In this document: positions 1 through 64,000 of the stretch, in pieces | Numbering within the stretch: the stretch's first letter is position 1 | How the letters are laid out: each line of letters begins with the position of its first letter | DNA from: an uncultured Trichococcus sp. | Lineage (GTDB): Bacteria > Bacillota > Bacilli > Lactobacillales > Aerococcaceae | Direction of reading: 5' to 3' | Assembly: GCF_963667775.1 (NCBI RefSeq) | Contig: NZ_OY764015.1 | Coordinates: forward strand, 626,501-690,500 | DNA: 64,000 bases | The notes under the pieces: generated by a model | The model's input: only the letters and a program-made list of their open reading frames with translations | Told to the model about the DNA's origin: nothing | Databases searched by the model: none | Translations under genes and position numbers: made by a program

Positions 1-29
1 ACATAATCTTAAAAGTCAGGAGTGACAAC

Positions 30-2240
30 ATGCCGAAAATCAAAACCTATTCACCTGAAGAGGTTGTGCAGCTATGCGCGGAATATATGAATGAAACCCA
101 TGTGGCATTTGTCCAAAAAGCGTGTGATTTTGCCAGGGAAGCTCATAGCGGGCAGATGCGAAAGTCCGGTGAGGAGTACTTTGTTCATCCGACCCAAGTC
201 GCAGCGATATTGGCAGATTTGAAATTAGATCCTGAAACGATTGCAACGGGATTTTTGCATGATGTTGTGGAAGATACAGAATACACTTTGGAGGATATCG
301 AACGCGAATTTTCCAAAACCGTAGCCATTTTGGTCGATGGTGTCACCAAGTTGGGTAAAATCGAATACAAATCGCATGAAGAGCAACAGGCCGAAAACCA
401 CCGCAAGATGTTGATGGCCATGGCGAAGGACCTGCGGATCATTATGGTGAAATTGGCGGACCGATTGCACAATATGCGCACGTTGAAATACCATAAGCCG
501 GAAAAACAACGGATCATATCCAATGAGACGTTGGAAATCTATGCCCCCTTAGCCCACCGATTAGGGATGAACCGGATCAAATGGGAATTGGAGGATACAT
601 CGCTCAGGTATCTGAATCCACAGCAATATTACCGGATTGTTCATTTGATGAACAGCAAGCGCGATGAACGTGAGCTCTACATCAAGGATACAATCAACAA
701 AATCAAAGAGTCGATTGACGAGTTGGAGATTGAGGCCGACATCTACGGCAGGCCGAAGCACATCAACTCCATTTACCGGAAAATGAAGGACCAAAAGAAA
801 CAATTCACGGAAATCTACGATCTGTTGGCTATCCGTGTCATCGTCCATTCCATCAAAGACTGTTATGCCGTTTTGGGTGCTATCCATACAAAATGGAAGC
901 CGATGCCGGGACGTTTCAAAGATTATATCGCCATGCCCAAGGCGAATATGTATCAGTCGCTGCATACGACCGTCATCGGGACGCAAGGAACGCCTGTCGA
1001 AATCCAGATCCGGACAATCGAAATGCACCAGGTCGCGGAGTATGGGGTTGCGGCTCACTGGGCATACAAAGAGGGCATCACCAAAAAAATCGATCCGGAA
1101 AAGATGCCCCATCAGATCGATTGGTTCCGTGACCTGATCGATTTGCAGGATGATTCCAAGAACGCCAGCGAGTTCGTCGAAAGCGTCAAAGAGGATATTT
1201 TCAAGGACAAAGTGTATGTCTTCACTCCGAAAGGCGATGTCGTTGAATTACCATCGGGTGCCGGTCCTTTGGATTTCGCCTATAACATCCATACCGAAAT
1301 TGGGCACAAAACCATCGGCGCTAAAGTCAACGGGAAAATCGTCCCTTTGAATTACAAGCTTCAGAACGGCGACATCATCGAAGTGATGACATCACCGAAC
1401 TCATTCGGTCCAAGCAGGGACTGGGTCAACCTGGTTTCCACCAGCAAAGCAAAAAACAAAATCAAACGCTATTTCAAGCTGCAGGACCGCGATGAACACG
1501 TCATCAAAGGCCGGGATATGCTGGAAAAACAACTGGTGGAAATGGAGTTTCCGCCAAAGGAATTCCTGACAAAACTAGGGATCAAAGATTTGTTGAATCG
1601 TTTCAATGTCAACTCTGAAGATGACCTCTATGCCGCAATCGGGTTCGGTGAACTGTCTGCCTTCATCGTTTCCAATCGTTTGACCGAAAAAGCCCGACGA
1701 GAGCGGGATAAGCACAAAGCGGAACAACAGCTGGACACGATCGAGCAAAAAACAAAAAAAGATAATCCGAAGATGAAGATCCGTCATGAAGGCGGCGTAG
1801 TCATCCAAGGAGTGGATAATCTGCTCATCCGCATCAGCCATTGCTGCAACCCGGTTCCGGGGGATGAAATTGTCGGCTACATCACAAAAGGGCGCGGTAT
1901 CTCGGTCCATCGGAAAGATTGCCCGAATGTGCAAGTTTCCGGAGAACACGGCGACCGGTTGATTGATGTCGAATGGGAAGATACCGGATTGTCAAATATC
2001 GATTACGAAACCGAATTGACGGTCGAGGGTTACAATCGTTCCGGTCTGTTGAACGAGATTTTGCATGTCGTGAACACGATGACCAAAAATCTCAGCAGCA
2101 TCAACGGGAAAGTCGACAGCAATAAAATAGCGGTCATTACGTTGAAGATCGGGATCCAAAATTTGAGCCAATTGGACAAAATCGTCGATAAAATCAAAAA
2201 TATCCCGGATGTCTACACAGTCAGAAGGGTAATATCTTAA
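30..2240 (+). CDS. relA: Bifunctional (p)ppGpp synthetase/hydrolase (RelA/SpoT family)
   Basis: Makes and degrades the alarmone (p)ppGpp in the cytosol, coupling amino-acid starvation to growth control. The 736-aa length is normal for the long RSH family. In order there is an HD hydrolase domain with HDVVED near residue 77, a synthetase domain with an RFKD motif near residue 293 (the RXKD form typical of bifunctional Gram-positive enzymes), a TGS domain from about 392, a zinc-type segment with HCCNP near 604, and a C-terminal ACT domain from about 660. An AGGAG lies 6-7 bases before the ATG. The next gene, dtd, starts 26 bases downstream, an arrangement common in Bacillota. Both catalytic motifs look intact, so a two-way enzyme is expected. 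Confidence 0.97.
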   Translation: MPKIKTYSPEEVVQLCAEYMNETHVAFVQKACDFAREAHSGQMRKSGEEYFVHPTQVAAILADLKLDPETIATGFLHDVVEDTEYTLEDIEREFSKTVAILVDGVTKLGKIEYKSHEEQQAENHRKMLMAMAKDLRIIMVKLADRLHNMRTLKYHKPEKQRIISNETLEIYAPLAHRLGMNRIKWELEDTSLRYLNPQQYYRIVHLMNSKRDERELYIKDTINKIKESIDELEIEADIYGRPKHINSIYRKMKDQKKQFTEIYDLLAIRVIVHSIKDCYAVLGAIHTKWKPMPGRFKDYIAMPKANMYQSLHTTVIGTQGTPVEIQIRTIEMHQVAEYGVAAHWAYKEGITKKIDPEKMPHQIDWFRDLIDLQDDSKNASEFVESVKEDIFKDKVYVFTPKGDVVELPSGAGPLDFAYNIHTEIGHKTIGAKVNGKIVPLNYKLQNGDIIEVMTSPNSFGPSRDWVNLVSTSKAKNKIKRYFKLQDRDEHVIKGRDMLEKQLVEMEFPPKEFLTKLGIKDLLNRFNVNSEDDLYAAIGFGELSAFIVSNRLTEKARRERDKHKAEQQLDTIEQKTKKDNPKMKIRHEGGVVIQGVDNLLIRISHCCNPVPGDEIVGYITKGRGISVHRKDCPNVQVSGEHGDRLIDVEWEDTGLSNIDYETELTVEGYNRSGLLNEILHVVNTMTKNLSSINGKVDSNKIAVITLKIGIQNLSQLDKIVDKIKNIPDVYTVRRVIS

Positions 2241-2266
2241 TTAACAAAAACGAATAGAGGGAATAT

Positions 2267-2713
2267 ATGCGTGTAGTTGTACAGAAAGTGACGGAAGCAT
2301 CCGTATCGGTTGATGGAGAAACCATCGGGAAAATAGGGATGGGCTTCATGCTATTGGTAGGAATCGGCAAGGACGATGCACAAGAAGATGTGCATTACCT
2401 TGCCCGTAAAGTTTCGAATCTCAGGGTTTTCGAAGATGAAGAGGGAAGAATGAACCGCTCCTTGAAGGACGTGGACGGAGCCATCCTTTCGATATCCCAG
2501 TTCACCCTATTCGCTGATACCAAAAAAGGCAACCGTCCTAGCTTCATCAATGCTGCTCCTCCGGAACTGGGGGAGGCGCTTTATCAAACGTTCAACGAGT
2601 CGTTGAGAGCGGAAGGTTTTCTTGTGGCATCGGGTAAGTTCGGTGCGCACATGGCGGTTAGTCTGATCAACGATGGCCCAGTAACCATCCTCATCGATTC
2701 CAAAAACAAATAA
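2267..2713 (+). CDS. dtd: D-aminoacyl-tRNA deacylase
   Basis: Hydrolyses D-amino acids, and glycine mischarged on tRNA-Ala, from tRNA, which is a translation proofreading step. The 148-aa protein has the family length. It carries the SQFTLFAD block near residue 77 and the C-terminal NDGPVTI block near 136, whose Gly-Pro pair builds the chiral-selective active site across the dimer. A GAGGGA ribosome site precedes the ATG. It follows rsh closely and ends directly in a strong shared terminator, so it is the last gene of that unit. Confidence 0.96.
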   Translation: MRVVVQKVTEASVSVDGETIGKIGMGFMLLVGIGKDDAQEDVHYLARKVSNLRVFEDEEGRMNRSLKDVDGAILSISQFTLFADTKKGNRPSFINAAPPELGEALYQTFNESLRAEGFLVASGKFGAHMAVSLINDGPVTILIDSKNK

Positions 2714-2764
2714 AAGAGTCGGCAGTTTGAACCTCGAATGGTTCAAACTGCCGACTCTTTTTTT
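2712..2764. terminator. Bidirectional terminator between dtd and the amidase
   Basis: A near-perfect inverted repeat of about 22 bp (arms AAAAGAGTCGGCAG... and its complement) with a 6-base loop. T tracts follow on both strands, so it can end dtd from the left and the amidase gene from the right. Confidence 0.9.
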
Positions 2765-2780
2765 ATTCCGCTTTTCTTTC

Positions 2781-4097
2781 TTATTGGAAATATTCGGTCA
2801 AAGCTTGGTAGATGCTTTCGGCGACCAGCGAGCGATAGTAATCGGAATTGAAGGTCTTGACATCGGAATCATTGTTCATGTAACCAAGCTCCAACAACAA
2901 GGCGGGCTGATCGTTTTCGCGTGTTACCAAGAAATCGCCAAATTTGGAACCATTATCCTGCAACGGCAAATTGTCGGCCAGGTGATCATCAACGAGATTT
3001 GCCAACGGAATATCCTTATCCGCGTAGTAATAAGTCGTGAAGCCAGTCGCGGAAGTGCCGCTTGCTGTGGAGTCATAATGCAGGCTGATGAACAGATCTG
3101 CATTGTTGACATTGCTCATTTCTGCCCGATCTTCCAAGGTCACATAGACGTCGGAGGTGCGCGTCAATATTACGTTGGCTCCGGCACTACGCAATTTGTC
3201 CGCTACTGCTTGAGCAGTTTTTAGTGTGACTTCCTTCTCGTAAATGTAAGTGCCTTCCGCACCTGGATCTTCTCCTCCGTGGCCCGGATCGATCACTATG
3301 GTCGCTTCGGCGAGAGTTGTGGTGGATGAAGCAGTAATGGACGCAGTGAGCGACTCGGATGTTTCCACCAACCAGGAGGCCACATATCCTTCCTTGTTTC
3401 CTTGGTAAAGAATCTTATAGAAATCACCGGATTGGCTGATCAGTTCGTACTCTTCATCTTTTTCAGCAATGAACAGGATATCAGTGCCGGTCGAAGGACC
3501 GCTGCGGACATTTACGCCATCCATCATGATGATGACTTTAGGGATGGCTTCGTCTGCAACAATTGCTGCGGTATCGACTGTTTCCGGAGCCAACTGGATG
3601 CTGCCTGGTGAAATTTCGATGAGTTCAGACAAAATCCAAGCAACTTTATTGTTGTATTGAATTTGACTCCAGCCGTTCTCTTCGTATAACAGAGCGAATT
3701 TTTCGCCAGCACTGGCTGTTCCGACGACTTCAGATGTTTCATTGTTCTCTTGCCGTACGTTGGCGGAAGCCACCAGGACTGTTGCCAGCAATTCGGATGT
3801 TGCTGCGATTTCAGTATTGTTGATCAGCCAACTGGCCACCCAACCGATTCTTCCATCCGAAAGCCGAACTTTATACCATTCGTTTTTTTCGGCTAAAACA
3901 TTGACTGTGGACCCGCCTTGTATTTGCGTCATAATATCGTAGGATAAGCCTGGACCGGATCGGACATTTACGATGCTGGCGGAGATGCTGACTGTAGTAT
4001 AGTTGGCTAATGCTACCGTACCGAAGGAGCCTAATCCGACAAATAGCAAAACAAGCGTCAAGAAGAACAGATGTTTGTTTTTTGCGATATTCTTCAC
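2781..4097 (-). CDS. Secreted N-acetylmuramoyl-L-alanine amidase with three SH3 domains
   Basis: A peptidoglycan hydrolase that cleaves the bond between MurNAc and L-Ala of the stem peptide outside the membrane. A signal peptide covers about residues 1-32 (charged start, long hydrophobic run, ALA site). Three bacterial SH3 modules follow, each with the NVRSGPG/NVRQENN type start. The Amidase_3 domain begins near residue 265 with IVIDPGHGG and continues with the SLHYDS and LLLELGYMNN motifs that carry zinc ligands and the catalytic Glu. I prefer the GTG at 4097 because GAAAGGAG lies 7 bases before it. The ATG 30 bases upstream has no ribosome site. The family is often called LytC/CwlM-like; the exact orthologue is not determined. 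Confidence 0.9.
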   Translation of the reverse strand: MKNIAKNKHLFFLTLVLLFVGLGSFGTVALANYTTVSISASIVNVRSGPGLSYDIMTQIQGGSTVNVLAEKNEWYKVRLSDGRIGWVASWLINNTEIAATSELLATVLVASANVRQENNETSEVVGTASAGEKFALLYEENGWSQIQYNNKVAWILSELIEISPGSIQLAPETVDTAAIVADEAIPKVIIMMDGVNVRSGPSTGTDILFIAEKDEEYELISQSGDFYKILYQGNKEGYVASWLVETSESLTASITASSTTTLAEATIVIDPGHGGEDPGAEGTYIYEKEVTLKTAQAVADKLRSAGANVILTRTSDVYVTLEDRAEMSNVNNADLFISLHYDSTASGTSATGFTTYYYADKDIPLANLVDDHLADNLPLQDNGSKFGDFLVTRENDQPALLLELGYMNNDSDVKTFNSDYYRSLVAESIYQALTEYFQ

Positions 4098-4159
4098 TGA
4101 CTGTCTCCTTTCTGGTTTGGGATGCATAAAATTTACAAAAATTGTTCAATTCTTCTATC

Positions 4160-4189
4160 ATTATAGCAAAGATACGCTATCCAATGCAA
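4160..4189 (-). promoter_or_regulatory. Promoter of the amidase gene
   Basis: On the minus strand TTGCAT and TATAAT are separated by 18 bases, about 60 bases upstream of the amidase start. Confidence 0.6.
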
Positions 4190-4234
4190 AGCCTTTTCAG
4201 AAATTGTGAAAGTGAAAGTTTGATGAAAACAGTA

Positions 4235-4263
4235 TTGACAATTCGGTGCTTATCTTGTATCGT
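4235..4263 (+). promoter_or_regulatory. Promoter of the hisS-aspS leader
   Basis: TTGACA, a 17-base spacer and TATCGT stand just before the T-box leader. Confidence 0.65.
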
Positions 4264-4274
4264 TAAGGAAATTA

Positions 4275-4505
4275 TAAATGTCCAGTGAAGATCGAAGTAG
4301 AATAGATTGGTTTGATTCAGAGAGGATTGCCGCGGCTGAGAGCACTCCCAAACGTTTATTCGAAAGACAGGTTGGAGGATTAATAGTGAAAAGCTATTAC
4401 GCCACGAACGTTACTCGTTAAAGGAAAGCTATGCTTTCGAATAAAGGTGGCACCACGTCTGACTAATCGTCCTTTTCCATGATGGAAAGAGGGCTATTTT
4501 TTTGC
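4275..4505 (+). promoter_or_regulatory. T-box riboswitch, histidine type
   Basis: The leader senses uncharged tRNA-His and lets transcription through when histidine is short. The conserved T-box core GGTGGCACCACG is at 4446-4457. It is followed by a terminator hairpin (CCTTTTCCA/TGGAAAGAGG) and a T run ending at 4505. A CAC triplet at 4343-4345, in the Stem I part of the leader, is a reasonable histidine specifier, but I did not fold Stem I rigorously. The downstream genes hisS-aspS fit the assignment. Confidence 0.88.
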
Positions 4506-4553
4506 TTTTTTTCAGACAGAAAACAATATGAAGCGAAAGGAATGGTTACCAAA

Positions 4554-5876
4554 ATGATACAAAAACCAAAAGGGACTGCCGATATATTTTTGCGGGAAGC
4601 AGAAATTTGGCAATACGTGGAAGAAACAGCCCGGATCTTACTGCATGACTATCAATTTTCAGAAATCCGCACCCCGATGTTTGAAAGTTATGAATTGTTC
4701 TCCAGGGGGGTCGGCGATACGAGTGATATCGTATCAAAGGAAATGTACGACTTCTACGACAAAGGCGATCGACACATCGCATTGAAGCCGGAAGGGACGG
4801 CTCCGGTGGTTCGGGCCTATGTTGAAAACAAACTGTTCGGACCTGAACACCCGAAACCCCTGAAAGTCTATTACATCAGCCCGATGTTCCGCTATGAAAG
4901 ACCACAAGGGGGAAGAATGCGTCAATTCCACCAACTGGGTGTTGAAGTTTTCGGAAGCATCAATCCGGCGACTGATGTCGAAACGATGGCATTGGCATGG
5001 GACATATTGAAGGAACTGGAATTGAGCGATCTGAAATTGGTCATCAATTCATTGGGTAAGACCGAAGACCGGATCAGATATCGCGAAGCACTGATCGCCT
5101 ATTTGGAGCCTTTCCACGATGAATTGAGCAAAGATTCGCAGACGCGTCTGCACAAAAATCCGTTGCGCGTGCTGGACAGCAAAGACAAGCGCGACAAGGA
5201 AATTGTTGCCCAAGCACCGAGCATCTTGGAGTTCCTGTCGGAAGAATCGAAGAAGCACTTTGAATCGGTTCAGGAAATGCTTCAGGCATTGGAAATCCCC
5301 TTCACGATCAACAGCAACATGGTCCGGGGACTCGATTACTATCAAGACACCATTTTTGAAATCATGACATCATCGGCTGTCTTCGGGGCGGAAACGACCA
5401 TCTGCGGCGGTGGCCGTTATGACGGCTTGGTCCAGGAAATCGGTGGGCCGGAAGTTCCTGGATTTGGCTTCGGGATGGGCTTGGAAAGACTGATTCTTTT
5501 GATCAAGGATCAACAAGTCGATGTGCCGAAACTATCCGAGTTGGATGTCTACGTCGTCGGACTGGGAGAAGCTACGAACATCGAAACCCTAAAATTGGTA
5601 CAAAATGCGCGCCAAGCAGGGTATTCGGCGGATCGGGACTTCCATGACCGCAAAGCCAAAGCGCAATTCAAAACCGCCACGAAAAATGGAGCCAAAGTAG
5701 TGCTGACCATAGGCGAAGACGAATTGAACAGCAAAAAAGTGCAATTCAAAGTGATGTCGACCGGCAAAGAAAAGACAGTGCCGTTGACTGAAATCTACGC
5801 GGATTTTGATAAGGTGTACAAATTGCAGACTGCCGATATGACGGCTTTTAATGAGTTTTTCGGAAAAGAAGACTAG
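4554..5876 (+). CDS. hisS: Histidyl-tRNA synthetase
   Basis: Class II synthetase that charges tRNA-His. From the ATG at 4554 the protein has 440 aa and begins [11 protein letters not shown], the usual family start. Motif 2 ([16 protein letters not shown]), the histidine-binding [13 protein letters not shown] block and motif 3 ([11 protein letters not shown]) are all present, followed by an anticodon-binding domain. An in-frame ATG at 4479 lies inside the T-box terminator and is rejected. An ATG at 4542 sits directly on the AAAGGA ribosome site and is also unlikely. The gene is controlled by the T-box leader and followed 24 bases later by aspS. Confidence 0.96.
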
Positions 5877-5900
5877 AACATACAGAAAAGGGTAGTGAAA

Positions 5901-7667
5901 ATGGAGAGAAGAACAGAGTATTGCGGATTATTGACGGAAGCATCCGTCGGGCAGACTGTCGTCGCCAATGGTTGGGTAAACAAAAGAAGAGACTTAGGCG
6001 GATTGATCTTTATCCATCTGCGTGATCGTGAAGGCATCGTCCAAGTCGTATTCAATACAGAATTCAGCGAAGAAGCCTTCCGCATTGCGGAAACGATCCG
6101 TGGGGAATATGTCCTGCAGGTCAAAGGTAAAGTGGTCTTGCGTGAAGCAAATCAAATCAATCCGAATATCGGTACAGGAACGATCGAAATCGAAGCGGAA
6201 TCCGTGGAAATTTTAGCGAAAGCGAAAACACCGCCGTTCTATATCGAAGGTGATGTGAACGTGTCCGATGAATTGCGTATGAAATACCGTTACATCGATT
6301 TGAGAAGAGACAAAATGATGAACAACATGAAAATTCGCCATCAAACGACGCGCACTGTTCGCAACTATTTGGACGACTTGAATTTTATGGACATCGAAAC
6401 ACCTTATTTGACGAAATCGACCCCGGAAGGTGCTCGTGACTACATCGTTCCATCCCGTGTCCACCAAGGCGAATTCTATGCGTTACCGCAATCGCCGCAA
6501 CTGTTCAAACAAATGCTGATGGGCGCAGGCTTTGACCGCTATTACCAGATTGTCCGTTGCTTCCGCGATGAAGATCTGCGCGGTGACAGACAGCCTGAAT
6601 TCACGCAAGTGGACATCGAAACCAGTTTCCTGTCCGCGGAGGAGATCCAGGAAATCACCGAAAACATGCTTCAAAAAGTCATGAAGGACGTTCTGGGCAA
6701 AGACATTCCGGCTCCGTTCCCTCGCATCTCCTACGATGAAGCGATGAACCGTTTCGGTAGCGATAAGCCTGATACCCGTTTCGCTTTGGAACTGATCGAC
6801 ATGAATGAATTCGCGAAAACATCTTCATTCAACGTTTTCAAAGCAACAAGTGAAAACGGCGGCCAAGTCCGTGGATTGAATGTCAAAGGCAAGGCTGATG
6901 CTTATTCACGCAAAGACATGGATAATCTGATCGAATACGCCAAACAATACGGCGCAAAAGGCATGGCTTGGATGAAAGTCGAAGAGGACGGACTGAAAGG
7001 CGCCGTGGCGAAATTCTTCACGGAAGACAGCGAAGAATTGATCAGACTGATGGATGCGGAGCCTGGCGACTTGCTTGTGTTTGTTGCTGACAAAAAAGAA
7101 ATCGTCTATCAAGCTTTAGGTGAGCTCCGTCTGAAGTTCGGTCGCGACCTTGATCTGATCGACAAATCCCAGTTTGCTTTCGTTTGGGTTGTGGATTGGC
7201 CATTGCTCGAGTACGATGCGGATGCAAAACGTTATACTGCCATGCATCATCCGTTCACTCGTCCTAATGATGAGGACCTTGCCAAACTAGCCGATCATCC
7301 GGAAGAAGTCTATGCACAAGCTTATGATATCGTCCTGAATGGCTATGAAATCGGCGGTGGATCCTTGCGTATCCATACACGAGAAGTACAGGAGCAGATG
7401 TTTGCGGCGCTTGGCTTCAGTAAAGAAGATGCCGAAGAGGAGTTCGGTTTCTTGCTGGATGCTTTCGACTACGGCTTCCCACCGCATGGCGGTATCGCTT
7501 TAGGATTGGATCGTCTGGTCATGCTGTTGACAGGCGAATCGAATATCCGCGAAGTGATCGCTTTCCCTAAAAACGGAAAAGCTTTTGACCCGATGACAAA
7601 CGCACCAAGCGAAGTTAGCGCAGCTCAGTTGAAAGAATTGAGCCTGAAAATCGCCTCATTGGACTAA
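5901..7667 (+). CDS. aspS: Aspartyl-tRNA synthetase
   Basis: Class II synthetase for tRNA-Asp (possibly also tRNA-Asn when an amidotransferase is present, which cannot be judged here). The 588-aa length is typical of the bacterial type. An N-terminal OB anticodon-binding domain ([22 protein letters not shown]), motif 2 ([18 protein letters not shown]), the bacterial GAD insertion around residues 300-420 and motif 3 ([13 protein letters not shown]) are visible. An AAAAGGG stands 8 bases before the ATG at 5901. A GTG six bases upstream is too close to that site. It is cotranscribed with hisS, the usual pair in Bacillota, and shares its T-box control. Confidence 0.96.
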
Positions 7668-7713
7668 CCTTGGACTAACAATTACACTAAAAAGAGCATC
7701 CGATGGAAAGTAA

Positions 7714-7758
7714 AACAGCCCTTATGATACAATAATCGTATCATAAGGCTGTTTTTTT
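7714..7758 (+). terminator. Terminator of hisS-aspS
   Basis: Stem of about 15 bp (ACAGCC-CTTATGATAC paired with GTATCATAAGGCTGT, one bulged C) followed by a run of seven T. Confidence 0.9.
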
Positions 7759-7822
7759 CGTCTCTTGTTTTGTGGAAGACGGAATTGCTTTTTAGGATAA
7801 TACACAATAAAAGGGTGAAGAT

Positions 7823-8716
7823 ATGTTAAAGATAGGTTCACATGTTTCTATGGGCGGCAAAAAAATGTTGCTTGGATCAGCTGAAGAGGCTGCGTCTTAC
7901 GGTTCTTCGGTATTTATGATCTACACAGGCGCTCCGCAGAATACCCGGAGAAAAAGCGTCGATGAGATGAATATTCCGGAAGGCACGGATTATATGGCGA
8001 AGCACGGTTTGGTCGAACTGGTCGTGCATGCTCCCTACATCATCAACTTGGCGAATACAACAAAACCGGATCATTTTGAATTCGCAATCGGATTTTTGCG
8101 CGATGAAATCGTGCGGGCCCAAGCGCTCGGCGCAAAACAAATCACGCTGCATCCTGGTTCGCATGTCGGCGCTGGCCCTGAAATAGGCATCAAGCAGATC
8201 ATCAAGGGCCTGAATGAAGTGCTGGAGCCTCGTCAGACTGCGCAGATAGCGTTGGAAACGATGGCCGGAAAAGGCACGGAAATCGGCCGGACGTTTGAAG
8301 AGTTGGCAGCCATCATGGACGGCGTCGTCCACAACGATAAGTTGTCCGTAACGTTGGATACGTGCCATACGAACGATGCGGGATATAACGTCAAAGAGGA
8401 CTTCGACGGTGTTTTGGAGGAATTCGACCGCGTCATCGGTCTGGAGCGTCTGAAAATGGTCCATGTCAACGACTCGAAAAACGAGAGAGGGGCCCACAAG
8501 GACAGGCATGCGAACATCGGGTTCGGCACCATCGGCTTTGAAACTTTGAACAAAATTGTTCACCATCCGCAACTGCAGGATTTGCCGAAAATATTGGAGA
8601 CGCCGTTTGTGGGCGAGGACAAAAAGAACAAGAAGGCGCCTTACCGGTTCGAACTGGATATGCTGAAGGCACAGACATTCAATCCGAGATTGTTGGAAGA
8701 TATACTGAAACAGTAA
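7823..8716 (+). CDS. nfo: Endonuclease IV (AP endonuclease family 2)
   Basis: Cuts DNA 5' of abasic sites during base-excision repair, using a three-metal zinc centre in a TIM barrel. The 297-aa length is standard. The zinc-ligand blocks are all visible: [41 protein letters not shown] with [12 protein letters not shown], and ILETPF. The ATG follows AAGGGTGAAG. It is a single gene placed between the aspS terminator and the lemA unit. Confidence 0.96.
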
Positions 8717-8804
8717 GAAATACGTCTTTGGATGGATGCCGTTTCGGCCTAAATCAGGGATAATATTATTCAAGCACAGAATGAAGAATAAAGGAGATGG
8801 GAAG

Positions 8805-9383
8805 ATGAAAGGTTGGCTGAAGGGCTTAATCGGTGTGTTTATTGCGGTGTTGCTATTGGGCGTGCCGTTGGTCAGCTCCTATAACGGGTTGGTGACGGAG
8901 GAGAGCAACGTCGATGTGCAATGGGCGAATGTGGAAAGCAAGCTCCAAAGACGTTATGACTTGATCCCCAACTTGGTGGAATCGGTAAAAGGCGCCATGG
9001 AACAGGAACAGGAAGTTTTCGGTGCAATCGCTGACGCCCGTGCAAGAATCAGCAGTGCCCAGACGACGGAAGAACAGGTTGCCGCCAGCAACGAGATGGA
9101 ATCGGCACTCTCGCGATTGTTGGTGATTGTTGAGAACTATCCGGAACTGAAATCGAACGAACAAGTGACTGCTCTGATGGATGAACTGGCAGGCACGGAA
9201 AACAGGATTTCAGTCGAAAGGGATCGTTACAACGAAGCGGTTCAACAATACAACAACAAAGTCAAACGGTTCCCGGGATCGCTCATGGCAGGACTTTTCG
9301 GATTTGACGAAAAATCTTATTTTGAAGCGGCAAGCGGCGCCGAGACCGCTCCTAGTGTAGATTTGAACACAGATGATGAATAA
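8805..9383 (+). CDS. lemA: LemA family membrane protein
   Basis: A 192-aa protein with one N-terminal transmembrane segment (about residues 5-24) followed by a long helical domain exposed outside the cytoplasm. The conserved LemA core around residues 36-60 (SNVDVQWANVESKLQRRYDL, then IPNLVESVKG) is clear. AAGGAG sits 8 bases before the ATG at 8805. The frame is open further upstream but has no ribosome site there. It is followed at once by a TPM-domain gene. LemA and TPM genes commonly pair, and a role in membrane or envelope stress is suspected, but no biochemical function is assigned. Confidence 0.92.
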   Translation: MKGWLKGLIGVFIAVLLLGVPLVSSYNGLVTEESNVDVQWANVESKLQRRYDLIPNLVESVKGAMEQEQEVFGAIADARARISSAQTTEEQVAASNEMESALSRLLVIVENYPELKSNEQVTALMDELAGTENRISVERDRYNEAVQQYNNKVKRFPGSLMAGLFGFDEKSYFEAASGAETAPSVDLNTDDE

Positions 9384-9402
9384 TTGAGGGGCTGATGATG
9401 CT

Positions 9403-10260
9403 TTGTTTCAAATGAAGAAAAAGGCGCGTTGGCAACTGCTTGTGGTTTTGGGAGCATTTTTCTTTTCAATGGCGTTCGCGCCGCCCAAACATGCGCAGTC
9501 GTTGCCTGATCCGACAAACGATTTTTATGTCTATGATCCAAGCGGCACGCTCTCCGAAGAAACGAAAACATTCATCATGAGTGTGAATGAACAATACGAA
9601 TTGACGGAAGAGAAGCCCCAAGTTGTTGTGGCGGTGGTCGATTCACTGCAGGGAGGGACTATCGAGGAGTATTCCGTCGACCTGTTTGAAAAGTGGGGAA
9701 TTGGCCAGGCCGATGCCGATAACGGTGTACTGATTTTGTTGGCTCTGGAGGAAAGGGAAATCCGCTTCGAAATCGGATACGGTCTGGAAGGAGCCTTGAC
9801 GGACAGCCGAACCGGCAGAATCCTGGACAATCATTTGGACTATCTTTCGGCCAATGATTTCGATGGCGGACTGAAAGAAATCTTTACGGAGGCCGCTGTT
9901 GTCGTCAATGAGGAATACCAATACGATGATGAAGTGATTTTCTCCGGTTATCCTGTCGATACAACGCAATACTCCGATGGCGATTCATCGTTCTTCGCGT
10001 CACTGGTCCAATTCCTGTTCATCCTGTTGCTGCTGTCCTTCTTTTTCGGCGGCAGAGGCGGACGCGGTGGACGCGGTGGACGCGGCGGCGGAATGAACCC
10101 ATTGTGGTGGCTGCTGCTGAGCGGCGGCGGGGGTAGTTACCGCGGCAGCAATCATCGTGGCGGATATGGCGGCGGTTTCGGAGGCGGCGGCTTTGGCGGG
10201 GGAGGCGGCTTCGGAGGCGGTGGATCTTCCGGAGGCGGCGGGTCAAGCAGAGGTTTCTGA
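9403..10260 (+). CDS. TPM-domain protein with glycine-rich tail
   Basis: A secreted or membrane-anchored TPM (Psb32/YgcG-like) protein of 285 aa. It has a signal sequence over about residues 1-33, a TPM domain over 40-170 (VYDPSGTLSEET, GIGQADADNGVLILL, EIGYGLEGALTDSRTGRILD), a transmembrane helix near 195-212, and a tail made almost only of Gly with Arg, Ser, Phe and Tyr. I prefer the TTG at 9403 because GAGGGG lies 11 bases upstream. Two ATGs at 9395 and 9398 are out of frame, and the in-frame ATG at 9412 is too far from the ribosome site. It is probably cotranscribed with lemA. The TPM fold has been linked to phosphatase activity in some proteins; the role here is unknown. Confidence 0.87.
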   Translation: MFQMKKKARWQLLVVLGAFFFSMAFAPPKHAQSLPDPTNDFYVYDPSGTLSEETKTFIMSVNEQYELTEEKPQVVVAVVDSLQGGTIEEYSVDLFEKWGIGQADADNGVLILLALEEREIRFEIGYGLEGALTDSRTGRILDNHLDYLSANDFDGGLKEIFTEAAVVVNEEYQYDDEVIFSGYPVDTTQYSDGDSSFFASLVQFLFILLLLSFFFGGRGGRGGRGGRGGGMNPLWWLLLSGGGGSYRGSNHRGGYGGGFGGGGFGGGGGFGGGGSSGGGGSSRGF

Positions 10261-10292
10261 TTTAGTTGCTGTGCCAATGAATATCAAGATAC

Positions 10293-10331
10293 AAGAAGAG
10301 GACCCGGATTAAAATCGGGTCCTCTTCTTTC
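10293..10331. terminator. Bidirectional terminator after the TPM gene
   Basis: A 14-bp perfect stem (AAGAAGAGGACCCG and its complement) with T/A flanks on both sides. It separates the converging TPM and ppsR genes. Confidence 0.9.
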
Positions 10332-10335
10332 AATG

Positions 10336-11172
10336 TCAGGGAATAATGGTCGTGTCTGAAATTTCGAGGCTGCTCATGATGATGGCGGCTGTTTCTTCTA
10401 TAGAGCGCTTGGATACGTTGATGACGATGCAACCCAATTTGTTGTAAAGTTCATAGGCGTATTCCAGCTCGGCGCGGATACGGTCCATATCCGAATAGAT
10501 GGTTTCTGGTGATAATCCGTAGGCAATCATACGCTCCTTGCGGAAACTATTCAATACTTCAGCATCATTGGTCAATCCGACGATTTTCTTAGGATCCACG
10601 TGCCAGATTTCATCTGGAACCGAAGCTTCCGGCATAATCGGCAGGTTGGCTACTTTGATGTTCTTATTGGCCAAAAACATGGAGAGCGGCGTCTTTGAAG
10701 TGCGGGAAACGCCGAGCAGAACAAGGTCAGCATCCAAGAAACCTTTTGGATCTTTACCGTCATCATATTTGACGGCAAATTCGATGGCGCTGATCCGGTT
10801 GAAATATTCGTCGTCCAAACGATGCAGGGCGCCCGCTCTCTTGAGTGGTTGTTGCCCGGTTTTTTCGGAAATATCCCTGACCAGATCCTTCAGTATGTTA
10901 TAGCAAGGCAACTTTTCAGCAGCACAGAAATCGTCTGTGAATTCGCTCAAGTTCTCTACGACCAAAGTATGGATGACGAATGCTTTCAGCTCTTTGGCCT
11001 CTTCCAATACAGGCTCCAGATCCTTCATTTTCCTGATGAATGGATAATGATACATATGAACCGTTATCGATGGGAATTGTGCTAAGACAGCCTGGAGGAC
11101 TTTCCTGGCGGTATCCCCTACTGAGTCGGATATGATGATAAAATGTAAGTCCTGTTGCTCTTGTTGTTCCAT
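10336..11172 (-). CDS. ppsR: Pyruvate,phosphate dikinase regulatory protein (kinase/pyrophosphorylase)
   Basis: Bifunctional regulator of the DUF299 family. It uses ADP to phosphorylate a threonine of pyruvate,phosphate dikinase, and phosphate to remove the group. The 278-aa protein has the family P-loop variant GVSRTSKTPLS near residue 153, the N-terminal ISDSVGDTA block and the C-terminal NVSKRSIEETA block. An AAGGATGA lies upstream of the ATG. It is divergently placed from zur, with about 90 bases between. The target kinase gene is not in this window. Confidence 0.93.
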   Translation of the reverse strand: MEQQEQQDLHFIIISDSVGDTARKVLQAVLAQFPSITVHMYHYPFIRKMKDLEPVLEEAKELKAFVIHTLVVENLSEFTDDFCAAEKLPCYNILKDLVRDISEKTGQQPLKRAGALHRLDDEYFNRISAIEFAVKYDDGKDPKGFLDADLVLLGVSRTSKTPLSMFLANKNIKVANLPIMPEASVPDEIWHVDPKKIVGLTNDAEVLNSFRKERMIAYGLSPETIYSDMDRIRAELEYAYELYNKLGCIVINVSKRSIEETAAIIMSSLEISDTTIIP

Positions 11173-11201
11173 ATAAAATCATCCTTCCTGAAACTTAATC
11201 A

Positions 11202-11230
11202 TTGCAATCTCATTAATAATATACTATAGT
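11202..11230 (+). promoter_or_regulatory. Promoter of zur
   Basis: TTGCAA, a 17-base spacer and TATAGT, about 35 bases before the zur start. Confidence 0.55.
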
Positions 11231-11264
11231 CAATTTGAAATTGATAGAGTCGGGAGGGAAAATG

Positions 11265-11696
11265 ATGCCGGTAGATACTGTAACAATTGCACTGCAGAGA
11301 TTAAAAAAACACGGTTATAAATATACTCAAAAAAGAGAAGATATCATTACAGTTTTTGTGGAAGCTAACCGCTATTTGTCTGCAAAAGCTGTCCTGCATG
11401 CCTTGGAGGATGAATATCCGACACTCAGCTATGATACGATTTACCGAAATCTGTATACTTTTGTTGAAGTTGGGATTTTGGAAGAAACAGAATTGAACAA
11501 CGAAAAACTATTCCAGATCACTTGTTTGCATGAGGGGCACCACCATCATCACTTTATTTGTCAACAATGCGGAATGACGATTGCTTTGCAGATGTGTCCA
11601 ATGGATTTCTTCGAGCAACAGTTGGAAGGATGCCAAATTTCTTCCCATCGCTTCGAAATATTCGGTGTTTGCAAGAACTGCCTAGCTGCTGGATAG
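11265..11696 (+). CDS. zur: Zinc-responsive Fur-family repressor (Zur-like)
   Basis: A 143-aa DNA-binding metalloregulator of the Fur superfamily. The winged-helix half contains KHGYKYTQKRED and TLSYDTIYRNLYTFVEVGILEETEL, which I recognise as close to Bacillus Zur. The metal half has the HHHHHFICQQCG block and the second Cys pair CKNC that holds the structural zinc. ATGs at 11262 and 11265 are both possible; GGGAGGG spacing favours the second. The last 71 bases of the gene, including its stop, lie inside the 183-bp duplication made by the downstream insertion sequence, so the gene stayed whole. Zur rather than Fur or PerR is inferred from sequence resemblance. Confidence 0.85.
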   Translation: MPVDTVTIALQRLKKHGYKYTQKREDIITVFVEANRYLSAKAVLHALEDEYPTLSYDTIYRNLYTFVEVGILEETELNNEKLFQITCLHEGHHHHHFICQQCGMTIALQMCPMDFFEQQLEGCQISSHRFEIFGVCKNCLAAG

Positions 11697-11808
11697 GTCA
11701 ATATGCCGTTCCGCGACCATAAGTTTTTGTTCAGGGACACAAAACAAATACATTTCCTGTTTTTGTTTTGCAATAAAACGTTGCAATTGCTTTTGCCTAT
11801 GATATAAT
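11626..11808 (+). repeat. 183-bp target duplication, left copy
   Basis: Identical base for base to 13715-13897. It holds the end of zur, its downstream region, and a complete promoter (TTGCAA at 11781, TATAAT at 11803). The insertion sequence starts at the next base after TATAAT. Confidence 0.97.
11781..11808 (+). promoter_or_regulatory. Displaced rpsU promoter copy facing the insertion sequence
   Basis: TTGCAA, a 16-base spacer and TATAAT, the same sequence that serves rpsU at 13870-13897. In this copy it now points into the left end of the insertion sequence and would start transcription inside it. Confidence 0.75.
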
Positions 11809-11844
11809 CCCGACTTTGACAGTTAAAATAGTAAAATTCAAATG

Positions 11845-11888
11845 AAAAGCTTGCGGTTATTGGAAAAAACGCAAGTTTTTTATTTTTT
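11845..11888 (+). terminator. Inbound terminator at the left end of the insertion sequence
   Basis: Stem AAAAGCTTGCG with CGCAAGTTTTT (one G-U pair) and a T-rich tail of about 15 bases. It lies between the left inverted repeat and the transposase promoter, where it would stop transcripts entering from outside. Confidence 0.75.
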
Positions 11889-11891
11889 ATG

Positions 11892-11920
11892 TTGTTGTGA
11901 ACGGTTGTGCATGGTATAAT
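11892..11920 (+). promoter_or_regulatory. Transposase promoter placed for leaderless mRNA
   Basis: TTGTTG, a 17-base spacer and TATAAT ending at 11920. The transposase ATG starts at 11926, so the expected transcription start falls on or next to the start codon. Confidence 0.65.
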
Positions 11921-11925
11921 GAGGT

Positions 11926-13614
11926 ATGTTTGTAAAAGTGACTAAGAACCGCGAAGGCACGCAGTATGTTTCAATTGTGGAAGGCTATCGCGACAAAGAT
12001 AAAGTAAAACAACGTACCATCAAATCTTTGGGAAAGTTGAAAGAACTGGAAGCCGGGAATCCTAATTATTTATCGGAATTAAAGGAGGACGTAAAGGCAG
12101 GTAAGTTTCAACCGGAACCGGAAACCCTTTCTCTCACCCTCGATTTGAATAAAAAAATATCAAATCCACTCCAAAACTACGGTTGGCTCCTTTTGGATGA
12201 AATATTCAGGAGCCTTGGGCTCGCAAAGGTTTTGCGAGTACATCAAAAAGGAACGAATTCAAAAATCGATTTGAATGAATCGTTGCGTCTACTGACGGTG
12301 AAAAGGATTTTAGATCCCCAAAGCAAATGGAAAAGCGTTCAGTCCCAAGGGGACTTGTTTGGGGATTTTAATCTATCTCCTCAGGATGTCTACCGATCGT
12401 TGGATACTTTCAGCCTACTGAGCGAACAGATTCAGTTGCAGATGCACCATGTCATCTCAAAAAGCGTCGGGCGCACGGGAGCATTGGTCTTTTATGATGT
12501 CACGAACTACTACTTTGAAACCGATTTGGATGACGAGCCTATTGAGGTGGATGGGGAGACGCTCCCTGCTTTTCGGAAACGGGGCCCCAGCAAGGAGAAG
12601 CGGCCCAATCCTATAGTACAGATGGGTTTGTTCATGGACACCAATGGGATTCCCATTGCATTCCGGTTGTTTCCTGGGAACTGCGTGGATGTTAAAACCT
12701 ACCTACCCGCAGTGGAGCAAATAAAAAAACAGTTCGGGATTGAGCGAATCGTTGTCGTAGCTGACAAAGGGATGAACAGTAAGAACAATATCATTGAGAC
12801 ACTCAAAAATAAGGACGGATACCTTTTCAGTCAAAAAGTTCGTGGCACCAGAGGTGCTCCAAAGGACATTCAAAAATTCGCGCTTGATTCTGAAGATTGG
12901 ATCATCAATGAACAGGAGACCTTCGCAAAAAAATCGATGATTCGAAAAAGAAAAGTTGATAAAAAGGAAATTACAGAAAAAATCCTCGTAACCTGGAATC
13001 AGAAGTATGACTTCCGAGAAAAAATCCGTCGTGAGAAATCGGTGGAGTATGCAGAGAAGTTAACTGCTGGTGAGAGATTCCGGATGACCATGAAAAAAGG
13101 TGGCAAACGATACTTGGATGTAGAAACTGTCGATGAAGAGACTGGAGAAATCAAGAGGCTCGTGCCACACATCTCCATCGATGAGGAGAAAATTGCATTT
13201 GATGAGCAGTTTGATGGCATCAACGTACTGATCACCAGCGAGACGGAAATGAGCGATCAAGAGATGTTGGACAGCTATCGCTCATTGAGTCGCATTGAGG
13301 ATTGTTTCAAAGTACTCAAGACGAACTTTGATGCGCGTCCAATTTATGTCTGGACCCAACCCCATATCGAAGCACATTTTTTGATTTGCTTCATCTCTCT
13401 GACGATCATGCGGCTGCTGGAACATAAGCTGGAATGGCAACTTAGCCCAGAAAGAATACAGAGTGCCCTACTCAGCGCACAGTGCCGTCCGTTGGAAAAG
13501 GGATATTGGGAAGTCTTTGGAAACGAGGATTTCCTGAAAATAAACGAACTTCTCGGTAAAAAATGGAGCCATCAATTTGTTCCGTTAGAAGTCCTTCGGA
13601 CTTACGCAAAATAA
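11926..13614 (+). CDS. IS1634-family DDE transposase
   Basis: A 562-aa transposase related to the IS4 superfamily. The first catalytic Asp is in VFYDVTNYYFET (about residue 193), the second in VVVADKGMNSKNN (about 284), and the catalytic Glu in SYRSLSRIEDCFKVLK (about 455), which keeps the E-(6)-K spacing of IS4-type enzymes. The frame is intact, with no stop or frameshift. There is only GAGGT directly before the ATG, with no spacing, so ordinary Shine-Dalgarno initiation is doubtful and a leaderless start is likely. Base composition looks slightly more AT-rich than neighbouring core genes. Confidence 0.93.
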   Translation: MFVKVTKNREGTQYVSIVEGYRDKDKVKQRTIKSLGKLKELEAGNPNYLSELKEDVKAGKFQPEPETLSLTLDLNKKISNPLQNYGWLLLDEIFRSLGLAKVLRVHQKGTNSKIDLNESLRLLTVKRILDPQSKWKSVQSQGDLFGDFNLSPQDVYRSLDTFSLLSEQIQLQMHHVISKSVGRTGALVFYDVTNYYFETDLDDEPIEVDGETLPAFRKRGPSKEKRPNPIVQMGLFMDTNGIPIAFRLFPGNCVDVKTYLPAVEQIKKQFGIERIVVVADKGMNSKNNIIETLKNKDGYLFSQKVRGTRGAPKDIQKFALDSEDWIINEQETFAKKSMIRKRKVDKKEITEKILVTWNQKYDFREKIRREKSVEYAEKLTAGERFRMTMKKGGKRYLDVETVDEETGEIKRLVPHISIDEEKIAFDEQFDGINVLITSETEMSDQEMLDSYRSLSRIEDCFKVLKTNFDARPIYVWTQPHIEAHFLICFISLTIMRLLEHKLEWQLSPERIQSALLSAQCRPLEKGYWEVFGNEDFLKINELLGKKWSHQFVPLEVLRTYAK

Positions 13615-13640
13615 TCTGTGTTCACAACAATTTCAAAATA

Positions 13641-13696
13641 AGAAAAATCAGCTAAAAACCGCTTTATAGCAGTGTTTTTAACTGATTTTTCTTTTA
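13641..13696. terminator. Terminator at the right end of the insertion sequence
   Basis: A stem of 11 bp (AGAAAAATCAG/CTGATTTTTCT) and 7 bp (TAAAAAC/GTTTTTA) with one mismatch, ending in a T run. It would end the transposase transcript and, in the other direction, block transcripts entering from the right. Confidence 0.8.
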
Positions 13697-13714
13697 TAAA
13701 CTGTCAAAGTCGGG

Positions 13715-13785
13715 AAGGATGCCAAATTTCTTCCCATCGCTTCGAAATATTCGGTGTTTGCAAGAACTGCCTAGCTGCTGGATAG
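13715..13785 (+). pseudogene. Duplicated 3' end of zur
   Basis: The last 71 bases of zur, including the CKNC codons and stop, repeated by the target duplication. There is no start or ribosome site, so it should be silent. Confidence 0.9.
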
Positions 13786-13869
13786 GTCAATATGCCGTTC
13801 CGCGACCATAAGTTTTTGTTCAGGGACACAAAACAAATACATTTCCTGTTTTTGTTTTGCAATAAAACG

Positions 13870-13897
13870 TTGCAATTGCTTTTGCCTATGATATAAT
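13870..13897 (+). promoter_or_regulatory. Functional rpsU promoter
   Basis: TTGCAA, 16 bases, TATAAT. It lies wholly within the duplicated segment and ends at its last base. The expected transcription start leaves a leader of about 70 bases before rpsU. Confidence 0.75.
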
Positions 13898-13977
13898 ATC
13901 AAAAGAACAATTTCATTTTGATTATGTACTTTCAAAAGGAAACGTTACTTTTAATGCTCGGAGGGAGGGAATATTTA

Positions 13978-14151
13978 ATGTCAAAAACAGTTGTTCGTAA
14001 AAACGAATCTCTTGATGATGCTCTTCGTCGCTTTAAACGTACTGTTTCAAAAACTGGAACTCTACAAGACGCTCGTAAACATGAATTTTATGAAAAGCCA
14101 AGTGTGAGACGCAAGAAAAAATCTGAAGCTGCCAGAAAACGTAAATTCTAA
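13978..14151 (+). CDS. rpsU: 30S ribosomal protein S21
   Basis: A small basic protein of 57 aa that sits near the anti-Shine-Dalgarno end of 16S rRNA. It begins [20 protein letters not shown] and ends in a Lys/Arg-rich tail, as usual. GGAGGGAGGG stands about 8 bases before the ATG at 13978. The frame is open upstream, but no other start has a ribosome site. It is transcribed from the promoter restored by the insertion-sequence duplication. Confidence 0.96.
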
Positions 14152-14198
14152 CAGCCGGGTTCGCACTTTCTGAAATTCTCAGAGACTAATCGATAAAG

Positions 14199-14231
14199 AA
14201 TGGGATGATCTCCGTATCATTCCATTTTTTT
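14199..14231 (+). terminator. Terminator of rpsU
   Basis: An 11-bp stem (AATGGGATGAT/ATCATTCCATT, one G-U pair) with a 6-base loop and a T run. Confidence 0.85.
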
Positions 14232-14354
14232 GTCGTCCCACAAAATTGCCTTCAAGGTGAGCGGGATAAATATTTTCATCAGCCATGCCGCTTTATGTTA
14301 TACTGTTAGCAACTAGCAGTGAAAAAAATCCCCAAAAAGAGGAGTGTAGCTTGT

Positions 14355-15314
14355 TTGACCGATCAAGTGAATAAAACAGAGAAAATTGAAGTGATGGACG
14401 CATCCGTTTTGCCTCAATTATTTGGATCGCAGGATAAACATCTGAAGATGCTGGAAGATGCTATGCATGTGACCATTACCAGCCGTGGCATGAAAATCGA
14501 AATCAGTGGCGAAGAACAGGCTGTCGACAAGGCCCGTTCCTTATTGAAGCAACTATTGGAATTATTAGCGCGCGGCATCCCTATTTCACAAACAGATATC
14601 GTCACAGCTATAAAAATGTCGGAACGCGGAAGCCTCGACTTCTTCATCAACCTTTATGAGGAAGAAATCGGCAGAACATACGCAGGCAAGCCAATCCGGG
14701 CGAAGAATTTCGGTCAAAGACAGTACGTACAGGCCGTCAAGAAAAAAGATGTCGTCTTCGGAATAGGGCCTGCCGGGACCGGGAAAACATTCTTGGCCGT
14801 GGTGATGGCCGTTGAAGCTCTGAAGAACGGCAAAGTAAAAAAGATTATCCTTACCCGTCCGGCTGTTGAGGCCGGCGAAAATCTCGGTTTCCTGCCTGGT
14901 GATCTGAAGGAAAAAGTTGACCCTTATCTGCGGCCGGTCTATGATGCGCTTTATGCCATCTACGGAGTCGAGCACACGACCCGCTTGATGGACAGGGGTG
15001 TCATCGAAATTGCACCGCTTGCGTACATGCGCGGACGGACCTTGGAAGATGCCTTCATCATACTTGATGAAGCTCAGAACACGACTGTCGCACAAATGAA
15101 GATGTTCTTGACGCGTCTCGGTTTCGGGTCAAAAATGATCGTCAACGGCGACAAGACCCAAATTGACTTGCCGAAAGGTGCCGTTTCAGGCTTGATCGAT
15201 GCCGAGAAAAAACTACGGGGTATCCCGGATATCACTTTTGTCACCTTTGACACTTATGATGTCGTGCGCCACCCGGTCGTTGCGAGCATCATCAAAGCAT
15301 ACGATGCCAAATAG
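14355..15314 (+). CDS. phoH: PhoH family ATPase
   Basis: A P-loop ATPase of the PhoH/YbeZ type, thought to act in RNA metabolism next to YbeY. From the TTG at 14355 (GAGGAG 10 bases upstream) it has 319 aa, the family norm. A KH-like N-terminal segment is followed by Walker A GPAGTGKT (about residue 136), Walker B FIILDEAQN (about 236) and the motif GSKMIVNGDKTQIDLP. A GTG 36 bases upstream is in frame but lacks a ribosome site. It is followed by ybeY, the standard order. Confidence 0.94.
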   Translation: MTDQVNKTEKIEVMDASVLPQLFGSQDKHLKMLEDAMHVTITSRGMKIEISGEEQAVDKARSLLKQLLELLARGIPISQTDIVTAIKMSERGSLDFFINLYEEEIGRTYAGKPIRAKNFGQRQYVQAVKKKDVVFGIGPAGTGKTFLAVVMAVEALKNGKVKKIILTRPAVEAGENLGFLPGDLKEKVDPYLRPVYDALYAIYGVEHTTRLMDRGVIEIAPLAYMRGRTLEDAFIILDEAQNTTVAQMKMFLTRLGFGSKMIVNGDKTQIDLPKGAVSGLIDAEKKLRGIPDITFVTFDTYDVVRHPVVASIIKAYDAK

Positions 15315-15349
15315 GGAACAAAACACAACATAGAAAAGTGAGCGATAAT

Positions 15350-15832
15350 ATGGAAATAGATATTTTTGATGAAACAGAATCTGTACAGAATGAGCACACC
15401 GAATTGGTCCATTCCTTGATTTCTTTTGCGGGGGAGTTTCTGAAGTTGCCGCCCGAAACTGAATTGTCGATCACCTTTGTGGACAACGAACGCATCAAGG
15501 AAATCAACCGTGAATACCGCAATAAAGACCAGGCCACGGATGTCATCAGTTTTGCGCTGAACGATGATATGGATGACGACTTCCCGATCAATATGGACAG
15601 CATAACTGGCGTTTTTCCGACTAATATCGGCGATATCATCATCTCGACCGATAAGACAGCCGAACAAGCTCAGTCATATGGCCACAGTTTCGAAAGGGAA
15701 CTGGGTTTCCTTGCTTTGCATGGTTTTCTGCATTTGAATGGTTATGATCACATGACGGAGGAAGACGAAAAGGAAATGTTTGGTCTTCAGAAAGAGATAC
15801 TGGATGCTTATGGACTTAAAAGGGACGAGTAG
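15350..15832 (+). CDS. ybeY: Endoribonuclease YbeY
   Basis: A single-strand metallo-endoribonuclease used in 16S rRNA 3' maturation and ribosome quality control. The 160-aa protein has the zinc-binding HGFLHLNGYDH motif near residue 124 and the upstream NREYRNKDQATDVISF block. The ATG at 15350 is preceded by AGTGAG; an in-frame GTG 12 bases earlier is less likely. It stands between phoH and dgkA in one tightly packed unit. Confidence 0.94.
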   Translation: MEIDIFDETESVQNEHTELVHSLISFAGEFLKLPPETELSITFVDNERIKEINREYRNKDQATDVISFALNDDMDDDFPINMDSITGVFPTNIGDIIISTDKTAEQAQSYGHSFERELGFLALHGFLHLNGYDHMTEEDEKEMFGLQKEILDAYGLKRDE

Positions 15833-15839
15833 GGAAAGT

Positions 15840-16229
15840 ATGGGGAAAATCGGGAAGAATCCAAATTTTTTTGCTTCAGTGAAGCATGCGTTGGACGGCA
15901 TCGGCATTATCCTCAAAGAAGAAAAAAACATGCGCAGTCATGCCTTATTCGGTTTGATACCGCTACTGCTGGCGTGGTTCTTCGAATCGAGTCCAATGGA
16001 ATGGATCGTCATCATTTTCTGCATATTTCTGGTCATCATCATGGAGTTTCTGAACACGATATTTGAAAATGTGGTCGATTTGGTGACGGATTACGAATAT
16101 CATCCTCTCGCAAAGAAAGCAAAGGACATTGCTGCCGGAGCGGTCTTGGTTACGGCATTCTTTGCCGTCCTTATTGCTGCCATCATATTTTTGCCCAAGT
16201 TCGTGGAATTATATTATAAGTTAATTTGA
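15840..16229 (+). CDS. dgkA: Diacylglycerol/undecaprenol kinase
   Basis: A small integral membrane kinase of the DgkA family, 129 aa with three transmembrane helices. In Gram-positive bacteria this family phosphorylates undecaprenol to recycle the cell-wall lipid carrier. The family signature [14 protein letters not shown] and the following [12 protein letters not shown] are present. TAGGGA lies a few bases before the ATG at 15840, and the start is 7 bases after the ybeY stop. The substrate (undecaprenol rather than diacylglycerol) is inferred from the group, not visible here. Confidence 0.92.
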
Positions 16230-16239
16230 GGAGTTTTTT

Positions 16240-17151
16240 ATGAATAAAAAAGAAGGTTTCAAATCAGGATTCGTCTCCATCATCGGGAGACCGAACGTTG
16301 GGAAATCGACACTGTTGAACCGCATCGTCGGTCAAAAGGTCGCCATCATGAGCGATGTCCCGCAGACTACCCGCAATAAGATCCAAGGCGTTGTCACTTC
16401 GGATGATTCCCAGATCGTCTTCATCGACACACCCGGAATCCACAAACCGCAGACGCGCTTGAACGATTTCATGCTGAAGAGCGCATACAGCACCTTCAAT
16501 GAAGTGGATTTGGTTCTGTTCATGGTCAATGCGGCAGAAAAAAGAGGAGCGGGCGACAATTTCATTCTTGAGAAACTCAAGAACCTGCGCACGCCGAAAT
16601 TCTTGATCATCAACAAAATCGATCAGGTCAAACCAGAAGAATTGTTGAAAATCATCATGGACTATACTTCCGATAATGAATTCAATGAAGTGATACCGAT
16701 TTCTGCGATTCAAGGGAACAATGTCGATGAAATGATGGCTACCATCAAAAAATACATGCCGGAGGGACCAAAATTTTATCCGGACGATCAAGTGACGGAC
16801 CATCCTGAATACTTTGTTGTCTCCGAGTTCATCCGAGAAAAAATACTTCAGTTGACCAAAGAAGAAGTGCCGCATTCGGTGGCGGTTGTCGTGGAGTCGA
16901 TGCTACGCAACGAAGACGACAAAGTGCATGTCCATGCAACCATCATCGTCGATCGTGCCAGCCAGAAAGGTATCATCATAGGCAAAGGCGGGAAAATGCT
17001 GAAAGAAGTTGGTGTCCGGGCGCGTCGCGATATCGAAGCGATGCTTGGTGACAAAATTTACCTGGAACTATGGGTGAAGGTTCAAAAAGATTGGCGTGAC
17101 AAGCAGAACTACTTGCAGGACTACGGATATCGCCAAAAAGACTATGATTGA
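16240..17151 (+). CDS. era: GTPase Era
   Basis: Binds the 3' end of 16S rRNA and acts in 30S subunit assembly. The 303-aa protein has G1 GRPNVGKST, the switch region [11 protein letters not shown]3 DTPG, G4 NKID, and a C-terminal KH domain with [13 protein letters not shown]. The GAGG site and ATG lie 10 bases after dgkA. The neighbours ybeY-dgkA-era-recO are in conserved order. Confidence 0.97.
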
Positions 17152-17188
17152 TCAGTTGATTCGCTGAAGATACGTGAATAGTAATCAG

Positions 17189-17227
17189 GAAGAGTTTGGG
17201 AGGTTGCCTTCCGGACTCTTCTCTTTT
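17189..17227 (+). terminator. Terminator between era and recO
   Basis: An imperfect stem GAAGAGT..GGGAGG/CCTTCC..ACTCTTC followed by TCTTTT. It may allow partial read-through, because recO begins only 15 bases later. Confidence 0.65.
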
Positions 17228-17241
17228 CGAAAGGGTGCGAC

Positions 17242-18081
17242 ATGGAGACATATCAGCAATTTGATGGCATCGTCTTATCAATCCGAAAACACAGGGAAAA
17301 GGATGCTTTGGTAAAAATATTTACGCGTGAACATGGAAAACGGATGTTTTTTGTAAAGAACATCAAAAATCCGAACCATTCCTTGAAAGCAGCGCTCTTG
17401 CCCTTCACGAAAGCGATTTATCTTGGCCGCATCAAAGATGACGGACTCAGCTTCCTTCAGGATAGTCGCGAAATTATCCACTTTTCCAACATGCAAACGG
17501 ACATCCACCTGAATGCCTATGCGACTTATTTGAACAACCTGGCCGATGCGGCCATCAACGATGCCATCAAGGCAGCCGACCTCTACGATCTGCTGGAGGA
17601 ATCTCTGGTCGCCATGCAGAACGGGATGGATGCGGAAATCGTAGTGAACATTTTCGAGATGCGGGTATTGAAATATTTTGGAGCAGCGCCGCAACTGCAG
17701 GAATGCGTTGTCTGTCACAGCAAACAGGAACCTTTCGATTTTTCGGTCAAATATTCCGGCGCGCTATGCCAGAAACATTACGATGAGGATCCCAGAAGAT
17801 CTCATGCAAGCCCGGCGGCTGTCCATTTTGCACGGATCTTCCAATTGGTAACGCCAAAGCAAGTCGGGAACATAAAAATAAAAACCGAGACGAAACAGGC
17901 GCTCAGAGCCTTCATCGACGAATTGTATGAAGAATATGTCGGGATCCGCCTGAAAAGCAAGAGCTTCATCGATCAGATGTACGCTTGGGAAACAAAGGTA
18001 GAGATTCCGTTCCGTTCCGCTTCTGAAGCAAGTCCAAACAAACTTGAGGGAACCGGGCAGTCCGAACCAAGTAATTCTTGA
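17242..18081 (+). CDS. recO: DNA repair protein RecO
   Basis: Works with RecF and RecR to load RecA on gapped DNA. The 279-aa protein has an N-terminal OB domain (residues 1-80, with GIVLSIRKHREKDALVKIFT-like content) and a C-terminal helical domain with a CVVCHSKQEPF zinc-type pair. AAAGGGTG precedes the ATG. The last codons overlap the -35 box of the glyQS leader promoter. The C-terminus carries a Ser/Pro-rich extension of about 20 residues with no clear role. Confidence 0.93.
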   Translation: METYQQFDGIVLSIRKHREKDALVKIFTREHGKRMFFVKNIKNPNHSLKAALLPFTKAIYLGRIKDDGLSFLQDSREIIHFSNMQTDIHLNAYATYLNNLADAAINDAIKAADLYDLLEESLVAMQNGMDAEIVVNIFEMRVLKYFGAAPQLQECVVCHSKQEPFDFSVKYSGALCQKHYDEDPRRSHASPAAVHFARIFQLVTPKQVGNIKIKTETKQALRAFIDELYEEYVGIRLKSKSFIDQMYAWETKVEIPFRSASEASPNKLEGTGQSEPSNS

Positions 18082-18106
18082 CATTATGCATGAACAAGGC
18101 TAATAT
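18078..18106 (+). promoter_or_regulatory. Promoter of the glycine T-box leader
   Basis: TTGACA, 17 bases, TAATAT. The -35 box overlaps the recO stop codon. Confidence 0.7.
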
Positions 18107-18318
18107 TGAGAAGAACTAAATACTGGATGTTGAAGATAAAAGTACCTCTGGTCAGTACCGAAAAGCGAATTTGGGATAGTGTGAGCCAAAGCGGGAGACT
18201 ATTGCGGAAAGGCGTATCCGAGTCCTGTAACGAAGTGCCGGCATCAGCCGGAATTAGGGTGGAACCGCGAGAATATTCGTCCCTATGTTTCAAGGAGACT
18301 TGATGCATAGGGACTTTT
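18107..18318 (+). promoter_or_regulatory. T-box riboswitch, glycine type
   Basis: Conserved T-box core AGGGTGGAACCGCG near 18255-18268, followed by a terminator (TCCCTATG.../...CATAGGGA with TTTTTTA) ending near 18318. A GGC triplet at 18211-18213 is a possible glycine specifier; Stem I was not fully folded. glyQS lies downstream, but about 250 bases away and past a second structured region. Confidence 0.87.
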
Positions 18319-18383
18319 TTATTTTATATTCAAGTATAAAATGTTTTGAAGTGAAAACTGCATCATCAAATGTATTTCATAGG

Positions 18384-18415
18384 TTTTCTTAATATTTTAT
18401 GCATCCAATTATAAT
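18384..18415 (+). promoter_or_regulatory. Possible second promoter before glyQ
   Basis: A perfect TATAAT at 18410-18415 in AT-rich DNA, but no good -35 box (the best is TTCTTA at 18-base spacing). It would start a transcript just before the structured element at 18421. Confidence 0.35.
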
Positions 18416-18420
18416 GGCTA

Positions 18421-18539
18421 GCTTCACGGGTAAGCCCTTCGGAAATTAGATAAATCGTACCTATTGCGCTCTACGATGCTCAGTCGGCACGATTTCCTAA
18501 ATTTCTTTCAGGGCTGAGCGAACCCGTTCAGCTTTTCTT
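18421..18539 (+). promoter_or_regulatory. Unassigned structured leader, attenuator-like, upstream of glyQ
   Basis: A long imperfect hairpin pairs ACGGGT (18426-18431) with ACCCGT (18522-18527), AGCCCT (18433-18438) with AGGGCT (18510-18515), and GAAATTAG..AAATCGT (18442-18458) with ACGATTT..CTAAATTTC (18489-18505). It leaves a loop of about 30 bases. The 3' arm also contains a complete competing terminator, GCTGAGCG-AACC-CGTTCAGC (18513-18532), followed by TTTTCTT. The two folds exclude each other. There is no T-box core here. It could be a regulatory RNA or a mobile palindromic repeat. Confidence 0.55.
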
Positions 18540-18569
18540 ATGTATTATTTCAGGTGGAGGAGATTTATG

Positions 18570-19481
18570 ATGGAAAACAAATTAACTGTGCAAAAAATGA
18601 TCCAAGCGCTGCAAACTTTTTGGGCAGACCAAGGCTGCCTACTGATGCAGTCCTACGATACTGAAAAGGGTGCCGGAACAATGAGTCCATACACTTTCTT
18701 GCGTGCAATCGGCCCGGAACCATGGAATGCTGCCTATGTGGAGCCTTCCCGCCGTCCGGCAGATGGCCGTTATGGTGAAAACCCGAACCGCCTTTACCAA
18801 CATCACCAATTCCAGGTGGTCATGAAGCCATCCCCGGAAAATATTCAGGAACTTTACCTGGAGAGTTTGAAGGTTTTGGGCATCGATCCGATTGAACACG
18901 ATATCCGTTTCGTCGAAGACAACTGGGAAAACCCTTCATTGGGTTGTGCCGGCTTGGGATGGGAGGTTTGGTTGGATGGGATGGAAGTCACCCAGTTCAC
19001 CTATTTCCAGCAAGTGGGCGGTTTGGAATGCAGTCCTGTCACGAGCGAAATCACCTACGGTTTGGAACGATTGGCCTCTTATATCCAAGATGTGAACAGC
19101 GTCTATGACCTTGAATGGACCGAGGGCGTGAAATACGGCGAAATATTTGGCCAGCCGGAATACGAACATTCCAAATATTCGTTTGAGGAGAGCAACGTTG
19201 ATCTGTTGTTCCAACTGTTCGATTCATTTGAAGCGGAAGCGACGAAACAAATCGAGAACGGTCTTGTGCATCCGGCCTATGACTATGTCCTGAAGAGTTC
19301 GCATGCCTTTAACCTGTTGGATGCAAGAGGTGTCATTTCTGCGACTGACCGCGCGGGTTATCTCGCACGAATCCGCAATATGGCGCGCCAATTGGCGAAA
19401 GCTTTTGTCCAAAAGAGAAAAGAACTGGGTTTCCCTTTACTTTCGGATGATCAAAAAGAACTTGCCTTGAAGGAGGACTAA
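18570..19481 (+). CDS. glyQ: Glycyl-tRNA synthetase alpha subunit
   Basis: The catalytic subunit of the bacterial alpha2beta2 glycyl-tRNA synthetase. The 303-aa protein begins [18 protein letters not shown] and has the class II motifs [34 protein letters not shown] and [28 protein letters not shown] gives better spacing to the ATG at 18570 than to the one at 18567. It is coupled to glyS: the intergenic gap is 4 bases and the glyS ribosome site lies inside the glyQ end. Confidence 0.96.
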
Positions 19482-19485
19482 TGTG

Positions 19486-21549
19486 ATGAGTCAAACTGTA
19501 TTATTAGAAATCGGACTTGAGGAAATGCCTGCTAAATACGTACGCAGCAGCAGCATCCAACTGAAAGAAAAGATGACTGCGTTTTTGGAAGATAACCGCA
19601 TCAACTTTGATGCGATCGAAATGTATGCGACACCGAGACGATTGGCGGTCATCGCCAGCGGGGTCAATGATAAACAGGCGGATTTGGCAGAAGTCGTCAA
19701 AGGACCCGCAAAAAAAATCGCTTTGCAGGCGGACGGCAGCTGGTCAAAAGCCGCCCTGGGCTTTGTCCGCGGGCAAGGTTTGACGCCTGAAGACATCTTC
19801 TTTGATGAACTGAATGGTGTGGAGTATGTTTTCGTCAAAAAGGAAACGATCGGAAAAGCTGCCTCGGAAGTGCTGAAGGAATTGAATGAAGTCGTTGAGT
19901 CGATGACTTTCCCTGTTTCGATGCACTGGGGTAACCACCACTTCAAGTACATCCGTCCGATCCATTGGATTGCGGCAATGGCTGATGATGAAGTCATCCC
20001 GTTCCAGGTGTTGGATGTCGTTTCAGGCCGGACCACGCGCGGACACCGGTTCTTGGGCAAAGAAGTGACGCTCGCGCATGCAGAGGAGTACGCGGAGAAA
20101 TTGGCGGAACAACATGTCATCGCCGACCAGGACAAAAGAAAAAACATGATCCGGGCCCAATTCCAGGAGATTGAAGCTGAAAATGGATGGATCATCCCTA
20201 ACGATGAAACCTTATTGGAAGAAGTCACTTCATTGGTTGAATATCCGACTGCCTTCTTCGGCGAATACGACAGCAAATATTTGACGTTGCCGGCAGATGT
20301 ATTGATCACATCCATGAAGGACCACCAACGCTATTTCGAAGTGAAGGACAAATCAGGGGAACTGTTGCCGTACTTCATATCCGTACGCAACGGGAATGGC
20401 AACTTCATCGATAACGTCAAAAAAGGGAACGAAAAAGTCCTGACAGCAAGGCTTGAGGATGGCCTGTTCTTCTTCAATGAGGACCAACGCATCACCATCG
20501 CGCAATCGGTCGAAAAATTGAAGAAAGTCACATTCCATTCGAAAATCGGCTCCGTTCATGATAAGATGGAAAACACAGCGAAAATCGCTGCCCATCTTTC
20601 TGATCTGCTTGATTTGGCAGAGGGCGACAAAACGCTATTGTTGCGGGCGGCTGCCATCTATAAATTTGATTTGGTTACGAACATGGTTTCCGAATTCACG
20701 GAACTGCAAGGAATCATGGGTGAAGTCTACGCCTTGCAACAAGGCGAACCGGCTGCGGTAGCTGCAGCGATCCGCGAACACTATCTGCCGGTATCCAGTG
20801 AAGGTGAATTGCCGGAAACCCAAGTCGGAGCAGTACTGGCAATGGCGGACAAACTGGACAGCATCATCAGTTTCTTCCTGCAGGGAATGGTTCCGACAGG
20901 ATCGAATGATCCTTATGCTTTGCGCCGTCAAATGATCGGGGTCATCCAGATCATCGAAAAATACCAATGGTCGTTTTCGTTGGAAGAGTTGCTGTCAAAC
21001 TTGTTGACAGATGTCTATGCGGTTGGAGATGCAGAATCGTTCGATAAAACGATGACTGAACTTGCCGTTTTCGCAAATGCCCGGATCCAACAGAAACTTC
21101 AGACCTACGGCATCCGATATGATATAGTGGAAGCTGTGCTGCAATCCGGCGAAAAGGATGTCAACACCTTGTTCGCAAACGCCAAAGTCTTGCAGGCGCA
21201 CAGTGAAGATGATTCATTCAAGGCGATCATGGAGGCTCTCGCGCGCGTCGTAAACATTTCCGGGAATCCTGAAGAATCGATTCCCGTCCAGAAAGAGCTG
21301 TTGGAGACAGCCAGCGAGAAGAATCTGTACGTGCAGATCAACCATCTCGACTTGGCTCTGTCCCACGGTGATCCGGAGGCGGATTACGCTGCACTGGCTG
21401 CGATTGCGCCGTACATCGAAGCTTATTTCGATGAAAATATGGTCATGGTCGAGGACATTGCGATCCGCAGCAACCGATTGAATACGCTCGGCAACCTGAC
21501 CTTGAGCATTCTGCAGTTTGCTGATGTCAGAAAATTGATCCTTAAATAG
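19486..21549 (+). CDS. glyS: Glycyl-tRNA synthetase beta subunit
   Basis: The tRNA-recognition subunit that pairs with GlyQ. The 687-aa protein starts MSQTVLLEIGLEEMPAKYV, the standard beginning, followed by the long B-domain array, an HD-like central region and a C-terminal anticodon-binding domain with the family tail SNRLNTLGNLTLSI. AAGGAGG lies 9 bases before the ATG at 19486; a GTG three bases earlier is an alternative. Confidence 0.96.
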   Translation: MSQTVLLEIGLEEMPAKYVRSSSIQLKEKMTAFLEDNRINFDAIEMYATPRRLAVIASGVNDKQADLAEVVKGPAKKIALQADGSWSKAALGFVRGQGLTPEDIFFDELNGVEYVFVKKETIGKAASEVLKELNEVVESMTFPVSMHWGNHHFKYIRPIHWIAAMADDEVIPFQVLDVVSGRTTRGHRFLGKEVTLAHAEEYAEKLAEQHVIADQDKRKNMIRAQFQEIEAENGWIIPNDETLLEEVTSLVEYPTAFFGEYDSKYLTLPADVLITSMKDHQRYFEVKDKSGELLPYFISVRNGNGNFIDNVKKGNEKVLTARLEDGLFFFNEDQRITIAQSVEKLKKVTFHSKIGSVHDKMENTAKIAAHLSDLLDLAEGDKTLLLRAAAIYKFDLVTNMVSEFTELQGIMGEVYALQQGEPAAVAAAIREHYLPVSSEGELPETQVGAVLAMADKLDSIISFFLQGMVPTGSNDPYALRRQMIGVIQIIEKYQWSFSLEELLSNLLTDVYAVGDAESFDKTMTELAVFANARIQQKLQTYGIRYDIVEAVLQSGEKDVNTLFANAKVLQAHSEDDSFKAIMEALARVVNISGNPEESIPVQKELLETASEKNLYVQINHLDLALSHGDPEADYAALAAIAPYIEAYFDENMVMVEDIAIRSNRLNTLGNLTLSILQFADVRKLILK

Positions 21550-21555
21550 TGAAGT

Positions 21556-21602
21556 GATGGAGGCGGGGCTAACATTGTTTACTCCCGGCTCCATCATTTT
21601 GT
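21556..21602 (+). terminator. Terminator of glyQS
   Basis: A stem GATGGAG.CGGGG with TCCCG.CTCCATC and a 16-base loop, followed by TTTTGTCTT. Confidence 0.8.
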
Positions 21603-21744
21603 CTTCCGCCAAGTGCCGGCTGGATCAATACCTTCCATACTGTATTTTCTTTTCGTTTTTTGGTTAATATGGTAAATTAAGAGGGAAGAATGAGCGGTTC
21701 AGAAGAACGAAACGCAAATTATTTGTTAAAGATAACTGTCCGAT

Positions 21745-21772
21745 CTTTTCATTGCGCATGCGCATTGAAAAG
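21745..21772. promoter_or_regulatory. 28-bp inverted repeat in the obg leader
   Basis: CTTTTCA and TGAAAAG flank a perfect 12-bp palindrome TGCGCATGCGCA. It could be an operator or an RNA hairpin. The function is unknown. Confidence 0.45.
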
Positions 21773-21792
21773 TTGGGCCAATCGAATCATTT

Positions 21793-21817
21793 TGTTCGGC
21801 GTGCAGAGTGCCGAACA
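21793..21817 (+). promoter_or_regulatory. Hairpin just before the obg ribosome site
   Basis: A perfect 8-bp stem TGTTCGGC/GCCGAACA with a 9-base loop, followed by GTTTTCC and then the AAGGGGG ribosome site. It resembles a weak terminator or attenuator. Confidence 0.4.
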
Positions 21818-21838
21818 GTTTTCCAAGGGGGAAAAAAG

Positions 21839-23146
21839 ATGTCAATGTTTTTGGATCATGCAAAAGTGCATGTAAAAGCCGGTAAAGGCGGCGATGGAAT
21901 GGTAGCGTTCCGTCGCGAAAAGTATGTTCCCGATGGGGGCCCTGCAGGTGGCGATGGCGGCCGTGGGGGAAGCATCATATTTGAAGTGGACCCAGGTCTG
22001 CGCACGTTGTTGGATTTCCGCTACAATCGGAATTTCAGAGGTAAGCCCGGTGAAAACGGCATGAGCAAAAGCATGTTCGGCCGCGGTGCAAAAGATACAA
22101 TAGTAAGGGTTCCGCCGGGTACGATCGTACGCAATGCGGAAACAAAAGAACTCATCGCCGATTTGACCGAAGCTGGACAACAGGCTGTGGTTGCAAAAGG
22201 CGGACGTGGCGGACGCGGGAATAACCGTTTTGCCACTGCAAGAAACCCTGCACCCGAAATTGCCGAAAATGGTGAACCTGGGCAAGAGCTGGAGTTGGAG
22301 CTTGAGCTGAAAGTTATCGCGGACGTCGGTTTGGTAGGCTTCCCGTCAGTAGGTAAATCGACATTGCTGTCGATCGTATCAAAAGCGAAGCCAAAAATCG
22401 CAGCCTATCACTTCACTACCCTTGTGCCTAATTTAGGTATGGTACAGACTCGCAGTGGAGAAGAGTTTGTCATGGCCGATTTGCCGGGATTGATCGAGGG
22501 CGCGTCCCAAGGCGTCGGCCTGGGGATCCAATTTTTGCGCCATATCGAACGCACAAGAGTCATCCTGCATGTCATCGATATGGGCGGTACGGAAGGCAGA
22601 GATCCTTTCGATGACTATGAAAAAATCAACAAGGAACTGGAAAGTTACCAATTGCGTTTGCTGGAAAGACCGACAGTCATTGTAGCCAACAAAATGGATG
22701 TGGCGGAAGCGGAAGAAAACCTGGAAATCTTCAAACAGAAAATCGCCGAAAAATTCGGTGAGGACGAAGCCCCAAGAATTTTCCCGATTTCAGCCTGGTC
22801 AACTACCGGCGTAGCCGAATTGTTGGATTACACTGCTGAAGTCCTGAAGGAAACGCCTGAGTTCCCATTATTCGATGAAGAAGAAGTCGAATCATCCGTC
22901 CTTTACAAATTCGAGGAAAATCAAGAACAGTTCACCATCGGACGCGATCCTGATTCCACATGGGTATTGGGCGGCGAAAGACTGGAAAAATTATTCAACA
23001 TGACCAATTTTGCTCATGATGAAAGCATCATGCGTTTTGCGCGTCAATTGCGTCAAATGGGTGTGGATGAAAAACTGAGGGCTAAGGGAGCAAAAGATGG
23101 CGACATGGTCCGCATCATGACCTACCATTTTGAGTTCGTCGATTAA
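21839..23146 (+). CDS. obg: GTPase Obg (CgtA)
   Basis: A ribosome-associated GTPase in 50S assembly and stress control. The 435-aa protein has the glycine-rich Obg fold ([32 protein letters not shown]) over residues 1-158, a G domain with [18 protein letters not shown] and NKMDV, and a C-terminal OCT domain. AAGGGGG lies 7-8 bases before the ATG at 21839. Unlike many Bacillota, rplU and rpmA are not directly upstream. The 190-base leader contains an unusual palindrome and a hairpin. Confidence 0.96.
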
Positions 23147-23183
23147 AAAGCATCACCAGTATCAATAAATGGGGGGAATTATC

Positions 23184-25043
23184 GTGACATTACGGACACG
23201 CTCCGTCCCATTGGATGGGATGCGGGCGCTTGCGATTCTTGCCATCATTTTCTATCATTTGATGCCTCATGTCTTGCCGGGTGGCTACTTGGCTGTAAAC
23301 ATCTTTTTCGTCCTGACCGGTTTTTTCATCACATCGTCGGTGATTGAAGAATACGGCCAAAAGGGAAAGTTGGCTTATAAGCGCTACTTGTCCCGAAGGT
23401 TCCACAGGTTGTTCCTTCCGTTGCTATGGATGTTGATATCGGTGACAGCCTATATCACTTTATTCCAAAGGGACCTCTTGCTGAATATCCGGCCATGGCT
23501 CCTTTCGTCATTGGGAATGTTCAACAACTGGTGGCAAATTTCTGTTGGCGGTTCTTATTTTGAACAATTTTATGTGCAGTCGCCATTCATGCATCTCTGG
23601 TTCCTTTCGGTTGTGAGCCAATTCTATGTCATCTGGCCGTTGCTCGTGTTGGTACTGTTGGCATTTTACAAAGATAAAAGGATAATCCTCTACACAGCGA
23701 TTGGACTTTCTTTGTTCTCTGCCCTTGCTATGGCGATGCTGTATGTACCGGGAGAGGACGCTTCGCGCGCTTATTACGGGACAGATACACGCTTATTTTC
23801 GTTTATGGTCGGCAGTGCGCTTTCGGTTGTTTGGCCTTTAGAGAGGTTGAACGAACCGGTAAAGAAGCGGACTGGCCGAAGATTGACGTTTGCCGGCTTG
23901 TCGAGTTACGCTGTTCTCGGTGTGATGTTCAGTAGGATGTTGGATAGCCAGACGTTCACTTACAGAGGCGGGATGTATCTCAACAGCATCATCATCGGCA
24001 TTGCGGTCGCTTTAACAGCAAATCCGGCCACGGGCATTTCAAAAATGATGCGGTTCAAACCGATTCAGTGGTTAAGTCGGCGGAGTTTCCTGTTGTATCT
24101 TTGGTACTATCCTGTCATTTCCCTTTATCAAGCGAAAGTAGTCGATACGAGCGTTGAACCCGGGCGCCATATTTTGATCCAACTGGCAATCATTCTTGGC
24201 CTTTCCGAACTGGGGTATCAGCTATTCGAAAAAGAGCGTTGGATGGTTCCGTTTGTTCAGTCTTGGCGACCCGGAGATGCGATTGTCCGAATGAAAGCTT
24301 CAGGACTACGCGGTTTAGCCGCGAATTTTCCGGAAAAACTTACCGCAGTAATCAGTTTATGCCTGTTGTTGGCTGCTCTGACCGGATTTGCACAAGCGCC
24401 ATCCGGCCAGAATTCCGAAGTACTGGAATTGCGAGAGCAGATCGCAGCCAGCCAAATCAAGATGGAACAAATCAATCGGGATGAATCTCTCCGCAGCAGG
24501 GCCATCAACAATATCGAAGGATTGGAAAGAGAGACTGTGTTGTTTGCTCATGACGCGGATATTACCTTCATAGGCGACTCCGTATTGCTCTCCGTCGCCG
24601 ATCAACTAGTGACGATATTCGGTCAAGCGGTTGTGGATGGTGCCGTCAGCAGACAACTTTACCAAACCTCGGTTGTGATTGCTGCTTTGGAAAAGCGGGA
24701 ACAGCTGCATGATACGGTCGTGGTCTTCCTGGGTTCCAATGGGACTTTCACTCAGACGCAAATGGAAACATTCATCAAGGAAATCGGGACATCCAGAGAG
24801 CTGTTTTTCCTGACGACGAATGTACCGAGAATCTGGAAGGACAGCGTGAACGAGCAGTTGGCGCTCGCCGAAAGCAACCATTCCAACGTCCACATTCTGG
24901 ATTGGAATGCCTACAGCAGCGGTCATGACGAGTGGCTTCTGGCGGATCAAGTGCATCCGAATCCGACTGGAGCGCAACAATTAGCCCTTTTTGTGGCAGA
25001 GGAAATCTATCAAGAATTAAATGATGAAAATGGGAGCAACTGA
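23184..25043 (+). CDS. OatA-like membrane acyltransferase with SGNH domain
   Basis: A large envelope acyltransferase that moves acetyl groups from inside to outside and places them on a cell-wall glycan, as in peptidoglycan O-acetyltransferase OatA. The first 370 residues form an acyltransferase-3 domain of about ten transmembrane helices starting at [20 protein letters not shown]. Another helix near residue 390 leads to an extracellular SGNH hydrolase domain with the nucleophile block FIGDSVLLS and the catalytic [10 protein letters not shown] chose the GTG at 23184 because GGGGGGAA lies 5-7 bases before it; the ATG at 23169 has no ribosome site. The true acceptor (muramic acid or another polymer) cannot be read from the sequence. 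Confidence 0.88.
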
Positions 25044-25045
25044 TT

Positions 25046-25975
25046 ATGAAAATTCAATTTTTAGGCACCGGAGCCGGTGTTCCTTCCACCAGCAGAAACC
25101 TTTCCAGCATCGCGTTGAAATTGCTGGATGAACGCAATGCCATCTGGCTTTTTGACTGCGGGGAGGGGACACAGCAACGTGTGCTCAAAACAACGATCCG
25201 ACCGAGGAAAGTTGAAAAGATCTTCATCACCCATCTGCATGGAGATCATATATTCGGGTTGCCCGGTTTCTTGAGCAGCAGGGCTTTCCAAGGCGGAAAC
25301 ACGCCATTGAACATCTATGGTCCTGTCGGAATCAAGGAATTTGTGCTGACCAGCTTGCGCATATCCCAGTCCCACCTGCGTTATCCGATCTTTTTTCATG
25401 AAATAACTGGGGATGGCGTGGTGTTTGAAGATGAGCAGTTCCGCGTAAGTTGTGCAAAACTCAATCACGGCATCACGTCCTATGGGTACCGCGTCGAAGA
25501 GGCCGACTATCCAGGCGAATTGCAGGCCGATAAGCTGAAGGAGATGGCTGTTCCCGCGGGACCTCTTTATGGGAAATTGAAAAATGGAGAGACCGTTGTT
25601 TTGCCTGACGGGAGAACGATCAACGGGCTGGACTTTATCGGGAAAACGACTAAGGGACGCGTTGTAACGATTCTAGGCGACACTAGAAGAACGAAAAATA
25701 CGGTCGTTCTGGCAAAAAATGCCGATGTGCTGGTTCATGAGAGCACCTTCGGGAAAGAAGACCAAGCGATCGCGTCGGATTATTTCCATTCAACGTGCAT
25801 CGATGCGGCCAATGTTGCCAAAGAGGCAAACGTCAAGCAACTCTATTTGACCCACATCAGCGCGCGTTACCTGAACGGCAATGCGCATCAGTTGCAGCGC
25901 GATGCCCGAAAAGTCTTTCCGAATACGAAACTTGTCAATGATTATGATGAATTCGAGATAGCCTTGACGAAATAA
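25046..25975 (+). CDS. rnz: Ribonuclease Z
   Basis: A metallo-beta-lactamase-fold endonuclease that matures tRNA 3' ends. The 309-aa protein has the short bacterial form. The zinc motif [13 protein letters not shown] is near residue 64, with later ligands in [18 protein letters not shown] and LTHISARY. It begins 3 bases after the oatA-like stop, so the two are coupled. Confidence 0.95.
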
Positions 25976-26027
25976 GCGTAAAAATTTAAGTTGATTTGAC
26001 AATCGGATCGCATCCAAGCGCTATAAG

Positions 26028-26057
26028 TTGACTAGGGAACTTCAAAAAGATGATAAT
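26028..26057 (+). promoter_or_regulatory. Promoter of the LapA-like gene
   Basis: TTGACT, an 18-base spacer and GATAAT, 40 bases before the start. Confidence 0.5.
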
Positions 26058-26096
26058 AAGAGTATAAAAACATCAAAAACGAGTGGGGCGATTATT

Positions 26097-26507
26097 ATGA
26101 AAAACCAATGGAGATTAGTTGCGGGCATTATTTTGATCATCATCATTGTGTTGTTTGCTGTTTTCAATGTCGATACTGTACCGGTCAATTTCGGTTTCGC
26201 TGTCGTGGATGGACCTCTTATCATCGTCATTTTGGTCTCTCTTCTGATGGGCTCTCTCATCACTCTGTTGGTTGCGACAGGCAGTGCAACGAAGAAGAAC
26301 AAAGAATTCAAACAGATGCGCACAGAAATCGATGCTAAAGGGAAAGAAATACAAAAAGCAGTCGATGCGACGAAAGCCGGGTATGAACAGAAACTCGCCG
26401 ATCTGAGGGCAGAATTGACCCAGAGAGACAGCAAAATCAATTCGCTTGAGGAAGAGTTGATAAAAAAATACACAGTGGCTGACCCGAATCAGACGAATAA
26501 AGTTTGA
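26097..26507 (+). CDS. LapA-domain (DUF1049) membrane protein
   Basis: A 136-aa protein with two transmembrane helices (about residues 6-26 and 40-64) and a cytoplasmic coiled-coil tail rich in Lys and Glu. It begins MKNQWRLVAGIILIIIIVLF and carries the NVDTVPVNFGF segment between the helices, as in the lipopolysaccharide-assembly-protein-A domain family. In Gram-positive bacteria the family has no LPS role; the function is unknown. The frame is open upstream, but only the ATG at 26097 gives a normal membrane-protein start. Confidence 0.83.
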   Translation: MKNQWRLVAGIILIIIIVLFAVFNVDTVPVNFGFAVVDGPLIIVILVSLLMGSLITLLVATGSATKKNKEFKQMRTEIDAKGKEIQKAVDATKAGYEQKLADLRAELTQRDSKINSLEEELIKKYTVADPNQTNKV

Positions 26508-26555
26508 TGAAAACAGAGTTGAAAATTCATCGGATAGCCATTTTAAGTTACAAAG

Positions 26556-26590
26556 AAAAGACTAGAACGATTTCAGCTTCTAGTCTTTTT
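26556..26590 (+). terminator. Terminator after the LapA-like gene
   Basis: Stem AAAGACTAGA with TCTAGTCTTT and a T run. Confidence 0.85.
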
Positions 26591-26644
26591 TGGATTACTG
26601 GGGCCCAGTGCACCATAAAGTTTATAAAGTAAGGAGTCGGTATA

Positions 26645-28975
26645 TTGTTATCGTCAAAGATGAACTGGAAAATACGCAAATCAGACAGTGATGATTCAGT
26701 GTGCAAGGAAATCAGTCAGGCAACAGGCTTATCAGAGAAATTCGTGATGCTTTGCATGCTGCGAGGATTGGAAACAAAAGAACAGATTACGGCTTTCATT
26801 GATGGAGCCAAAATGGAATTCCATGACCCGTATCTTTTACATGATATGGAAAAAGCGATCCTTCGGTTGACTGAAGCGATTGAAGCTGGAGAAGAAATCG
26901 TCGTTTATGGGGATTATGACGCGGACGGCATCACAAGTACAAGCATTCTTGTGGAAACGATCGAAGTGCTGGGCGGCAATGTCGGCTACTATTTGCCGAA
27001 TCGCTTCACGGATGGTTATGGCCCGAATGCTGCGGCATTCAAGAAATTGATCGAAAACGGTGCGCAACTGATCCTGACTTGCGATAATGGAGTTTCCGGA
27101 CATGAACCGATAGCGATGGCCAAGAAAATGGGGGTCGATGTCATTGTTTCCGACCATCACGAATTGCCCGCTACTTTGCCGGATGCGTATGCCATCATCC
27201 ACCCGAAACATCCCGCAGGAGCCTATCCTTTCCCGGATCTTTCCGGAGCCGGCGTAGCCCTGAAGATTGCTGCTGCCCTTCTGGGGGAAATGCCTTACGA
27301 ATCGCTCGATCTGGCCGCCATCGGTACCGTTGCGGACCTTGTAAGTTTGACAGGCGAGAATCGGTGGATCGTGAAGCAGGGCCTGCAGGTCATGAAACAA
27401 ACGCATCGGCTCGGTTTGGCTGCGTTGATGGAGGCCGCGGGAATAGATGCAGCCAATTTGGATGAGGAAAGCATCGGCTTCGTCATCGGCCCGCGTCTGA
27501 ATGCTGTCGGTCGGTTGGAGGATGCTGGTCCAGGCGCTGAACTGATGCTGTCATTCGACGAAGAAAAAATTGCTGAACTGGTTGCCTATATACAAGAAAA
27601 AAATGTCGAGAGACAAGGCATCGTCCAATCCATCCATGACGAAGCCAGCGCCCAAATGGCGAAGAACGCGAGCTTGCCGGATATTATTGTGTTGGGCAGC
27701 AAGAATTGGCACGAGGGCGTTCTTGGCATAGTGGCAAGCAAATTGGTCGAAGAATTCGGGCGCCCGACGATTTTGTTCCGCATCGATGAAAGAACCGGCA
27801 TCGCGAAAGGCTCGGCCCGAAGCACAGAAGCGTTGGATATCTATGCTGCGTTGACTGATGCAAAGGACTTTCTGACGAAGTTCGGAGGGCACAAAATGGC
27901 CGCAGGCATGAGTCTTCCCGCTGTCGATTTATCCGCATTCACTGAAAAAATCAACAGCTATGCGTCCCTTTATCATGATGCAATCGTATTGGGCGAGTCC
28001 ATCTGCATAGACGCAATACTGCCGCTTGCGGCTGTCACCTTACCTTTTTTGAAGGAGTTGGAATTGCTTAAACCTTACGGAACCGATAATCCGAAGCCTA
28101 TATTCGGATTCAAAAATGTACCGTTGACGGACATCAGGCAGATCGGTGCCGATAACAAGCATCTGAAATTCAAGCTGAAGGATAACAATCTCTTTCTGGA
28201 CGTGATCGGCTTCAACAAAGGCAGCATCAGTGACCACTTGAATGAGTCGGATGTCGTTTCCCTGATCGGGGAGCTTTCAATCAACGTTTGGCGGGACAGC
28301 GCGAAGCCGCAACTGCAGCTGAAGGACATCAAAAACAAACATATTCAGTTTTTTGACAAAAGGAGTTCGGTCATACAGGAATCAGTATTGGCTGTGGAAG
28401 ATGCCTTATACCTATTTTCCACTTCCGGTATCATGAAACAATTTCATGAGCTAATTCCGAACAGCTCGAATGCCGCCTTGCTCACTGACAATACAGCTGC
28501 TGCCTTGGAGAATGTCAGCGCCAGCAACCTGGTGCTCTTCGAATGCCCTTTGAAGATGGACTTGTTGGCTGATTTTTTGAAGATCAATCAGTTTGAAAAT
28601 GTTTATGTCGTCTCTCATGAAACGAACGGCGTTTACGCAGATGGACTCCCTCCTAAAGATCAGTTTGCGAAGTTCTACCAATATATCCGTTCCCATAAGG
28701 ACATCGACGTTAGAAATCGGTTAGATGCGCTAGCGGGATACTTAAAAATCAAAAAAAATATTGTCATTTTTATGATTCAAGTGTTTTTGGAGGCGGGATT
28801 TGTTACAATAGACAATGGTTTCATCAATGAGGTCAAAAACCCTGTCAAAAGGGCTTTAGGCGATACACAAGTATACAAAGATCGCCTTCAGAAAATGGAA
28901 GCTGAGAAGTTATTCATCTACAGTCCATTTTCTCAGTTGTCGAAATGGTTGAATGAACAGATGAAGGCACAATAA
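26645..28975 (+). CDS. recJ: Single-stranded-DNA exonuclease RecJ
   Basis: A 5'-3' exonuclease of the DHH superfamily used in recombination and mismatch repair. The 776-aa length, with a long C-terminal extension after residue 560, matches the Bacillota form. The DHH motifs DYDADG (about residue 98), VSDHHELP (about 172) and the DHHA1 block FGGHKMAAGMS are visible. Translation starts at a TTG at 26645, with AAGGAG 8 bases upstream; the first in-frame ATG is 15 bases later and too far from that site. It is followed 16 bases later by apt, the common arrangement. Confidence 0.95.
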   Translation: MLSSKMNWKIRKSDSDDSVCKEISQATGLSEKFVMLCMLRGLETKEQITAFIDGAKMEFHDPYLLHDMEKAILRLTEAIEAGEEIVVYGDYDADGITSTSILVETIEVLGGNVGYYLPNRFTDGYGPNAAAFKKLIENGAQLILTCDNGVSGHEPIAMAKKMGVDVIVSDHHELPATLPDAYAIIHPKHPAGAYPFPDLSGAGVALKIAAALLGEMPYESLDLAAIGTVADLVSLTGENRWIVKQGLQVMKQTHRLGLAALMEAAGIDAANLDEESIGFVIGPRLNAVGRLEDAGPGAELMLSFDEEKIAELVAYIQEKNVERQGIVQSIHDEASAQMAKNASLPDIIVLGSKNWHEGVLGIVASKLVEEFGRPTILFRIDERTGIAKGSARSTEALDIYAALTDAKDFLTKFGGHKMAAGMSLPAVDLSAFTEKINSYASLYHDAIVLGESICIDAILPLAAVTLPFLKELELLKPYGTDNPKPIFGFKNVPLTDIRQIGADNKHLKFKLKDNNLFLDVIGFNKGSISDHLNESDVVSLIGELSINVWRDSAKPQLQLKDIKNKHIQFFDKRSSVIQESVLAVEDALYLFSTSGIMKQFHELIPNSSNAALLTDNTAAALENVSASNLVLFECPLKMDLLADFLKINQFENVYVVSHETNGVYADGLPPKDQFAKFYQYIRSHKDIDVRNRLDALAGYLKIKKNIVIFMIQVFLEAGFVTIDNGFINEVKNPVKRALGDTQVYKDRLQKMEAEKLFIYSPFSQLSKWLNEQMKAQ

Positions 28976-28991
28976 TTAGGAGGAACATAAA

Positions 28992-29504
28992 ATGGATTTG
29001 AAACAATATATTGCTGATGTCAAAGATTTCCCGGAAGAAGGCATCATTTTTCGTGATATTTCACCATTGATGGCGAATGGAGAAGCTTACCGCTACTCAA
29101 TCAAAGAGATCGTAAAATATGCCCAGGACTTGAATGTCGATAAAGTAGTAGGACCCGAAGCACGTGGGTTTATGGTCGGCTGTCCGGTCGCTGTGGAACT
29201 AGGCTGCGGATTCGCTATGGCCCGTAAAAAAGGCAAATTGCCGCGCGAAACAGTAGAAGTATCCTACGGACTGGAATACGGCAAGGCGACGTTACAACTG
29301 CATCAAGATGCCATCCTGCCTGGTGATAAAGTGCTGGTTTGTGATGATTTATTGGCGACTGGAGGTACTACAGCCGCAACCATCGAATTGGTGGAAAAAT
29401 TGGGTGGAGAAGTCGTTGGTTTGGCATTCCTGATTGAGTTGTTGGATTTGAAAGGCCGTGACCTGGTTCAAGGCTATGACATCTTTACGCTGATGGAATA
29501 CTGA
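28992..29504 (+). CDS. apt: Adenine phosphoribosyltransferase
   Basis: Salvages adenine to AMP with PRPP. The 170-aa protein has the PRPP-binding motif [13 protein letters not shown] (about residue 113) and the typical start [18 protein letters not shown](I)FRDISPL. AGGAGG lies 8 bases before the ATG. It is the last gene of the recJ-apt unit. Confidence 0.97.
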
Positions 29505-29535
29505 TCACAAGAAACAACCCAAATAAAAACAGACA

Positions 29536-29572
29536 CGCAAAAAGGCTGCCGATAGTTGGCAGCCTTTTTGCG
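29536..29572. terminator. Bidirectional terminator between apt and lexA
   Basis: A perfect 15-bp stem (CGCAAAAAGGCTGCC and its complement) with a 7-base loop and T tracts in both directions. Confidence 0.92.
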
Positions 29573-29591
29573 TCAGTCGGAGGATTGTCCG

Positions 29592-30215
29592 TTAAAGGAT
29601 GTGATTCCGGTACAGACCGACTACTTTTCCCAAAATGAGGACAGAATCCAGGATGATCGGATCCATGCTCGCGTTCTCCGGTTGCAGACGGTAGTAGTTG
29701 TTCTCTTTGTAGAATCGTTTACAGGTCGCTTCATCATCATCTGTCATGGCTATGACGATATCGCCATTTTCAGCCGTTGATTGTTTTCTGATGATGACTG
29801 AATCGCCATCAAATATGCCCGCATCGATCATGCTGTCTCCACGGATCTTCAGCATGAACAGAGAACCGGAATTGGCTTTCAGATCAGGGGGAACCGGAAA
29901 ATAATCGGTTGCTTCCTCTACGGCCAGGATGGGTGCACCTGCTGTGACGGTACCCAACAACGGCATTTTGTCCGACATGATCCCGAGTTTATCCAAACCT
30001 GCTTGAGTCAGTTCGATCGCACGGGGTTTTGTGGGGTCGCGTTGGATAAAGCCATTTTTTTCGAGACGCGACAAATGTCCATGCACAGTTGATGTGGAAG
30101 ACAGTTTTACTGCATTCCCGATTTCCCTTACGGTCGGTGGGTAGCCTTTTTCCTGGACTTCTTCATAAATGTATTGAAGCACTTCCATTTGGCGTGAATC
30201 TTTATTTTTAACCAT
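29592..30215 (-). CDS. lexA: SOS repressor LexA
   Basis: Represses DNA-damage genes and self-cleaves when RecA is activated. The 207-aa protein has an N-terminal winged helix ([22 protein letters not shown]), the Ala-Gly cleavage site in TVTAGAPI, and the catalytic Ser ([13 protein letters not shown]) and Lys ([11 protein letters not shown] segment). GGAG lies 11 bases before the ATG. A LexA-type operator stands about 65 bases upstream, fitting autoregulation. It is divergent from yneF. Confidence 0.96.
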
Positions 30216-30278
30216 GAGATCATCATCTCCATAATCCTAAATTTATAAGATTAGGATACCACTAATAGTCAAATAAAT

Positions 30279-30292
30279 CAAACAGATGTTCG
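30279..30292. promoter_or_regulatory. LexA-binding SOS box in front of lexA
   Basis: CAAACAGATGTTCG, one base from the Gram-positive form CGAAC-N4-GTTCG. It lies just upstream of a possible minus-strand -35 TTGACT of lexA. Confidence 0.7.
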
Positions 30293-30458
30293 CGTTTATT
30301 CGGAGGGGATGCCAGAATTGTCCTGTTCTCAGGAGCGGCTGAGGCAATTTAAAAAAGCCTTTCGAATAATTGCTGAATTTATCCGTGATTGCTATTTCTT
30401 TTTCTTATAATCTTTAGTACAATTGATGAATGAATGCTTTGGAAAGGGGGATGAATAC

Positions 30459-30689
30459 GTGTCAACAACAGCATGGGTAATGATGGTCATTTTAGGAACA
30501 GTGATAGGCGCGGTTGGCGGATTTTTCCTTGCAAGACGTTATATGGTAAAATATTTTGAAGAAAATCCACCGATCAACGAAGAAATGTTGCGCTCTATGA
30601 TGATGCAGATGGGTCAAAAACCATCCGAAAGAAAAGTGAAACAGATCATGGCTTCTATGAAAGCACAATCAACAAAGAAAAAGAAATAG
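30459..30689 (+). CDS. yneF: YneF family small membrane protein (UPF0154)
   Basis: A 76-aa protein with one N-terminal transmembrane helix and a basic tail. The start at GTG 30459 is set by AAAGGGGG 8 bases upstream. The family sequence is clear: GAVGGFFLARRYMVKYFEENPP, then INEEMLRSMMMQMGQKPSERKVKQI. The function is unknown. Placement next to lexA is shared with Bacillus, where yneF lies near the SOS genes. A hairpin terminator separates it from the ABC exporter. Confidence 0.92.
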   Translation: MSTTAWVMMVILGTVIGAVGGFFLARRYMVKYFEENPPINEEMLRSMMMQMGQKPSERKVKQIMASMKAQSTKKKK

Positions 30690-30707
30690 ACTAATGAAAT
30701 AATATAC

Positions 30708-30741
30708 AAAATGTGGATCTTTACGGTTCCACATTTTTATT
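30708..30741 (+). terminator. Terminator or attenuator between yneF and the ABC exporter
   Basis: A perfect 10-bp stem AAAATGTGGA/TCCACATTTT followed by TTATTTTG, 35 bases before the exporter start. Confidence 0.7.
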
Positions 30742-30775
30742 TTGTCTGAATACAGGTAAGAAAGGGGTAATATCC

Positions 30776-32530
30776 GTGAGTATTTTCAAAAAATTAAGTT
30801 GGTTTTTCCGTCAGGAATGGAAAGCTTATTTTGTTGGCGTCTTCTTCTTGATCGTTGTCGCGATACTTCAAGTCGTATCGCCTCGGATTGTCGGAATCAT
30901 CATTGATGAAATAGCGCTTGGCACTTTAACGCTGTCCTCTTTGTGGAAGTGGACAGCAATCATATTGATTGCGGGTGTCCTGCAGTACCTCTTCCGTTAT
31001 ATTTGGCGGATGAAGATTTGGGGGACTTCGGCAGAGTTGGAAAAAATACTTCGTTCAAGATTGTTCAAGCATTTTACCGAAATGGATGCTGTCTTTTTCC
31101 AAAAATACAGAACCGGCGATCTGATGGCTCATGCGACGAATGACTTGAATGCGATCAGGATGGTCGCAGGTGCAGGTATCCTGACGCTGGCGGATTCGAT
31201 TTCATCCGGCGGAATCACGCTATTCACAATGTTCTTCTTGATCGATTGGCGTCTGACGCTCATCGCCATGATACCTTTGCCGGCGTTGACGCTGGTTTCG
31301 CGGATCCTCGGAAAAAAAATGCATAGACGATTCCGCAAAGCGCAAGCCGCTTTCTCGAGCATGAACGACAAAACCCAAGAGAGCGTATCCGGCGTAAAAG
31401 TCATCAAGACGTTCGGTGAAGAAGAAGAGGATATCCAGGATTTCGAGGCGATGACGAAGGATGTCGTGGCTAAAAATAAAGCTGTCTATTTGGTCGATGC
31501 CTTGTTTGATCCGGCCATCCAACTTATTTTGGGGCTTTCATTTGCATTGACGATCATCTTTGGTGGCCGTTTTGTCGTGGAGGGCAGCATCAGCATTGGT
31601 CAGCTGGTTTCGTTCATCAGTTATATCGGAATGATGGCATGGCCGATGTTGGCAGTGGGCAGATTGTTCAATGTGCTGGAACGAGGCAGCGCCAGTTACA
31701 GCAGGATCGATGAGCTTCTGAAGGAAAAATCAACGATTAAGGAGCAGAAGGAGGCTATCCGGATTCCGGTTACAGGCGATTTGGATTTTCAAGTATCCTC
31801 ATTCAGTTACCCAAACAGCGAAGAAATCAGCCTCCAGGATGTCAACTTCCGTTTGAAGCGGGGACAAACGTTAGGTATTGTCGGCAGAACCGGATCGGGG
31901 AAAAGCACTATTTTCCGGCTGCTGTTGCGGGAGTACGATCAATATGCCGGCAGCATCCAATATAACGGGATTGATATCCGCGATTATTCATTGGATGCAT
32001 TGTTGAGCGGCATCGGCTATGTTCCTCAAGACAACTTTTTATTCTCCTCTGATGTCAGGGAAAACATCCGTTTCGCTGATCCATCAATCAGTCTTCAAAA
32101 GGTTGAAGAGTCAGCACGTTTGACTGCCATCCATCAGGATATTCTCGGTTTTCCGGATGGGTACGAGACGTTGGTCGGTGAAAGGGGCGTTTCCTTATCC
32201 GGTGGACAAAAGCAACGGATAGCGATTGCGCGGGCTTTGGTGACTGAACCGGAGCTGCTCATCCTGGATGATTCCTTATCGGCTGTGGACGCAAAGACAG
32301 AAGAAGCGATTCTGACGGGCCTTAAGGAAAAAAGAGCCGATCAGACAACGATTATCGCTGCCCACAGGATCAGCAGCGTGATGCATGCGAATGAAATCAT
32401 CGTACTTGATGAAGGGCGCATAGTCGAACGGGGAACCCACTACGAGTTGATGGAACTGAACGGCTGGTACCGCAGGATGTATGAAAAACAACAACTCGAA
32501 ACCAAATTGGAAGGGAAGGATGAAGTATGA
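30776..32530 (+). CDS. Heterodimeric ABC exporter half with non-canonical ATPase site (BmrC-like)
   Basis: A 584-aa half-transporter: six transmembrane helices, then one nucleotide-binding domain. Walker A is GRTGSGKST (about residue 376), the signature is a perfect LSGGQKQR, and Walker B is LLILDDSLSAVDA, with Asp where the catalytic Glu should be. That substitution is the mark of the degenerate-site partner in exporters like B. subtilis BmrCD (YheI/YheH). The start is GTG 30776, with AAAGGGG 8 bases upstream. It overlaps the next gene by 4 bases. It probably exports drugs or lipids, but the substrate is unknown. Confidence 0.9.
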   Translation: MSIFKKLSWFFRQEWKAYFVGVFFLIVVAILQVVSPRIVGIIIDEIALGTLTLSSLWKWTAIILIAGVLQYLFRYIWRMKIWGTSAELEKILRSRLFKHFTEMDAVFFQKYRTGDLMAHATNDLNAIRMVAGAGILTLADSISSGGITLFTMFFLIDWRLTLIAMIPLPALTLVSRILGKKMHRRFRKAQAAFSSMNDKTQESVSGVKVIKTFGEEEEDIQDFEAMTKDVVAKNKAVYLVDALFDPAIQLILGLSFALTIIFGGRFVVEGSISIGQLVSFISYIGMMAWPMLAVGRLFNVLERGSASYSRIDELLKEKSTIKEQKEAIRIPVTGDLDFQVSSFSYPNSEEISLQDVNFRLKRGQTLGIVGRTGSGKSTIFRLLLREYDQYAGSIQYNGIDIRDYSLDALLSGIGYVPQDNFLFSSDVRENIRFADPSISLQKVEESARLTAIHQDILGFPDGYETLVGERGVSLSGGQKQRIAIARALVTEPELLILDDSLSAVDAKTEEAILTGLKEKRADQTTIIAAHRISSVMHANEIIVLDEGRIVERGTHYELMELNGWYRRMYEKQQLETKLEGKDEV

Positions 32531-34302
32531 GTGGATCAGCATGGTCTAAGACAATCCCATTGAAGGAACAACTCCGGGTAATTAAACGAATCTTCCGATT
32601 TGCCCATCCCTTCCGCCATCAATTTTTGATCGCTTTGCTTTTCAGTATCGCATTGTCGTTGGTCAATGTGGTGGCACCGCGCATCATCCAAGTTTATATG
32701 GATGATTATTTGGCTGTTGGCAATGTCACGACCAACATCAGTGTATTTTTTGCGATGGCCTATCTGGGCACTATCCTGTTGAAGATGTTGGTCACGTATC
32801 TGCAACGTTATATATTCAGCATGGCGTCTGAACAAACCGTGGAGAATATCCGCAATACCATTTTCCGCAAGATCAATCAATTGGGGATGCGCTACTATGA
32901 CACGACACCGGCAGGATCGATCGTTTCGCGCGTCACCAATGATACAGAGACCATCAAGGAATTCTGGAATGTATTTTTGGCTTTGGCCGAAGGGATCTTC
33001 AGCATCGTGACGGTGTTCATCGCTATGTGGACATTGGACAAACAGATTTCCTTGCTCTTCCTCATTTTTGTTCCGATCATGGCCGGCCTGATTTGGTATT
33101 ACCAAAAGTACAGCACCCGCGTTTACCGCACGATGCGCGAAAGGTTGAGCCAGCTGAACACGAAATTGAATGAATCGATTTCCGGCATGGCGATCATCCA
33201 GCAGTTCCGCCAGGAAAAACGGCTGCGTGCGGAGTTTGACGAAATCAATGACGACTACAGCAAAGGTCGCGTAGCGATGGTTCAAATGAACGCTTTGATG
33301 TTGATGCCAGTCGTCAATCTGTTGCAGGCAATTGCTTTGGCGATTGTCCTTTGGTTGTTTGGCTACCAGACTCTGAACGGCGTCGTGGAGTTGGGGGTCA
33401 TCTACGCATTCACTACCTATATCCAAAATTTCTTCCGTCCGATGGGGATGATGATGGATAACCTCAGCGCCCTGCAGGACGGTATCGTCTCCAGTTCCAG
33501 GGTCCTGAGTGTATTGGATAATGCCGAATTGGCGCCAAATCAACCCAAAGATTCAAAATTGGAGATCATCCAAGGCAGAATCGAGTTCAAAAATGTTTCC
33601 TTCTCATATGACGGGAAGCAGGACGTGCTGAAAGACATCAGCTTTACAGCGAATCCGGGTGAGACGGTTGCCTTGGTCGGGCATACCGGCAGCGGCAAAA
33701 GTTCAATCATTAATGTGTTGCTGCGTTTTTACGAATTCGAAAAAGGCGATATATTGATTGATGGGAAATCGATCAAGACTTATCCGATAAATGAAATTCG
33801 TTCAAAAATAGGCTTGGTACTGCAGGATTCGTTCCTTTTTTATGGCGATATCTCGCATAACATCCGATTGATGAACAAGGACTACAGCGACCGCGATGTT
33901 GAAGCTGCGGCTGCATTTGTGCATGCCGATTCGTTCATCGAGTCGCTTCCGGGAGGTTACCATGCAAAAGTGATCGAGCGCGGGGCAAGCTACTCAAGCG
34001 GTGAACGGCAACTGATTTCGTTTGCCCGGACGATATTGCGGGATCCGAAAGTGCTCATCCTTGATGAGGCGACTGCCAATATCGATACCGAGACGGAGCT
34101 CCTGATCCAAGAAAGCATGCGAAAGATGCGGGAAGGCAGAACGACGATTGCGATTGCGCATCGTTTGTCCACCATTCGGGATGCCCATTTGATCCTGGTG
34201 CTGGATAAAGGACGTGTCATCGAAAGAGGCACACATGAAAAACTGATCGCTAAACGGGGAACCTATTATGATATGTATATGCTGCAATCGATGAACGATT
34301 GA
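32527..34302 (+). CDS. Heterodimeric ABC exporter half with catalytic Glu (BmrD-like)
   Basis: A 591-aa partner of the preceding half-transporter. Six transmembrane helices precede Walker A GHTGSGKSS and Walker B VLILDEATANID with the normal Glu. Its signature loop is altered to YSSGERQ in place of LSGGQ. The two changes are complementary: this Walker B and the partner's intact signature form the working ATPase site, and the other site is degenerate. Start and stop overlap as ATGA with the first gene, so translation is coupled. Confidence 0.92.
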   Translation: MSGSAWSKTIPLKEQLRVIKRIFRFAHPFRHQFLIALLFSIALSLVNVVAPRIIQVYMDDYLAVGNVTTNISVFFAMAYLGTILLKMLVTYLQRYIFSMASEQTVENIRNTIFRKINQLGMRYYDTTPAGSIVSRVTNDTETIKEFWNVFLALAEGIFSIVTVFIAMWTLDKQISLLFLIFVPIMAGLIWYYQKYSTRVYRTMRERLSQLNTKLNESISGMAIIQQFRQEKRLRAEFDEINDDYSKGRVAMVQMNALMLMPVVNLLQAIALAIVLWLFGYQTLNGVVELGVIYAFTTYIQNFFRPMGMMMDNLSALQDGIVSSSRVLSVLDNAELAPNQPKDSKLEIIQGRIEFKNVSFSYDGKQDVLKDISFTANPGETVALVGHTGSGKSSIINVLLRFYEFEKGDILIDGKSIKTYPINEIRSKIGLVLQDSFLFYGDISHNIRLMNKDYSDRDVEAAAAFVHADSFIESLPGGYHAKVIERGASYSSGERQLISFARTILRDPKVLILDEATANIDTETELLIQESMRKMREGRTTIAIAHRLSTIRDAHLILVLDKGRVIERGTHEKLIAKRGTYYDMYMLQSMND

Positions 34303-34320
34303 TCGATCGCAACGGCAGTA

Positions 34321-34365
34321 ATGCAAAAAACAGCACCGGAAAATTTCCGGTGCTGTTTTTTGCAT
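34321..34365. terminator. Bidirectional terminator between the exporter and plsC
   Basis: A perfect 22-bp inverted repeat with one central base, containing ACAGCACCGGAAA and its complement, with A/T tracts on both sides. Confidence 0.93.
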
Positions 34366-34401
34366 ATTATTGAATGGCTGATTCTGGATAATGCCGGGGC
34401 A

Positions 34402-35019
34402 TTATTTCGCTACATACACGAAATTCGGATCGATTTCCTGATCCAATTGGCGGAAGGTGGTTCCTAGCAATTCGTCATAAGCAGCCAGTTCTTCTCTGGA
34501 TATCCGCTTTTCCTTCGGCAGGTAGATGGGCTTGCCGAAGCGGACGGTCGCCTTTTTTCGCTTCAGGAGATCCTTGAATGTGAGAGGACCCTGATAGACA
34601 ACCGGAAGGATCGGTACATTGGCCAACTTAGCTATCGATGAAGTTCCTCCTTTGATTTCTGCGGAATGTCTCGATCCGGTCGGGAAAATCAGCAGATTGG
34701 TTTTACCTTCCTTCAGGATCGAAACAGGCTGTTTCAGGGCGCTCGGACCCGGATTTTCACGGTTTACAGGGAATGCGTTCATATGGGTGAGCACCCAGGT
34801 AATGAATTTTCCCTTGAAAAGCTCTTGTTTAGCCATTGAGGAAAAGACATGCGGATACACGCCAAACGAAATGAAAACCGGATCCAGCAGGCTTCTGTGC
34901 GGTGCTGCAAGGATGAAAACTGTGTCCTTCGGAATATACTCTTTGTTTTGGATTTCGGTCTTGCCGTTCAGGATCCGGACCAGAAATCTGACGATGATTA
35001 CGACTGTTTTAAAAAACAT
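34402..35019 (-). CDS. plsC: 1-acyl-sn-glycerol-3-phosphate acyltransferase
   Basis: Adds the second acyl chain in phosphatidic acid synthesis at the membrane. The 205-aa protein has an N-terminal hydrophobic helix, the catalytic HX4D as PHRSLLDP (about residue 36), and the acyl-acceptor block as FPTGSRHS, where the usual form is FPEGTRS. The Glu-to-Thr change there is unusual enough to leave the exact substrate open. AAGGAG lies 8 bases before the ATG. Transcription converges with the ABC exporter. Confidence 0.87.
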   Translation of the reverse strand: MFFKTVVIIVRFLVRILNGKTEIQNKEYIPKDTVFILAAPHRSLLDPVFISFGVYPHVFSSMAKQELFKGKFITWVLTHMNAFPVNRENPGPSALKQPVSILKEGKTNLLIFPTGSRHSAEIKGGTSSIAKLANVPILPVVYQGPLTFKDLLKRKKATVRFGKPIYLPKEKRISREELAAYDELLGTTFRQLDQEIDPNFVYVAK

Positions 35020-35189
35020 GACAGGGCTCCTTTTGCTTTGGCATTATGCTAATCAGTATGGGATAATTTACGGAATATTTCAAGTTAAATATTCCCATCT
35101 GGCCGGCGATAAAGGGGAAGAAGGTATATTTTTCGACGGAATTGCAGTACAATAAAGGATGGACAGCAAGAAGCAGAGGAAGTGATAGC

Positions 35190-38100
35190 GTGAAATGGAG
35201 TATGCCGGACAAGTTGATACAAGAGGGACGCGAATATGTGAATGAGGATCGCGTGCTATCCATACAACCGGATTTCCACGGCCAGGTTTGGCATTGTGAG
35301 GTTCTCGGAAGTAAAATGTATCACGTCACCTTAGACGGTACAGCCAAGGAACAGGATGTGTGTCAGTGCAAATACTGGAGAAATCATCAGTACTGCAAGC
35401 ATACGATCGCTGTTGAATTGTATCTGAAAGATAAATGCGGTACCCGTATTTTGACGGAAAAAAGCGCAGAACAGTTTCAGGTAGATGCGGAAACTGCCGG
35501 TCAAGAATTTGTGAATGATTTGACGCAGATTTTTTTTCAAGAAAACAAAGGCTCTCAGGACTTGCATGCACAATCAGATTTTTTTGTGCAGTATACGCTG
35601 CAGGCTCTGCGCATAAAGCCGAACAATCTGATGCAAAATACAGGTGAGTATGTATTGGGCATATCCTTGCGTGCAGGGGTCGATAAGCCATACATGGTCA
35701 CCAATATCGAACAATTTACGGAACAATTCATCAAACGAGAAAAATGGGAGTACCGTATCGGTGATGTGATTGATTTCCGTTCAGTGCGGATACAGGAAAT
35801 GGACCAGCCCATCATCTACCGGTTGCATAAATTGCTGGAAGAGCAACCCGCTGCGTTGAACAAGCAATTGTTGAATGTTACAGCCAGAAAATTGGATTCT
35901 TATCTGATTCTGCCGCCAAGTGCAGCGCACTCCCTTTTGGAGGATCTGATCCAAACCGGCCGGGTCGAGTGGATCTCCGGCGATCAAACATATCCGGATG
36001 TGCAGATCAGCGCGGAAAAACCAGGCTACCAATTTCTGCTGGGAAAGAAGGGTAAAGGAATAGAACTTCGTATCCAGCGCGACAACATCATTCATTTGTT
36101 GGATTATGACTGGCTGATAGAGGACAACATCATCCATCCGCTGAGTGTGCAGCAACATAAATTGTTGGGGTACCTCTCGTTCTTTGAAAAACGTTTTGAT
36201 GACTCAAATGTGATCGGAATCGAAGAATCCGATGTATCCGATTTGCTTACTTATGTCATCCCGTTGCTGAAACAAATCGGATCGGTGCACTTCAGCGAGG
36301 AATTGGAGCGCAACATCATCGATGAGCCGTTGACTGTCTCGATCCGTTTCCGTGGTCCTGCCAAGCGCATAAAAGGTGAAATTTTCTTCAAGTACGGGGA
36401 AACTGTCTTCCGGCAGAACCGTACCTCCAAAGCGGAGTCCCAATTCCTGATCAGGGATACTATTGGTGAAGAAAGGATCTTACAGGTATTGGAAAACCTG
36501 GAGTTCAACATCATCGAAAATCAAATATCCTTTTTGGCCACGAAAGATGTCGATCTGTTCAGTTTTCTTTACAGAAAAATACCAGTTATGCGCCGCTATG
36601 CTGAGGTCGAATTAAGTCCGGATCTGCAGAATCTGATCGTGGAGGACACAGCTGTGTCAACTTCGGTCCAACGCAGAACAAGGGATTCCTTTTTGGACAT
36701 CCGTTTTGATGTCGGCGGCATTTCGGAAAATGAAATAGACAAATTATTGAACAGTCTCAAAAAAAATGATGCTTATTACAAGACTGAAGACGGCCGTATC
36801 TTGTCTTTGGAAACGGAAATAATGAGAGAGATGAATCGTTTCCTTTCGTTGATCAAGGATGAGTCCCAACTTCATGATGGGACGCTTTCTATGCCGATGA
36901 TCAAGAGCATGACGCTTGAAAAAGAAATCAATGATCTGAACCCTGAAATCGGCAGCCAAGCTTTCCTTAATGAACTGTATCATTTCATCAAACACCCGGA
37001 TGAGTTTCCGGCCGAACTGCCGAAAACGTTGCAGGCGGATTTGCGGCCGTATCAAGTAACCGGCTTCAAATGGCTGAAATTCCTTGCCAAATATGGCTTA
37101 GGCGGTATTTTGGCTGATGAAATGGGGCTCGGAAAAACACTGCAACTGATTACATTCCTTCTCAGTGAAGTCGAGGAAGGGAAAAATGAAGAAAAACCCG
37201 CTCTGGTGATTGCGCCGGCTTCGCTGATCTACAATTGGAAGTACGAATTCCAAAAATTTGCGCCCTTGCTTGACATACGTGTCATCAGTGGCGTAAAAAA
37301 AGAACGGGAAGAGCAGTTGGCGCAATTGCCGAAAAACGCTATTGCGGTCACCTCCTATCAAAGTTTCCGGCAGGATATCGAATCTTATCAAAAATGTGAT
37401 TTTTATGCGATGATTCTGGATGAATCCCAGTACGTGAACAACTATAATACGAAGACCTTCCGGGCGATAGCCAAGATGAATGCCCGGGTCAATATCGCGT
37501 TGAGCGGCACACCAATCGAGAACAGCGTGACGGAATTTTGGGCGATATTCCAATTGATCTTGCCGGGATTATTCCCGAAACTGCAGGAATTCAAAAAAAT
37601 GTCGCTCGAGGGCATTTCGAAAACAGCCAAGCCCTTTATGTTGCGCCGTTTAAAGGTGGATGTTTTGGGTGACCTTCCCGAAAAATCGGAAGCGGATATC
37701 TACAGCAGCCTCAACCGTGAACAGAAAATCATGTATTTGGCTTACCTGCAGCAATTGCAGGAAAAGGTTTCCGATTATGACAGTGAAGATTTCCAACGGA
37801 ACCGCATGGAGATTTTGGCCGGTCTGACCCGTTTGCGTCAAATCTGCTGCGATCCCCGCCTTGTGGATCCAGCCTACGAAGGCGGGTCGGGTAAATTGGA
37901 GCAACTGGTCGAAATATTGAAAAACGCGCAAGAGAACAACCAGCATGTTTTGGTATTTTCACAGTTCACGTCCATGCTGAAGCTCATCGAAGCGGAGCTG
38001 ACCAAGGAAAACTTGAGTCATCTCTACCTCAGCGGCAAAACCCCACCCGCCGAAAGGATTACGCTGGTAAACCAATTCAATGAAGGCGAGACGGATGTCT

Positions 38101-38414
38101 TTTTGATTTCTTTGAAAGCGGGTGGTACCGGCTTGAATCTGACCGGTGCGGATACGGTCATCCTTTTCGATCTTTGGTGGAACCCAGCAGTCGAAGAGCA
38201 AGCGGCAGGGCGAGCGCATCGCATCGGCCAAAAGAAAAATGTTCAAGTGTACCGTTTCATAGCGGAGGGAACCATCGAAGAAAAAATCAATCAACTGCAG
38301 CAAGACAAAAAGATGCTCTTTGATCAATTGATCGTATCGGAAGGGGAAGAAGCGCTCAGCCGACAACGGCTGACCAACGATGACATCAAGCAGATTCTGG
38401 GGATCCAATCCTGA
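35190..38414 (+). CDS. SWIM-domain SNF2-family helicase
   Basis: A DNA-dependent ATPase of the Swi2/Snf2 group, 1074 aa from the GTG at 35190 (GAGGAAG about 8 bases upstream). An N-terminal SWIM zinc finger shows CQCKYWRNHQYCKH near residue 53. A long middle region of about 500 residues typical of bacterial SNF2 proteins follows. The helicase core begins near 615 with RPYQVTGFKWL, Walker A DEMGLGKT, Walker B LDESQY, and the C-terminal lobe ends with GRAHRIGQ. Homologues are common in Bacillota; the role, probably in transcription recycling or repair, is not established. It is the only gene in its unit. Confidence 0.92.
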   Translation: MKWSMPDKLIQEGREYVNEDRVLSIQPDFHGQVWHCEVLGSKMYHVTLDGTAKEQDVCQCKYWRNHQYCKHTIAVELYLKDKCGTRILTEKSAEQFQVDAETAGQEFVNDLTQIFFQENKGSQDLHAQSDFFVQYTLQALRIKPNNLMQNTGEYVLGISLRAGVDKPYMVTNIEQFTEQFIKREKWEYRIGDVIDFRSVRIQEMDQPIIYRLHKLLEEQPAALNKQLLNVTARKLDSYLILPPSAAHSLLEDLIQTGRVEWISGDQTYPDVQISAEKPGYQFLLGKKGKGIELRIQRDNIIHLLDYDWLIEDNIIHPLSVQQHKLLGYLSFFEKRFDDSNVIGIEESDVSDLLTYVIPLLKQIGSVHFSEELERNIIDEPLTVSIRFRGPAKRIKGEIFFKYGETVFRQNRTSKAESQFLIRDTIGEERILQVLENLEFNIIENQISFLATKDVDLFSFLYRKIPVMRRYAEVELSPDLQNLIVEDTAVSTSVQRRTRDSFLDIRFDVGGISENEIDKLLNSLKKNDAYYKTEDGRILSLETEIMREMNRFLSLIKDESQLHDGTLSMPMIKSMTLEKEINDLNPEIGSQAFLNELYHFIKHPDEFPAELPKTLQADLRPYQVTGFKWLKFLAKYGLGGILADEMGLGKTLQLITFLLSEVEEGKNEEKPALVIAPASLIYNWKYEFQKFAPLLDIRVISGVKKEREEQLAQLPKNAIAVTSYQSFRQDIESYQKCDFYAMILDESQYVNNYNTKTFRAIAKMNARVNIALSGTPIENSVTEFWAIFQLILPGLFPKLQEFKKMSLEGISKTAKPFMLRRLKVDVLGDLPEKSEADIYSSLNREQKIMYLAYLQQLQEKVSDYDSEDFQRNRMEILAGLTRLRQICCDPRLVDPAYEGGSGKLEQLVEILKNAQENNQHVLVFSQFTSMLKLIEAELTKENLSHLYLSGKTPPAERITLVNQFNEGETDVFLISLKAGGTGLNLTGADTVILFDLWWNPAVEEQAAGRAHRIGQKKNVQVYRFIAEGTIEEKINQLQQDKKMLFDQLIVSEGEEALSRQRLTNDDIKQILGIQS

Positions 38415-38449
38415 AACATCCGATGAAGATGTTTCCACTTTTCATTTTT
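38413..38449 (+). terminator. Probable terminator of the SNF2 gene
   Basis: Stem GAAACATC/GATGTTTC with a 7-base loop; the T-rich tail starts 4 bases after the stem. Confidence 0.55.
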
Positions 38450-38460
38450 AGAAAAAACAC

Positions 38461-38489
38461 TTGCTTCTTTCAGTGTAATTCGATATAAT
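38461..38489 (+). promoter_or_regulatory. Promoter of rpsB
   Basis: TTGCTT, 17 bases, TATAAT. It leaves a leader of about 120 bases before rpsB, long enough for S2-type autoregulation, though I cannot identify a known motif. Confidence 0.7.
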
Positions 38490-38615
38490 TATCAACGGTG
38501 CAAAACCACATTTCACACCTTGATCGATACGGCGGACGTTGCTTATCGTAAGATGAGTTTCTGCTGTAGAAGAAATCAGGGGAGGAAAATAAAAACAAAC
38601 TTGGAGGAAATAAAC

Positions 38616-39401
38616 ATGGCAGTAATTTCAATGAAACAATTATTGGAAGCAGGCGTACACTTCGGTCACCAGACTCGTCGTTGGAACCCAAAAATGAAGA
38701 GATACATCTTTACAGAAAGAAACGGTATCTACATCATCGACTTGCAAAAAACCGTGAAATTAGTCGACGAAGCATACAAATATATGCTTAACGTTGCTGA
38801 AGAAGGCGGCGTAGCACTATTCGTAGGGACTAAAAAACAAGCGCAAGATTCAATCAAAGACGAAGCTATCCGTTCAGGACAGTTCTTCGTAAATCACCGT
38901 TGGTTAGGTGGTACTTTGACTAACTGGGATACTATCCAAAAACGTATCAAACGTTTGAAATCAATCGAAGCAATGTCTGAAGACGGCACTTTCGAACTAC
39001 TTCCTAAAAAAGAAGTTTCTATCTTGAAAAAAGAACAAGAACGTTTGGAAAAATTCTTGGGCGGTATCAAAGATATGCCTAGAATCCCGGATGTAATGTT
39101 CATCGTTGACCCAAGAAAAGAAAGAATCGCTGTTCAAGAAGCTCACAAATTGAACATTCCTATCGTAGCTATGGTTGACACAAACTGTGATCCAGATGAA
39201 ATCGACGTAGTAATCCCTTCAAATGACGATGCTATCCGCGCAGTTAAATTGATCACTGCTAAAATGGCTGATGCTTTCATCGAAGGCAACCAAGGAAAAG
39301 ATCAAGTTGAAATTTCTGTTGAAGAAACTTTCGCAGCTGGAGCTGATGAAGCAACTTCATTAGAAGAAATCGTTGAAGTCGTTGAAGGCGACAACGAATA
39401 A
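38616..39401 (+). CDS. rpsB: 30S ribosomal protein S2
   Basis: A small-subunit protein of 261 aa. It begins [19 protein letters not shown] and has [13 protein letters not shown] and [21 protein letters not shown], all strongly conserved. GGAGGAAA precedes the ATG at 38616. Codon use is more biased than in neighbouring genes, as expected for a highly expressed protein. It is separated from tsf by a strong hairpin. Confidence 0.98.
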
Positions 39402-39427
39402 TATTTCCTATTTAGTTTGAAGCAATG

Positions 39428-39505
39428 AGCTGTCTCAGAAAAGAAGAAAGATATAGCCAATTAGGTAGCCGACATCTTTTCTATCTCTTTGGGACAGCTT
39501 TTTTT
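39428..39505 (+). terminator. Terminator in the rpsB-tsf gap
   Basis: A long extended hairpin: AGCTGTCTCA pairs with TGGGACAGCT, and an inner AAAGAT pairs with ATCTTT. It ends in seven T. It should cut most transcripts after rpsB. Confidence 0.8.
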
Positions 39506-39536
39506 ATGAAAAAGAATATTCAGGAGGAATCATAGA

Positions 39537-40418
39537 ATGGCACAAGTAACAGCAAAAATGGTTAAAGAATTACGCGACATGACAGGCGTAGGCATGATGG
39601 ATGCTAAAAGAGCTCTAGTAGAAGTCGATGGCGACATGGACAAAGCGGTTGACTACCTAAGAGAAAAAGGTATGGCAAAAGCAGCTAAAAAAGCTGACCG
39701 CATCGCTGCTGAAGGACTTGCAAACGTATATGTCGACGGAAATACAGCTGTTATCGCTGAAATCAATGCAGAGACGGACTTTGTTGCGAAAAACGACAAA
39801 TTCCAAAACTTGGTAGCCGACATCACAGCGCTCATCGCTAAAAACAAGCCAGAAACAGTTGAAGCTGCTTTAGCAATCGAAACTGCTGACGGTACATTGA
39901 ACGATGTTATCTTGAACGCTACTACAGTAATCGGCGAAAAAATCACTTTGCGTCGTTTCACTATCGTTGAAAAAACGGATGCTGATGCTTTCGGCGCTTA
40001 CCTGCACCAAGGCGGACGTATCGCTGTATTGACAGTAGTCGAAGGATCCACTGATGCAGACGCTGCTAAAGATATTTCTATGCACATCGCTGCCATCAAT
40101 CCTAAATATGTTTCTCGCGACGAAGTTTCTGCCGAAGAACTTGAGCATGAAAAGAAAGTTCTGACTGAACAAGCATTGAACGAAGGCAAACCAGCAAACA
40201 TCGTTGAAAAAATGATCGTAGGCCGTTTGAACAAATTCTTGAGCGAAATTTCATTGAACGACCAACCATTCGTTAAAGATCCAGATCAAACAGTTTCACA
40301 ATATGCTGCTTCCAAAGGCGGCACTGTTAAATCTTTCGTTCGCTACGCTGTAGGCGAAGGTATCGAAAAACGTTCTGTGGACTTTGCAGAAGAAGTTATG
40401 AGCCAAGTCAAAAAATAA
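39537..40418 (+). CDS. tsf: Elongation factor Ts
   Basis: The guanine-nucleotide exchange factor for EF-Tu. The 293-aa protein has the N-terminal UBA-like domain ([19 protein letters not shown]), the TDFVAKND motif and the long core with coiled-coil insertion. AGGAGGAA lies about 8 bases before the ATG. It is downstream of rpsB as in nearly all bacteria, and its codon use is strongly biased. Confidence 0.98.
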
Positions 40419-40421
40419 TGA

Positions 40422-41228
<807 letters not shown>

Positions 41229-41230
41229 TC

Positions 41231-41788
41231 ATGGTTAAAGAAATCCTGGATAATGCGATCGACAGAATGAAAAAAACGGAAGCTGCATTGATCCGCGAAC
41301 TTGGATCGATTCGGGCAGGCCGCGCGAATGCGAGTTTGTTGGACCGCATCGAAGTGGAATACTACGGAACGAGCACGCCAGTGAATCAATTGGCTTCCAT
41401 CACGATTCCTGAAGGACGCATGTTGTTGGTAACACCTTACGATAAATCCAGTATCGGTGATATCGAACGCGCGATTTACCAAAGCGACCTTGGCATCAAC
41501 CCAGCCAATGACGGGAACGTCATCCGGTTGGTGATTCCGGCACTGACTTCAGAACGACGCAAAGAGTTGGCGAAAACCGTAGGCAAAGAAAACGAAGCGG
41601 CTAAGATTTCAATCCGTAATATTCGCCGCGATGCCATCGAAGCGTTGAAAAAAGCAGAAAAGAACAAAGAAATCACAGAAGATGAGTTGCACACATATGA
41701 GAAGAAAGTGCAAGAATTCACCGACAAATCTTCCAAAGAAATCGACAAAATAACAGCGGACAAAGAAAAAGAAATTTTGGACGTATAA
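41231..41788 (+). CDS. frr: Ribosome recycling factor
   Basis: Splits ribosomes after termination together with EF-G. The 185-aa protein is of normal length. Conserved [16 protein letters not shown] and the C-terminal helices with [19 protein letters not shown] are visible. It is coupled to pyrH and ends in a strong terminator. Confidence 0.97.
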
Positions 41789-41802
41789 AATTTCATCCGT
41801 TG

Positions 41803-41858
41803 GAAAGGAGCCAGGGCACAAATCATTCCGAATGATTTGTGCCCTGGCTTTTCCTTTC
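41803..41858 (+). terminator. Terminator of pyrH-frr
   Basis: A perfect 18-bp stem (GCCAGGGCACAAATCATT and its complement) with a 3-base loop and TTTTCCTTT. Confidence 0.92.
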
Positions 41859-41964
41859 AAGGCAGCTAGTCTCTTTAAATATTTCATAATTTCCCGTTAA
41901 TCATAGGAATTCAGGCGGGATTTTGTTAAAATAAAAAGAGTTATGAAAAAGTGAGGGATAAAGC

Positions 41965-42726
41965 ATGGCTCTATTCAAGAGTGAGAATCCAAAAACAGAA
42001 TTACCGTTTGATGAGAACGGAATCGTTCCGGCCCATGTGGCCATCATCATGGACGGAAATGGCCGTTGGGCAAAGAAAAAAATGATGCCGCGTGTTTACG
42101 GACACAAAGAAGGCATGAACACCGTGAAAAGGATTGCCATTGAAGCAAGTCGCCTGAACATCAAGGTTTTGACGCTATATGCCTTTTCGACAGAAAACTG
42201 GAAACGTCCGACTGACGAAGTCAATTTTTTGATGGGTTTGCCCATCGATTTTTTTGATGTGTTCATGCCGGAATTGATGCAGAACAACATCAAAGTGACG
42301 ACCATCGGCTGGATCGATCAATTGCCAGAGAAGACGCTGAAGGTCGTGCAAAATGCGATTGATAAAACAAAGGACAACACAGGTCTTGTTTTGAATTTTG
42401 CGCTGAATTATGGGTCCAGGGCGGAAATCCTTCAAGCTACGACAATGATTGCGCGCGATGTCGCGTCAGGAAAACTCTCGACAGACGGAATCACCGATGA
42501 GATATTCGCTGGATATCTATTCACAAGTGGGCTTGGTGAATGGCAAGATCCCGACTTGCTGATCCGCACCAGTGGGGAAATCCGTCTCAGCAACTTTTTG
42601 CTGTGGCAGGCGGCGTACAGTGAAATGTACTTTACGGAAGAATTTTGGCCTGATTTTTCGATAGCCAGCTTGCGGGCGGCTTTAGCAGAATATCAGCATC
42701 GAAATCGTCGTTTCGGCGGCATATAG
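41965..42726 (+). CDS. uppS: Isoprenyl transferase (undecaprenyl diphosphate synthase)
   Basis: A cis-prenyltransferase making the C55 carrier lipid for cell-wall synthesis. The 253-aa protein has the P-loop-like HVAIIMDGNGRWAKK near residue 23, the AFSTENWKRP block and the C-terminal DLLIRTSGEIRLSNFLLWQ. The ATG follows GTGAGGGA. cdsA begins 10 bases later. Confidence 0.96.
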   Translation: MALFKSENPKTELPFDENGIVPAHVAIIMDGNGRWAKKKMMPRVYGHKEGMNTVKRIAIEASRLNIKVLTLYAFSTENWKRPTDEVNFLMGLPIDFFDVFMPELMQNNIKVTTIGWIDQLPEKTLKVVQNAIDKTKDNTGLVLNFALNYGSRAEILQATTMIARDVASGKLSTDGITDEIFAGYLFTSGLGEWQDPDLLIRTSGEIRLSNFLLWQAAYSEMYFTEEFWPDFSIASLRAALAEYQHRNRRFGGI

Positions 42727-42736
42727 GGAGGATATT

Positions 42737-43531
42737 ATGAAGCAAAGAGTAATCACAGGCTTAGTGGCTGCCGCCGTGTTCATCCCATTCTTATGGCTTG
42801 GGGGACTGCCGCTGCAACTGCTGGTGACAGCGATCGGCTTGATCGCTGTTCAAGAACTATTGAAGATGAAAAAACTGTCCATCTTCAGTGTGGAAGGGAT
42901 CATCACTGCTTTGGCGACCGTATTATTGATGTTGCCGGAATCCTATCTTCATTTCATCCCCGATGGCATCGATGCGATGCTTTTGATTTATCTGGAGGCA
43001 TTGATACTGTTCGTATTTACAGTATTTTCGCGGAATGATTTTACTTTCGACGATGCAGCTGCATCAGTGCTGACTTCCCTTTATGTCGGGAGAGGATTTT
43101 ATTACTTCATGCAGACAAGGGACATCGGTTTTTGGATGGTGCTCTTAGTGTTGTTCATCATTTGGGGAACGGATATCGGCGCTTACATGATCGGGAGAAA
43201 AATAGGCAAGAACAAATTGGCTCCGGCAATCAGCCCCAACAAAACAATCGAAGGATCCGTCGGCGGTTCGATCGCTGCTGTCCTGATCGCCATCGTATTT
43301 TTCCATTACTACAATCCTTTGGAATTATCGATGGGCCTCCAGATCATGCTGGCAGCCCTGCTTTCGGTCTGTGGCCAGATGGGTGATTTAGTCGAATCGG
43401 CATTCAAACGTTATTTTGGCGTCAAGGATGCCGGGAAGATATTGCCCGGACACGGCGGCATGCTCGATCGTTTCGACAGTACGCTTTTTGTGATGCCGGT
43501 GTTCCATATTTTTCTGAATTTCATTTTTTAA
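42737..43531 (+). CDS. cdsA: Phosphatidate cytidylyltransferase
   Basis: Makes CDP-diacylglycerol for phospholipid synthesis. It is an integral membrane enzyme of 264 aa with about eight helices. The family signature near the C-terminus, VKDAGKILPGHGGMLDRFDS, is complete, and the earlier SPNKTIEGSVGG is present. GGGAGG lies close before the ATG. It is translated with uppS and rseP. Confidence 0.96.
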   Translation: MKQRVITGLVAAAVFIPFLWLGGLPLQLLVTAIGLIAVQELLKMKKLSIFSVEGIITALATVLLMLPESYLHFIPDGIDAMLLIYLEALILFVFTVFSRNDFTFDDAAASVLTSLYVGRGFYYFMQTRDIGFWMVLLVLFIIWGTDIGAYMIGRKIGKNKLAPAISPNKTIEGSVGGSIAAVLIAIVFFHYYNPLELSMGLQIMLAALLSVCGQMGDLVESAFKRYFGVKDAGKILPGHGGMLDRFDSTLFVMPVFHIFLNFIF

Positions 43532-43567
43532 AGAAGCGAAGACAAGATAAAGAAAGGGAGGGATTAC

Positions 43568-44842
43568 ATGTTTCAGACAATCATAACGTTTATTATCGTG
43601 TTCAGCATTTTAGTGATCATCCATGAATTCGGTCATTTCTATTTTGCGAAAAAAGCTGGCATTTTGGTTCGTGAATTCGCAATCGGTATGGGCCCAAAAA
43701 TCTTCTCTCATCGCAAAAACGGAACAACCTACACGATCCGGATGCTGCCTATCGGCGGTTACGTGCGGATGGCCGGTATCGGGGACGAAGACACTGACTT
43801 GAAACCCGGTATGCCGCTTAACATCATCCTAGACGAGGCTGAACAGGTCACTCAAATAGATTTGAGCAACAAACAGCATTTGCGGGCTGTTCCGATAGAA
43901 TTGCTGGAAGCTGATCTGGAACACGCGCTCTTTATAAAAGGGGTGATTCCGGGAAGTTCGGAACCCATTACCTATATAGTCAAACGCGATGCGACAATCA
44001 TCGAATCGGATGGAACGGAACTCCAGATCGCTCCCATCGATGTGCAATACCAATCAGCTCCTTTACTGAAACGGATGATGACGAACTTTGCCGGACCGAT
44101 GAATAATTTCATTTTGGGTATCGCCGTGTTCATTTCGATTGCATTCGTGCAAGGCGGCGTTACGGTCAACGATAACCGTTTGGGGGAAATCCAGCCGGGA
44201 AGCCCGGCAGAAACAGCCGGATTACGGGAGGGTGACGAGGTGGCGGCTGTGAATGGCGCTACAATCGCCGATTGGACGGAATTGGTTGCTTCCATCCAAG
44301 CCAATCCGGGCAGCGAAATTACACTGACAGTTTTGACGGACGGCCAAGAAGCCCGAACTGTCCTGGTTACGCCTGCAATAAAAACCGATGAACAAGGCAA
44401 TGAATATGGCTTGATCGGCGTCGCTGCCCCGATTGATCGCACCTTGATGGCCAAAATCAGTTACGGGTTCGAGCAATTCTGGTTGATAGCCACTTCCATA
44501 TTCGGATTGGTCTTCGCGATGTTCAGGACCGGCTTCCAGGCTGATTCATTCGGCGGTCCGGTCGCCATCTATGCAGCTACCGAACAAGTCGTTGATTATG
44601 GTTTTCTGAGCGTACTCGGTTTCTTGGCCTACTTGAGCATCAATCTCGGCGTTGTGAATCTATTGCCTATTCCGGCTTTGGATGGCGGAAAACTGTTGCT
44701 TAATGTAGTCGAAGGAGTCAGGGGTAAGCCATTGGATCCGGAGAAGGAAGGAATCATCACTGCTGTCGGAATGGGACTGTTGCTCCTGCTGATGGTCATT
44801 GTAACGTGGAATGATATTCAAAGATTTTTCTTTGGCCAATGA
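43568..44842 (+). CDS. rseP: Site-2 membrane metalloprotease RseP/RasP
   Basis: Cleaves membrane-embedded substrates, such as anti-sigma factors and leftover signal peptides, within the bilayer. The 424-aa protein has the zinc motif HEFGH near residue 18, a PDZ domain over about residues 195-275 (GEIQPGSPAETAGLREGDEV), and the second catalytic block NLLPIPALDGGK near 372. It is the last gene of uppS-cdsA-rseP. proS, which often lies between rseP and polC, is absent here. Confidence 0.95.
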   Translation: MFQTIITFIIVFSILVIIHEFGHFYFAKKAGILVREFAIGMGPKIFSHRKNGTTYTIRMLPIGGYVRMAGIGDEDTDLKPGMPLNIILDEAEQVTQIDLSNKQHLRAVPIELLEADLEHALFIKGVIPGSSEPITYIVKRDATIIESDGTELQIAPIDVQYQSAPLLKRMMTNFAGPMNNFILGIAVFISIAFVQGGVTVNDNRLGEIQPGSPAETAGLREGDEVAAVNGATIADWTELVASIQANPGSEITLTVLTDGQEARTVLVTPAIKTDEQGNEYGLIGVAAPIDRTLMAKISYGFEQFWLIATSIFGLVFAMFRTGFQADSFGGPVAIYAATEQVVDYGFLSVLGFLAYLSINLGVVNLLPIPALDGGKLLLNVVEGVRGKPLDPEKEGIITAVGMGLLLLLMVIVTWNDIQRFFFGQ

Positions 44843-44856
44843 TAAAAAGAAAATAG

Positions 44857-44903
44857 AAAGATTCAAAGAAAGGAAAGTTCATTCTTTGGATCTTTTTGTT
44901 TGT
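44857..44903 (+). terminator. Terminator between rseP and polC
   Basis: Stem AAAGATTCAAAGAA with TTCTTTGGATCTTT (one G-U pair) and a T run. It lies 20 bases before the polC start, so polC may rely partly on read-through or a nearby promoter that I did not identify. Confidence 0.75.
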
Positions 44904-44924
44904 TAGTCGAGAAGGAGAGATCAA

Positions 44925-47900
44925 ATGGCATTATCGAAACATGAATTGTTCCAGCAGATGCTGGAACAGATAAATCTGCATCACCAACCTGAGTATTTGC
45001 CGTATTTTGAAAACGGAGAAATCGAACGGGTCATTGTGCATAAAAAATCGAAATTATGGTCCTTCCAGTTCGTTTTTGATAACGTCCTGCCTTTCGAAGT
45101 ATTCAATGCTTTGATGAACCATATGAAAATAAAATTCCAAACCATCGCCAAAATCGATTTTCAGATCAAAACAAGGAAACCTGTTTTGACGAACGAGAGT
45201 ATTCTTGATTATTGGGAAACGGTCGTCCAGCGCAGTAACATATCTTCTCCACTGGTTCAGAGCCTTTTTGCTAAGCACACGCCCGTTGTCATGGACAACA
45301 AAGTCGTAATCAATGTCGAAAACGAAATCACCAAAAATCATTTGGCGGATAACTACTTATCCTTGATCCAACAGAACTACCTGGTCTTGGGATTTCCGAG
45401 TTTCCAGCTTACGATCGAAGTGGACGAGGCAGCCTCAGAAGCCAGAATGTCCGAATATCTGGCAAGGAAACAAGAACAGGATGAAATGTTGGTCAAACAA
45501 GCAGAGGAAGCCATCAAACAAAACCAACAGGACAGACAGCGCGGTGACGGTCCGCAATCAAAAGGCGGCAACAGTGGTCCCTTGCTGATCGGCAGACAGA
45601 TTTCCGGCAAGGAAGAAATCAAGCAGATGGCTTCGATCACTGAAGAAGAGCGTTCCGTAGTCATCGAAGGCTATATTTTCGACAGCGAAATCCGCGAGCT
45701 GCGTTCCGGCCGGAAACTGCTCGTGTTCAAAATGACGGATTACACTTCCTCCTTTTCGGTGAAGCTGTTCTCGTCGAACGAAACAGATGAACAGAACTTC
45801 GAACTGGTCAAAAAAGGCATCTGGGTGCGCGTGCGCGGGAGCGTCCAAGAAGACACATTCATGCGTGATCTGGTCGTGAATGGCAGGGACGTGAATGAGG
45901 TGGCTCATGCGGAACGGAAAGACCGTGCGCCCGAAGACGAAAAAAGGGTGGAATTGCATCTGCATTCAAATATGAGCCAGATGGATGCCACCAATGGCAT
46001 CGGTGATTTTGTCAAACAGGCAGCGAAATGGGGACACAAAGCCATCGCTCTGACTGACCATGCAGCTGCGCAAGGCTATCCCGATGCCCACGCAGCCGGA
46101 AAAGCGAATAACGTAAAAATATTGTACGGAATTGAAGCATACGTCGTCGATGATGGTGTTCCGATAGCCTATAACCCGGTCCATGAAGATCTCAGCGAAG
46201 CGACCTATGTCGTATTCGACGTGGAAACAACGGGATTATCGGCAGTTTACGACACAATCATCGAGTTGGCTGCCGTTAAAATGTACAAAGGAAATGTCAT
46301 CGAGACATTCGAAGAATTCATCAATCCGGGCCATCCATTATCGCAGACTACCATCCAATTGACCGGCATAACCGATGACATGGTGCGCGATTCCAAACCG
46401 GAAAAAACGGTGCTCGAGGAATTCGCCGCATTCGCCGAGGGAACCATTCTCGTAGCCCACAATGCCAGCTTTGACATGGGCTTCCTGAACAACAGTTATG
46501 AACGTTACGGTATGGCCGAGGCGCCACAACCGGTGATCGATACCTTGGAGATGTCCCGTTTCTTGCATCCCCAATTGAAATCCCATCGTTTGAATACGTT
46601 GGCGAAACGCTATGGTGTCGGCTTGGAACAGCATCACCGGGCCGTTTATGATTCCGAAACGACCGGAGCGCTCTGCTGGATATTCCTGAAGGAAGCCCGA
46701 GAGGAGCACAACATCCTGTTTCATGATGAACTCAACAAATTCATCGGCGGCGGTGATTCATATAAACGGGCCAGGCCTTTCCATGCAACAATTCTGGCGA
46801 AAAATCAAGATGGTCTGAAGGATCTGTTCAAAATCATTTCTGCTTCTAACATCGATTATTATTACCGGACACCGCGCCTTCCGCGCAGTGTTCTGCAAGC
46901 GTCCCGGGAAAACTTATTGATCGGTTCTGCCTGCAGCGAGGGTGAAATTTTTGAGGCGATGATGCAAAAAGGGGCGGAAGCAGCGAAAGCGAAAGCCAAG
47001 TTCTATGATTACATCGAGGTCATGCCGAAAGAGGTCTATGCGCCGCTCATCACGAAAGAACTGGTGAAGAATGAAAGCGATCTGGAAGAGATCATCACCC
47101 AGATTGTTGCCATCGGGGATGAACTGGGCAAAACGGTCGTGGCAACCGGGAATGTCCATTACCTGAACAAGGAGGACGCCATCTACCGGGAAATATTGAT
47201 CGGTTCTTTGAAGGTGAACCAAGGTAAGGTTCTGCATTTGCCGGAAGCACATTTCCGGACGACAGATGAGATGCTGGACTGTTTTTCCTTCCTCGGAAAA
47301 GAAAAAGCTAAGGAAATCGTCATCTATAATTCCCAGAAAATTGCCGACAGCATTGGCGAAATCATCCCGATCAAGGATCAGCTGTACACGCCGAACATGG
47401 AGGGGGCGAACGAGGAGGTCACGAGACTTTCCTATGATGAAGCCAAACGTCTCTACGGCGAAGAACTCCCTGAACTGGTCGAAAAAAGGCTGGAGAAAGA
47501 GCTCAACTCGATCATCGGCAACGGCTTCTCGGTGATCTATCTGATTTCCCAAAAACTGGTACTGAAAAGCAACCAGGACGGCTATCTGGTTGGATCCCGG
47601 GGATCGGTCGGTTCGAGTTTTGTTGCCACGATGACCGGCATAACGGAAGTCAACCCTTTGCCGCCGCATTACCGCTGTCCCGAATGCAAATATTCCTATT
47701 TCTATGAAGATGGATCGATCGGTTCCGGATACGATCTGGAGAAAAAGGATTGTCCAAAGTGCGGAACGGATATGGACCGCGACGGGCATGACATCCCTTT
47801 TGAAACCTTCCTTGGTTTCTATGGAGACAAAGTACCCGATATCGACTTGAACTTCTCGGGGGAATACCAAGCGCATGCCCACGCCTACACGAAAGAGCTC

Positions 47901-49262
47901 TTTGGTGAGGAATACGTGTATCGGGCCGGAACGATCGGTACAGTTGCGGACAAGACCGCCTATGGTTATGTGAAAGCCTATGAACGGGATCACAACTTCA
48001 GATTCTCCTCGGCTGAGATCGACAGGTTGGCGAAAGGCTGCACCGGCGTAAAACGGACGACCGGACAGCATCCCGGCGGCATCATCGTTATTCCCGACTA
48101 TATGGATGTTTATGATTTCACACCGATCCAGTTTCCGGCCGATGCCCAGGATTCCGAGTGGAAAACGACACACTTCGATTTCCACTCCATCCACGATAAT
48201 GTACTGAAATTGGATATTCTCGGACACGATGATCCGACCGTCATCCGGATGCTGCAGGATCTGTCCGGAATCGACCCGCAGACGATCCCGCCCAATGATC
48301 CGGATGTCATGAAGATCTTCGGAGGTACCGATGTATTGGGCGTCACGCCCGATCAGATATTCAGTAAAACCGGAACACTCGGAATACCTGAATTCGGGAC
48401 GCGCTTTGTCCGGGGGATGTTGGAGCAAACGAGTCCGAACACCTTTGCGGAACTGCTGCAGATTTCCGGTCTGTCCCATGGTACGGACGTCTATCTGGGC
48501 AATGCCGAAACACTTATCCGCGAGAACAATATCCCGTTGGCGGACGTTATCGGCTGTCGTGATGACATAATGGTATACCTGATCCATCACGGCATGGACG
48601 ACGGACTTGCCTTCAAAATCATGGAGAGTGTCCGGAAAGGGAAAGGGATCCCAGACGATTGGCAGGCGGAGATGCGGGCAAAAGAAATACCTGAATGGTA
48701 TATCCAATCTTGTCTGAAAATCAAGTACATGTTCCCGAAAGCCCATGCCGCAGCGTACGTGCTGATGGCTTTGCGTGTTGCGTATTTCAAAGTGCACCAG
48801 CCGATCCGTTATTACTGTGCTTTCTTTTCTGTGCGTGCGCAGGACTTCGATTTGGTCGCAATGACGCAAGGGAAAGAAATGATCAAAACTCGCATGAAAG
48901 AAATCATGGATAAGGGTTTAGAAGCCTCGGTCAAGGAAAAAAGTTTGCTGACCGTACTGGAATTGGCCAACGAGATGGTGGAGCGCGGCTTTACCTTTAA
49001 GATGGTCGATCTTGATAAATCGCATGCCAATAATTTCGTGATCGAGGGAGACACACTGATTGCCCCGTTCCGGGCCATCCCGGGACTGGGCGGCAACGTG
49101 GCGAACCAGATCGTTCAAGCAAGGGGAAATCAACCGTTTCTGTCCAAAGAGGATCTGGCTACGAGAGGGAAGGTTTCGAAGACGATCATCGATTACATGA
49201 ATGAAAACGGAGTGTTGAAAAACTTACCCGACGAAAATCAACTTTCTTTATTTGATTTTTAG
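44925..49262 (+). CDS. polC: DNA polymerase III PolC-type
   Basis: The main replicative polymerase of Bacillota, 1445 aa. In order: an N-terminal domain, an OB domain near residues 235-315, a PHP domain beginning [16 protein letters not shown] (about 345) and interrupted by a DEDD proofreading exonuclease ([21 protein letters not shown] near 428, [24 protein letters not shown]), then the polymerase core. The core has GSRGSVGSS, a zinc finger [19 protein letters not shown] and the catalytic [12 protein letters not shown] (about 970). The ATG at 44925 is preceded by AAGGAGAG. All catalytic blocks seem intact. Confidence 0.97.
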
Positions 49263-49299
49263 GGGAAGGCTATTCCAAAGCCTTTAGATTGGTAAGTCC

Positions 49300-49328
49300 T
49301 TGCATTTACTGACACAATGGTGTATGAT
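49300..49328 (+). promoter_or_regulatory. Promoter of the rimP-nusA-infB operon
   Basis: TTGCAT, 17 bases, TATGAT, in the gap after polC. Transcripts would begin near 49335. Confidence 0.6.
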
Positions 49329-49352
49329 TATAAAAGAATAAGTCGTCGGATG

Positions 49353-49380
49353 GAGTGAGCGGAAACGCTCACTCTTTTTA
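49353..49380 (+). terminator. Early terminator in the rimP-nusA leader
   Basis: A perfect 9-bp stem GAGTGAGCG/CGCTCACTC with a GAAA loop and TTTTTA, only about 20 bases after the expected transcription start and 50 bases before rimP. It may end polC read-through or act as an attenuator. Confidence 0.8.
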
Positions 49381-49432
49381 CGCAGTCAGCCAATGTAGGA
49401 CACTGGTGTAGGATTGATAAAGGAGGATTTCT

Positions 49433-49906
49433 GTGAGTCGTGTAGTAGATGAAGTTCGAGTAGTGGTTCAACCAATAGTTGATGAACAGAATTTAGAATT
49501 AGTGGATATGGAGTTTTTGAAGGAAGGGAAAAACTGGTTTCTCAGAATTTATATAGACAAACCAGGCGGCATCGATATCGAAGAGTGCGCATTGATCAGC
49601 GAAAAAGTCAGTGAAGCTTTGGATGCCATCGATCCGGATCCGATTCCGCAAGCTTACTTCCTGGAGGTATCTTCACCAGGCGCCGAGCGTCCATTAAAGA
49701 CTGAAGCAGATATGCAGAATGCCATCGGTAAATACGTGCATCTCTCCTTCTATCAGGCAATCGATGGGGAAAAATTCTACGAAGGAACGCTGAAGGAAGT
49801 AAACGATGAATCCGTCGTATTGACGATCAGAATCAAAACCCGGATAAAGGACATCGAAATCGAAAGAAAACAGATCGCAAATGCAAGATTGGCTATCCAA
49901 TTTTAA
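49433..49906 (+). CDS. rimP: Ribosome maturation factor RimP
   Basis: Assists 30S assembly. The 157-aa protein has the N-terminal domain (LELVDMEFLKEGKNWFLRIYID) and the EVSSPGAERPLKTEAD motif followed by a small SH3-like domain. The GTG at 49433 is 6 bases after AAAGGAGG. It is first in rimP-nusA-ylxR-ylxQ-infB-rbfA, the classic order. Confidence 0.96.
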   Translation: MSRVVDEVRVVVQPIVDEQNLELVDMEFLKEGKNWFLRIYIDKPGGIDIEECALISEKVSEALDAIDPDPIPQAYFLEVSSPGAERPLKTEADMQNAIGKYVHLSFYQAIDGEKFYEGTLKEVNDESVVLTIRIKTRIKDIEIERKQIANARLAIQF

Positions 49907-49938
49907 TCATTTTTTGAGATAGGAGTGAACAAGTAATT

Positions 49939-51240
49939 ATGAGCAAAGAAATGTTGAGTGCTCTTGAAGTGTTGGAAAAAGACAAAGGTATTTCAAAAGA
50001 GATTGTCATCAGTGCGTTGGAAGCTGCGCTTGTGTCTGCATATAAACGCAATTACGGACAGGCCCAAAACGTTGAAGTCGAATTCGATACGAAAAAAGGC
50101 GATATCCATGTCTACGCCGTTAAAGAAGTAGTTGATATGGTGTTTGATTCAACTTTGGAAGTGAGTCTGGAGGATGCTTTGCAGATCAACAAGGCATACG
50201 AATTAGGCGATAAAATCCGTTTTGAGGTCACTCCTAAAGATTTTGGACGGATTGCCGCTCAGACGGCCAAACAGGTCATCATGCAACGTATCCGTGAAGC
50301 GGAGCGCAGCATTGTCTACAATCAATTCATCGCGTATGAGAATGACATTTTGACGGGCGTTGTCGAAAGAATGGACAGCCGTTACATTTATGTGAGCCTT
50401 GGAAAAATTGAAGCGGTGTTGTCCAAGCAGGAGCAGATTCCGAATGAAACGTTCCAGCCGCACGACCGCATCAAAGTATATGTCACAAAAGTCGAAAACA
50501 CTTCAAAAGGGCCGCAAGTTTTTGTAAGCCGTAGCCATCCCGACTTGCTGAAGCGCTTGTTCGAACAAGAGGTTCCGGAAATCTTCGACGGTATAGTCGA
50601 AATCGTTTCGATCGCCCGTGAAGCAGGGGACCGTTCAAAAGTAGCCGTGCGTTCCCGCGACAAGAATGTCGATCCTGTCGGAACCTGCGTAGGTCCGAGA
50701 GGCCAACGCGTCCAAGCGATCGTTAACGAATTGCGCGGAGAAAATATGGATATCGTCGAATGGAATGAAGATCCGTCAATCTATATCGGAAATGCATTGA
50801 ATCCGGCACAAGTCGTGAATGTGGATTTCCATCAAGCAGATGGCAGCTGCACAGTCATCGTTCCTGATTACCAGTTGTCCTTAGCAATCGGGAAAAAAGG
50901 TCAAAATGCTCGCTTAGCGGCCAAATTGACAGGCTATAAAATCGATATCAAGTCCGAAACGGAGTATAATAAGTTATTGATGGAAGCCGGTGCTCAAAAA
51001 GTGGTGTCCGATGAAGAAGACGCTGATACGCTTCATTCTTTCGCTGGCTTGGACAAGGTTTTCACGGCTGAAGAAGTCGCTGATGACATTGCAATCCCAA
51101 CGGAAGATACGGATTACGCGGAAGAATACGAAAATGATGAAAAAATCCTTGATCCTGAAGATGTTGAGCAATTGATTTCGGAAGTCGAGACAGATCCGGA
51201 AGAAAGCTACGATGAATTAACAAAGGACTTTCAAGACTAA
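49939..51240 (+). CDS. nusA: Transcription termination/antitermination factor NusA
   Basis: Binds RNA polymerase and controls pausing, termination and antitermination. The 433-aa protein has an N-terminal polymerase-binding domain, an S1 domain (about residues 135-200, GVVERMDSRYIYVSLGKIEAVL) and two KH domains (VGPRGQRVQAIVNEL; IGKKGQNARLAAKL). A very acidic tail of about 75 residues follows. The short Gram-positive form lacks the acidic repeat domains of E. coli. It is the second gene of the operon with the early terminator. Confidence 0.97.
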   Translation: MSKEMLSALEVLEKDKGISKEIVISALEAALVSAYKRNYGQAQNVEVEFDTKKGDIHVYAVKEVVDMVFDSTLEVSLEDALQINKAYELGDKIRFEVTPKDFGRIAAQTAKQVIMQRIREAERSIVYNQFIAYENDILTGVVERMDSRYIYVSLGKIEAVLSKQEQIPNETFQPHDRIKVYVTKVENTSKGPQVFVSRSHPDLLKRLFEQEVPEIFDGIVEIVSIAREAGDRSKVAVRSRDKNVDPVGTCVGPRGQRVQAIVNELRGENMDIVEWNEDPSIYIGNALNPAQVVNVDFHQADGSCTVIVPDYQLSLAIGKKGQNARLAAKLTGYKIDIKSETEYNKLLMEAGAQKVVSDEEDADTLHSFAGLDKVFTAEEVADDIAIPTEDTDYAEEYENDEKILDPEDVEQLISEVETDPEESYDELTKDFQD

Positions 51241-51258
51241 TCAGTGAGGTGAAAGTTT

Positions 51259-51543
51259 ATGAAGACAAGGAAAATTCCGATGCGGAAATGTGTCGTCTCC
51301 AATGAGATGAAGCCAAAAAAAGAATTAGTCCGCATCGTGAAAAATCAAGCAGGTGAAATAGCCATCGACCCTACCGGACGCATGAATGGCCGAGGTGCCT
51401 ATGTCTCTATGGAACCTGCATTGGTACAGAAGGCATGGAAACAGCACATTTTGGACAAACACCTTGAAATCGCCATCAGTGATGCGTTCTATCAGGAGTT
51501 GTTCGATTATGTCGAACACCAAAAAGCAAGGAGCTTATTATGA
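51259..51543 (+). CDS. rnpM: RNase P modulator RnpM (YlxR)
   Basis: A small 94-aa RNA-binding protein. The YlxR family block PTGRMNGRGAYVS and the start KTRKIPMRKCVVSNEMKPKKEL are clear. Recent work in B. subtilis linked YlxR to RNase P and renamed it RnpM; this is from memory, not from the sequence. The stop overlaps the ylxQ start as ATGA. Confidence 0.92.
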   Translation: MKTRKIPMRKCVVSNEMKPKKELVRIVKNQAGEIAIDPTGRMNGRGAYVSMEPALVQKAWKQHILDKHLEIAISDAFYQELFDYVEHQKARSLL

Positions 51544-51848
51544 CACCTGAAGATAAGATGTTGAATTTGCTGGGCTTGGCATTGCGCGCCGGCAAATTGA
51601 TCACAGGTGAAGAAATGACCGTCAAGTCCATCCAAAAAAATGAAGCAGTCTTCGTCCTTTGCGCGACGGACTGCAGCACTAACACCAAAGAAAAATTAGA
51701 AAACAAATGCCGCTATTATGAAGTCCCGTTCCTGGTGCATTTCACTTCGGAACAAATCAGTCAAGCAATAGGCAAGTCCCGTTCCATTTGCGCCTTGACC
51801 GATAGAGGATTCGCCAAAAGTTTCATGCGGCTGAAAGGAACAAAGTAA
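51540..51848 (+). CDS. ylxQ: L7Ae-family RNA-binding protein YlxQ
   Basis: A 102-aa protein with the L7Ae/L30e fold (MLNLLGLALRAGKLITGEE), predicted to bind kink-turn RNA. No firm role is known. It starts inside the rnpM stop and is followed 21 bases later by infB. Confidence 0.92.
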   Translation: MTPEDKMLNLLGLALRAGKLITGEEMTVKSIQKNEAVFVLCATDCSTNTKEKLENKCRYYEVPFLVHFTSEQISQAIGKSRSICALTDRGFAKSFMRLKGTK

Positions 51849-51869
51849 TGAGATAAGGAAGGTGATGAC

Positions 51870-54302
51870 ATGGAAAAAAAACGTGTCTACGAATATGCAA
51901 AAGAACACAAGGTATCAAGCAAAACGGTGTTGGATAAAGCAAAACAATTGGGGATCGATTATCATAGCCATATGTCAACCATGGAAGACGGAGACATCAA
52001 AAAGTTGAACCAATCCATTTCTTCCACAGCTGAAAATCAGGTTGCCAAGCCAAGTGCACCGCAGTCCAATGCGACACAGAAGAAGCAACCAGCAGAAAGC
52101 AAAAAGGCGCCTGCAAGAGGAACACATAAAACTACTGATAAGAGTGAACTGAGGAAAAAAACAGACATGAAAAATAACCCATCGAATCCTTCTTCGAATC
52201 AAAACAACGGTTCCGAAAATAAAGGACAATCAAGAACTACTGCAGATAAAAATGCAAAACGGCCGGCGCAAGCCACAAGCCAAGCTGGACAAAACCGTCC
52301 AAATACTAAAATGAATCGAGTTGACTCTGTTTCGCCAAACAAATCAAATGACAAACCAGTGCAGAAAACTGCAAACACTACTACCAATACTCCAGCCAAA
52401 TCAAACCGTCCTTCTTACGGGCAAAGTTCAGGTGGACCGCGCAGTCAAGGGAGAGGCAACAATCCCTACAACAAAAACAAACGCTCGAAATTCAAAAAAG
52501 GCACAACCAAGCAAGGACCGGCAGTGCCTCCGCGCAAATTCCGTGAGTTACCGGAAACATTCGTCTATACAGATGGCATGAATGTAATGGAAGTTGCCAA
52601 AAAATTGCACCGTGAACCAGCCGAAATCATCAAGAAGTTATTCCTGATGGGCATCATGGTCACACAAAACCAGGCATTAGGCAAGGACGCCTTGGAGTTG
52701 TTGGCTGCCGATTATGGCATCGAAGCTGAAGAAAAAATCGTTCAGGACATTTCCGATCTGGACAGCTATTTCGAAATCGAAGAAAATCCGGATGAGTTGG
52801 TTTCAAGACCACCCGTTGTCACAATCATGGGTCACGTCGATCATGGTAAAACGACACTTTTGGATTCACTGCGCAACACGAACGTGATCCAAACTGAAGC
52901 AGGCGGAATCACGCAGCATATCGGCGCTTATCAGGTCAGAATCGACGGCAAACCGATCACTTTCCTGGATACACCAGGACATGCTGCCTTCACGACGATG
53001 CGTGCCCGCGGAGCGGATGTCACAGATATCACGATCATTGTTGTCGCAGCTGACGACGGTGTGATGCCGCAAACAATCGAAGCCATCAACCATGCGAAAG
53101 CGGCTGATGTTCCTATCATTGTTGCCGTCAATAAAATCGACAAACCGACAGCAAATCCTGATCGCGTTATGCAGGAACTGTCCGATCAAGGTTTGGTTCC
53201 TGAAGCTTGGGGCGGCGAAACGATTTTCGTCAACATCTCGGCTAAGTTCGGACAAGGGATCGATGAATTGTTGGAAATGATCTTATTGGTTGCTGAAGTG
53301 CAGGAATTGAAAGCTAATCCGAATCGCTTAGCGATCGGTTCCGTCATCGAAGCCCGTTTGGATAAATCCAAAGGCCCGATCGCTACCGTCTTGGTGCAGG
53401 CAGGTACTTTGAAAATCGGCGATCCGATCGTAGTCGGCAACACGCATGGCCGTGTCCGTGTAATGACCAATGATCAAGGCAGACGCGTAAAAACGGCTGG
53501 ACCTGCTATGCCGGTCGAGATCACAGGTTTGAATGCAGCACCGCAAGCCGGCGATCACTTTGTCGTCTTCGAAGACGAGAAGACTGCGCGTCAAGCAGGT
53601 GAAGAACGTGCGAAACGTGCCCTTATGGAACAACGTTCATCGCAGAACCGCGTGACCTTGGATAACCTGTTCTCCAGTCTGAAAGACGGAGAGCTGAAGG
53701 AAGTCAATGTCATCATCAAAGCTGATGTGCAGGGTTCGGTTGAAGCCTTGGCAGCGAGCTTACAAAAAATTGAGGTCGAAGGTGTCCGCGTCAAAATCGT
53801 TCACTCGGCAGCAGGCGCAATCAACGAGAGTGACGTTACCTTGGCTGCAGCCAGCAACGCCATCATCATTGGTTTCAACGTTCGCCCGACTCCTCAAGCG
53901 AAGATTCAAGCAGAGAGCGAAACTGTTGATATCCGTCTGCACCGCATCATCTATAATGCCATCGATGAAATTGAAACAGCGATGAAAGGAATGCTGGATC
54001 CTGAATTCGAAGAGCAAGTAACCGGTCAAGCGCTTATCCGTGAGACCTATAAAGTATCCAAAGTCGGCACAATCGGCGGTGCATTCGTAACGGATGGCTA
54101 CATCGGAAGAAACAGCAGTATCCGTATCATCCGTGACAATATCGTCATTTTCGACGGGAAACTTGCAAGCTTGAAGCGATTCAAGGATGATGCTAAAGAA
54201 GTTAAAAAAGGCTTCGAATGTGGCGTGATGATCGAAGATTACAATGACATCCGCATCGATGACGTCATCGAAGCGTATCATATGGTGGAAATAAAGAAAT
54301 AA
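51870..54302 (+). CDS. infB: Translation initiation factor IF-2
   Basis: A GTPase that brings fMet-tRNA to the 30S subunit. The 810-aa protein has an N-terminal IF2_N domain ([20 protein letters not shown]), then about 160 residues of low-complexity Asn, Gln, Lys and Ser sequence, a second IF2_N domain near 235-290, and a G domain with GHVDHGKTT (about 318), DTPGHAAF and NKIDK. Two beta-barrel domains and the C-terminal fMet-binding domain follow. The linker region looks disordered and basic, as in other Lactobacillales. Confidence 0.97.
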
Positions 54303-54340
54303 AGCGATAAAGAAATCGACTTATTGAGAGGTGAATCGAA

Positions 54341-54697
54341 ATGGCCAATTTCAGAGCCGGAAGAATAAGACAAGAAATACAACGCGAAGTGAATGATATT
54401 TTGGCTAAGCGTGTAAAAGATCCACGTGTTGCGAATGTTAACATCACCGATGTGGAAATCACCGGAGACTTGCAGCAAGCAACTATCTATTACAGCACAT
54501 TGTCGGAACTTGCCAGCGATCGCGAAAAAACGCAACAAGGTTTGGATAAGGCAACTGGCCTTATCCGCAAGGAACTTGGAACGCGTCTGACTCTCTACAA
54601 GACACCGGAATTGATCTTTAAACGGGATGAATCGGTGGCGTACGGAAGCAAGATCGATGAATTGATCCGAAAAATGCACGAGGACGAAAAAAAATAG
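54341..54697 (+). CDS. rbfA: Ribosome-binding factor A
   Basis: A KH-fold 30S maturation factor, 118 aa. It begins [21 protein letters not shown] and has the [20 protein letters not shown] block. The gene ends the operon here at a strong terminator. truB and ribF, often next in Bacillota, are not present. Confidence 0.96.
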
Positions 54698-54710
54698 ATT
54701 CCATATTTGC

Positions 54711-54762
54711 GCAAAAAAGGCAGACACAATGATCCGTGCGATCGTTGTGTCTGCCTTTTTGC
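54711..54762 (+). terminator. Terminator of the rimP-rbfA operon
   Basis: A long stem (GCAAAAAAGGCAGACACAA with its complement, near-perfect) ending in TTTTTGC. The 330 bases after it, up to the next gene, hold only a promoter that I can support. Confidence 0.92.
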
Positions 54763-55013
54763 TTCGTAATCAAGAACATGGCAAAAATCCCTAAATTAAA
54801 CTACCCAGAGGCAATTTGTGCAAATAGAATGACTCAGAGTCTGACATTTAGTTATAATCGTTTAGAGGTTGATTTTAGTGATGTGAGCATTGAGCCCTAT
54901 TCGGTTGACTGCATTTCCTTCTAATCCAGGACGATTGAAACGGTCCGATGAAAATGTGCTGACAAAAGGCAACGGCAAACTTAAGAAAGACGATTCGCTT
55001 GTTTAAAAAAGAT

Positions 55014-55043
55014 TGACGTACCATGATATTTTTGAACATAATG
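55014..55043 (+). promoter_or_regulatory. Promoter of the gene at 55092
   Basis: TTGACG, 18 bases, CATAAT. Confidence 0.55.
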
Positions 55044-55091
55044 TAAAGTAGACTAAATGGACAGCACTGAAGCTGCTTGATGGAGGATATT

Positions 55092-55661
55092 ATGATTTGG
55101 AGTAAAATGAAGCCGCAGTTGAAGAACTTCCTCGCGCCTGCGTTGGTGGGTAGAGTGGAGTACCTATCCACTAGCTACCGTTATTCACCCGATAAAAACG
55201 GCCAGTGCCGCATAGCCGTAGACAATAAAAAAATCTTCAACATGAAGGACGGAACGACAGGAATAAGGTGGTACCTGTCGGAACAGGACATCAAGAATGA
55301 TCCTGCAGTCATGATTCCGCTTAGCGAAGCCGAAATTGAGCAAATCAGGAAAGAAACCGGCGGAAAAGTGCCGGAAGAACGGTTGGCAGTAATCGCAAGC
55401 GACCGCAAACTGTTGGCCTATGCGAAGGGAACGATGGCCGCCCAAGTGGCCTTAAGTAAATCCGATTTCAACAGAACCGCTAATGTATTTTTGAGCCAAC
55501 CCATCGAAGACAGTCTCGCGAGCAGGGACATTTTGTTGAATTGCTTGGCCTTGTTGGATAGGCGCGTCGGCAAGAAGCGGATCATGGACATGGAACAATC
55601 AGTGAAAATGAAGCATCCGATCGTGCAATATTTCTATGCATTGAGGCGTGGCGCTAAGTAA
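55092..55661 (+). CDS. Conserved hypothetical protein (SF0329-like)
   Basis: A 189-aa soluble protein without signal peptide, membrane helix or recognised catalytic motif. It starts MIWSKMKPQLKNFLAPALVG. The pattern 'W-S-K-(x)-K ... L-(x)-P-A-L-(x)-G-R-V-(x)-Y' resembles the SF0329 family of small hypothetical proteins, from memory only. GGAGG lies 5 bases before the ATG at 55092. It stands alone between two terminators, downstream of the infB operon in a position often held by truB. No function is proposed. Confidence 0.75.
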   Translation: MIWSKMKPQLKNFLAPALVGRVEYLSTSYRYSPDKNGQCRIAVDNKKIFNMKDGTTGIRWYLSEQDIKNDPAVMIPLSEAEIEQIRKETGGKVPEERLAVIASDRKLLAYAKGTMAAQVALSKSDFNRTANVFLSQPIEDSLASRDILLNCLALLDRRVGKKRIMDMEQSVKMKHPIVQYFYALRRGAK

Positions 55662-55716
55662 GAGTTTCTTGAGACTGCGGTTTCCAGGACCGCCATCGGG
55701 GAAACAGGCTTCCAGA

Positions 55717-55770
55717 CGCAAAAAAAAGAACCGCTCAGGCCTAATCACCTGAGCGGTTCCTTTTTTTGCG
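55717..55770. terminator. Bidirectional terminator
   Basis: A long stem (CGCAAAAAAAAGAACCGCTC with its complement) and T/A tracts on both sides. It separates the hypothetical gene from the permease fragment. Confidence 0.92.
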
Positions 55771-55784
55771 TTGTAAAGTATAAT

Positions 55785-56780
55785 CTACAGATTGTCTTCA
55801 AGGAATAATTGTGTCCGCTTCTTCTCGAATCTTTGGTATATGCTGCTGCCGAGAAGCCCGAACAGAATCGGTCCAATGATCAGCAACAGCGCTTGGACAT
55901 ATTCTCCGGTATGGAACGGCTGGTAGACTTGGAAGGTGATGGCGATCAAGGTAGCCGTACAGACGCTCAGTGAACAAAGGTACCCTTGCCAGTGCGAAGC
56001 AATCAATGAATGCTTCAGCAGCCCAGGGTTCTTGATGCGATAGAACGGATAACTTGCGGCTACGACGAAATACGGAATGGCACGGGCTACATTCGTCATA
56101 TAGGTCAGTTGGTTGAATAATGCACCTAAAATGGTACTATTTAAAGACAATCCGATGATGCACACAGAAACAACCGAAGCCTGGATCCAAAGTGCCGTTT
56201 GAGGCATTTGTTTTTGGTTGATTTTTGTCAGGAATTGCGGCCAGATTTCTTTTGGCGTGCCCTGGATCAAACTTTTTAATGGCGTATAGGTGATGGACGA
56301 CAACAACCCGATATAGGCTACAAACAAGGTGAAGGCAGTATAGCGTATGAACGCTTGATATAGGAATGCCTGAGCGGATTCCGACAGATCGAAGGAAATG
56401 CTGATGTTGTTGGCAAGACTGCCCATCAAACCGTACATCAAATTTCCGAGATGGAACTGATCCGTTTCACGCAATACATTCAGGTCATTCGCACCGCTCC
56501 ATAGCATGATGCCGCCGAAATAAAGGACGACGATGACCACAGCGCTGATGATCAATGCTTTCGGAAATTTCTTTCTTTGTTGGCCGGATTTGTCTACAAG
56601 GCTGGCGATCGTGTCCAATCCGCCGAATGCGGTGATGGCGAAAATAAAGAAGGGCAGCTGCAAAAGGAATGAATCACTGGTCCCTTTGAAGAAACTCGGG
56701 GCGGCCAGGCTCTGCTGCATATTTTGAGCGATGAGTTGCGGATTGTTCACCATCAGCAACAGATTACCGATCCGCGGCAA
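55785..56780 (-). pseudogene. 5'-truncated amino-acid permease (APC superfamily)
   Basis: The C-terminal part of a transporter resembling YjeM-type amino-acid permeases. It holds about 330 residues, with about eight membrane helices. The APC-like segment FAITAFGGLDTIASLVDKSGQ is visible near the start. A full member has about 480-500 residues with twelve helices, so roughly the first third is missing. The minus-strand frame simply runs into the hemC fragment near 56767 with no ribosome site or true start; the TTG at 56780 is only the first possible codon. The stop and downstream terminator are intact. Confidence 0.82.
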
Positions 56781-57219
56781 TATCGAGACCCGACTCCGGA
56801 AGATGAAGGAAGAAGGCTTGGACGGTATCGTCCTGGCGGCAGCAGGGCTTGAAAGGATGGACTATCTGAAGGGGTTGCATACGCTTATGCTCGAACCGAA
56901 AGTGTGTGTTCCGGCAATCGGGCAAGGGATCATAGCTGTCCAATGCCGTGAGGGGGACACGGAATTGATGGAATTGCTGCGCGGAATCAATGATGAAGCT
57001 GCATCAATTGCCTGTCGTACGGAATGTTTCTTTCTGCATCGGGCCAATGGCAACTGCGACTTGCCTATAGGCGGCTATGCGCATCGATTGGACGATGGGC
57101 AATGGGAATTTTTGGCGTTCTTGGCCGGATCGATCGACGAACCTGGAGTAACGAAACGATATGTCGGAGATGATCCGCTGAAGTTGGCAGAAATGGCTGC
57201 AGACGAATTGTTGCCATGA
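56767..57219 (+). pseudogene. hemC: 5'-truncated porphobilinogen deaminase
   Basis: The last 150 residues of hydroxymethylbilane synthase (about 310 in full length). It begins abruptly at PIRGNIETRLRKMKEEGLDG, in the middle of the enzyme. It keeps ILAAAGL-type sequence (VLAAAGLERM) and the cofactor-binding Cys in GNCDLPIGGYA. The first half, including the active-site domain 1, is absent. Upstream bases belong to the permease on the other strand, so a deletion or inversion joined the two. The stop overlaps the hemD start as ATGA. Confidence 0.88.
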
Positions 57220-57926
57220 CGAAAGCGGTATTGTTGACCAGAACTCTAGCCATGAATGCCGAAGATCAGGTCCGCTTCCTTGCGGAAGGGTATGGACGGT
57301 TTTACGAAATACCCTTATGCGAAATCAAACAGTTACCGGTATCGGAAGCCACCAAAAGCAAAATCAATGCGGCCGAATGGTTTTTCTTTACGAGTCAAGC
57401 GCCTGTGAAGAGTGTCTTGGGTGTTGTTGAAAAAGGGCGTCGCCCGTCGATTGCCGTGATCGGTAAGAAAACCGGCGCAGTGGTCCAAGCATGCGGATTT
57501 GAAGTGGCTTTCATCAGCCCGCAGGAAACAAACAAACAGTTCGTTTCCGCTTGGCAGGAACGCTTTCCATCGGGGACTTCGATTTTCTACCCTAAGAGCC
57601 AACTCGCCGATGACTATATCGAGGAACGCCTAGGGATCGAAAACGAGGTGATCGGTTCGGTCCTTTACCAAAACGTCTTCCCGGACGAACGCAAAGCGGA
57701 ATTGGCGAAGCTGCTCAACTTGGGTGAACTGTCCGCTGTTCACTTCGCCAGCCCATCGGCGTGGCACAGATTTCTTTCGGTATATGAGAAGACTGATAAG
57801 CAGTCCTTGATTTTCTATGCCATCGGAAAGACGACAGAAAAAGCAATCAACGACAGCGGGTACAAGGCACGTCTGTTGAGAAAACAAGAAAGCACAACTG
57901 CAGGAAATCCGGAAAAAACATGGTGA
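57216..57926 (+). CDS. hemD: Uroporphyrinogen-III synthase
   Basis: Closes hydroxymethylbilane to uroporphyrinogen III. The 236-aa protein shows the weakly conserved HemD pattern: a start MTKAVLLTRTLAMN, WFFFTSQAPVKSV, and a C-terminal VHFASPSAWHRFL followed by YAIGKTTEKAI. The ATG overlaps the hemC stop, so it was translated by coupling to a gene now broken. Without a working hemC upstream, the substrate can only come from another locus, so this gene may be a remnant or drifting. It ends in a terminator. Confidence 0.82.
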   Translation: MTKAVLLTRTLAMNAEDQVRFLAEGYGRFYEIPLCEIKQLPVSEATKSKINAAEWFFFTSQAPVKSVLGVVEKGRRPSIAVIGKKTGAVVQACGFEVAFISPQETNKQFVSAWQERFPSGTSIFYPKSQLADDYIEERLGIENEVIGSVLYQNVFPDERKAELAKLLNLGELSAVHFASPSAWHRFLSVYEKTDKQSLIFYAIGKTTEKAINDSGYKARLLRKQESTTAGNPEKTW

Positions 57927-57970
57927 AGCAGATGCAAAGATCCTCGTGATCTGAGCATCTGCTTTTTTTG
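57927..57970 (+). terminator. Terminator of hemD
   Basis: Stem AGCAGATGC/GCATCTGCT, an inner pairing GATC, and seven T. Confidence 0.88.
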
Positions 57971-58107
57971 CGGCATCAGCCTTTTTCCTGATATCCATGC
58001 TTTGATGGGACCTTCGTGCTATACGGTGCGGTGAGGAAGTTGTAGAATGTAGGTAATAGGTAAGATGAGTACCCTAGAGAATACGTTCTGCAGAAGGGAG
58101 AATTGAG

Positions 58108-59238
58108 ATGGGGAATCTGTACAAGGACAAATTAAGCGGCAGCCGGATCGGCATCGTTTTTGGGGCGTTCGCGCCTTGTCATATCGGGCATCTGGAAGTC
58201 ATCCTGAAGGCCAAGAAAGAGAATGACGGTTGCGTCGTGATCGTCTGCGGAGAAGTTGGAGATTGCGGCGAGCCGTTCGGTCTGGATGTCTACAGGAGAT
58301 TCCGGTATATGCGCGAATTATTTGCGGATGATAACCAGATTTATGTGGTGATGGCGGCAGGCCAAGGCATTCCGCAGAAAGAAAGCGAGTGGGAGTCCTG
58401 GTTGGACATCGTCAACCTCAAGATAGCTGATTCGCTGCAGCACAGCGATGCGCAAAAGATTTGGTATACCGGGAAAATGCTGCAGGCTGAAGCATTGGAA
58501 AAAGAATCCACCGACGAAGTCCATTTGGTTGACACCAGCCTGTACCCGATCACCGGCCTGAATATCCGAAATGACGCCCTGCGCCATTTTAATGCCATCG
58601 CCTTGCCTTTCCGCCGGGCATTCACGAAAAAAGTGCTGGTATTGGGCGCTCCGAGCGGGGGGAAAACGACATTGGTCAAGGATTTGGCCAAACTGTATTC
58701 CTGCCCTTTCAGCTTCGAGTATTCACGCCAGTATCAAGAAGAGTCGAATGTGAACGATTTCGAACTGGATGGCATGGACTATCAGCGGTTGGTCACGGGC
58801 CAGTTCCAGCTGAACCGTGACACGATTGCGGATCCCGCCAGCCAAGGGATGGCGATCTTGGACACGGATGTGATGGTCACAAAAGTATACGCACGTTTGG
58901 GGGCTGAGGACGAGGATTATGCGATCACACCAGCAGAATATGCGATAGTGGAGCAGACGGCCAACGCCTTTATTGCCCGCCAATTATGGGATCTGATCTT
59001 GGTTGTGCCCCCGACTCTGAAATATGTCGACGACGGCTACCGCAATATGGAATTTTCGGAGGATGCCTTTTTGACGACTATCCATGAGATGATGCTGGAG
59101 GAAATCGCAAGCAGCGGAAACATGGATAAGGTGGTTTTGCTTGATGCGAAAGGAATCGGCGATAAGGACGAATTCAGTTATTATGCCCGCTATAAGCAAG
59201 CAAAAGAAGCGATAGACAAGTTGATGGGGCATCAATAA
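58108..59238 (+). CDS. nadR: NadR-like nicotinamide-nucleotide adenylyltransferase/ribosylnicotinamide kinase
   Basis: A two-domain NAD salvage enzyme of 376 aa. The N-terminal nucleotidyltransferase has FGAFAPCHIGHLEVI (HIGH-type motif near residue 27) and the ISTxR-like site read as PITGLNIRNDALR. The C-terminal P-loop kinase begins VLGAPSGGKTTLVKDLA near residue 178, with DTDVMVTKVYA as Walker B-like. The DNA-binding domain of enterobacterial NadR is absent. The ATG follows AGAAGGGAG. It lies alone after the broken heme locus. Confidence 0.88.
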   Translation: MGNLYKDKLSGSRIGIVFGAFAPCHIGHLEVILKAKKENDGCVVIVCGEVGDCGEPFGLDVYRRFRYMRELFADDNQIYVVMAAGQGIPQKESEWESWLDIVNLKIADSLQHSDAQKIWYTGKMLQAEALEKESTDEVHLVDTSLYPITGLNIRNDALRHFNAIALPFRRAFTKKVLVLGAPSGGKTTLVKDLAKLYSCPFSFEYSRQYQEESNVNDFELDGMDYQRLVTGQFQLNRDTIADPASQGMAILDTDVMVTKVYARLGAEDEDYAITPAEYAIVEQTANAFIARQLWDLILVVPPTLKYVDDGYRNMEFSEDAFLTTIHEMMLEEIASSGNMDKVVLLDAKGIGDKDEFSYYARYKQAKEAIDKLMGHQ

Positions 59239-59347
59239 TCTTGATGGTAATTTTGACAAAAAAAGACAATCATTGTTAAAATGACCGAACTACACCGGAC
59301 AACCGCCGAGAATTTGGTGTAAATAATCGGAACTAAATAACGATAGG

Positions 59348-59400
59348 CAAAAAAAGAAGCGGCCGGATTCCTGGAGGATTCTAGACCGCTTCTTTTAACG
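59348..59400. terminator. Terminator after nadR
   Basis: Stem AAAAGAAGCGG..GAATCC-type pairing (AGAAGCGG with CCGCTTCT, inner GGATTCC/GGATTCT) with T/A flanks. The 380 bases that follow are AT-rich; I see only the promoter-like site near 59682-59727. Confidence 0.8.
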
Positions 59401-59681
59401 CAATGCCTTTTTTCGTTAGTCATTAAATATTCGCATACAGAAACAAGAGCTTTCGAATCTTCAACTTAAGCAGTAATAATTTCATATCCGATAATTTCCG
59501 AAATATCCTCGATTTCGAAAAAGCAGCCAATTTCTCAATTGCAGTTATGTCTATCATTTTTCTGTCACATCATATACTTTAATATCATCAGAATAGCATA
59601 ATTCTGAATAAATAAAATGCCGTAGAAGTGAAACTGTATCAAAAACGATAAAATAAATCAGCATATTTAATCAAAAAAATG

Positions 59682-59727
59682 ATTGACAGTCAATTGAACG
59701 GTACGTTAAGGTTAAATTAAGTATAAT
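59682..59727 (+). promoter_or_regulatory. Promoter region with palindrome and direct repeat
   Basis: A 13-base perfect palindrome ATTGACAGTCAAT (59682-59694), a direct repeat GTTAAG-N5-ATTAAG (59705-59721) and TATAAT (59722-59727), with no good -35 box at normal spacing. The repeat resembles response-regulator sites of the CiaR type. The gene at 59787 follows 60 bases later. Confidence 0.45.
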
Positions 59728-59786
59728 TAGACGTAATCACGAATTAACAGAATTTAAGCGAAGATTGAAATTGGAGGAAATAGTGC

Positions 59787-60359
59787 ATGAGGCAAAAAAA
59801 AAATAAGTGGTTATTTCTTGTCATCTCACTTGTGATGGTTTTTATATTGGGAATTAGTTTCATTACGCTGGAGATGGAAAATGTGGTTGAAGACGGACTG
59901 AATGAAAAATCCGTTCAAGTTAGCGAAGCATCAATACGAGAATCCCGGACGGAAGTACCGCAAGAATTCGAATATTCCGAATTAGCATCGGATGGAGAAT
60001 TTATAAAACCGTTTCTGTCGAAAGGGGTTTTCGAAGGCATCGGATTACCAGAAGAAGACGACTACATGAACGCCCTCCATAAAATGACACATCAGAAGGT
60101 TCATGCGTTCGCGAAGTGGGGCGCAATCCAAATGACCGTTGAAACAATCGATGAAATGCTTCGTGTGTTGGACGAAGCCAATTATGAACAGGAAACGTTC
60201 TATCGCGAAACACTGGAAGCGTGGATGAATGGGGATTTCTCGAATGCGGTGGACGTACACAACATGATTTGGGAAGCGCAAGGGGGTACAGTTGGCAAGG
60301 CAAAACGATTGTTGACACCGGAAGAAGAAGCGGAATTCATCAAAAATAACCTGAAGTAA
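59787..60359 (+). CDS. Membrane-anchored DUF6241-like protein
   Basis: A 190-aa protein with one N-terminal transmembrane helix or signal anchor (about residues 7-28), an acidic linker, and a globular part outside. The globular part has MHKMTHQKVHAFAKWG-like sequence (ALHKMTHQKVHAFAKWGAI), then TIDEMLRVLDEANYEQE, AWMNGDFSNAVDVHNMIWEAQGG and a C-terminal LLTPEEEAEFIKNNLK. I recall this pattern as DUF6241 of Bacillota; the function is unknown. GGAGG lies upstream of the ATG. It is a single gene with its own promoter. Confidence 0.8.
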   Translation: MRQKKNKWLFLVISLVMVFILGISFITLEMENVVEDGLNEKSVQVSEASIRESRTEVPQEFEYSELASDGEFIKPFLSKGVFEGIGLPEEDDYMNALHKMTHQKVHAFAKWGAIQMTVETIDEMLRVLDEANYEQETFYRETLEAWMNGDFSNAVDVHNMIWEAQGGTVGKAKRLLTPEEEAEFIKNNLK

Positions 60360-60370
60360 CAAAGAAAGGC

Positions 60371-60395
60371 GTCGAAGAAATTTCGGCTTTTTTTT
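60371..60395 (+). terminator. Terminator after the DUF6241-like gene
   Basis: A 7-bp stem with two G-U pairs (GTCGAAG/TTTCGGC), an AAA loop and eight T. Confidence 0.6.
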
Positions 60396-60427
60396 GCGCT
60401 AATTTTCTTTTGAGCATTTCGATAATT

Positions 60428-60462
60428 AACAAGGGTGTTCGGAATAACCGATCACCCTTGTT
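60428..60462. terminator. Hairpin in the gap before cysK
   Basis: Stem AACAAGGGTG with CACCCTTGTT and an inner TCGG/CCGA. Only a short T-poor tail follows, so it may be a terminator reading in either direction or a leader structure. Confidence 0.55.
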
Positions 60463-60593
60463 CGTTTATGTCTGATTTTCATAGAAAGTTTCGCGTGTTA
60501 TGCTACCCTTATCACCCAAGGTCAGAGAAGCATCACTACTCTCGATTTTTGGAACAAACATTCATGAATAACACACTTAATGGGGGAATCAGC

Positions 60594-61517
60594 ATGGCTA
60601 AGATAGTATCATCTATTACAGAACTGATCGGCGATACACCGATCATCAAATTGAGCAATGTCGTACCGGAAGGCTTCGCCGATGTCTATCTGAAATTGGA
60701 GGCCTTCAATATAGGCGGAAGCATAAAGGATCGCATCGCCTTGAATATGATTGCGGTAGCGGAGGAAGAGGGCATCTTGAAGCCGGGCGACACGATTATT
60801 GAACCGACAAGCGGCAACACCGGTGTAGGCTTAGCGATGTTGGCGGCGGCGAAAGGCTATAAATCCATCTTTGTGATGCCGGATACGATGAGCATCGAGA
60901 GACGTCTGTTGCTTTCAGCCTATGGAGCCGAACTCGTCTTGACTCCCGGTGCTGAGGGGATGCCTGCAGCAATCGCGAAAGCCAAAGAAATCGCGGAACA
61001 ACCTGGCCATTTTCTGCCTTTGCAGTTCGAAAATTCAGCCAATCCGGCTATCCACGAAACGACAACCGGTCCAGAAATCGTTGCAGCTTTCAATGGCGTC
61101 GGACCGGATGCCTTCCTGTCGGCTGTCGGAACTGGAGGTACGATTACAGGAGTAGGCAGAGCCTTGCGGAAAGTGAATCCGAATGTGGGCATTTACGCCC
61201 TGGAACCTTCCGAATCTGCCGTATTGAGCGGCGGCCAAAAAGGACCGCATAAGATCCAGGGAATCGGTACGGGCTTCATTCCGCAAGTATTGGACACAGA
61301 GGTTTTTGATGGCGTATTCCAGGTTTCAAGTGAAGAAGCGTTCCAAATGACTCGCAGATTAGCCAAAGAAGAAGGCATCCTTGTAGGTATCTCCAGCGGT
61401 GCGGCAGTGGCAGGAGCCATCGCCTTGGCCGGTCAACTTGGTGCAGGCAAGTCGGTAGTGACGATTGCGCCTGACAACGGTGAAAGATACCTTTCCACAC
61501 CTGTGTTTCAGAATTGA
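60594..61517 (+). CDS. cysK: Cysteine synthase A
   Basis: A PLP enzyme joining O-acetylserine and sulfide to cysteine. The 307-aa protein has the substrate loop PTSGNTGVG, the phosphate-binding [10 protein letters not shown] and the C-terminal SSGAAVAGA. The PLP lysine lies in NIGGSIKDR, where the usual motif is NPGGSVKDR; the Pro-to-Ile change is notable. GGGGGAA precedes the ATG at 60594. The frame is open for 159 bases upstream without a ribosome site. It is transcribed alone. Confidence 0.93.
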
Positions 61518-61539
61518 GCATCATTCCGAAAAGTGATAG

Positions 61540-61583
61540 TGCCCCAACCACAGCAGGAGCGGTTCCTGTGGTTGGGGCATTTT
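61540..61583 (+). terminator. Terminator of cysK
   Basis: A perfect 14-bp stem TGCCCCAACCACAG and its complement, a 12-base loop, then TTTTG. Confidence 0.9.
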
Positions 61584-61687
61584 GTTGGCACAGGCCAATG
61601 TTTCTGCCTGAAACCCTAAATACTGGCACTTCCGGTCTTTGACAATTATAATGAAGTTAACGGATTCAGTGAGATGGGGTGTAGTGT

Positions 61688-62608
61688 ATGTTTACGGATA
61701 AACGACTGACGGAGGCCTATGAAAAAGCAAGGGTCGAATACATCGACGAAACATCCAATTATGTTTTTTTGAGTGACTGCCATAGAGGTGACGGGAGCCT
61801 GTCGGATGAATTCGCACGGAACAAAAACATTTTTTTGCATGCGTTGGAATACTATTACAAAAATGAATTCATATACGTTGAAAATGGGGACGGCGATGAA
61901 CTGTGGGAACACCATGAGTTCAAGCACATCAAGAATGCCCATCCAGAGGTGTTCGCTATCCTGAAACGTTTTTATGACGAAAAACGTCTGATCATGATTT
62001 ACGGGAACCACAATATCTATCTTAAAAGCCAATGGTTTGTGAAACAAAATTATTACCGCAACTACGATGAGTATACCGAGTTCTTCTATGATTTCCTTCC
62101 TGGCATCCGACCGATCGAAGCGTTGGTATTGAAGGACCGGAATACGAAACAGGAAATATTCGTCGTCCACGGTATGCAGGGTGATCTCCCCAACGACCAA
62201 CTATGGTACCCGACGATGCTTTCTTTAAAGTACTTTTGGCGGTTCCTGCACGCTTTCGGCGTCAAAAGTCCGACAAGTCCCGTCAAAAATATGAACAAAC
62301 GGCATAAAATCGAAAAAAACTACGTGAAGTGGATCCAGAAGCATGAAAAAATGCTTATCTGCGGCCATACGCACCGTTTCAAATACCCAAAGACAAAAGA
62401 TTTGCCTTACTTTAATTCGGGCTGTTGCATCTATCCGACCAGCATCACTGCCATCGAGATCACCGGTGGGCAGATCCAATTGGTCAGATGGAAAACGCGG
62501 GTGAATGAGGATGGCTTGCTTCAAATCAAACGCGAAGTCATGCGCGGGCCTGACCCAATCGGGAAGTTCGATATCCGATCGGACCTAACAACTGACCTTG
62601 AAGCTTAG
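61688..62608 (+). CDS. Calcineurin-like metallophosphatase
   Basis: A 306-aa cytosolic phosphoesterase with the five metallophosphatase blocks: FLSDCHRGDGS (about residue 29), GDGDELWEHHEF, IYGNHNIYL, VHGMQGD and CGHTHRFK. The spacing resembles UDP-2,3-diacylglucosamine-hydrolase-like proteins, but Gram-positive bacteria make no lipid A, so the substrate is unknown. Start ATG with GGGGTG upstream. It is a single gene. Confidence 0.85.
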   Translation: MFTDKRLTEAYEKARVEYIDETSNYVFLSDCHRGDGSLSDEFARNKNIFLHALEYYYKNEFIYVENGDGDELWEHHEFKHIKNAHPEVFAILKRFYDEKRLIMIYGNHNIYLKSQWFVKQNYYRNYDEYTEFFYDFLPGIRPIEALVLKDRNTKQEIFVVHGMQGDLPNDQLWYPTMLSLKYFWRFLHAFGVKSPTSPVKNMNKRHKIEKNYVKWIQKHEKMLICGHTHRFKYPKTKDLPYFNSGCCIYPTSITAIEITGGQIQLVRWKTRVNEDGLLQIKREVMRGPDPIGKFDIRSDLTTDLEA

Positions 62609-62621
62609 TAACCTTTCCCAT

Positions 62622-62654
62622 AAGATTCTTCTTGAAATAGAGAAGAGTCTTTTT
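62622..62654 (+). terminator. Terminator of the metallophosphatase gene
   Basis: Stem AAGATTCTTCT with AGAAGAGTCTT and TTTTG. Confidence 0.85.
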
Positions 62655-62718
62655 GTATTCAAGAAATAAGACTGTAAAAACAGGAAGACATTTGCTCGAC
62701 AAATTTACCGAGATTGGT

Positions 62719-62747
62719 TTGCACTCCCAATCGTTGACTGATAAAAT
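62719..62747 (+). promoter_or_regulatory. Promoter of the secreted nuclease gene
   Basis: TTGCAC, 17 bases, TAAAAT, about 80 bases before the start. Confidence 0.55.
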
Positions 62748-62826
62748 GAAGAAATGCTAGCAACGGGTTATATCAATTTACCCAGTATAGAGCAATTTTA
62801 TTAGTTTTTGACAGTGAGGGATAAAA

Positions 62827-63525
62827 ATGGCAAAAAGAAAGACTTCAGCCAAGCACCAACTATTGCGGCTGCTGTTATTGCTTACATGGTTTGGTATCCT
62901 TACCTGGATCGAAATGCATGAAGGAGTCGATCCGACTTCAAATCAGGGCGGCTCGACAAGCACTTCAGTTGTCCTGTCCGCCGATGATGTGCCTCAATAT
63001 ACAGGTGCGGATACCATCGGAATTAACGGGGGAAGAAGCACTTTTTCCCCTTCAGAATTGCACTTTGAAGGGGAAGGTTGGATCATTTACGGCGATCTGG
63101 ATGAATTGAACCGTGTCACGACAATGGATGCCATGATTACGCCGGAAATGTACCGGACGGGCACCGATGCAAACAGCAGCATCTTGCCGACAGGATGGTC
63201 AAAAAGCAATCAGAATGAATCGAATCCCAAACAGCTGAACCGCGGACATCTGCTGGCCGATGTACTGGGAGGAAGCGGTGAGGATTGGCGAAATCTCGTG
63301 ACCTTATACCGTAATGCGAACTATCCGGCCATGTACTTTGCTGCGGAGTTCATTGTCAGTGAAGCAATCCAAGCAGGCACTACAGTCCGTTATCGGGTAA
63401 CGCCAATTTTTAAAGGTGATGCGTTGATTTGCGAAGGGCTGCATATCATGGCGAAGAGTGTCGACGATGATTCAGTCGATCTGAACGTCTATGTCTTCAA
63501 CGAGCCCAAAGACGCCGTCAATTAG
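62827..63525 (+). CDS. DNA/RNA non-specific endonuclease, membrane-anchored or secreted
   Basis: A 232-aa nuclease of the beta-beta-alpha-metal group, related to EndA. An N-terminal basic stretch and hydrophobic helix (about residues 10-28) form an anchor or signal peptide. The catalytic block is LNRGHLLADVLGG near residue 138, with the general-base His in RGH, followed by NLVTLYRNANYPAMY carrying the metal Asn. The ATG follows GTGAGGGAT. In streptococci EndA acts in DNA uptake and nutrient scavenging; here no competence genes are nearby. Confidence 0.87.
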   Translation: MAKRKTSAKHQLLRLLLLLTWFGILTWIEMHEGVDPTSNQGGSTSTSVVLSADDVPQYTGADTIGINGGRSTFSPSELHFEGEGWIIYGDLDELNRVTTMDAMITPEMYRTGTDANSSILPTGWSKSNQNESNPKQLNRGHLLADVLGGSGEDWRNLVTLYRNANYPAMYFAAEFIVSEAIQAGTTVRYRVTPIFKGDALICEGLHIMAKSVDDDSVDLNVYVFNEPKDAVN

Positions 63526-63545
63526 CGCTGAGCTGCTGCATGCTC

Positions 63546-63597
63546 GCAAAAAATAAACAGGCATCCATCAAAAGACGGATACCTGTTTATTTTTTGC
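63546..63597. terminator. Bidirectional terminator between nuclease and VanZ-like genes
   Basis: A 16-bp stem GCAAAAAATAAACAGG with its complement and an inner ATCC/GGAT pairing. It overlaps the last codons of the VanZ-like gene. Confidence 0.88.
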
Positions 63598-64000
63598 AGT
63601 AAATCGGTTTTTGCCGCTCCAGCCTTCCCTGTTTCCATTCATACAGGATGATGCCGGTCAGTCCCCCTGCGGTATCAATCAGTACATCAGAGAAGGCGGG
63701 ACCTCTCCCCGGAACGAAAGACTGATGGAACTCGTCAGAGGAGGCGTAAAGGAACACAAAAAGCAAGGTATACAAAGCTGATTTCCCTGAAGTTCCTCGT
63801 TGCTTTTGATAACGCAAAAACAGAATAGCCAAAATCAAGTATTCAGTGAAGTGGCCTGCCTTGCGGATCAAATAACTGAGTGCACCCTGAACCGAACCGC
63901 CTGATCCGATGCCGATAAATTTCAGCACATCCAATAGGATACCGCTTGTTTCGGATGAATCTTGACCATTTTGGTGCGACAGGAGAAAAATGACGCACAT
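63587..64000 (-). CDS. VanZ-like membrane protein, partial at the window edge
   Basis: 137 residues with about four membrane helices. The VanZ signature is seen in FIG..KAGHFTEYLILAILF and ASSDEFHQSFVPGRGPAFSDVLIDTAGGLTG (split here by spacing). The window ends at its first readable Met, and the N-terminal helix expected in the family would lie beyond. VanZ homologues give low-level teicoplanin resistance in enterococci, but most chromosomal copies have no known function. Confidence 0.85.
   Translation of the reverse strand: MCVIFLLSHQNGQDSSETSGILLDVLKFIGIGSGGSVQGALSYLIRKAGHFTEYLILAILFLRYQKQRGTSGKSALYTLLFVFLYASSDEFHQSFVPGRGPAFSDVLIDTAGGLTGIILYEWKQGRLERQKPIYCKK

Follow-up and report, generated by a model that had tools for sequence, protein, structure and literature searches.

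The 64,000-nt window analyzed here, a stretch of contig NZ_OY764015.1 from an uncultured Trichococcus sp. in which all coordinates below are given, contains an insertion sequence (IS) of the IS1634 family that entered directly behind the −10 box of the rpsU promoter with a 183-bp target duplication. The reading that we favor, with a probability of roughly 0.8, is that this was a recent insertion by a long-duplication IS1634-family element, and that elements of this kind integrate at sigma-A type promoters in the lineages nearest to the window element. Directly observed are the duplication and the empty sites, the position of the insertion at the −10 box to the base, the bias toward one IS end, and the −35 and gene context. 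The insertion at the rpsU promoter appears, from the comparison of related elements, to be an instance of a target habit and not a lucky silent event. Related elements are often found at promoters, a pattern suggesting that promoters are their targets and that the genes hit are spared; a role of RNA polymerase in this targeting is our proposal.

A 183-bp target duplication restored the rpsU promoter

The IS (11809–13714, plus strand) is 1906 bp long with CCC...GGG ends, and its flanking 183-bp direct repeats (11626–11808 and 13715–13897, both plus strand) are, as a sequence-only reading had claimed, identical letter for letter. A repeat finder reports a maximal repeat of 185 bp (11624–11808 and 13713–13897) since the flank has the same two G as the IS end. 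The left copy comprises the end of a Fur-family gene, an intergenic part, and the rpsU core promoter. This left neighbor (11235–11696, plus strand), a regulator whose reading frame is whole, had been named zur; the Fur family holds, and the specific name is tentative, as none of nine listed NCBIfam Fur-type models matched at cut-off. The right neighbor (13978–14151, plus strand) is rpsU, encoding 30S ribosomal protein S21, as its match to Pfam Ribosomal_S21 bears out.

The element went in at the base that follows TATAAT in a promoter-like site (TTGCAA-16-TATAAT, extended by a TG in front of the −10), and both repeat copies carry this site. The captured copy (11781–11808, plus strand; its −10 is conserved in all 12 relatives) now reads into the IS, and the copy in the right repeat (13870–13897, plus strand) still faces rpsU, whose ATG lies 80 bp downstream of it. 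The right repeat thereby restores the promoter upstream of rpsU, in agreement with the earlier claim, and the intact sequence suggests that both neighbors, the Fur-family gene and rpsU, are still functional. Viewed as a whole, the site combines an IS end at a −10 box, a −35 box, a gene downstream, and a conserved empty site.

When the flanks are joined with one copy of the repeat, the resulting site aligns in one uninterrupted piece, at 78%–91% identity, to the corresponding locus in 12 of 12 other genomes of the genus, two of which are only 51% and 63% complete, and TATGATATAATATC is present at the joined junction in all 12. The 183-bp repeat without the IS, an arrangement that would speak against insertion, was seen in none of these 12 genomes. 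Given 12 single-copy empty sites, the repeat was therefore made by the insertion, and its perfect identity fits a recent event. It is extremely improbable that the repeat is instead a tandem duplication that preceded the IS, or an artefact of assembly. IS elements seldom make long target duplications, which lends this idea some initial appeal, but it has to contend with the single copy in all 12 same-genus genomes, with a genome that is one contig, and with 70 further insertions, in other genomes and at other places, whose repeats likewise stop at the IS ends (rows that were selected for this property). The window thus holds an element of the IS1634 family that duplicated 183 bp of its target on insertion.

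Structure and family of the window element

The single long open reading frame of the element (11926–13614, plus strand) encodes a DDE transposase of 562 aa that matches Pfam DDE_Tnp_1 (E 8e-14) and the NCBIfam model for IS1634 family transposases, NF033559 (E 4e-107; 359 bits, cut-off 100), and one DDE reading frame within 1906 bp agrees with the 1500–2000 bp given for elements of this family (PMC2266710, Table 1). Its D, D, and E residues probably lie in the stretches YDVTNYYF, VVVADKGM, and YRSLSRIEDCF. The terminal inverted repeats (left, 11809–11824, plus strand; right, 13699–13714, minus strand) are 16 bp long and perfect, with the sequence CCCGACTTTGACAGTT, and the ends CCCGACTTTGACAG have the initial C and the YT at positions 7–8 of the family pattern C-----YT (PMC2266710, Table 1). 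The assignment to IS1634 made by the sequence-only reading is borne out by the transposase score and these repeats. The 183-bp duplication departs from the 5–6 bp AT-rich duplications that characterize the family, and it does not rule out membership because the same 2008 review names IS1549 and IS1634 as exceptions, at 8–514 bp (PMC2266710). Long repeats of variable length, of the IS1634/IS1549 type, are also what the closest relatives show: 183 bp in the window, 197 bp in a 78%-identical element of Proteiniclasticum aestuarii (L039), and 136 and 205 bp in two copies of the next relative.

The suggestion that other copies in this genome might supply further duplication lengths came to nothing, as the window element is the sole full copy by DNA in the single-contig 3.3-Mb genome, and the second match (54 bp) falls inside the same element. 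Two more distant IS1634-family genes of the same genome (L199 and L200) stand outside the count of 71 insertions given below.

Just within the left end, downstream of the captured promoter, is a terminator-like hairpin with a T-run (11840–11885, plus strand; fold −17.1 kcal/mol, z −5.1), and a strong hairpin lies just within the right end (13640–13693, minus strand; fold z −8.1 on the minus and −6.4 on the plus strand). The left hairpin was also found in a survey of inward terminators and is missing from a separate terminator scan. A putative transposase promoter, TTGTTG-17-TATAAT (11892–11920, plus strand), ends 5 nt before the ATG at 11926 in a block that is conserved in L039, L015, and L009; it was not called by the promoter scan. 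Rfam at gathering thresholds gave no match anywhere in the window.

A −10 box recurs at the edge of long repeats

A scan of named genomes kept 80 of 324 relatives (loci with related transposases), and within each genome searched for copies scoring was confined to the top few candidates, so that copy numbers are lower bounds. Many of these 80 loci have long repeats adjoining the IS ends. Five of 33 repeat-bearing loci were dropped for want of a recognizable end anchor (L070, L075, L077, L093, and L108), and the discovery set consisted of the 28 loci with clear ends, the window element included; one repeat edge in this set is often TGnTATAA or TATAAT. The right end of L108, one of the dropped loci, reads GTATAATA. 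Counting as long any repeat of at least 15 bp, 244 open reading frames, once 25 duplicates and 158 that lacked a long repeat were set aside, yielded a first set of 61 distinct insertions, 34 of which were outside the discovery set and constitute a test set. An enlarged set of 305 reading frames yielded 71 distinct IS1634-family insertions (33 duplicates and 201 without a long repeat) with repeats of 23–853 bp; they represent 59 distinct transposases, and insertions sharing a transposase are not fully independent.

The hexamer at each cut was scored against TATAAT in two registers, with five or six matches counted as a pass and positions 10–150 bp away as controls. In 34 of the 71 insertions an IS end is joined at the 3' edge of such a hexamer, with 31 right ends and four left ends passing. 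Among the first 61, 29 right ends and four left ends pass, compared with 3.4%–3.5% of controls. The bias holds in the test set, where 18 of 34 right ends pass against 3.9% of control positions and left ends are near chance (2/34); in the same set, the best scores summed over both ends come to 155, whereas 20000 permuted draws average 109.6 and reach 133 at most. The remaining 32 of the 61 right ends fall below five of six, 15 of them at four of six, and a score of at least four is reached by 18.7% of control positions. In a third set of 10 insertions, mostly GC-rich, two right ends pass (L336, with TGGTATAA|T, and L378, with TGTTATAA|T in surroundings of 65% GC) and the other eight do not, compared with 0.6% of controls.

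The window element, which uses its left end, is a minority case, the right end being usual. The other left-end cases are its 78%-identical Proteiniclasticum aestuarii relative and a pair of copies from a single genome in the window's family; one member of the pair passes at its right end as well. Repeats in the 34 −10 insertions are 32–336 bp long, and none falls in the detectable range of 15–31 bp. With a minimum of 32 bp, every such repeat therefore holds the whole core promoter, the −35 position included. A sequence rule at the far end was also sought and gave a weak preference for C then T just outside, which may partly reflect how the ends were assigned.

The −10 pattern thus has good support for some of the long-repeat elements. 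What had been described as a clear silent insertion at a ribosomal-protein promoter is confirmed in its position and no longer looks like a lucky one-off, as the −10 position recurs with base precision in related long-repeat elements. It is improbable that the window holds just an ordinary long-duplication IS1634 element that sits at a promoter by chance. Long variable duplications of 8–514 bp are known for IS1634 and IS1549 (PMC2266710), and 37 of the 71 long-repeat insertions fail the −10 score, all of which would suit an ordinary case; the base-precise promoter position, however, recurs in a test set that was independent of the formation of the idea.

The cut sites resemble promoters beyond the −10 hexamer

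Promoters were recognized by consensus only. Compared with the remaining TATAAT-like hexamers of these sequences, −10 boxes at cut sites are preceded by better −35 boxes at 16–18 bp spacing (mean score 3.76 vs. 2.59; n = 33 vs. 2633; P = 1e-8), and the difference persists for the 20 cut sites of the test set alone (P = 3e-4) and against intergenic TATAAT-like hexamers only (35 vs. 1542; P = 3e-7). No excess was seen at the wrong spacing of 26–28 bp (P = 0.71). In a stratified comparison matched for −10 quality and TG, the observed −35 score was 3.69 and the expected one 2.73 (P = 0.0002); the weakest stratum (five of six matches, no TG; 11 sites) was not significant by itself (P = 0.09). The TGn motif precedes the −10 box at 18 of 35 cut sites and at 112 of 1542 intergenic controls.

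These comparisons bear on pure sequence recognition, in which the transposase would prefer an AT-rich, TATAAT-like string that bends or melts readily and would strike promoters incidentally, with no role for RNA polymerase. The hexamer itself is the strongest signal, and AT-rich duplications of 5–6 bp have been described for members of the family (PMC2266710), so this explanation carries real weight. We nevertheless consider it rather unlikely, since cut-site −35 boxes surpass those of nearby intergenic TATAAT-like strings, and they remain better at the right spacing when −10 match and TG status are the same.

The gene context points in the same direction as our favored reading of promoter targeting. 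A ribosome-binding site with a start codon within 400 bp downstream is found at 33 of 61 promoter edges and 13 of 61 other edges, and the edge falls within an open reading frame in 10 of 61 and 26 of 61 cases, respectively; the start-site test is crude, missing rpsU itself, and the promoter edge was partly picked by its −10 score. Downstream reading frames were scanned with Pfam for 25 of the 34 −10 insertions, excluding the window's own, four without a reading frame, and four with frames under 75 aa, and 21 of the 25 matched at E ≤ 0.001 (19 above the Pfam cut-off). The families include peptidyl-tRNA hydrolase, glutamine synthetase, pantothenate kinase, aminotransferase, and solute-binding proteins, among others. 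At a second insertion (L059), the joined empty site was compared with 14 related loci, drawn from 16 further genomes of the genus (a match was lacking in one and left out for another): 10 of the 14 align in one piece and four in two, and ATTATAnCA (=TGnTATAAT) is kept in all 14, with n varying.

Survivorship, in which insertion is near-random and only those events that leave the neighbors working remain visible, is very improbable. Each of the 34 −10 insertions keeps at least 32 bp, the whole core promoter, and should therefore be mild, as this explanation expects. Selection is, however, unlikely to fix the cut to one base of the −10 box, to favor one IS end (29 right and four left of 61), or to require a good −35 box.

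Inward terminators were considered as a defence on the promoter side. They occur at 13 of 34 promoter-side ends and 16 of 34 other ends, with no bias to either side; the idea was dropped, and the hairpins are kept as a property of the window element only.

A model for insertion at promoters

We propose that one IS end (the left in the window, the right in most relatives) would join the template strand of the promoter where the −10 box ends on its downstream side, about −8 to −6, which falls within the stretch melted by RNA polymerase. DDE transposases join the 3' end of the IS to a 5' end of the target, and the strand polarity of this step would follow from such standard strand transfer. The second IS end would join the opposite strand further upstream, at least 32 bp away in the 34 −10 insertions, and gap filling would copy all of the DNA between the two joins, so that the duplication would contain the whole core promoter. 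One promoter copy would then face the host gene, rpsU in the window, and the other would point into the IS, where, in the window element, the hairpin at 11840–11885 would lie in the path of the captured promoter. Function of the host promoter is probably retained after insertion, judging by its intact bases. A minimum of 32 bp would be explained by bound polymerase blocking the first 30 bp, or by counter-selection of cut promoters.

Recognition may proceed via RNA polymerase or promoter melting rather than via sequence alone. In its full form, the proposal is that long-duplication IS1634-type transposases are guided by RNA polymerase, with one end attacking the melted −10 template and the polymerase keeping the other end away, some 30 bp or more upstream; we offer it tentatively, at somewhat less than even odds. 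If true, it would account for the long repeats of variable length and also for a host promoter that survives.

Targeted integration at upstream sites that leaves a host gene working is familiar from yeast Ty1 and Ty3, which target Pol III genes, and from Tn7 at attTn7. Those systems involve other enzymes and targets, whereas in the window the promoter is cut and the long duplication rebuilds it. The −10 rule points to a bacterial counterpart of integration steered by the transcription machinery, and it would explain how an IS can sit at the promoter of rpsU, or upstream of genes for peptidyl-tRNA hydrolase, pantothenate kinase, or glutamine synthetase, without obvious damage. As a practical signature, such long repeats often mark promoters.

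Long variable duplications were described in 1998–1999, and the −10 rule gives a large part of them a testable model; the 2008 review records none proposed by then (PMC2266710). IS1634 of Mycoplasma mycoides subsp. mycoides (Vilei 1999) and IS1549 of Mycobacterium smegmatis (Plikaytis 1998) share the transposase family and the long variable repeats with the window element and differ from it, in their published description in that review, in that a promoter target is not mentioned (PMC2266710). Other elements belong to the IS1634 family by name but have short sites: ISGka5 of Geobacillus kaustophilus is given a 6-bp duplication, and the listed sites of an Acidiphilium IS1634 are six letters long (PMC8024623, PMC4549789). 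For another family member, binding to the replication clamp has been shown. Fusion-promoter IS elements and the Neisseria CREE repeats have, as here, an AT-rich duplication that resembles a −10 box, but their duplications are short and make promoters, whereas here whole promoters are hit and duplicated (PMC9330008). Among the papers listed in our ranked literature searches, none reports IS1634-type targeting of −10 boxes, and a remark in the founding papers of IS1634 or IS1549 is possible.

Distribution of the −10 rule among lineages

A FastTree phylogeny of 160 transposases, a set in which 76 reading frames without a long repeat had no recognizable ends, was quick and midpoint-rooted for drawing, and we therefore draw no history from it. 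One branch (support 83) parts all 24 leaves with 4–6 bp repeats from all 59 long-repeat leaves, and a TATAAT-like right flank occurs in one of the 24 short-repeat leaves. Within the long-repeat leaves, the −10 box is absent from the repeat edge in the branches with CCTGACTCGTGCC and CCTGACTTTATGAC, and long-repeat branches without the −10 habit are mainly GC-rich. The rule is weaker in the CCnTAGTTTTGCAG group and strong around the window element, in the CGGG..TTTGACAG branch, and in the branch with CCCGAGTTTGCC ends, where the right flank is TGnTAT in 13 of 13 leaves, whether a repeat was detected or not.

Long duplications and proposed promoter targeting

In the branch of the IS1634 family with CCTGACTCGTGCC ends, whose transposase loci L363, L384, and L385 all lie in one genome of a GC-rich phylum, long repeats of 64, 122, and 365 bp occur, and a −10 box was looked for at both repeat edges and found at neither. 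Long repeats of this kind indicate that promoter targeting can be separated from long duplication. Four direct repeats, at 853 bp (L300), 728 bp (L137 = L089), 704 bp (L129), and 582 bp (L284), exceed the 514 bp that stands as the maximum for IS1549 and IS1634 in a 2008 review (PMC2266710); none of these four loci passed the −10 score (at least 5 of 6 positions of the hexamer at the IS end matching TATAAT). Both ends of the elements at L085 and L351 are flanked by TGnTATAA, as if either IS end were able to select a −10 box independently.

Features of the element and its surroundings

The putative transposase −10 box (TATAAT) just ahead of the ATG (window 11892-11926) is conserved in L039, the 78%-identical Proteiniclasticum relative, and in L015 and L009. 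Because only 5 nt separate box and ATG (∼6 in these relatives), the transposase mRNA may be leaderless. A TTGTTGTG block at the −35 of this box recurs, inverted, near the element's right end, and is a candidate transposase binding site.

The rpsU leader begins with ATCAAAAGAACAATTTCATTTTGAT (window 13898-13922), an imperfect inverted repeat that had no match in an Rfam search of the window; nearly invariant across the genus (the window and 12 same-genus loci), it is a putative regulatory element.

The window's genome (G000) holds two additional, more distant IS1634-family transposase genes, L199 (C1:1150785-1152257) and L200 (C1:2782338-2783813).
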